In this document: positions 1-20,418 of the stretch, one piece after another
How the letters are laid out: every line of letters begins with the position of its first letter
Numbering within the stretch: the stretch's first letter is position 1
Source of the DNA: a virus
Strand: one strand, 5' to 3'
Length of the DNA: 20,418 nt
IMG/VR virus record: IMGVR_UViG_3300024358_000310
Coordinates: 1-20,418 of that record
Program-made: the position numbers and the translations under genes
Notes under the pieces: model-generated
Told to the model about the DNA's origin: nothing
Seen by the model: the letters and a program-made list of their open reading frames with translations, nothing else
The model's database searches: none

Positions 1-181
1 ATACTGCTCCCATATTCAGTTGCATCCAGTTATTGCCATCGAACACTTCCATTCGTTGCGAACTGGTATTGTATCTCATGTTACCAACGCCCTGTGAACC
101 AGAGTAGTTGTTAATATATGTGCTGGTGGATCCGCCCGATACCTGAACATATCTACCAGTGGGCATTACATTACTAATCAT
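1..181 (-). CDS. Fibre-like structural protein, N-terminal part (truncated by window edge)
   Basis: An open frame begins at ATG 181-179 and runs off the left edge, giving 60 residues of an unfinished protein. It overlaps the stop of the clamp gene by one base (TAATG), which supports the start by translational coupling. The visible part is rich in Gly, Ser, Thr and Asn and contains the pieces MRYN and EVFDGNNWMQL. From memory, an MRYN...EVFDG-W signature recurs in tail-fibre, neck-fibre and other beta-rich appendage proteins of T4-like and other marine phages, where it often lies in a short repeat module. The role is therefore a guess: a virion fibre or decoration protein. The C-terminal part, which would decide this, is outside the window. 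Confidence 0.6.
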   Translation of the reverse strand, partial: MISNVMPTGRYVQVSGGSTSTYINNYSGSQGVGNMRYNTSSQRMEVFDGNNWMQLNMGAV

Positions 182-918
182 TAGGCCGCCTGTGCTGGAA
201 TAATGTATTTGTAAGTTGCTAAACCACTGTCTAAAGTGATTTGAATAGCACCTTCATTACTTAGACTCATCTTTGTATTGTTAACATCTGCAATTTTAAG
301 AATTGCTAAGATTGGTAACACCGGCCAAGTCCAGCCGCGATCCAGTTTACCTGCTACGTTCTGTGCAAACACAAACTCACCACCGTGTGTAGAAGCATCA
401 CCAAAGATAAACTTTAGATTGCCGCCGTCTGTTTTAGCAAGGAATGTTGGATGTTCGTTGTTAGCACCTGCTTGGAAGTTGAAACGTTGAACTGCTGCCA
501 CTGTTGGTTCAATTTCTACATCCCACTTAACACCACGGAACTTGACAGTCTTCATCTTTTCGTTGATGATTTCCTGATTCATAAAACGATAGTCATTGCG
601 GAAGTCACCGTCTTTGTTTTCAAAGTGGATACCTACCGGAATAGTTTCGCCATTTCGTTCTGCTGTAGTAATATTAATTTTAGCATCGTCTTTATATTCG
701 CTGCCGTCTAACAAATATTTGAGCTTTTGTAGTTGCGGCATACCAAACACACCAATCATGTCTGGATAAGGATTAGCAGTTTCTGCCTCCATAATCACAG
801 AACGATCATCTGCCATCGAATTGATAGTAGTTTTTTCTTCTGTGCCTGTAACTTTAACAGTTGTTAGAAAGCCAAGATTTTGTGTATGGCTTACGATGTC
901 TTGTAAAATATCTTTCAT
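181..918 (-). CDS. 45: Probable DNA polymerase sliding clamp (gp45-like)
   Basis: This 245-residue protein is close to the size of T4 gp45 (228 residues), the trimeric ring that tethers the polymerase to DNA and, in T4, activates late transcription. Assignment rests on position directly downstream of the family B polymerase, on length, and on a beta-rich two-domain look with a late strand ending LATYKYIIPAQ, similar to the end of clamp subunits. The middle (about residues 110-170) has KFRGVKWDVEIEPTVAAVQRF followed by a strand-rich stretch. I see no catalytic motif, as expected for a clamp. The polymerase ends in a clamp-binding tail, which fits. The start ATG has GGAG nine bases upstream. 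A sigma70-like promoter (944-972) lies in the 62-base gap before it, so it can be expressed apart from the polymerase. Sequence similarity to T4 gp45 is weak by eye, so a structural comparison would settle it. Confidence 0.72.
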   Translation of the reverse strand: MKDILQDIVSHTQNLGFLTTVKVTGTEEKTTINSMADDRSVIMEAETANPYPDMIGVFGMPQLQKLKYLLDGSEYKDDAKINITTAERNGETIPVGIHFENKDGDFRNDYRFMNQEIINEKMKTVKFRGVKWDVEIEPTVAAVQRFNFQAGANNEHPTFLAKTDGGNLKFIFGDASTHGGEFVFAQNVAGKLDRGWTWPVLPILAILKIADVNNTKMSLSNEGAIQITLDSGLATYKYIIPAQAA

Positions 919-943
919 TTAGAGAGTCTCCATGTATATTAAG

Positions 944-972
944 ATTATATTTAGATCGTGAGTAAAAATCAA
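944..972 (-). promoter_or_regulatory. Sigma70-type promoter for the clamp gene
   Basis: On the minus strand a -35 box TTGATT (972-967) is followed by exactly 17 bases and a perfect TATAAT (949-944). The predicted start of transcription is near 937, leaving an 18-20 base leader that holds the GGAG ribosome site. It has the same spacing and -10 box as the dsbA and dnaJ promoters in this window. A TAAATA (953-948) overlaps the -10 box and might add late activity, but it is a poorer match to the late octamer. Confidence 0.6.
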
Positions 973-980
973 CCTTGAAA

Positions 981-3650
981 TCACTCAAAATCAAAAAGTT
1001 TGCTGAATGTATTATCCGACCTTGTTGAACTGATGTCCCATTCCAAAACACCAATAAGGTTTTCTAGCTTTTCATCGATAACTGTTGTTTCCATTTCAGC
1101 ATCGTCGAACGGCAAATCTTTAAACCATTGAGGTAGTCTGAGTTCGTCTACAGGATATGCAACGCTAGTATAGCCCATAGGATTATCTTTGATCTTGCAG
1201 ACAATGACCTTTGCTCCGTCTACAATGCCCATACTATACTTGTCGTCAAACATACGTTTCAAAGTATTCCAGTTCAAAGAAGCTCTAACATGACCTGGCA
1301 TATTGGCCTTGCCTTGTTTCTTTTCTTTGGCAGCATACTCAGTGATGTTATTAGCTCTCTTAGGCGAACCTTTTTCCCAACCCGGTCTAGTTTTGAATTC
1401 TGTTCTAAAATCTGTGATATACCCTAGAATTTCTTCTTTAGGAACACCATTTAGAACACGAGTTAATACTTCGCTTAAGAAGTCTTGGATAACAACCGGG
1501 GTATCTGACCTCTTGAGATCGAGCCCCATGGCTTTAATTTTGCCTGGTTTCCCGTCGACGTCTGACCGCTTTCCTTCTTTGTCGTAGTAGAGGACTGCAT
1601 ATCGTTTTTTGGTAATGAATAGTCCTTTGGAAGCAACAATCTCGCGACCTGCCTTAATGACCTCTCCTCGAGATTTGGGGACGTGGAATGCATCGGACAT
1701 GAATTTGACGAATGTTCCATTTACTTCTTCTCCTATGGTATCATAAAGTTCAACGACACTTTCCTTAGTCCAAGGAAGTGTGCCTTTCTCGATGTCCTTC
1801 TTTAGCGTAGAATACGCAGAGAAGTAACAAGAGTCTGTGTCACCGTATATGACAGCTTTACCAACATGATCATATTCTCCGGTTATAATTTCGTTTACCT
1901 TACTTGCCATATGCTTGGCAATCTGTCTACCAGTAAGAGTTGTGGACTGTCCGATTCTATTATCAAAGAATCTACAGCCGGGATTAAGAATAGCACCATA
2001 CAGTGAGTTAAGATTAATCTTTTTAACTAACTGACGTTTATCCCAATATTCTTCCTCAATTTTATTGCCAGCCTGGATACATTCTTTTAATTTGGCCTGC
2101 ATTTCTTTACGTTCTTTATACCAACGTGCTAACAGCCCTGGAATGATTCCTTCTACTTCGTAAGTAAAAATAGTCCCGTTGGCTGAAAGCATCCAAGGTT
2201 GATTGCTTTCAAAAATTAAATCATAGATTTGTGCGGCGCTGAGAGTATCGCTACCACTACCCTCCCAATCGATAGTGATTTCTCTACCGACTTCTCTGTT
2301 CATTACAGCAGTATATTCAAGGCTACCAAAGATACCTTCCCATGCTGCCGCGAATGATTTGCCTTTGGCCATTTCTGCTTCGATATATGCTTTAGTTCCG
2401 TCTGGACGTAGTTGGCCTACAATAGTTTCCGGACCCATGTTTAATGCACGAATCGCAGATGGATACAGTGAGTTGATATCAAGTGAACCGATCCACTCGT
2501 GGATGCCTTTCTTAGGATAGGCAACATACGCACCTGCGGCCTGTGTGTCTCCGTGTTCGTCCATCTTTTTACGATTGGGAACGATCATTCCTCGTCTATG
2601 AGCTTCATTGATAATCGCCTGTTCAGTAACAGCCACAGCACCCATAGTAGTCTGTAACAGAACTGTGTTTTCGTGTGCAATCTTGTTAGCTAGATCCAAG
2701 AACTGTAATTTTTTATCTAGTTTATCTAAGAGAGCACAGTCTTGTCTATTATATTCAATGAACTTTTTAAAGTCATTGTTATAAAGCTGATCTAATGTTC
2801 CTTCATAGACAGTTTTACTTTCACCGATTTCCATTTCACCGATCGCATCCAATCGATATGTGTGGCGTTCTTCATAGGTATATTTTCTATAAAGTTCGAG
2901 ACTGTCAAGATGAACACGACCAATTAGATCATAAGTAACAGCACTCTTTCCATATTTTTCGTATTCTCTTTTCTTAGGATAACAGTTCCAAAGACAGAAA
3001 CGTTTAGTATCCTCTTTTGACAGAACTTTAGTTACACGATTAACTGTATAGGGAATATCGAAACCTTCTGAGTTCCAGCCACTTAAAACATCAGCATCTT
3101 CGATAAGATCTAAGAATGTATCTAACATCTCTGCTTCGGTTTCGAACAGCATAGTATTAGGAAAATCTTTTACAGCTTCTTTAGCTTCGATGATATTAAT
3201 GGTCTTTGGGGGAATGGCTAAACAGATTAATGTGTCCATCCATTGCAAATGAACAGCGATAGCAGTAATAGGCATAAATGCATCTTCTGGCGAAGCATAG
3301 CCACGTTCTGGATCAAAGTCCACTTCAATATCAAAGAACGCTACGTTCAGTTTTGGAGCATCGACATTTAGATAATGATCTTCTAGACAGCGATAAATGG
3401 GGTTAATATCGCTTTCGTAAAGTTTTTTGTTTGAATGTATCGCAAGTTCTTTGCGAAGTTCTTTGATATTTTTACAACTGACCTTATTAAGAGGCTCACC
3501 CTTGATAGATTGATATTTTCCTCTTGGGTCGTGATAGTAAAAAATGTGCTTGGCAGGGTAGTCTTTAAAATGCCTCTGCCCTTTGTCATCACGCTCAACG
3601 ACACGAATCATGTCATCGTCGCGATCATAGAATGCGTCAACGTAACTCAA
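981..3650 (-). CDS. 43: Family B DNA polymerase with 3'-5' exonuclease (gp43)
   Basis: This is the replicative polymerase, 889 residues against 898 in T4. All family B landmarks are visible: exonuclease I FFDIEV (D107, E109), exonuclease II SGWNSEGFDIPY (D198), exonuclease III YNRQDC (D304), polymerase motif A SLDINSLYPS (D391), motif B KKINLNSLYGA (about 543-553) and motif C IYGDTDSCYF (D604, D606). A KKRYAV stretch follows, as in other family members. The last residues, FSKLFDFE, resemble the T4 polymerase tail that binds the sliding clamp. No key residue is missing, so both polymerase and proofreading activity are expected. The start is an unusual TTG at 3650, six bases after GGAG; no better ATG precedes it in frame. 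The small membrane-protein gene ends 76 bases upstream, and the ribosome site may lie in a hairpin (3641-3673). Confidence 0.97.
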   Translation of the reverse strand: MSYVDAFYDRDDDMIRVVERDDKGQRHFKDYPAKHIFYYHDPRGKYQSIKGEPLNKVSCKNIKELRKELAIHSNKKLYESDINPIYRCLEDHYLNVDAPKLNVAFFDIEVDFDPERGYASPEDAFMPITAIAVHLQWMDTLICLAIPPKTINIIEAKEAVKDFPNTMLFETEAEMLDTFLDLIEDADVLSGWNSEGFDIPYTVNRVTKVLSKEDTKRFCLWNCYPKKREYEKYGKSAVTYDLIGRVHLDSLELYRKYTYEERHTYRLDAIGEMEIGESKTVYEGTLDQLYNNDFKKFIEYNRQDCALLDKLDKKLQFLDLANKIAHENTVLLQTTMGAVAVTEQAIINEAHRRGMIVPNRKKMDEHGDTQAAGAYVAYPKKGIHEWIGSLDINSLYPSAIRALNMGPETIVGQLRPDGTKAYIEAEMAKGKSFAAAWEGIFGSLEYTAVMNREVGREITIDWEGSGSDTLSAAQIYDLIFESNQPWMLSANGTIFTYEVEGIIPGLLARWYKERKEMQAKLKECIQAGNKIEEEYWDKRQLVKKINLNSLYGAILNPGCRFFDNRIGQSTTLTGRQIAKHMASKVNEIITGEYDHVGKAVIYGDTDSCYFSAYSTLKKDIEKGTLPWTKESVVELYDTIGEEVNGTFVKFMSDAFHVPKSRGEVIKAGREIVASKGLFITKKRYAVLYYDKEGKRSDVDGKPGKIKAMGLDLKRSDTPVVIQDFLSEVLTRVLNGVPKEEILGYITDFRTEFKTRPGWEKGSPKRANNITEYAAKEKKQGKANMPGHVRASLNWNTLKRMFDDKYSMGIVDGAKVIVCKIKDNPMGYTSVAYPVDELRLPQWFKDLPFDDAEMETTVIDEKLENLIGVLEWDISSTRSDNTFSKLFDFE

Positions 3651-3673
3651 ATTTTTCTCCTATGCAATTTACG
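3641..3673 (-). promoter_or_regulatory. Possible RNA hairpin over the gene 43 ribosome site
   Basis: On the minus strand CGTAA (3673-3669) can pair with TTACG (3645-3641), with a small inner ATT/AAT pairing, which places GGAG (3660-3657) and the TTG start codon (3650-3648) inside the structure. T4 gp43 is known to repress its own translation by binding a hairpin operator at its ribosome site, so this is a candidate operator. The stem is short, AT-rich and interrupted, and the right arm is coding sequence, so chance is quite possible. Confidence 0.3.
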
Positions 3674-3726
3674 GCTTGCAAATACCTAACTTGCGGTTTA
3701 TGGCCTCGCCTACCATCTAACTTTAT

Positions 3727-4020
3727 TTAACTAATTAGCATTCTCACCAGCCCAAGCGTATCAATGGTGGTGAGCAAGATGTAGTTAGCCAACATGCCAA
3801 AAGATTTCCTAGTCCAAGCAGCCCAAGCATACATAGCACAACCAGCGATCCAAACAGGATATAAAGCAAGGAGTGGAGGATTGGGAACCGTGAGCGCCAT
3901 AGTGATGCTGCATCCAATTGAGACAGCCCAAGCAAGGAGCTCAATAATAAAACGTAAACGGTTAGATGCCCAATCATCTTTTATCCATTCTATTGTTGGG
4001 CGGAATATATCATTTATCAT
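3727..4020 (-). CDS. Small multi-pass membrane protein, conserved unknown
   Basis: This 97-residue protein has a charged N-terminal part (IEWIKDDWASNRLRF) and then three or four hydrophobic segments, roughly residues 24-43, 47-68 and 74-95. The pieces WIKDDWASNRLRF and SFGMLANYILLTTIDT match, from memory, a small conserved membrane protein of T4-like cyanophages and relatives that has no known function. It should sit in the host inner membrane. Its ATG follows the dsbA stop without a gap (TAAATG), with AAGGA a few bases upstream, so it is translationally coupled to dsbA and likely made early or mid infection with the replication genes. I see no enzymatic motif. A transporter-like role is conceivable but nothing visible shows it. 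Confidence 0.8.
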   Translation of the reverse strand: MINDIFRPTIEWIKDDWASNRLRFIIELLAWAVSIGCSITMALTVPNPPLLALYPVWIAGCAMYAWAAWTRKSFGMLANYILLTTIDTLGLVRMLIS

Positions 4021-4287
4021 TTAGTCCTTTTCCGGTAATTTCTTAGTTACGCCAAGGATCATTTCAATTTCATCCCACTCTTGCTCGTGTTCTTTCCAAT
4101 TGTCTTTGTGTGCAATACGAATAGCTTTATTAATCCAGCTTGGTTTGATTTGTAGTTCTTCGGCAACTGCTTTAACAGTTTCTTTTAAGCCTTCTTGTAA
4201 ATCTTCTACTTCTCGAAGCACATTACCGCCTTCATTAATGAGACGTTCTAGTTTTGCTTTTTCTTCGGGACCGTAAATTTTTGACAT
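4021..4287 (-). CDS. dsbA: DsbA-like double-stranded DNA-binding protein
   Basis: This 88-residue helical, charged protein matches the pattern of phage DsbA from T4-like cyanophages: an N-terminal EEKAKLERLINEGGNVLREV helix, then ETVKAVAEELQIKPSWINKA, then an acidic tail. The middle piece looks like a helix-turn-helix (AEELQIKPSWINKAIR, about residues 41-56). In T4, DsbA binds double-stranded DNA around late promoters and modestly aids late transcription; it is unrelated to the bacterial disulfide enzyme of the same name. It is the first gene of the dsbA, membrane protein, gene 43 transcription unit, behind its own sigma70-like promoter, with GGAG eight bases upstream of the ATG. The assignment is by remembered family pattern and size. 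Confidence 0.72.
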   Translation of the reverse strand: MSKIYGPEEKAKLERLINEGGNVLREVEDLQEGLKETVKAVAEELQIKPSWINKAIRIAHKDNWKEHEQEWDEIEMILGVTKKLPEKD

Positions 4288-4312
4288 TTGTTAACTCCAA
4301 GTAATAATGTTT

Positions 4313-4341
4313 ATTATATAGCCATAAAAAAAGCCGGTCAA
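4313..4341 (-). promoter_or_regulatory. Sigma70-type promoter for dsbA, overlapping a terminator
   Basis: The minus strand has TTGACC (4341-4336), a 17-base spacer and TATAAT (4318-4313). The -35 box covers the last three loop bases and the first three bases of the 3' arm of the terminator at 4326-4356, and the spacer contains the terminator T-run. The start of transcription should be near 4306, giving a leader of about 19 bases with GGAG. Confidence 0.7.
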
Positions 4342-4356
4342 TGAATAACCGGCTTT
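4326..4356 (-). terminator. Intrinsic terminator of the mosaic structural unit
   Basis: On the minus strand AAAGCCGGT (4356-4348) pairs perfectly with ACCGGCTTT (4338-4330) around a nine-base loop, followed by a run of seven T (4332-4326, the first three within the stem end). It starts 19 bases after the stop codon at 4375. The A-rich flank on the other side could let it act in both directions. Confidence 0.88.
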
Positions 4357-4374
4357 ATTTTACCAAAATAAAAA

Positions 4375-5271
4375 TTATTTTTGATCTTCTGCTAGCACGT
4401 CATACATTTCAAATACGCCGCCGTTGCGCTCATAAATTAAACCTGCATATAGATCTGCTTTCATGCCTTCGCCTAGTTTGGCTTTAGCAACACGCTCTGC
4501 CCATGTAAACAATGCTTTGTCTACAGGATCGATCTGTTGTTGACCACCACTTTCTTGAACTAGCTTAACCATGTCTTTGAAAGATAGTTTTGTTTCGACT
4601 GATTCTGCAACTACTTTCTTAGAAGTTTTTACAGACTCATTCTTTTTACCAAAATACTTTTCTTGTTTAGCACTCATGCCTTTCTTGCCATCTTTCTTGT
4701 CACCGCCTTTTTCGGCAGCAGCTTTTTTCATTGGCTCTTTCTTGTCACCGTCTTTGTCAACGTCTAAGAAATCTGGCTTAGCACCTTCGTCCATTTTCTT
4801 TTCTTTCTTGGCTTTTTTATCTTCTTTATCAGACTTCTTAGCCTCAACCATCTTTAGGAATTTGGATTTAAATTGATCAGGATCAATAGATTCTTTTTTG
4901 GCTTTCTTTGGTTTGCCGCCTTTGTTTGCCGGAGCATCTGTATCATCGTCATCTTTAGGCTCTTCGCTACCACCATACGCTGATGTAGATTTGTGAACTA
5001 AACCAGTTTTAGTTTTAGTAGCAACACCTTTCGATGTAGTTTTCTTGTCGCCTGGTTTCGCATCAGCATCGAATACTTCGTCTACTTTCTTTTCTTCTTT
5101 CTTTTCTTCGGCTTTTTTCTTAGCTTCTGAGATATAAGAAGAAGTTCCTGCTAGAACACGTAGTTGAGCATCTTCGTTAAGCTGAACTGCTTTTGGTAAT
5201 TCTGGAGCTGGGATAACTTCAATTTTGTCATCCATCGAGCTAATTTTTGTAATTAATGATTTAAAGTCCAT
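4375..5271 (-). CDS. Lys/Glu-rich mosaic protein with EF-hand-like loop, probable virion-associated
   Basis: This 298-residue protein is mostly low-complexity and very rich in Lys, Glu and Asp (about residues 50-225), flanked by two ordered-looking ends. An early piece LNEDAQLRVLAGTSSYISEA (31-50) and a C-terminal domain (about 226-298) containing DLYAGLIYERNGGVFEMYDV look familiar from marine T4-like phage proteins of unknown role. Residues 167-181 hold PDFLDVDKDGDKKEP, an EF-hand-like DxDxDG loop also common in such proteins. I see no catalytic motif. High charge, low complexity and a YISE site after which a prohead protease could cut would suit a scaffold or capsid-internal protein; that is inference. 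A late promoter octamer (5298-5305) lies upstream, and a strong terminator follows. Confidence 0.75.
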   Translation of the reverse strand: MDFKSLITKISSMDDKIEVIPAPELPKAVQLNEDAQLRVLAGTSSYISEAKKKAEEKKEEKKVDEVFDADAKPGDKKTTSKGVATKTKTGLVHKSTSAYGGSEEPKDDDDTDAPANKGGKPKKAKKESIDPDQFKSKFLKMVEAKKSDKEDKKAKKEKKMDEGAKPDFLDVDKDGDKKEPMKKAAAEKGGDKKDGKKGMSAKQEKYFGKKNESVKTSKKVVAESVETKLSFKDMVKLVQESGGQQQIDPVDKALFTWAERVAKAKLGEGMKADLYAGLIYERNGGVFEMYDVLAEDQK

Positions 5272-5297
5272 AGTCCTGATCCTAAAGGTGTATAATG

Positions 5298-5305
5298 TAT
5301 TTATC
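5298..5305 (-). promoter_or_regulatory. T4-type late promoter upstream of the 298-residue gene
   Basis: GATAAATA on the minus strand (5305-5298) matches the late octamer TATAAATA in seven of eight positions. It overlaps the stop codon of the preceding gene. Initiation about six bases on gives a leader of some 20 bases with AGGA copies before the ATG at 5271. Confidence 0.55.
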
Positions 5306-5555
5306 TCTTGACTGCTGAGCCGCCAAACAAGCTAACGCCTGTATCCAGAGCATTTCTAGCAGTTCCGTCGGAATTTTTTGGTTGAGAAACTTTGGGCTGA
5401 GGAGGCGCTTTAGTGCCGCTTTTACCAGGTGATCCTGTATAGCTCTTTTTTCCACGAGCTTTTCCTGGGCTTATATGCGGGCTAGCAACGGTAGCGATAT
5501 TACCTGCCGATGTAGCACCAGCTGTAGCTGTTTCAAATATTTCTCTTATTTTCAT
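5301..5555 (-). CDS. Small basic Gly/Ser/Ala-rich protein, probable virion-associated
   Basis: This 84-residue protein begins MKIREIFETATAGATSAGNI and continues with a Gly-, Lys-, Pro- and Ser-rich stretch (SPGKARGKKSYTGSPGKSGT). From memory this signature, including ATAGATSAG and the final SLFGG, recurs in small proteins of marine T4-like phages with no known function. It looks disordered and basic, so it could bind nucleic acid inside the capsid. The start MKIREIFE has the leader shared by neighbours (Glu at position 5, then hydrophobic-aromatic), and I-F-E at 6-8 fits a T4 prohead protease site. There is almost no Shine-Dalgarno sequence; a late promoter octamer lies only seven bases from the ATG, so late mRNA may be nearly leaderless. 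Confidence 0.75.
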   Translation of the reverse strand: MKIREIFETATAGATSAGNIATVASPHISPGKARGKKSYTGSPGKSGTKAPPQPKVSQPKNSDGTARNALDTGVSLFGGSAVKR

Positions 5556-5562
5556 AGTATAA

Positions 5563-5570
5563 TATTTATT
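5563..5570 (-). promoter_or_regulatory. T4-type late promoter upstream of the 84-residue gene
   Basis: AATAAATA (5570-5563, minus strand) matches seven of eight bases of the late octamer. It overlaps the upstream gene's stop codon. A start six bases downstream falls near 5557, two bases before the ATG. Confidence 0.5.
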
Positions 5571-6087
5571 TCTTTCTACCGCTCTTCATATTAGCGCACC
5601 AGTGAGCCATACGTGCTTTTTCACCTGAACTGTTCTTGGCAGTTTTGCGCAACGAGCTAACACTAGCTTTGCAATTTACACCGCTGCGTTTAGCTAGACC
5701 CTTACGCCCTGGCTTTTTGCCGTCAGCAAAGTTTTCAACATTATATGTGGGGTCTGTTTTTTGACGTTTCATTCCCTTAGGTTGATTAGGATCAACCGGA
5801 TCGATATCTGTAGTTGTAAGCCCTAATTTTTCTAAATTTTTAAGATATTCATGTTCTTCTTCTTCGCTACCAAAACTAACAATAGTGCTAGGTGGTCCTT
5901 TACCGAAATCGTGTTTACCTAACCCTTTTAGATCACTGATATGCTGACCAAGTTTATACCAGTCATACACATCAGAAACATCAACTCTAACTGTTCCTTT
6001 AGGCATGGTTGGTTTTGTTTCAGGACCCCTGGGTTTTTCGTTAGGGTGCTGGTCTTCGATTTTTCTAATAAATTCTCTAGCTCTCAT
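5566..6087 (-). CDS. Two-module conserved unknown protein, probable virion-associated
   Basis: This 173-residue protein is built of two modules. Residues about 30-95 contain VDVSDVYDWYKLGQHISDL and GKGPPSTIVSFGSEEEE, and the C-terminal 55 residues contain GRKGLAKRSGVNCKASVSS and then GEKARMAHWCANMKSGRKK, a basic domain. Both modules recall conserved pieces of marine T4-like phage proteins that are found in different combinations; neither has an assigned function. The basic tail suggests DNA contact. The N-terminus MRAREFIRKIE carries the Glu-5 leader shared in this cluster. Its ATG overlaps the stop of the HAD-GH19 gene by four bases (ATGA) with only a weak ribosome site, so it depends on coupling. 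The late promoter of the next gene overlaps its stop codon. Confidence 0.78.
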   Translation of the reverse strand: MRAREFIRKIEDQHPNEKPRGPETKPTMPKGTVRVDVSDVYDWYKLGQHISDLKGLGKHDFGKGPPSTIVSFGSEEEEHEYLKNLEKLGLTTTDIDPVDPNQPKGMKRQKTDPTYNVENFADGKKPGRKGLAKRSGVNCKASVSSLRKTAKNSSGEKARMAHWCANMKSGRKK

Positions 6088-7430
6088 TTCATAGCCACCA
6101 TAAATTTGTCATGCTTTTCTTTTCGTTGGTCTATATGTTTCATTCCAGGGTTGATAGGTTTAGTTACAGATTTTGTATCTTTAAAACTGTCAACTTTATC
6201 TCGAACACGTTCCTTCCAATACCACACAGCGACCTTGGCTGCTATTTCTGGACGTTCGACCAATTCGGGTTTTTCAACTAAAGGCAAACCCAAGGCTTGT
6301 CCAGCACGTTTGTAGTTATCTTTTCCAGTGAGCTGTATGTATCCACGTCCTTTGTATTTTGCACCGTCTCCGGGCTTGGTGTTGCCTAGTATCTTTGCTT
6401 TACGTGGAGCAAACTTAATATCATATTTTTTGAAATCTAATGAACCACCGATCTCTTTCATGTGCTTGAAATCTAATGTTTCGTGAGCGCATTGTGCTAG
6501 AAAGGCTGCAAGCTCGCTGCCTTTTATTCCTGCCTTCTCTGCTTCTTTTTTTAGAAATACTTCGTGCGGGTTACCGGTTACAGATTTAGCAATATCTTTT
6601 TTTGATACTTGTTGGATAACATCGGTAGATTTTTTCTTAGCAGCTTCTGCGTCTCCGGCACCACCGAATGCCAGTGCTGTCCCTAATGCTCCGGCAGCGG
6701 CCCAATCTTTCCATCCTTCGCCGACTCCGCCGTCACCACCCCCATCTCCGCTATAGCCAGTAGCGTAACCGTAGGCGCCGTAAGGGCCCGGTCCATATGC
6801 AGCCCAACGAGCACTTTTACGTCTGCGTTTCTTTTCAGAAACAATTCCCTCTCTCATATATTCAGATGCATCGCCTTCTGGGCTGACATGCCAGGCATAG
6901 AATTTAGTTTTAGGATGGTCTTTCTTAAGTTCTATAAATGTATGTAGATTAGGTTTTGCATCGTCATACATTATAGCTTTGGTATAATCATCTTTATCAA
7001 GTAATGTTTTGATTATAGATTTTTTACGTTCTTCGGTAGTTCCCTGTTTGCTATTACCTGCACGATAGACATGCACTTTGTCAACGTCTACTCCATACTT
7101 ACGGAATGTATCTAGAAATAATTCTTTATCATCAAAGTCTGCACGAGCAGTGACCATTACCACTTTGTTGCCTGTGGCGATATCCTGTTTGAGTTGTCGC
7201 ATCATAGGAATGATAGGCTTGGACTTTTCAAAAAACTCACGGGCATTGCGAAAATCTTCAAAATCAAAACTTTCACCTGGTTGCAGTTTATAATGTGTAA
7301 AGTCATGACTGTTTAAACTTTTGATAACACGGCCGTCTTTGATCACATGAACTTTGGTCTGTGTATTGACCAATGTATCGTCAATATCAAAGACCACCAG
7401 TTTCTTTGGTTCAAACTCATGTGCTCTCAT
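6084..7430 (-). CDS. Fusion of HAD phosphatase and GH19 lysozyme/chitinase-like domain
   Basis: Read from ATG 7430, this is 448 residues. Residues 10-190 form a HAD-family phosphatase: motif I VFDIDDTL (D15 nucleophile, D17), motif II VMVTARAD (T94), motif III lysine in the KKSIIK region and motif IV IMYDDAKPN (D156, D157). Next come a basic patch (KKRRRK), a Gly/Tyr-rich linker (205-236), then EGWKDW and a hydrophobic Ala/Gly segment ending GDAEAAKKK (238-266), which looks like an internal signal peptide or membrane anchor. Residues 275-448 are a GH19-like muralytic domain with AAFLAQCAHET (E317 likely catalytic) and GRGYIQLTGKDNY. Substrate of the phosphatase is unknown. A longer frame up to 7508 would begin with TTG; I chose 7430 because MRAHEF matches the leader of neighbours. 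Its start overlaps a small secreted ORF by 14 bases. A virion-carried enzyme is plausible. Confidence 0.85.
   Translation of the reverse strand: MRAHEFEPKKLVVFDIDDTLVNTQTKVHVIKDGRVIKSLNSHDFTHYKLQPGESFDFEDFRNAREFFEKSKPIIPMMRQLKQDIATGNKVVMVTARADFDDKELFLDTFRKYGVDVDKVHVYRAGNSKQGTTEERKKSIIKTLLDKDDYTKAIMYDDAKPNLHTFIELKKDHPKTKFYAWHVSPEGDASEYMREGIVSEKKRRRKSARWAAYGPGPYGAYGYATGYSGDGGGDGGVGEGWKDWAAAGALGTALAFGGAGDAEAAKKKSTDVIQQVSKKDIAKSVTGNPHEVFLKKEAEKAGIKGSELAAFLAQCAHETLDFKHMKEIGGSLDFKKYDIKFAPRKAKILGNTKPGDGAKYKGRGYIQLTGKDNYKRAGQALGLPLVEKPELVERPEIAAKVAVWYWKERVRDKVDSFKDTKSVTKPINPGMKHIDQRKEKHDKFMVAMK
6479..6509. repeat. 31-bp direct repeat, copy 1 (GH19 catalytic region)
   Basis: A 31-base block is identical here and at 18133-18163. 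It encodes AAFLAQCAHE on the minus strand around the catalytic glutamate of both GH19 domains. Identity extends over third codon positions, unlike the rest of the two domains, so it suggests recent exchange or a recombination point. Confidence 0.85.
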
Positions 7431-7587
7431 TTGGTGTCTCGGGTGGGCAACAGAATCTTGGATTACACCAATCGCTATAGTCTTGTCCTGCATAGCCACC
7501 ATAAGCAAGACTCATGCTGATACTATACATAGCAAGGCCTGCTATAAAATTTTTAGTGAGGGCTGTAAGGGTTTCTCGGACGGTCAT
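7417..7587 (-). CDS. Small secreted Cys-containing peptide (candidate gene)
   Basis: A 56-residue frame starts at ATG 7587, nine bases after a strong GGAGG. It begins MTVRETLTALTKNF and continues with a hydrophobic core (FIAGLAMYSISMSLA, about 14-28) and small residues GGYAG around 30-34, so it looks like a Sec signal peptide with cleavage near residue 33. The mature part would be only about 23 residues with three Cys (C41, C46, C47) and Pro. It fills the gap between the 71-residue gene and the HAD-GH19 fusion and overlaps the latter's start by 14 bases. A longer frame from 7620 exists but lacks a ribosome site. I do not recognise a family; a lysis or envelope role is guesswork. It could be a spurious frame. 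Confidence 0.5.
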   Translation of the reverse strand: MTVRETLTALTKNFIAGLAMYSISMSLAYGGYAGQDYSDWCNPRFCCPPETPNEST

Positions 7588-7626
7588 AACCATCATCCTC
7601 CGGATATACTGGATAATCATTTGGGT

Positions 7627-7842
7627 TCATACAGGCTTCTCTCCAGTTAGATAAGGTTTACTGAACCATAGTTTAAACCATTCTGGTGTTCCTGGTTTAA
7701 TATCATGTTTTTTCATAAGCTCACCTTTTTCATTCCCGGTAACACTTATATTGCTACCGTCAAACGGATTTACAGGATCGTATTTTACATATCCTTTAAA
7801 TTCATTAATACCGGCAAGACGTTTTAATTCAGATATTTCCAT
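7627..7842 (-). CDS. Small conserved unknown with LAGINE leader, probable virion-associated
   Basis: This 71-residue protein starts MEISELKRLAGINEF, a leader of the type [KR]LAGI-x-E that I recall at the start of many small marine T4-like phage proteins, followed by a C-terminal module with ISVTGNEKGELMKKHDIKPG and GTPEWFKLWFSKPYLTGEKP. I-N-E at residues 12-14 would suit cleavage by a T4-type prohead protease. It has Glu-5 like its neighbours. The start overlaps the stop of the upstream gene by one base (TAATG) and has no clear Shine-Dalgarno sequence, so translation is probably coupled. No function can be assigned. Confidence 0.72.
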   Translation of the reverse strand: MEISELKRLAGINEFKGYVKYDPVNPFDGSNISVTGNEKGELMKKHDIKPGTPEWFKLWFSKPYLTGEKPV

Positions 7843-8273
7843 TAGTCAGTAGCCGGTTCGCCTGTAATAGAAACTTCCCATTTCTTTCCGGTCGCTTCAG
7901 ATTTTTTACGAGCCCAATCTTTTAATTGATAGTAGTGTGCTCTTTCACGCTCGTCATCTGCATAATAACCGCGGCCTTTGAATACCTTCCACTTCTTACC
8001 GTTGATATAGATAGCGAAATTGTTTGGCGGTTCGGTGTTGCCCTCGTCCCAATCTTCTGGATCTCTGCGTCTGCCACTACCACTCCACCCGGGCTTATGA
8101 CTTGCGCCACCATACCAATGAGCTGCTTCATCCATAGGTTTACCTTTATGTTTAACATCGCCCTGTTTTTCGGCCTTCTTCTTATCTTTGTGCGGGCCAG
8201 CACCTGCAGTCTTTTGATTCTTGGCTACAAAGTTTCTTGGCTTACTTGCTGGTATAAATTCTTTTGCTTTCAT
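7842..8273 (-). CDS. Two-module conserved unknown, probable virion-associated
   Basis: This 143-residue protein has a basic N-terminal module (residues 1-50, with KNQKTAGAGPHKDKKKAEKQ and GDVKHK) and a C-terminal module (about 85-143) with FAIYINGKKWKVFKGRGYYA and TGKKWEVSITGEPATD. Both are familiar from mosaic proteins of marine T4-like phages, the second often as a terminal domain after other partners. The middle is Gly/Arg/Asp-rich and probably disordered. The leader MKAKEFIPAS has Glu-5 followed by Phe-Ile. The ATG overlaps the nucleotidyltransferase stop by four bases (ATGA) and has AAGGA seven bases upstream. Function unknown; nothing suggests an enzyme. Confidence 0.77.
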   Translation of the reverse strand: MKAKEFIPASKPRNFVAKNQKTAGAGPHKDKKKAEKQGDVKHKGKPMDEAAHWYGGASHKPGWSGSGRRRDPEDWDEGNTEPPNNFAIYINGKKWKVFKGRGYYADDERERAHYYQLKDWARKKSEATGKKWEVSITGEPATD

Positions 8274-9514
8274 TTTGATTTCCTTGACTGCTTAGGACCT
8301 TTCCTTGTTTTCCACTTCTTATCAGTTGAACACCAGTAACGCCCGTAGCCTTCTTTAACTTCTTTCTTTTTAGGATAACCATGTCTTATATCTAATTGAT
8401 ATCCTTGTAACCCTTGTTTAGATAATACTCCACTGATAAATTCTTCTGCTTCTCGAGCAGTGGCAAATTTATCACCTAAATTATATTTTCTTACTTCGCC
8501 GTCGATTTTTACATAAGCAATAGTAATAGGTTTGACTGGTTCTTCTGAGGCCTGTGCCGGACTTGCTAATAAATTAGCAGCAGCTAAAGCTGCGCCTGCT
8601 ACTTTGCTTTTCCAACCTTCTTCAACGCTATCGATCATTGGATCAATACCGCGACTTCGGATTCCACCTTTTCTTCTTACTTTAGCAAGTTCTTCTAAGG
8701 CGTGTCGAATCTGCTCCATATTCATCTTTAATTCTTCAAATTGGCGAGTCATTGTTTGCCACTCTGCAGGACTAGCCTTGTCGACACGAGCAGCAAGGTC
8801 TTTTATCTGTCCCGCAGCTCGCATCATACGATATTTTAATTTTGCAGGATTAGCTTTGTCATGACTGTGAATCATCGGATCCATAGGGTCTGTAGGATCC
8901 ATTTCAATAGGAGCTTCAGAAATGCTTTCTGCAATCTTCATGCCTTTACGCACAGCAGCAAACAAGGGTTTAGCAAGTTCTCCTGCACCTGTGGCTTCTT
9001 TAAATGCTTCAAAATCATTGTTGGCAGCAGCAGCTCTAGCACCACTGGCACTCACTCCAGCAACACCTTCAGCACCATCTTCACGCTCTCCGCTACTTAC
9101 AAAATCTAAAACTTCAAACTTATAGAAACCGTGTGCCTTACCTTCAACACCGTTGTATGCTTCGAGAAGTTTTTTCATATCATCTAAACGATCACTACCA
9201 GCTACAAAGGTCGCTGCGTTATAACCTTGATCGTGTAGATATGATGCTACTTTAACAACTGTGTTTAGACTGGGATCGTCCACTACATTTCCTGCATATT
9301 CGGGAAACATTTCTTTAATGAACTTTATTTTTGTTCCGTAATCTAAAGGATTCTTTTTAGCGTCTTGACTTTGGCTAACGAATATTCTCATATCGCCGCC
9401 TTGAGACTTCATCGTATCTAAAACTTGTTTGTGCCCGATGGTAGGAGGATTCATTCTACCAAAGCAGAATGTTACGTGTTTGCTACCAGCTTCAAACAAT
9501 TCGGTTAAAAACAT
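8270..9514 (-). CDS. Nucleotidyltransferase fused to helical and signal-like segments
   Basis: The first 195 of 414 residues form a cytidylyltransferase-like nucleotidyltransferase: FCFGRMNPPTIGHKQ (residues 16-30, the NPPT-x-GH nucleotide-binding loop) and VSASGARAA (154-162, in place of the ISSTxxR motif). Such enzymes move a nucleotide to a phosphorylated substrate, as in NMN adenylyltransferase; the substrate here is not visible. Then come ESISEAP (196-202), a long helical part (about 222-282), EGWKSK and a hydrophobic Ala-rich segment ending SPAQASEE (299-324), which resembles an internal signal peptide, a small domain (about 328-380), and a basic tail with GRYWCSTDKKWK. The leader MFLTELFEA closely resembles the start of T4 Alt (MELITELFDE), a capsid-packaged enzyme, so packaging in the virion is plausible. 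The start overlaps the upstream stop by one base. Confidence 0.85.
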   Translation of the reverse strand: MFLTELFEAGSKHVTFCFGRMNPPTIGHKQVLDTMKSQGGDMRIFVSQSQDAKKNPLDYGTKIKFIKEMFPEYAGNVVDDPSLNTVVKVASYLHDQGYNAATFVAGSDRLDDMKKLLEAYNGVEGKAHGFYKFEVLDFVSSGEREDGAEGVAGVSASGARAAAANNDFEAFKEATGAGELAKPLFAAVRKGMKIAESISEAPIEMDPTDPMDPMIHSHDKANPAKLKYRMMRAAGQIKDLAARVDKASPAEWQTMTRQFEELKMNMEQIRHALEELAKVRRKGGIRSRGIDPMIDSVEEGWKSKVAGAALAAANLLASPAQASEEPVKPITIAYVKIDGEVRKYNLGDKFATAREAEEFISGVLSKQGLQGYQLDIRHGYPKKKEVKEGYGRYWCSTDKKWKTRKGPKQSRKSK

Positions 9515-9849
9515 TACTTGTAATCGCCTTTCTCAATATGTCTTGATTGTTCTTCTGCAAAGCGTTTTGCAAGGTCAATTAGTTTTTCTTTAGGAAATTT
9601 TTCTTCTCTATCTTGGATGTCAAACATTTTACAGTAATGATTTAAACAATTTTCAATTGGTCTAATATAAACTTTAAAAACATTAGGATTTCCCTTGTGT
9701 TCTTTATGACGATCAACAGCTGGGAAAAAATAACGATTCAACATTTGATCATCGTTGTCTATAAAAAATTTTAAATCATCTAACCAATCAATTTCTTGAT
9801 CGTCTTCTTTAGGTGCGCCAATCGGCGAAAACATTTCTTTTAAAAGCAT
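9514..9849 (-). CDS. Conserved unknown protein with MLLKEMFSPIG leader
   Basis: The frame is open to 9885, but the start is set at ATG 9849: it overlaps the upstream stop as TAATG and has GGAG six bases before it. The 111-residue product begins MLLKEMFSPIGAPKED and contains WLDDLKFFIDNDDQMLNRYF, then FFPAVDRHKEHKGN and a C-terminal helix with LAKRFAEEQSRHIEKGDY. It looks mostly helical and soluble. I recall close relatives in many marine T4-like phages, all without known function. It shares Glu-5 plus hydrophobic-aromatic with its neighbours, and sits in the same string of one-base-overlapping genes, so stoichiometric co-translation with the nucleotidyltransferase is likely. Confidence 0.8.
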   Translation of the reverse strand: MLLKEMFSPIGAPKEDDQEIDWLDDLKFFIDNDDQMLNRYFFPAVDRHKEHKGNPNVFKVYIRPIENCLNHYCKMFDIQDREEKFPKEKLIDLAKRFAEEQSRHIEKGDYK

Positions 9850-10808
9850 TACCAGCTCCTGCAAGACCAGTAACGTGCTTTCCAACGTGGACCTGGGTTT
9901 TTACAATTATGTCTAGCACGGAAAGATTTTCTACGTGCCGGATTAGATTTCTTAATACGCATTTTCTTATCGCCAAAGTTTACTTTGACAATCTTACCGT
10001 TAGGCTTACGGACATAGACTTTTGATTTTTTTACATCACCTGGTAACTTTTTACCAAGCGGAACTTCTTTGCCGTGATATTTTGCTTCTGTTGTTTGAAC
10101 ATCTTCGGCATACTTATTAGCTTTCATATAGTCTCTAACGGTATCGATATAATCAACAGCCTTAGTAATTTTAGCCTGAACCCATTCTGGTAGATTTTCG
10201 TCAGCATCTAAAATAGCATATAATTCTTTGGCAGCATCATCGATGGTTCTAAGATCGTCTTTGGCCATATCACCTTCACGATCGTATTCACCGTAGTTTA
10301 CAGGATCCTTGGGATCTTCTGGTCCATGATCTTCCATCTTGACACAGTTATCTACACGCTTGCCACCTTTCATTTTAGTGCCCATTCGCTTGTAACCCTT
10401 CCAGCAGGCTTTGCCATCTAGACCTTTTTGTTTTTCCTCACGAATAACTTCACCGTCTAAGAATACCAAACCTTCTTTGGCTAACATATCAAGTGCTATG
10501 TCATCTAAGTCGATAACAATACCATCTTCTAAAATGTCAGTGATTTCTGTAGCGATTTCAAAATCTTCTGAAAAACTAATACCAAAGTCATCACCGATTT
10601 CGAATTCTTCAGCAAAGCCTTTGGCTTTAGCTTCTTTTTCTAAATCTGTTTTACGTTGGACAATAGCTTGACTGATTTCTGGGTCCTTAGAAGCTACAGG
10701 ATCCATTTGTAGATCTTGCAGAGCTTTGCGCTTGGCATCTAAATCGTCTTTGTCTCTAAGGGCTGTTTCGCTAACGATTGCGTCTAATTTTGATAAAAGG
10801 TCTCTCAT
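9849..10808 (-). CDS. Three-module mosaic protein, probable virion-associated
   Basis: This 319-residue protein has an acidic helical N-terminal part (1-125) and three modules that recur in marine T4-like phages. Residues 130-158 hold GKACWKGYKRMGTKMKGGKR. Residues 174-230 hold YDREGDMAKDDLRTIDDAA and LPEWVQAKITKAVDYID, a helical domain. Residues 243-319 hold KIVKVNFGDKKMRIKKSNPA and end SFRARHNC...YWSCRSW, a basic domain with H300, C302 and C316 that might bind metal. No catalytic motif is seen. IVSE at 11-14 fits a possible prohead protease site. Expression can come from read-through or from a late promoter (10833-10840), and a hairpin (10807-10833) covers the ribosome site GAGG and the start codon. 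It heads the nine-gene mosaic block. Confidence 0.8.
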   Translation of the reverse strand: MRDLLSKLDAIVSETALRDKDDLDAKRKALQDLQMDPVASKDPEISQAIVQRKTDLEKEAKAKGFAEEFEIGDDFGISFSEDFEIATEITDILEDGIVIDLDDIALDMLAKEGLVFLDGEVIREEKQKGLDGKACWKGYKRMGTKMKGGKRVDNCVKMEDHGPEDPKDPVNYGEYDREGDMAKDDLRTIDDAAKELYAILDADENLPEWVQAKITKAVDYIDTVRDYMKANKYAEDVQTTEAKYHGKEVPLGKKLPGDVKKSKVYVRKPNGKIVKVNFGDKKMRIKKSNPARRKSFRARHNCKNPGPRWKARYWSCRSW

Positions 10809-10833
10809 AGTATTCCTCGTGAGGTAATACTAT
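10807..10833 (-). promoter_or_regulatory. RNA hairpin hiding the ribosome site of the 319-residue gene
   Basis: On the minus strand ATAGTATT (10833-10826) pairs with AATACTAT (10814-10807), and after one bulged base CCT (10824-10822) pairs with AGG (10817-10815), loop CACG. The ribosome site GAGG (10818-10815) and the first two bases of the ATG (10808-10806) are inside the structure. Late mRNA is predicted to start near 10827, which would remove most of the left arm. Confidence 0.65.
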
Positions 10834-10840
10834 ATTTATC
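10833..10840 (-). promoter_or_regulatory. T4-type late promoter upstream of the mosaic block
   Basis: GATAAATA (10840-10833, minus strand) matches seven of eight bases of the T4 late octamer. It lies in the 44-base gap before the gene at 10808, 24 bases from the ATG. Confidence 0.65.
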
Positions 10841-10852
10841 GAACTTTAACTC

Positions 10853-11200
10853 TTAGTAATTATAACGAATCTTGACAATCGTGCCTTGATCTACACGATA
10901 TGCAGCGCGAATCCAGACGAATCTGCCTGTAAAATTAACAGTTTCGTTGGATATTAAGGGAGTGCTGTCTTCAACTGTAATAGTAGTGCCGTAAACATCT
11001 ACCCAATCATTATCTCCTGGTTCTAATTCTAGCGTTCCTTGTATTTTAGCAACGCCAACAAAGTTATCAAATTCATACACAACAGTGTGTAAACCATCGT
11101 TAAATTTGTTATAACCTGCTGCTTTATTTTTAGAGCCGTAGACGAAATCCGCGGTTACTTCGGATTTGTCAGATAATAATTCTTTGTTTTCAGTGGACAT
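10853..11200 (-). CDS. Beta-rich probable virion structural protein
   Basis: This 115-residue protein alternates short polar and aromatic strands, with FNDGLHTVVYEFDNFVGVAK, PGDNDWVDVYGTTI and a final VKIRYNY. I recall a similar beta-sandwich-like small protein, with the DGLHT and DW-D elements and an FVW-RA strand, among structural genes of marine T4-like phages. A head or neck decoration role would fit but is not shown. There is no signal peptide, membrane segment or catalytic motif. It starts three bases after the upstream stop, with little room for a ribosome site (AAGAG touches the ATG). A late-type octamer GATAAATA overlaps the upstream gene's last codons, too close to the ATG to give it a leader. 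Confidence 0.72.
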   Translation of the reverse strand: MSTENKELLSDKSEVTADFVYGSKNKAAGYNKFNDGLHTVVYEFDNFVGVAKIQGTLELEPGDNDWVDVYGTTITVEDSTPLISNETVNFTGRFVWIRAAYRVDQGTIVKIRYNY

Positions 11201-11203
11201 CTC

Positions 11204-11878
11204 TTATTTATCGGAAATTACGTAATTATAAATTCGACCCACTACTGACGAATTTCTAAGTTTTAACATCAATAGTGTAGGCTCGTCCTCGACTAAAATG
11301 TATCTACGATCCCAGTTCCAATCAGTGTGCATGAACCACTTAATTACAGTATCAGTTAATCTTATCTTGGAATTTTGTGTTTTCATCCAATTGATGAACT
11401 TTTCTTTTTCTTCCGTGTCGCCTGCTAGTTTATGAGGTAATAGATAGACTCTAAACTGATATTTGTTATGCGGCAACTTTTTGCCCACAATAACTTGAGG
11501 CTGATCTAATATATTAGAATTAACATCAGGTTCAAAGCGGAGGTTAACAAAGTCTTTATATTGATTAGAGATATCATTATAGAATTTTGAATCGTTAGTA
11601 TAAAAGTCTATATTAGAATTTTCTATTCTTTTTGACCATATACTAGGATCATAGTTAAGCAAGAACTTCGATAGTTCTGCTATTTGTTCTTTGTTATGAA
11701 ATACCTTTGTTTCAATAGAATGACGATAGCTGTTTCCGCCGCATTTATCACAATAACGTTCAACTTCAGACAAAGGAACCGTTCGGAATACTGCGGCTCC
11801 TTTGATTTCTAAAGAAACTTTGTAGCACCACTTGTTATAAAATTTTCTAGTGGTCTGTTTAGCTTTGAACTGTTTCAT
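11204..11878 (-). CDS. Unknown 224-residue protein with possible zinc site
   Basis: I do not recognise this family. The protein is basic and rich in aromatic residues and Asn. Residues 41-61 contain C43-x2-C46, H53 and H61, which could hold one zinc ion. The rest shows mixed helices and strands, with WFMHTDWNWDRRYILVED and a final strand region SVVGRIYNYVI. No signal peptide, membrane segment or known catalytic motif is visible. Its ATG lies 20 bases inside the end of clpA with a poor ribosome site, so it is probably translated by coupling. Position after dnaJ, def and clpA and before the structural block leaves its role open: nucleic acid binding, an anti-host function or a clpA partner are all only possibilities. 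Confidence 0.75.
   Translation of the reverse strand: MKQFKAKQTTRKFYNKWCYKVSLEIKGAAVFRTVPLSEVERYCDKCGGNSYRHSIETKVFHNKEQIAELSKFLLNYDPSIWSKRIENSNIDFYTNDSKFYNDISNQYKDFVNLRFEPDVNSNILDQPQVIVGKKLPHNKYQFRVYLLPHKLAGDTEEKEKFINWMKTQNSKIRLTDTVIKWFMHTDWNWDRRYILVEDEPTLLMLKLRNSSVVGRIYNYVISDK
11205..11212 (-). promoter_or_regulatory. Possible late promoter before the 115-residue gene
   Basis: GATAAATA (11212-11205, minus strand) matches the late octamer but also encodes the last codons and stop of the upstream gene, and its predicted start falls inside the next ATG. It may be chance, or serve genes further on. Confidence 0.3.
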
Positions 11879-14195
11879 CTAATTGATCTAAAGATTTTTT
11901 AGCTTTGATAGCTTTTCTTTCTTCTTTTGTTAACGGTTTTGGAAGTTCAGCGATTGTAAATTCTAAGTCGTCTTTAACTACAGAAACTGTTACCAATCCG
12001 CCATTAACTAGGTCTCCAAATAATACTCTTCGACTTAATGGAGTCTTAAGTTTATTATCGATCAATCTAGCTAACGGTCTTGCACCCATCTTCTTGTCGT
12101 AGCCTTTTTCAGCTAGCCATTTAGCAGCAGAACTTTCTAAAACAATTTCAATACCTTTGTCTTTGAGTTGTGTGTTAAGTTCTCCAACAAACTTCTTAAC
12201 AATTTGTTCAACCACAGAGTTGTCTAGTTTGTTAAATTTAATCACAGCATCTAAACGATTGCGGAATTCGGGAGCAAAAAATTTCTTAATAGCTTTATCA
12301 TCTTCTCCGTCACGTTCTAGCTCACCAAATCCTATGGTATTGCGTTCATTATCGGCAGCACCTAAGTTACTGGTCATAATAAGAATGGTGTTTCTACCAT
12401 CTGCCACTTTGCCATTAGAACCAGTGACAAATCCGTTGTCCATAAAGGCTAACAAAATGTTGCTAACATCTGGATGAGCTTTTTCAATTTCATCTAACAA
12501 TAAGATACTGTTAGGATGTTCTTGAAGTTTTGTAATCAACATACCGGCATTATCTTCGTAGCCGACATATCCCGGAGGAGCGCCGATCAACCTAGCCACG
12601 CTGTGCTTCTCTTGATATTCACCCATATCAAAACGGACTAATTGCATACCCATTTTTTCTGCGAGCTGTTTAGCAGTTTCAGTTTTACCGCAGCCTGTAG
12701 GTCCTAAGAACAAGAAACTACCGATTGGTTTATTAGGTGACTTCATTCCTGCTTGGGCTACAAAAATTTTATCTAGCAAGGTAGCAACAGCTTTGTCCTG
12801 TCCATAAACAACATTTTTCATATTGTTTTCTAAACCAGATAAGTTTTTGCTTTCCTTTTGAGCCACAGTTTCAAGAGGCATATTAATCATTTTGCTGAGC
12901 TCGTAGGTAACTTGTTCGATATCAACAAGTTGTTCTACACCTTCCATGGAGGCATCGTCTTTGAGTTTATACCTTGCACACGCACAGTCGATAATGTCAA
13001 TGGCCTTATCTGGAAGTTTTTTATCGCTCATGTATTTCACAGATAATTTAACGGCTTGGTCAATCGCAGCATCTGTAATTTTTACATTGTGATGTTTTTC
13101 GTAATACTTTCTTACACCTTTGATAATCTTAACTGTTAGCTCTGATGTAGGTTCGTCGATAGTAACACGTTGGAATCGACGCATTAGCGCACGATCCTTT
13201 TCAAAATGCTTACGATATTCCTCCCATGTGGTGCTGGCAATAAGTTTGATCACACCTTTGGTTAGAATAGGTTTAAGCATATTGCTCATGTCATTAGAGC
13301 TTTGGTTCGCTGCTCCTGCACCTTGCATCATGTGTGCTTCGTCGATGAACAAGATGATTTTTCCCTTGCGCTCTAAAGCCGTTAACACAGCCTTGACACG
13401 TTCTTCAAAGTCACCTCTATACTTAGAACCTGCTAAAAGAGCACTGATATCTAATGTATAAACCTGATGGTCCTGAATAAATTTAGGAACTTTCTTTTCG
13501 TGAATCTTACGTGCAAGTCCTTCTGCGATAGCAGTCTTGCCTACGCCAGGATCGCCCACCATTAACACGTTGGCTTTATTTCGTCTAGCTAATACCAACT
13601 GTATTTCTTCGATTTCGTTGTCTCTGCCGATAACAGGATCAATCAGTCTTTGTTTGGCCTTGAGGCTTAAGTTAGTGCAAAATTGATTCAATATTTTATC
13701 TAGTTGAGATGTGTTAACAATTCTGTGCGGTTCTTCTTCTTCGCTATCTTCTTCGATGACTAGATTTTCTTGAAAATATTTTACAAATTTTTCTTTAGTT
13801 ACTCCACCTTTGGTTAAGAAATAATAACCAAAACTGTTTTTCTCTGAAAGTATACTAATGATAACATCAGCAACTTCCATACGCTGTCTGCCACCGAACA
13901 ATACTTGTGTAAAGCAACGATTTAAAACTCGTTCGACAGAATTAGTTTTTCTAGGTTTTACAGCACCTTGAGTTTGGCTAACGATATCGTTTAGATTGTT
14001 TTTTAGAAAATGCTCGAGATTGCTCTTAATAAAGTCAACATCGGCACCAAAACTTTTTAGCATTTCAAAAGAGTTTTGCTCGCAAGCTATTCCATAAACA
14101 ATATGTTCTATGGTTATATATTCGTGTTTTAATTTTTTTGCAGTTTCAACTGAAAATTCAAAAATGGCCTGCAATTGATTGCTTGGTTCGATCAT
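11859..14195 (-). CDS. clpA: ClpA-like AAA+ unfoldase, ATP-binding subunit of Clp protease
   Basis: The 778-residue protein is a full-length ClpA-type unfoldase (E. coli ClpA has 758). An N-domain (1-143) with two Clp repeats is followed by ATPase 1: Walker A GDPGVGKT (214-221), pore loop around GSKYRGD (256-262), Walker B ILFIDEAH (281-288), arginines near RALMRRF (335-341). ATPase 2 has Walker A GPTGCGKT (498-505), pore loop GYVGY (542-546), Walker [12 protein letters not shown] (D568, E569) and sensor 2 GARPLAR (704-710). There is no ClpB-type middle coiled coil. Residues 621-623 are IGF, in the place of the IGL loop by which ClpA docks on ClpP; no clpP is in the window, so docking to host ClpP is likely. 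The acidic 147-156 linker and Lys-rich tail are extra. Its ATG overlaps the def stop by one base. Confidence 0.96.
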
Positions 14196-14689
14196 TATTT
14201 CTTTTTCCTAATTTTCTTCATAGCTAATTGTAATTTCATCTGACTTACTCTGTCAACGAAACAAACACCGTTTAAATGATCCAATTCGTGTTGGAGACAT
14301 TTACTTAGATAACCGTCTACTTTTATTTCATGAGTATTTCCTTTGCTGTCTTGATACTCTGCTACTACCCATGTTGGTCTTTTAATTTTAAGATACAGTC
14401 CGGGATAACTTAAACACCCTTCTTCGTCTAATACTAATTCCGAACTTGCTTCTTTGATAACAGGATTAAACAATGCGAAAGGTGCAGGAAATCCTTCGAT
14501 ATTATTACTGCCCATTACAAATACTCTTTTTGTGATGCCTATTTGATTAGCTGCTAATCCAATGCCATGACTTTCGACCATAAAGTCTATCATGGATTTT
14601 TCTAATTCTTCAGCATCTCCATCGGCAGCAAAATTCCAAGGTGTGCTGATCTGAACTAGACTTTCGTGTGGTCCTAATTTAAATTCCAT
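14195..14689 (-). CDS. def: Peptide deformylase
   Basis: This 164-residue enzyme removes the formyl group from the first methionine of new proteins in the cytoplasm. The three family motifs are intact: GIGLAANQ (42-49), EEGCLSYP (89-96, C92 metal ligand) and QHELDHL (133-139, H134 and H138 ligands, E135 catalytic). Length is typical, with a basic tail (KKIRKKK) rather than the extended C-terminal helix of some bacterial enzymes. Phage deformylases are known from T4-like cyanophages, where they have been proposed to favour fast-turnover host proteins; that role is not shown here. The start overlaps dnaJ by 11 bases with no clear ribosome site, and its stop overlaps the clpA start by one base, so the three genes form one coupled unit. 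Confidence 0.96.
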   Translation of the reverse strand: MEFKLGPHESLVQISTPWNFAADGDAEELEKSMIDFMVESHGIGLAANQIGITKRVFVMGSNNIEGFPAPFALFNPVIKEASSELVLDEEGCLSYPGLYLKIKRPTWVVAEYQDSKGNTHEIKVDGYLSKCLQHELDHLNGVCFVDRVSQMKLQLAMKKIRKKK

Positions 14690-15515
14690 CTTTTATAATT
14701 TTTACCTTTTCTAACATTTCTTCAGATAAGTTCCTTGGAACCATAACTTTTATTCTTATCAACAATTTGCCTCTGTGCTTGGATCTAATATGAGGCAATC
14801 CGTGACTGTTACAACTTAACACAGTCTCTGGTTGTGTTCCTGGGGGAACAGTTACATCTAATTGTTTATTATCTAATGTAGTGATAGATAATGTAGTTCC
14901 TAATATAGCATCCCATACAGATATAGTTTGATCTATAGCTAAGTCAGTTCCGTTACGTCTGAAGAGAGGATGCTGTCTAATCATGATATTAACGATAAGA
15001 TCCCCAGGACGAAGATTTCTTATAGAGTTATCTCCCATCCCCTCGTATCGAATCTGCTGTCCATGCTCTACACCCGGAGGAATAGAAATGTTGATCATTT
15101 TCTTTACTCCTCCGGGCATACCTATTTCAGCATCAATGGTTTTTCCTTGTAGCACATCTTCTAAAGTAATTTCAATATTAACATTTAGAGTTTTGTTTCT
15201 TTGCATCGGACGCTGGCCAAAACCAAAACCAAAGTTTCCAAATAAATCGTTTAAGTCGCCTGTTCCAAAATGGAATTCGAAGGGACCTTGGTTAAATCCT
15301 CCCATGCCTGGTTGAGCATTAGGATCTCCCCCCATATCGATGATTCTTTTCTTTTCAGGATCGGTTAGAGCATCGTAAGCGGTGGATATTTCTTTAAATT
15401 TCTTTTCATCACCTCCGCGGTCAGGATGATGCTTCATAGCTAAACTACGATATGCTTTTTTAATTTCGGCGTCACTTGCGCCTCGTTTTAATCCTAAGGT
15501 AGCGTAATAATCCAT
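14679..15515 (-). CDS. dnaJ: DnaJ-type co-chaperone without zinc finger (type II Hsp40)
   Basis: The 278 residues comprise a J domain (1-62) with HPD at 30-32, a Gly/Phe-rich linker (about 62-102) and a beta-sandwich substrate-binding region (106-278), with no CxxCxGxG zinc repeats, so it resembles CbpA or type II Hsp40 in plan and is shorter than E. coli DnaJ (376). The J domain stimulates ATP hydrolysis by DnaK; no dnaK is seen here, so the host DnaK is the likely partner. It is the first gene of a unit with def and clpA. The ATG has no Shine-Dalgarno sequence: the preceding bases are the AT-rich end of a promoter, and the predicted start of transcription is the A of the ATG. An alternative start further in would damage the J domain. 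Confidence 0.96.
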   Translation of the reverse strand: MDYYATLGLKRGASDAEIKKAYRSLAMKHHPDRGGDEKKFKEISTAYDALTDPEKKRIIDMGGDPNAQPGMGGFNQGPFEFHFGTGDLNDLFGNFGFGFGQRPMQRNKTLNVNIEITLEDVLQGKTIDAEIGMPGGVKKMINISIPPGVEHGQQIRYEGMGDNSIRNLRPGDLIVNIMIRQHPLFRRNGTDLAIDQTISVWDAILGTTLSITTLDNKQLDVTVPPGTQPETVLSCNSHGLPHIRSKHRGKLLIRIKVMVPRNLSEEMLEKVKIIKDGI

Positions 15516-15521
15516 GTTATT

Positions 15522-15550
15522 ATTATATGATAAAAAAAGGACTGTGTCAA
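15522..15550 (-). promoter_or_regulatory. Perfect sigma70 promoter for dnaJ, overlapping a terminator
   Basis: The minus strand has TTGACA (15550-15545), a 17-base spacer and TATAAT (15527-15522): full consensus in both boxes. The -35 box is the loop of the terminator at 15532-15560, and the spacer includes its 3' arm and T-run. The predicted transcription start is about 15515, the first base of dnaJ. Confidence 0.85.
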
Positions 15551-15560
15551 GCAGTCCTTT
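15532..15560 (-). terminator. Intrinsic terminator of the lysis unit
   Basis: On the minus strand AAAGGACTG (15560-15552) pairs perfectly with CAGTCCTTT (15544-15536) around the loop CTTGACA, followed by T to 15532 (seven T in all). It begins about 29 bases after the stop of the small secreted protein gene. Confidence 0.9.
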
Positions 15561-15588
15561 TATTTAATGCAGATTTACTGAGCTCGAA

Positions 15589-15801
15589 TTATTTTTTCTT
15601 TTCAGGAACTGCTGTGCCTTCGTGCTTTTTATGCACTTTAACTTCTTTACAACTTTGTTTCACTTTTCCAGTCTTTTTATCCGTTTCTGGTTTGCCGTCT
15701 TTGCCTTTAACATCGATACAGACTTTTTTAGTTTCGCCTTCAGCATATGCAGGATATGCTACTGCTAATGCTAGGCCTGCTACAAAAATTAAATGTTTCA
15801 T
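15589..15801 (-). CDS. Small secreted Lys-rich protein
   Basis: This 70-residue protein starts with a clear signal peptide, MKHLIFVAGLALAVAYPAYA, with likely cleavage after AYA (residue 20). The mature 50 residues are rich in Lys and Glu with two cysteines (in KKVCIDV and QSCKEV) that could form a disulfide in the periplasm. I do not recognise a named family. AAGGAG lies five bases before the ATG. It is the last gene of the lysis unit, nine bases after the holin candidate and just before a terminator, so an accessory envelope or lysis role is possible, but no motif shows it. Confidence 0.75.
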   Translation of the reverse strand: MKHLIFVAGLALAVAYPAYAEGETKKVCIDVKGKDGKPETDKKTGKVKQSCKEVKVHKKHEGTAVPEKKK

Positions 15802-15810
15802 AATGTCTCC

Positions 15811-16320
15811 TTATAGTTCGGGTTGATCAGGCTGCACTGGCATTGGCTTACCTGTGCTGCTCATTGCTGGAGCCGCTGGCGTCGGCTTAGGTGCGCTTCC
15901 AAAGCTGCTTCCGCCAAAGCTACTTGGGGTGCTTGGTGCTCCGAAACTTGGCGTAGCTGGTGCGCCGAAACTGCTCGGTGCTGCTGGAGCAGGGCTAAAT
16001 GTTGAAGGGCTGCTTGCTGGTGTAGATAGTCCGCCATTGTTTGCTCCATTTAGTTTTTCTTGTGTGCGACCAAATGCCGCGATACCTAATACCGCACCCA
16101 TTGCGATATGGAATAAACCAGCACCTTGTAAGGTTAGTGGATTCCATTGTGTAATAGGACTATGTGTTAGAGTTTGTAACAAACTCCATAAGATTGGAAA
16201 TATGACCATGTCCATCATGCAGACAACCATATACATCCAACCCATCATTGGACGCCATTTAGCATTCATCCAATCTTCTTTTTTCTTTTCACTATCGCTC
16301 ATCGTTGTGTGATCTGTCAT
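15811..16320 (-). CDS. Holin candidate with Pro/Ser/Phe-Gly-rich tail
   Basis: Residues 20-90 have the plan of a phage holin: KWRPMMGWMYMVV leading into a membrane segment (27-49), then a second (66-83) in LTLQGAGLFHIAMGAVLGIA, with a charged exit FGRTQEK. The WRP-x-MGW start is a feature I recall from holins of other phages with two or three membrane spans. A holin makes the timed membrane lesion that lets the endolysin out; the gene lies in the same unit as an endolysin and spanin candidates, which supports this. The last 80 residues are low-complexity Ala/Pro/Ser/Gly with repeated SFG or FGAP units (SSFGAP, PSFGAP, SSFGGSSFGSAP), unusual for a holin. AAAGGAG lies six bases before the ATG. 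Confidence 0.62.
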   Translation of the reverse strand: MTDHTTMSDSEKKKEDWMNAKWRPMMGWMYMVVCMMDMVIFPILWSLLQTLTHSPITQWNPLTLQGAGLFHIAMGAVLGIAAFGRTQEKLNGANNGGLSTPASSPSTFSPAPAAPSSFGAPATPSFGAPSTPSSFGGSSFGSAPKPTPAAPAMSSTGKPMPVQPDQPEL

Positions 16321-16340
16321 TAGTCGCTCCTTTATCTAAA

Positions 16341-16907
16341 TTAAAACCAAAGGAAGATTCCGTTGGCTGATAATACTAATCCTACGCCTGCTACTGCAAA
16401 GCTACTCCAAAACATTGGCATACTGACTGCAAGGATACTTGCGGAAAGCACAACAATGGCTAACTGATACGCGGTAGAAGCATAACCGATCCATGGACTA
16501 GATTTCTTGGCTAGTTCACGATCTGCTTCCATCTTACGTGCATTAACAGCGATCTCTTTCTTATCGCTGTCCATGCGTTCTGCTTCTGCCTTAAATTCTG
16601 CCTTTAGTTTAGGATCACTAGTTGTCTTTGATGCGATTTCATAACTAACTAAACGATTATTTTTTGCTTGGTATTGTGCCCAAGCATTGTTAGCACCTAA
16701 TGTATTGTTTAATACTGTGCTGGATAGTTTCCCACCATACCAACTGTTTACTGCTAGGAACAACGCGAATACGGAAATAACCATACCTGCTTTGTCTTTG
16801 ATCTTTGCTTCACGCTCACTTCGGCTACCCGGTGCTGGCTTTGGTGCATCGGGATCTTTTGCGTCCTTTGTGAACATTTTTAAAACTGTGTCTACTACGT
16901 TAGCCAT
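16341..16907 (-). CDS. DUF4337-like membrane protein
   Basis: The frame is open to 16922, but ATG 16907 has GGAG five bases upstream and is chosen; the longer form would start with TTG inside that ribosome site. The 188-residue protein has membrane segments at about 41-55, 141-162 and 166-187 and a helical, charged middle (75-135) that probably lies on one side of the membrane. The stretch with NAWAQYQAKNNR recalls the W-x-YQAK signature of DUF4337 membrane proteins, whose function is unknown. It sits between the lipoprotein and the holin candidate in the lysis unit. It might regulate the holin or be an antiholin, but this is only from position. Confidence 0.75.
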   Translation of the reverse strand: MANVVDTVLKMFTKDAKDPDAPKPAPGSRSEREAKIKDKAGMVISVFALFLAVNSWYGGKLSSTVLNNTLGANNAWAQYQAKNNRLVSYEIASKTTSDPKLKAEFKAEAERMDSDKKEIAVNARKMEADRELAKKSSPWIGYASTAYQLAIVVLSASILAVSMPMFWSSFAVAGVGLVLSANGIFLWF

Positions 16908-16927
16908 CTGCGCTCCTTTCAAAAAAA

Positions 16928-17197
16928 TTATTTCACGCTGTCAAAATTTTGTTTTTGGTCGTTATACCATTTAATCCACGCATCTACTTTTACACGACAT
17001 TCATAGTAGGTGCTGTAATTTACTACAACTACATCAAGCAATTTGCTTAATTCTTGTGTTTCTTTTGCTGCTTCTTTTAATTCAGGACAAGCCTGCATGA
17101 TTTCCGGAATCGCTTCTGGAAAGTTTCTTTTAACTGGAGCTGTTCCTAGGCATCCAGTTAACAGCAAGGCAGGAATTAGTAAGAGAATACTTTTCAT
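16928..17197 (-). CDS. Lipoprotein, candidate outer-membrane spanin
   Basis: This 89-residue protein begins MKSILLLIPALLLTGC, a lipoprotein signal with lipobox LTGC, so Cys16 should be lipidated. The mature 74 residues contain two more Cys (in MQACPEL and YYECRVK) and end WIKWYNDQKQNFDSVK. I recall related lipoproteins next to membrane-anchored coiled-coil proteins in marine T4-like phages. Its start overlaps the stop of the coiled-coil gene by four bases (ATGA), with AGGAG seven bases before the ATG. That pair, beside an endolysin, is the usual layout of a two-part spanin, which fuses inner and outer membranes at lysis. The mature part is not Pro-rich like many Rz1 proteins, so the assignment is mainly contextual. 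Confidence 0.75.
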   Translation of the reverse strand: MKSILLLIPALLLTGCLGTAPVKRNFPEAIPEIMQACPELKEAAKETQELSKLLDVVVVNYSTYYECRVKVDAWIKWYNDQKQNFDSVK

Positions 17198-17664
17198 TTT
17201 GATTCTCCTGGCTTAGCATTTTTAGCCGCAGCATTATGTAAGTCTATAGCCTCAGGAGCAACTTTACATTCTTTATCAATAATCTTTTCGACTTCTTTGA
17301 TTTTTTCTTGTATCACATATTGTGTGTCTTTTACAGTTTTAACTTTGTCTACATAGACTTTTTGAATCACTGTATTGATTTGTGGTGCTCGTTCTTCTGA
17401 TTTTTTAATTTTTTCTTCAAGTTCTGCCACCTTGGCACGCCACTCCATCTCAACACCGTAACCACCTTTGAGATAGATACCAGCTACTAAAAGGACTGCG
17501 CTGATTACTTGTAATATCAAGTAGTAGGGAGAAAGTGCTGGGAACCAGCGCAGAATTCTGTGTAAGACAAAAAAGAATAAAAAGGAACCAACCGCACCTG
17601 CGATTAAGATAGCATTGATAACATAGATAAGAAAACTATCTGGTATAAATGCTAACATCCACAT
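17194..17664 (-). CDS. Membrane-anchored coiled-coil protein, candidate inner-membrane spanin
   Basis: The 156 residues hold two membrane segments (about 10-35 and 47-65) and then a long charged helix likely to form a coiled coil (75-131, with VAELEEKIKKSEERA and EKIKEVEKIID), ending CKVAPEAIDLHNAAAKN. A classical Rz spanin has one N-terminal membrane segment; two here are unusual but would put the coiled coil in the periplasm if the N-terminus is outside. The single Cys133 near the end could form an intermolecular disulfide. It follows the endolysin with a one-base gap and overlaps the lipoprotein gene by four bases, which supports a spanin pair. Confidence in the gene is high; the spanin role is inferred. 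Confidence 0.78.
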   Translation of the reverse strand: MWMLAFIPDSFLIYVINAILIAGAVGSFLFFFVLHRILRWFPALSPYYLILQVISAVLLVAGIYLKGGYGVEMEWRAKVAELEEKIKKSEERAPQINTVIQKVYVDKVKTVKDTQYVIQEKIKEVEKIIDKECKVAPEAIDLHNAAAKNAKPGESK

Positions 17665-17665
17665 T

Positions 17666-18295
17666 TTAGGCTACTCCAAAAATATGTAAAGCGTGATTGT
17701 AATGCTTGATACGATCTTCTAATCCAATAGTTCCGCCATTGATTCTTTTAGTCAATGTTAGGATGTCTCCCTTGTCAGCCCATTGGTTTAGTTTATTTTG
17801 TTCCCAGAAGAAACAAGCAGATTGCACAGCACCTTCGAATGTTTCTAGATATTCGCTGGCTTCTTCTATAGGAATGTCTAAACTTGCTGCAAAGAATGTA
17901 TAGTTGTCTTTACCAGTTAATTGAATCAATCCACGACCACAATAACGGTATCCGTCTCCGCTGTCTTCATCACCGTTGCCCATACGATTCGCATAGACTC
18001 TGTTTGCGATCATTTGTGGCTTGTTGGCGTATTGTGCTGCGATATTATCGTCTGGAAAATACTTAGGAAATACCTTGCGCAGACTTGCTGCTTTATAATT
18101 TAAGTTTTCTTTTAAGAAAATGAATCCACCACTTTCGTGAGCGCATTGTGCTAGAAAGGCTGCTACACGTTGTGGAGTATTGATTTCATATTCCGGAAGT
18201 ATTTCTGAAAGAGCACTATACCAATGATCTACATATGGATTCTTTGGAATCATGTCTTTTAATTGTGCTTTGGTAAAATCAAATGTAAAACTCAT
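17666..18295 (-). CDS. GH19 endolysin (chitinase-fold lysozyme)
   Basis: This 209-residue single-domain protein has GH19 family landmarks: AAFLAQCAHESGGF (46-59, E54 likely catalytic), NLNYKAASLRKVFPKYF, the YCGRGLIQLTGKDNY block, and TKRINGG near the end. Phage GH19 enzymes of this size cut peptidoglycan at lysis. There is no signal peptide or membrane segment, so it needs a holin to leave the cytoplasm. It is followed by the spanin candidates and the holin candidate. AAGGA lies seven bases upstream of the ATG. It shares a 31-base identical block with the GH19 domain of the HAD fusion gene, so the two lysozyme-like domains have a common origin or have exchanged DNA. The first 40 residues give a helical region not seen in the fusion protein. 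Confidence 0.93.
   Translation of the reverse strand: MSFTFDFTKAQLKDMIPKNPYVDHWYSALSEILPEYEINTPQRVAAFLAQCAHESGGFIFLKENLNYKAASLRKVFPKYFPDDNIAAQYANKPQMIANRVYANRMGNGDEDSGDGYRYCGRGLIQLTGKDNYTFFAASLDIPIEEASEYLETFEGAVQSACFFWEQNKLNQWADKGDILTLTKRINGGTIGLEDRIKHYNHALHIFGVA
18133..18163. repeat. 31-bp direct repeat, copy 2 (GH19 catalytic region)
   Basis: Identical to 6479-6509 over 31 bases, in the same orientation, encoding AAFLAQCAHE in the endolysin. Confidence 0.85.
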
Positions 18296-18297
18296 TA

Positions 18298-19032
18298 TTA
18301 TATCCTTTGCAATAACATAGCTGTTGCACCATTTGTGAACAGTAATTTATCTCCAAATTTATTGATATCGTAATCGCCTAATACTTTAGTAAGCCAAAAA
18401 GTTTCAGCTGATGATTCAGGATCAACAGATGGAGCACCTTCTACAATCGCTTGTGGATCGTTTTCATTTAACCAACGTAGTTGTATTTTTTGATCAAACG
18501 GTTTATGGATAGTGATAACATTACCATCTAATGTTAAATCGTCCATTAGCGTTTTGTTAAAGAATCTTTTTACAGATTCAGTTCTCATTTTGTTCATGAG
18601 TCCATCGTAATCTCCGGGAGTCATTGGGATTACTTTTTTGATAGTATCTTCTGCTAAATCGTGTTCTGATTTTTGTTTATGATACTTAAATTTAAAATCA
18701 TCTATGCCTGTTAATTTTCTAACACCATAAATTAAATCTTTAATTTGTTCTGATAGTTTAGGAGTTCTTGACAATTCGACGAAAACAGCATATTCACCGT
18801 TGGTATTTTCTCCAGAGCTGACATCAGCATCTAATACAAACGGATATCCTTTTTCGATAAACTCCATTAAATCTTTAGCCGGGCTACGATCTTTAACTTG
18901 AAAGCTGACCACACATACATCACGGTCCTCGCCCATTTTTGATTTAAAGGTATCTATTTCGATTTTGTTATGGACCAATTCAACCAAGTCCATAGATCGT
19001 AGACCTTCATTAAGCTGCTGGTTGTTCTGCAT
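18298..19032 (-). CDS. Conserved unknown protein of T4-like phages
   Basis: The frame is open to 19089, but ATG 19032 with AGGA eight bases upstream is chosen, giving 244 residues. It begins MQNNQQLNEGLRSMDLVELV and has IDTFKSKMGEDRDVCVVSFQ and KGYPFVLDADVSSGENTNGE, a pattern I recall from a conserved marine T4-like phage protein without a known role. It looks like a soluble alpha/beta protein of two domains (about 1-120 and 125-244), with a conserved VIPMTPGDYDGLM piece between. Its start lies 23 bases inside the preceding gene, so the two are made together. No catalytic motif was recognised. Expression from the late promoter at 19559 suggests a virion or assembly role. Confidence 0.78.
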   Translation of the reverse strand: MQNNQQLNEGLRSMDLVELVHNKIEIDTFKSKMGEDRDVCVVSFQVKDRSPAKDLMEFIEKGYPFVLDADVSSGENTNGEYAVFVELSRTPKLSEQIKDLIYGVRKLTGIDDFKFKYHKQKSEHDLAEDTIKKVIPMTPGDYDGLMNKMRTESVKRFFNKTLMDDLTLDGNVITIHKPFDQKIQLRWLNENDPQAIVEGAPSVDPESSAETFWLTKVLGDYDINKFGDKLLFTNGATAMLLQRI

Positions 19033-19543
19033 TTGCCATTTCCTGTGCTTGTTGGTCGGCTGGATTAACGTCGGCGTTAACAGCACCACTCAAGTTGATA
19101 ATGTCTTCAACTTTATTTTTATCTAATTCTGTGTAGCCTCTATTAATGTCAGTCATTAATTTTTTCGGCATAGTAATCTTTACCATCCATACAGGAACTA
19201 GATCAATTTTACCTTTACGTGTGCCTGGACGAATATCGTCGGGCGTTTTAATTTTTCTTACTTTAGATAACTTAGCTTCAGCTATCTTTACTTTGCAACC
19301 GTAGTCGATTAAACGAAGGCCACCTTTAGGTTCCGGCATTTTATCTTCCGGCCACATAAACGTGCATTCTACAAAGTAACGAGATTCTTTAGGACCCTCT
19401 ACTAGCTCGCCGTCTATCCAGTTATCGAACACGTAGACGTCTAATTCGTCAATTACACGCTCGAAATCCTTGAGCAAACTTAGGCTATTATTAGAGCCAT
19501 AGATCTGTTCTATGTTTTGTATGATATCTTTAATGTCTGCCAT
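19010..19543 (-). CDS. Conserved unknown protein of T4-like phages, first gene of the late unit
   Basis: The start is placed at ATG 19543 (177 residues), five bases after GGGAG; the frame is open to an ATG at 19555 that would overlap this ribosome site. The protein begins MADIKDIIQNIEQIYGSN and contains VIDELDVYVFDNWIDGELVE, ESRYFVECTFMWPEDKMP and GGLRLIDYGCKVK, followed by TPDDIRPGTRKGKI. From memory this is a strongly conserved but unassigned protein of marine T4-like phages. It looks soluble with mixed strands and helices and has a disordered Ala/Gln-rich tail. A late promoter octamer with a short leader lies just upstream, so it is likely made late, together with the next gene and the lysis cassette. 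Confidence 0.8.
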   Translation of the reverse strand: MADIKDIIQNIEQIYGSNNSLSLLKDFERVIDELDVYVFDNWIDGELVEGPKESRYFVECTFMWPEDKMPEPKGGLRLIDYGCKVKIAEAKLSKVRKIKTPDDIRPGTRKGKIDLVPVWMVKITMPKKLMTDINRGYTELDKNKVEDIINLSGAVNADVNPADQQAQEMANAEQPAA

Positions 19544-19558
19544 AACTTCTCCCATTTG

Positions 19559-19566
19559 TATTTATC
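19559..19566 (-). promoter_or_regulatory. T4-type late promoter of the lysis unit
   Basis: GATAAATA (19566-19559, minus strand) matches seven of eight bases of the late octamer. A start about six bases on (near 19553) leaves a leader of about ten bases carrying GGGAG before the ATG at 19543, a typical late leader. Confidence 0.65.
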
Positions 19567-19619
19567 GCGAAAATTTAAACATAACACATATTATTTTGCA
19601 TCAGACATTAAATACTTTT

Positions 19620-19691
19620 GTGTTCGGCCAGCGGACACTGCGGTTTTAGGGTCCGTGCCTAACATATAAGAAGGAGGGCTAACCTTATATG
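19620..19691 (+). promoter_or_regulatory. Structured leader of phoH: three tandem hairpins
   Basis: Three inverted repeats lie end to end on the plus strand. Hairpin 1: GTGTTCG (19620-19626) with CGGACAC (19632-19638), one G-T pair. Hairpin 2: TTAGG (19646-19650) with CCTAA (19658-19662). Hairpin 3: CATATAAG (19663-19670) with CTTATATG (19684-19691), eight perfect pairs, whose loop holds the ribosome site AAGGAGG (19671-19677) and whose right arm contains the ATG (19689-19691). No clear sigma70 promoter was found in the 133-base divergent gap; TTAAATA near 19608 is a weak late-type match. Confidence 0.6.
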
Positions 19692-20411
19692 AAGCGTAAA
19701 AGAACGCAGCAAGCGGCAGTTTTACAACCAAATGTAATAAATATCCATCAACGTTTAGAAGAGAAACGAAAACGAGTTCAGATATATCCAAAAAATCTTA
19801 GCCAAGAAAGCTACCTACTCAAACTCAACGATCCCAATAAAATGATAGTTTTTGCCATCGGGCCAGCAGGCACGGGTAAAACTATGTTGGCCGTGCAATG
19901 GGCAATCGATCAGCTAAAGTATGGGGACATTGACAGGATAATTATTACTAGACCTGCTGTGAGCGTAGATGAACAGCATGGCTTTTTACCAGGCGATCTT
20001 AATCAAAAGATGGAACCTTGGACTAAGCCCATAATGGATGTGTTTTCAGAAAACTATAATGCTAGAGAAATTACAAACATGATAACAGAGGGGGTGATTG
20101 AAGTTAGCCCTCTAGCATATATGAGAGGACGAACATTTAAAAATGCTGTAATTATTGCAGACGAAATGCAAAATGCCACACCGTCACAGATGAAAATGTT
20201 ATTAACACGCTTAGGACAGCGAAGCAAGATGGTAGTTACGGGGGACCTACAACAGGCCGATCGTCCTAGCAATAATGGACTTTTAGAGTTTTTACAACTC
20301 TTTAAAGATTTTAAAAACAATCGTTATGTAGACGTTTGTCACTTTACCGTAGGTGATGTCGAACGTCATGAAGCTGTAAAGGAGATATTAGCGATTTACA
20401 AAGACGTTTAA
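19689..20411 (+). CDS. phoH: PhoH-family P-loop ATPase
   Basis: This 240-residue protein has the PhoH core: Walker A GPAGTGKT (58-65), TRPAVSVDEQHGFLPGD (88-103), Walker B IIADEMQNATPSQM (155-168) and the VVTGDLQQAD sensor region (182-191). It is complete, shorter than E. coli PhoH (354) because it lacks the N-terminal extension, as is usual in phage copies. PhoH proteins bind and hydrolyse ATP and have been linked to RNA metabolism and phosphate stress; the exact role in phages is unresolved. It is common in marine T4-like phages. It is the only plus-strand gene here and is divergent from the late lysis unit. AAGGAGG lies upstream of the ATG inside a predicted hairpin loop. Confidence 0.95.
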   Translation: MKRKRTQQAAVLQPNVINIHQRLEEKRKRVQIYPKNLSQESYLLKLNDPNKMIVFAIGPAGTGKTMLAVQWAIDQLKYGDIDRIIITRPAVSVDEQHGFLPGDLNQKMEPWTKPIMDVFSENYNAREITNMITEGVIEVSPLAYMRGRTFKNAVIIADEMQNATPSQMKMLLTRLGQRSKMVVTGDLQQADRPSNNGLLEFLQLFKDFKNNRYVDVCHFTVGDVERHEAVKEILAIYKDV

Positions 20412-20418
20412 AAAAAGG

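Follow-up and report, generated by a model that had tools for sequence, protein, structure and literature searches.

Gene neighborhood and anatomy of the dsbA element

The window analyzed here is the whole 20,418-nucleotide stretch of IMG/VR record IMGVR_UViG_3300024358_000310, and its source is a large uncultured T4-like phage. A megablast search returned no close DNA relatives among cultured phages, and the protein relatives found in cultured phages all lie below 60% identity. Genes in the window are tightly packed, as the list of open reading frames (ORFs) makes plain. On the minus strand, a dsbA-like gene heads a unit that runs through a short ORF and a T4-type DNA polymerase to a 245-amino-acid protein, which is probably the sliding clamp (Table 1). 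The dsbA-like protein shares 46% identity with a protein annotated as DsbA in Pseudomonas phage MIJ3. Its start at 4287 is preceded by a Shine-Dalgarno (SD)-like GGAG, and an SD-like motif is found in all 37 distinct relatives described below. The upstream unit ends with a 298-amino-acid gene, and about half of the 87-base gap between the two units is occupied by a single element, which we call the dsbA element.

Table 1. Features of the window (all on the minus strand; coordinates are window positions)
Feature	Coordinates	Strand	Remarks
245-aa protein	181..918	-	follows the polymerase in the dsbA unit; PHROG 12062, without function
T4-type DNA polymerase	981..3650	-	dsbA unit; PHROG 262, E 7.5e-199
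97-aa ORF	3727..4020	-	dsbA unit; no PHROG match
dsbA-like gene, 88 aa	4021..4287	-	heads the downstream unit; PHROG 639 'transcriptional regulator', E 6.6e-12
-10 box TATAAT	4313..4318	-	from sequence and scan
Spacer, 17 nt	4319..4335	-	holds the terminator T-run, 4332-4326
Terminator hairpin (putative)	4330..4356	-	5' arm 4356-4346, 5-base loop 4345-4341, 3' arm 4340-4330
-35 box TTGACC	4336..4341	-	first T is the last loop base; TGACC lies in the 3' arm
298-aa gene	4375..5271	-	upstream unit; ends 18 nt ahead of the hairpin
dnaJ composite	15522..15561	-	hairpin 15561-15535, -35 TTGACA 15550-15545, -10 TATAAT 15527-15522

The minus strand from 4356 to 4313, as read from the window sequence, is AAAGCCGGTTATTCATTGACCGGCTTTTTTTATGGCTATATAAT (44 bases): AAAGCCGGTTA-TTCAT-TGACCGGCTTT, followed by TTTTATGGCTA and then TATAAT. 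A first-pass annotation of this DNA had placed TTGACC across the loop and 3' arm of a terminator hairpin, 17 bases from TATAAT and with the T-run in the spacer, and both the sequence and our scan agree. The stem itself was undercounted, since the 27-base hairpin has 11 pairs, one of them G-U, rather than nine. Its predicted RNA fold has an energy of -15.9 kcal/mol (z -5.2), and none of 200 shuffles folded equally well. The hairpin has the form of an intrinsic terminator, with a G+C-rich stem, a short loop, and a T-run directly behind. The same stretch has the form of a sigma70 promoter (a TTGACA-like -35, 16-18 nt, and a TATAAT-like -10), and this form is conserved. With its spacer of 17, the promoter matches the sigma70 consensus at 11 of 12 positions. 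On all the sequence evidence, these 44 bases would end transcription of one gene block and also begin that of the DNA-replication block behind it.

Such an arrangement is rare by chance. The motif TTGACN{16,19}TATAAT occurs twice in the window, in the dsbA element and upstream of dnaJ (15550-15522), while none of 100 dinucleotide shuffles held two copies (mean 0.09). When we counted promoters (at least 5/6 + 5/6) whose -35 lies inside a hairpin with a T-run, the window again held two, against a mean of 0.005 and a maximum of 1 in 200 order-1 resamplings. By this same criterion, five long relatives (G001-G005) contain 2, 2, 1, 4, and 2 nested elements, against means of 0.15, 0.225, 0.15, 0.025, and 0.075 (40 resamplings each), and phage RB49 contains none. 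The broader classes behave differently: loose promoter-like matches are not enriched (53 in the window versus 53.2 in shuffles), and neither are terminator-like sites as a loose class. Because the loose promoter class is not enriched, a generic scan alone would miss the nested elements.

Conservation of the dsbA element in close relatives

We compared the upstream regions of the best 80 of 579 IMG/VR relatives of the dsbA protein; 77 of these loci have 95 nt upstream, which collapse to 37 distinct regions. Using a hairpin test that allows wider loops and is independent of the promoter, a hairpin with a -35 box (at least 5/6) inside it and a -10 box behind it was found in 36 of the 37. The exception, L067, has kept the promoter (TTGATT, 17 nt, TATAAT) without the hairpin. 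A parsing pattern that itself required TTGA covered 35 regions, all except L067 and L078, the latter reading TTGACT. In all 35 parsed elements we found TTGAC, a 17-nt spacer, and TATAAT, the -35 box being TTGACT in 28 and TTGACC in 7.

The rest of the hairpin varies, and the way it varies is informative. Loop and inner arm come in 17 versions. At -35 position 6, 28 elements have an A-T stem pair and 7 a G-C pair, never a mixture. Opposite -35 position 4, the base is T in 32 elements and C in 3, while the -35 side stays A; opposite position 3 it is C in 29, T in 3, and A in 3, while the -35 side stays G. TTGAC is thus fixed even where a change in the opposite base costs the pair. Since the opposite bases vary and the -35 side does not, the promoter appears to hold the 3' arm of the hairpin in place. 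The first-pass annotation had proposed comparing related phages for covariation of the stem with a constant -35 box, and this pattern is seen at dsbA as well as at dnaJ (below).

Might the element instead be mobile? We scanned IMG/VR with TTGACYGGCTTTTTTN5CTATATAAT and obtained at least 119 loci, which were chosen by pattern and are therefore kept out of the conservation argument. Within 500 nt, dsbA follows in 117 of them, and in the other two (L151 and L213) it comes one gene later. With 117 of at least 119 pattern loci directly before dsbA, we rejected mobile copies as the main reading. In L151 (from 2203) the extra gene between composite and dsbA encodes about 150 amino acids, and in L213 about 200, which suggests modules inserted directly behind the promoter.

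Diverged dsbA promoters and the origin of the element

A more distant set was assembled from the best 80 of 561 relatives recovered by a profile-based search, giving 70 distinct regions upstream of diverged dsbA genes. A promoter is present in 67 of the 70 under a loose cut, and 59 reach at least 10/12, whereas shuffles average 3.2 with a maximum of 7. The arrangements are graded: 50 regions have the promoter alone, 8 are nested, 6 have a hairpin behind the -10, 3 have a terminator just upstream of the -35, and 3 have neither. These counts come from our first hairpin finder, which missed three nested cases among all the dsbA and dnaJ regions (L015, L069, and L441) because of a wide loop or mismatch. 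One of the eight nested cases, L456, stands apart: its stem is unrelated, and the -35 occupies the 5' arm and loop, according to its computed fold.

Because diverged dsbA genes mostly have a sigma70 promoter without a nested hairpin, the promoter probably came first, with this phage group later overlaying a terminator on its -35. The cultured jumbo phages Phosso, MIJ3, and Atu_ph07 are similar in that, by eye, their dsbA-polymerase unit is preceded by TTGACT, 17-18 nt, and a TATAAT-like -10; unlike the window, they show no hairpin over the -35 by the same inspection. Nesting has a measurable price. Of 59 non-nested dsbA promoters, 43 have A as the sixth -35 base; none of 35 nested ones does, so the consensus base at this position is forfeited to the hairpin.

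In a separate observation from another phage group (L448, L449, L450, L452, L454, and L458), a hairpin with a T-run lies between the dsbA -10 and the SD motif; it perhaps attenuates transcription or protects the RNA 5' end.

The second element, upstream of dnaJ

The dnaJ composite is a second case with a different build, and the dsbA element is no copy of it: as the first-pass annotation held, the stems differ, and the -35 also sits in another hairpin register. From the best 80 of 97 dnaJ relatives (49-100% amino-acid identity) we obtained 51 distinct regions (L368-L447). Our first hairpin finder scored 40 of these as nested, with a spacer of 17 in all 40. The stems vary widely, while the loop is TTGAC in most. 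Covariation was evaluated on 23 of 26 distinct elements; L393, L433, and L441 were omitted, as their hairpin is in another register. In the 11-pair helix, 91.3% of cells are paired versus 82.6% after shuffling, and the covariation score is 0.317 versus 0.159, neither value being reached in 500 shuffles (n=23). At 6 of the 11 pairs both sides have changed, a weak excess that 20 of 500 shuffles equaled (n=23), and further pair types are no commoner than in shuffles (244 of 500 reach the observed value; n=23).

Loss of the promoter provides another line of evidence. With the wider-loop, promoter-independent test, 47 dnaJ regions have a hairpin: 39 of them carry both -35 and -10, none the -35 only, 3 the -10 only, and 5 neither. 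The boxes are jointly present more often than expected (Fisher p 3.7e-5, uncorrected for relatedness); the relatives are not independent, so such p-values are too small. In L427, L431, L429, and L444, the hairpin is kept and the promoter is gone, both boxes having been lost. Since the -35 and -10 are lost together, the TTGAC in the dnaJ loop would act as a -35 box and not as a mere loop. Among the eight hairpins scored without a -35, some fit joint loss poorly: L387 (TTGATT) and L435 (TAGACG) seem to be weak promoters that missed the cut, and L383 has no -35 yet retains a -10-like match.

The dnaJ collection contains some further variants. L446, upstream of dnaJ in G004 and scored as 'neither', reads TTGACA, 17 nt, TATAAT, with the -10 inside the hairpin and a T-run after it. 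This is the mirror arrangement, in which the -10 and not the -35 sits in the hairpin. On other contigs of up to 321 kb (e.g., L253, L255-L258, and L260), GGACTGA-AAAA-TCAGTCC is followed by a short T-run and TATATAAT before a different gene. These loci are without a -35, and they perhaps join a terminator to a promoter of another class. Among 80 loci examined, out of 118 stretches, 51 are not before dnaJ, and most of those are of the GGACTGA-AAAA-TCAGTCC type.

How general is the design?

Two such borders in one window had been taken to indicate convergent design and a general way in which this phage joins transcription units. Convergence gains support from cases with other stems, namely L456 and two additional composites in G004, which precede metallophosphoesterase-like and nucleotidyltransferase-like genes (named by eye from the translations). 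Generality does not hold up: the five long relatives have 1-3 composites among 6-27 terminators. By genome, this differently cut scan found 1, 2, 2, 3, and 2 composites among 14, 27, 6, 13, and 11 terminators in G001-G005. In the largest contig, G002 (281,658 bases), 2 of 112 sigma70-like sites (at least 5/6 + 5/6) are nested. Terminator-promoter composites thus stand at the dsbA and dnaJ borders but are not the phage's general device; the nested design recurs, and it is mainly a device of these two borders.

Relation to known terminator-promoter units

The closest known counterparts are the PeSLs (promoter-early stem-loops). PeSLs come in many similar copies in variable (hyperplastic) regions, and module exchange by recombination has been proposed for them. 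They reportedly occur in the T4-like phages RB49/phi1, PST, and nt-1, with accounts said to come from Arbiol in 2010 and Comeau in 2014. PeSLs and the dsbA element alike combine a stem-loop terminator with a sigma70-like early promoter in one short unit at T4-like gene borders, and in some pairs of relatives (4 of 12) the dsbA element may adjoin an exchanged module. The differences lie in geometry and copy number. In the dsbA element, the -35 lies inside the terminator hairpin itself, and the spacer is taken up by the T-run. In RB49, 9 sites instead have the hairpin upstream of the -35, 12 have it within the spacer with no T-run, and 10 have it around the -10; the 12 spacer sites, scored as nested by our script, start at the last bases of the -35. 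The stricter test yields no RB49 site of the dsbA kind, with the hairpin across the -35 and the T-run in the spacer. Where PeSLs have many similar copies, each long relative of our phage has 1-3 mutually unlike composites at fixed borders beside core genes. To judge from these comparisons, the dsbA element is a compact, strongly conserved putative variant of T4-like terminator-promoter cassettes (PeSLs).

A terminator with a sigma70 promoter close by is common in bacteria and has been linked to polymerase recycling (PMC11347151). The two signals are close neighbors there too, but the bacterial ones lie apart, whereas those of the dsbA element share bases. We found no description of a -35 box inside a terminator hairpin in the literature searched, which does not prove that none exists.

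Proposed function and alternatives

We consider it very likely that the nested element unites a terminator of the upstream unit with a sigma70 promoter of the dsbA-polymerase-clamp unit, the promoter being the older part. RNA of the upstream unit would fold into the hairpin, and transcription would stop in the T-run. The same DNA would supply the -35 and spacer of the promoter, from which host RNA polymerase would start about 7 nt after TATAAT, and the new transcript would cover dsbA, the 97-amino-acid ORF, the DNA polymerase, and the clamp. In a compact genome, the purpose might be to keep read-through from reaching the early replication unit. We infer this termination, initiation by the host polymerase, and insulating purpose from the anatomy and conservation described above. 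As the predicted stop point falls between the -35 and the -10, initiation and the arrival of an upstream polymerase would be mutually exclusive in time. A promoter-bound polymerase would cover the T-run, so termination and initiation may hinder each other.

How much does the overlap itself matter? That a hairpin fell on a promoter by accident has practically no probability in our estimate: the lack of enrichment of loose promoter-like and terminator-like classes would suit it, but 0.005 nested elements are expected per window and two were found, and conservation in 36 of 37 distinct relatives refutes it. We see even chances for plain compaction, in which terminator and promoter are each needed and have been squeezed together, the overlap having no role of its own. 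The tight gene packing is in keeping with this, as are the graded arrangements at diverged dsbA genes (promoter alone in 50 of 70, a terminator just upstream in 3, nesting in 8, a hairpin behind the -10 in 6). However, nesting is near-invariant at dsbA and present in most dnaJ regions, despite the lost sixth -35 consensus base at dsbA. Such retention argues for a benefit or a trap that is hard to leave, and it is no proof of a role for the overlap.

Two further alternatives concern exchange and coupling. As has been proposed for PeSLs, the element may be kept as a short homology through which modules on either side of it are swapped, a reading we regard as rather doubtful. In a pairwise comparison of 45 loci (990 pairs), 12 pairs share at least 97% of 900 nt downstream, and 4 of these share less than 80% of 300 nt upstream; L020 and L026, for example, are alike from TTGAC rightward except at -35 position 6 and differ leftward. 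The extra gene between element and dsbA in L151 and L213 also favors exchange. Yet the opposite discordance, upstream alike and downstream not, occurs in 0 of 9 pairs, the elements are not scattered (117 of at least 119 pattern loci lie within 500 nt of dsbA and the other two one gene off), and exchange alone would not need TTGAC-17-TATAAT. Alternatively, a polymerase stopped in the T-run might stay and re-initiate at the next promoter (recycling termination), so that upstream transcription would feed the dsbA-polymerase unit. The predicted termination point between the -35 and the -10 is suggestive, and bacterial RNA polymerase is described as able to hold on to the DNA once it has terminated at a hairpin, and then to start again from the closest promoter (PMC11347151). 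The overlap is not required for this, however, since re-initiation is described there over up to about 1000 bp (PMC11347151), and the elements are few per genome; reading these sequences, we think such coupling unlikely.

If the preferred reading of a shared terminator and promoter is right, the dsbA element is a natural part of 44 bp in which a terminator and a predicted strong promoter share bases, conserved in a large uncultured phage group. The trade-off is visible at single bases: the sixth consensus base of the -35 is given up to the stem, which in turn yields pairs to keep TTGAC. The element raises a defined question: is a promoter usable by a polymerase that has just stopped on it? It would also serve to mark a transcription-unit border in genomes lacking RNA data.

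Late promoter motifs and possible leaderless transcripts

The T4 late promoter TATAAATA is absent from the window, where 1.64 matches would be expected, while upstream regions of genes in the relatives are enriched in the wider motif nnTAAATA. At dsbA, TAAATA occurs in only 2 of 37 distinct regions, and we therefore claim no late promoter there. Upstream of dnaJ, TAAATA, the core of the T4-type late promoter, occurs in 49 of 51 distinct regions. In the 40 nested regions it lies 9-11 nt ahead of the -35, and it is also present where the sigma70 promoter was lost; it is perhaps an overlapping late promoter with its start in the 5' arm of the hairpin.

These strands could be joined in a wider reading, which we hold to be quite improbable as a whole: an independently repeated dual-use element of one geometry, combined with operon coupling and late-promoter escape at dnaJ. 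The geometry would be a -35 in a terminator hairpin, a T-run in the spacer, and 17 nt, as at dsbA, dnaJ, L456, and the two G004 loci. A polymerase stopping on the T-run would be left on the next promoter and re-used, coupling two operons physically. At dnaJ, a late promoter nnTAAATA 9-11 nt before the -35 would start transcription inside the 5' arm, and late transcription would thereby escape a terminator that blocks read-through.

In each of the 40 nested regions, only 5-9 nt separate the end of the dnaJ -10 from the ATG (window 15515-15561; L368-L447), and an SD-like motif is present in 2 of 51 dnaJ regions versus 37 of 37 at dsbA. Given this short distance and the rarity of SD motifs, a sigma70 transcript of dnaJ would be leaderless. 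Upstream of 832 ORFs in G001-G005, both TAAATA and TATAAT peak in two distance ranges ahead of the ATG: 0-9 nt (56 for TAAATA, 32 for TATAAT) and 20-29 nt (47 and 23, respectively). Many genes of phages of this type may have leaderless early and late mRNAs.

Follow-up and report, generated by a model that had tools for sequence, protein, structure and literature searches.

Internal head proteins of phage T4 carry a targeting sequence of 10–19 residues that is taken off by the prohead protease gp21 after L/I-x-E (PMC9026906, PMC5694885), the motif at which gp21 is known to cleave (PMC9026906). Head proteins of the SPN3US/phiKZ type have prohead-protease propeptides, are cut after x-x-E, and are ejected; no polyprotein is mentioned among them in PMC5694885, and a "signal peptide" is not mentioned in the SPN3US papers that we found. 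The predicted cargo proteins described here, which are encoded in a window of 20,418 nucleotides (the whole stretch of DNA that was analyzed, IMGVR_UViG_3300024358_000310) and in its relatives, resemble the SPN3US/phiKZ type in the predicted cut and ejection, and T4 IPI, IPII, IPIII, and Alt (PMC9026906) in a short common N-terminal sequence (EF[IV]xE) and in late expression. They are also comparable to the T4 internal head proteins in the S77 prohead protease of the relatives, in the occurrence of small basic proteins beside enzymes, and in their presumed ejection into the cytoplasm. Unlike the T4 proteins, they combine several proteins per chain with internal protease sites and reshuffled modules, and some of the pieces start with Sec or Tat signals.

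Phage lysozymes with N-terminal signals that use the host export route are known as secreted or SAR endolysins, and T7 gp16 is an ejected transglycosylase whose packaged wall-cutting domain acts during ejection as a component of a tunnel. The lysozyme of the window would share with gp16, which has no signal peptide, a packaged wall-cutting domain that is delivered at infection. It differs from secreted and SAR endolysins in that its signal lies within the chain and could operate only once the prohead cut has been made, so that export would occur in the next host. With GH19 phage endolysins, such as that of SPN1S (4ok7), it has in common the fold, Pfam and PHROG endolysin matches, and a glutamate spacing of 9, whereas its position outside the lysis cassette, its internal signal, and its targeting start are different. 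We estimate a probability of roughly 70% that the corresponding gene product, P0001, is a packaged head-cargo polyprotein that is cut in the prohead and thereby exposes Sec or Tat signals used in the next host. No such prohead-protease-exposed signal peptide was found in the open-licence papers searched. The gene has the following parts (arrows mark predicted cuts):

6084..7430, minus strand: predicted HAD–linker–signal–GH19 cargo polyprotein gene (P0001), 448 aa, ATG at 7430, stop at 6084
7410..7430, minus strand: capsid-targeting-like N-terminus MRAHEFE, residues 1–7, a start common to neighbors and 317 proteins of relatives
6861..7409, minus strand: HAD phosphatase module, residues 8–190, with DIDDT, VTAR, and YDDAKPN and a PHROG match
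6834..6842, minus strand: predicted prohead-protease site V-S-E199↓K200, from P3 conservation in relatives
6717..6833, minus strand: basic and Gly/Tyr (AAYGPGPYGAYGY) linker module, residues 200–238, moving as a unit among relatives, pLDDT <50
6717..6725, minus strand: predicted prohead-protease site V-G-E238↓G239, with P3 conserved in 39/39 distinct relatives
6642..6716, minus strand: putative hidden Sec-type signal peptide GWKDWAAAGALGTALAFGGAGDAEA, residues 239–263, with AxA, exchanged with Tat signals in relatives
6087..6641, minus strand: predicted mature exported part with the GH19 lysozyme-like domain (Pfam 303–412; E317, E326)

The start at 7430 is backed by relatives that begin with MRAHEI, MRASEI, or MRFRDI. 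The initial annotation had placed a HAD phosphatase and a GH19 domain on one chain, and both were recovered. The HAD motifs are found at residues 15–19 (DIDDT), 93–96 (VTAR), and 155–161 (YDDAKPN); a consensus built from 34 relatives retains DxDxT, T, and the acidic motif IV, and a PHROGs profile of a polynucleotide-kinase-type HAD matches residues 5–168 (E 1.2e-12). This part is similar to 3'-phosphatases of the PNK type; at a guess, it would suit the repair of nucleic acids at an early stage of infection. Pfam GH19 (PF00182) matches residues 303–412 (E 2.6e-14, 54 bits vs a cut-off of 25.5), the PHROGs endolysin profile covers residues 293–442, and E317 and E326 are in place as catalytic-type glutamates. 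AlphaFold predicts two folded domains and gives a pLDDT <50 for residues 194–269 between them; the best fold matches of the model are 7r6s (a putative phage protein of Stenotrophomonas), the SPN1S endolysin, and other GH19 structures. The basic patch, the Gly/Tyr linker, and the hydrophobic Ala/Gly segment described initially were all seen, the latter terminating in DAEA↓A with the suggested signal-peptidase-like AEA site, and the proposed boundary at residue 238 is exactly the glutamate that precedes GWKDW. Three more contigs carry P0001 at 100% identity, and the full-length domain order also occurs in other contigs at 64–72% identity; because of these whole-length copies, an assembly error or chimera as the origin of the fusion is excluded.

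The genes around P0001 and the lysis genes of the window are arranged as follows:

4375..5271, minus strand: cargo-like protein MDFKSLITK.., final gene of the run
5301..5555, minus strand: predicted small cargo protein, 84 aa, MKIREIFE↓TATAGATSAGNIATV, whose N-terminus copies the predicted protease site of the major capsid protein and the beginning of its expected mature form
5566..6087, minus strand: predicted cargo protein MRAREFI.. with DVYDWYKLG and NFADGK modules, which are fused to HAD or GH19 elsewhere
7627..7842, minus strand: cargo-like protein MEISELKRLAGINE.., similar to IRRLAGLKV, the C-terminus of the gp22-like scaffold
7842..8273, minus strand: predicted cargo protein MKAKEFIPA.. 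with a DUF7230-like module
8270..9514, minus strand: second predicted cargo polyprotein, with a nucleotidyltransferase-like part, a helical region, a hidden signal, and a small domain
8549..8617, minus strand: second putative hidden signal, VEE299↓GWKSKVAGAALAAANLLASPAQA, in the nucleotidyltransferase-like chain
9849..10808, minus strand: predicted cargo protein MRDLLSKLD.., whose L183 counterpart has a signal-bearing insert
10833..10840, minus strand: T4-type late promoter box GATAAATA upstream of the cargo operon
5298-5305, 11205-11212, and 19559-19566, minus strand: further GATAAATA late boxes
15811-18295, minus strand: apparent lysis cassette with a GH19 endolysin, an Rz-like and Rz1-like lipoprotein pair, a DUF4337 membrane protein, and a further membrane protein
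17666..18295, minus strand: separate GH19 endolysin (paralogue) of the lysis cassette, with neither targeting sequence nor signal

What had been taken for a virion block is more accurately an operon that resembles those of internal head proteins and lies next to DNA polymerase and sliding clamp genes. P0001 does not have the position of an end-of-cycle lysis gene, as it lies in the cargo operon and the lysis cassette, outside of which it had correctly been placed, has a GH19 endolysin of its own. The late box stands ahead of the cargo operon in the window and in 4/4 large contigs; in these four contigs, 47 of its 54 occurrences are located at most 70 nt upstream of an ORF, large tail genes included. 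The predicted exported domain of the 8270-9514 chain is a small beta-alpha-beta fold.

The window operon contains unrelated neighbors with a common short N-terminal sequence (MRAHEF, MRAREF(I), MKAKEF(I), MFLTELFE, MKIREIFE, and MRDLLSKL), and 317 proteins in relatives match this capsid-targeting-like pattern. At the protein-start sites of these phages, P3 is I (40), V (29), or L (5). P0001 itself lacks a canonical [LIV]xE cut at MRAHEFE↓P, and most relatives have a clean EF[IV]xE. The module joints have the form [V/I/L/T]xE, similar to the motif of T4 gp21, with V and T at P3 going beyond the published L/I-x-E. At the VSE199 joint, which resembles the cut of the targeting sequence EF[VI]TE↓KK, V, I, or L occupies P3 in 11 of 12 distinct relatives and M in the other. 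At the signal joint (VGE238 type), P3 is V, I, L, or T in 39/39 distinct, phylogenetically not independent cases (V 21, I 8, L 6, T 4), compared to a background of 20%. The joints QHPNE (1/6) and RVRDPEDWDE (7/21) fit poorly. When the edges of BLAST matches were used for all module borders, [ILVMT]xE was found within four residues in 26% vs 16%, a modest enrichment in a relaxed and noisy test, and therefore defined joints were used instead.

S77 prohead protease genes (PF03420) were detected in 7/7 carrier contigs >180 kb and in two of 110–135 kb; the window is a 20-kb fragment without this gene. The capsid precursors have L-x-E↓S/N at the predicted cut, namely YLSE↓SATAGATSAGNVATL in G001 and YLAE↓SATAGATQAGN, YLKE↓NASAGSTSSGN, and LLAE↓SSVGTTTAGN in jumbo carriers. 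Near gp20–gp21, we also observed head-cluster proteins MRLNEFITEDKELAE↓GPLMNKIGSAVGKAVG (G003:128036-129145 and counterparts), in which a targeting-like start precedes a repetitive segment of the amphipathic or Ala/Gly type and which are perhaps a further class of internal proteins.

For the segment that follows VGE238, a hidden signal peptide is the best reading. With its positive n-region, hydrophobic core, and AxA at 18–30 (GWKDW-core-DAEA↓A), it has the features of a Sec signal. Among 42 non-redundant matches of the E↓GWK/DISRR type, 3 in tail-type or other large proteins were regarded as chance and 39 were kept. AxA is present in 34 of these 39 distinct signals, which likewise are not phylogenetically independent, and shuffling of the 42 gave a mean of 21 and a maximum of 29. 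Candidate export segments include the Sec-type GWKDWAAAGALGTALAFGGAGDAEAA and a DISRRGFLKG..ANA type in L207. Sec-type and Tat-type segments are interchangeable in this slot: one and the same downstream domain (..PDIVAHVTFKVDGK..) is preceded by GWKSKIAGAALAGAAALGGGGAYA↓Q, GWDDVKKFGKKAAVAGAIGLGALGSAQA↓Q, or the twin-arginine segments DISRRGFLRGIGAAAAGIGAASTAQA↓Q and DISRRSFLRGAGALATGAALGATGANA↓Q.

The Tat cases in relatives have the SRRxFLK motif, a hydrophobic core, and an AxA site. Pfam TAT_signal matched 11/11 Tat cases tested, three of them above the cut-off (24.5, 24.6, and 23.5 vs 22.7 bits) and the others below it (17.0 to 22.3 bits), and the matches begin at P1' of the predicted cut or one to two residues off. 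When 2.9 million viral contigs were scanned with a DNA pattern for DISRRGFLKG that did not include the glutamate as a requirement, 11 contigs were returned. Ten of these, T4-like and jumbo contigs of up to 524 kb, have the motif directly behind [VIL]xE (in one case after one residue), and the eleventh (L288) has an ordinary N-terminal signal, MDITRRGFLKG. As encoded, the Tat signals are not N-terminal; most are internal at residues 48–389, and two follow a leader of merely 8–9 residues (MRLEEILE↓DISRRGFLKG..AQA↓K and MRIHEIINE↓DISRRGFLKG..AYA↓K). An N-terminal position would thus be reached only upon the prohead-protease cut, and the same would hold for the hydrophobic segment of P0001, which could serve as an N-terminal signal only after cleavage of the preceding joint. 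Internal translation starts that yield a separate signal-bearing protein were rejected, because the V of VxE is mostly encoded by GTT, GTA, or GTC and no in-frame start is conserved near the segment.

Internal signal-anchors are normal for Sec/SRP and the P0001 segment is hydrophobic, so that the uncut protein could in principle be a type II membrane protein of the producing cell, with a cytoplasmic HAD, a periplasmic GH19 domain, and a role in lysis or superinfection exclusion without packaging. We regard this as unlikely: when preceded by a folded domain of 200 residues, the Tat signals that occupy the same slot would not be expected to anchor the chain internally, and the cores reach only a moderate hydrophobicity (Kyte-Doolittle mean over 12 residues of about 1.0–2.1). 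Nor would this reading account for a start of the capsid-targeting type, for the joint at [VILT]xE, or for Ala-x-Ala. It also appears improbable that the protein is packaged and cut in the head and the segment serves as a membrane-active helix or assembly element instead of an export signal. Ala/Gly-rich hydrophobic helices are known in injected proteins of other phages, and a GH19 branch (L009, L011-L013, and L214), in which the segment ends with AAYDAYK and lacks AxA, would suit such a role. However, the segment exchanges with canonical twin-arginine signals that are matched by Pfam TAT_signal, the great majority of the segments do have AxA, and the cargo downstream is of the envelope type.

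What the initial annotation had missed is that the modules occur in about 15 shuffled orders, of which the fusion is one, and that the joints match the prohead-protease motif; the HAD and GH19 halves are for this reason probably not kept on one chain. Our search for relatives of P0001 in 2.9 million viral contigs gave 80 loci. The approximately 15 arrangements, which belong to T4-like and jumbo phages, all start with what appears to be a T4-like capsid-targeting sequence (MRAxEF..). The loci fall into three groups, in which the whole order is kept, HAD or the linker is followed by other C-terminal modules, or the match comprises only the part from residue 234–239 onward. In the latter, large group, the EGWKDW segment and GH19 are preceded by a different N-terminal part, such as the linker on its own, an NT5C-type HAD (PF06941), an NFADGK, CWKGY, or DVYDWYKLG module, or a leader of 14 residues. 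In L059, for example, the signal–GH19 unit directly follows a targeting sequence of 14 aa (MRAAEFITPQELEE↓GWKDWVAG). A tree of 39 distinct signal–GH19 units required at least 21 changes of upstream architecture, and even the near-identical sisters L080 and L081 are unlike in this respect. The signal and domain of the nucleotidyltransferase chain of the window were also found behind DUF7230 (L202:7170-7604), and a related unit is inserted at an E↓AKYHG joint of the MRDLLSKLD protein in L183. The signal and its downstream cargo thus move together.

In cultured phages, signal-bearing modules had no match outside GH19, with the reservation that the low-complexity filter of BLAST may hide Ala/Gly segments, and no relative was found in the bacterial genomes searched. 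The GH19 protein of S-B68 was also considered and set aside; it is a long protein of a structural-gene region and has no capsid-targeting start.

The free change of module order and the cleavable-looking joints also speak against a packaged chain that remains uncut and works from the capsid or tail during entry, where GH19 would open the wall for the DNA. Virion lysozymes for entry are common, and the related GH19 domain of S-B68 is in agreement with such a role, but head cargo exits via the tail into the cytoplasm, and we consider this explanation very improbable. Since the segment reads as a signal for passage from the cytoplasm to the periplasm, export out of the cytoplasm following ejection is more likely than the initially proposed action of the lysozyme on the wall at entry. 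Finally, modules clearly recombine often, but that the signals are functionless debris of genes fused by chance into cargo genes is hardly credible, as even divergent copies retain P3, P1, RR/GWK, and AxA, and the Sec and Tat forms substitute for each other.

Our preferred reading of P0001 as prohead-cut cargo starts from what can be read directly in the genomes, i.e., the module shuffling, the joint consensus, the Sec/Tat interchange, the protease genes, and the late promoters. P0001 would be synthesized late in the cytoplasm, and the MRAHEF-type N-terminus would bring it into the prohead core, a task that falls to the capsid-targeting sequence in IPI-III and Alt of T4. A gp21-type protease would then cleave behind [V/I/L/T]xE, in P0001 after VSE199 and VGE238, to produce the HAD phosphatase, a basic Gly/Tyr peptide, and the GH19 protein. 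Core targeting and cutting are transferred here from the knowledge on T4, and we infer the following steps at a further remove. In the uncut chain, the signal would be buried and the enzyme retained in the cytoplasm, whereas the new N-terminus of the freed GH19 protein, GWKDWAAAG...DAEA↓A, could function as a Sec signal peptide. After ejection, the phosphatase would be active in the cytoplasm of the next host, and the GH19 part would be exported by Sec (by Tat in the twin-arginine relatives), released by signal peptidase, and directed to the peptidoglycan. A packaged precursor with a cytoplasmic phosphatase half and an exported lysozyme half, one of the initial suggestions, is indirectly supported. 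That the lysozyme cuts peptidoglycan early in infection is a guess; as the benefit of such cutting, we weakly favor superinfection exclusion or a pre-loading of lysis.

The cargo sorts in a corresponding manner. Upstream of the hidden signals, it is mostly cytosolic (HAD phosphatases, NT5C, nucleotidyltransferases, DUF7230), and downstream it is of the envelope type (GH19, LysM+GH19 in L079 and L180, TonB C-terminal, M48). In L282 (IMGVR_UViG_3300047121_000173), a hidden Tat signal is followed by a TonB C-terminal domain (62.6 bits vs 22) that may act in the periplasm as a decoy for TonB or Tol, and in L287 and L280 (IMGVR_UViG_3300028392_001569 and IMGVR_UViG_3300027749_002876), by an M48-type metallopeptidase as jumbo-phage cargo. 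A chain of 796 aa with a hidden Tat signal (L017:5480-7870) has a zeta-toxin-type P-loop kinase further downstream, behind a second predicted cut (SLEE↓GVND), and a chain of 1133 aa (G003, the L034 contig, 205354-208755) consists of a long N-terminal region, a nucleotidyltransferase-like part, and an EGWKSK signal module. A ligase identity of the latter, suggested by resemblance by eye, had no Pfam support and was dropped.

Taken as a whole, a two-compartment delivery code of tailed phages is a probable interpretation, according to which some prohead-cut cargo remains cytoplasmic and other pieces become new substrates of Sec or Tat. As a timer, the capsid protease would hold envelope effectors (lysozyme, LysM, a TonB-like domain, a metallopeptidase) inert in the producing cell, with export only in the next. 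If this is true, phages supply ready-made proteins not only to the cytoplasm but also to the periplasm of the recipient by means of protease-gated signal peptides, which would explain how a lysozyme can be synthesized in bulk and packaged without early killing of the producing cell, and would suggest a role in superinfection exclusion for the cargo with TonB-like and LysM domains. The sequence rule of [VIL]xE followed by GWK.. or DISRRxFLK.. could then be used to find injected envelope effectors in any phage genome, and the joint rule would provide a route to predicting mature cargo boundaries in many "hypothetical proteins" of T4-like and jumbo phages.
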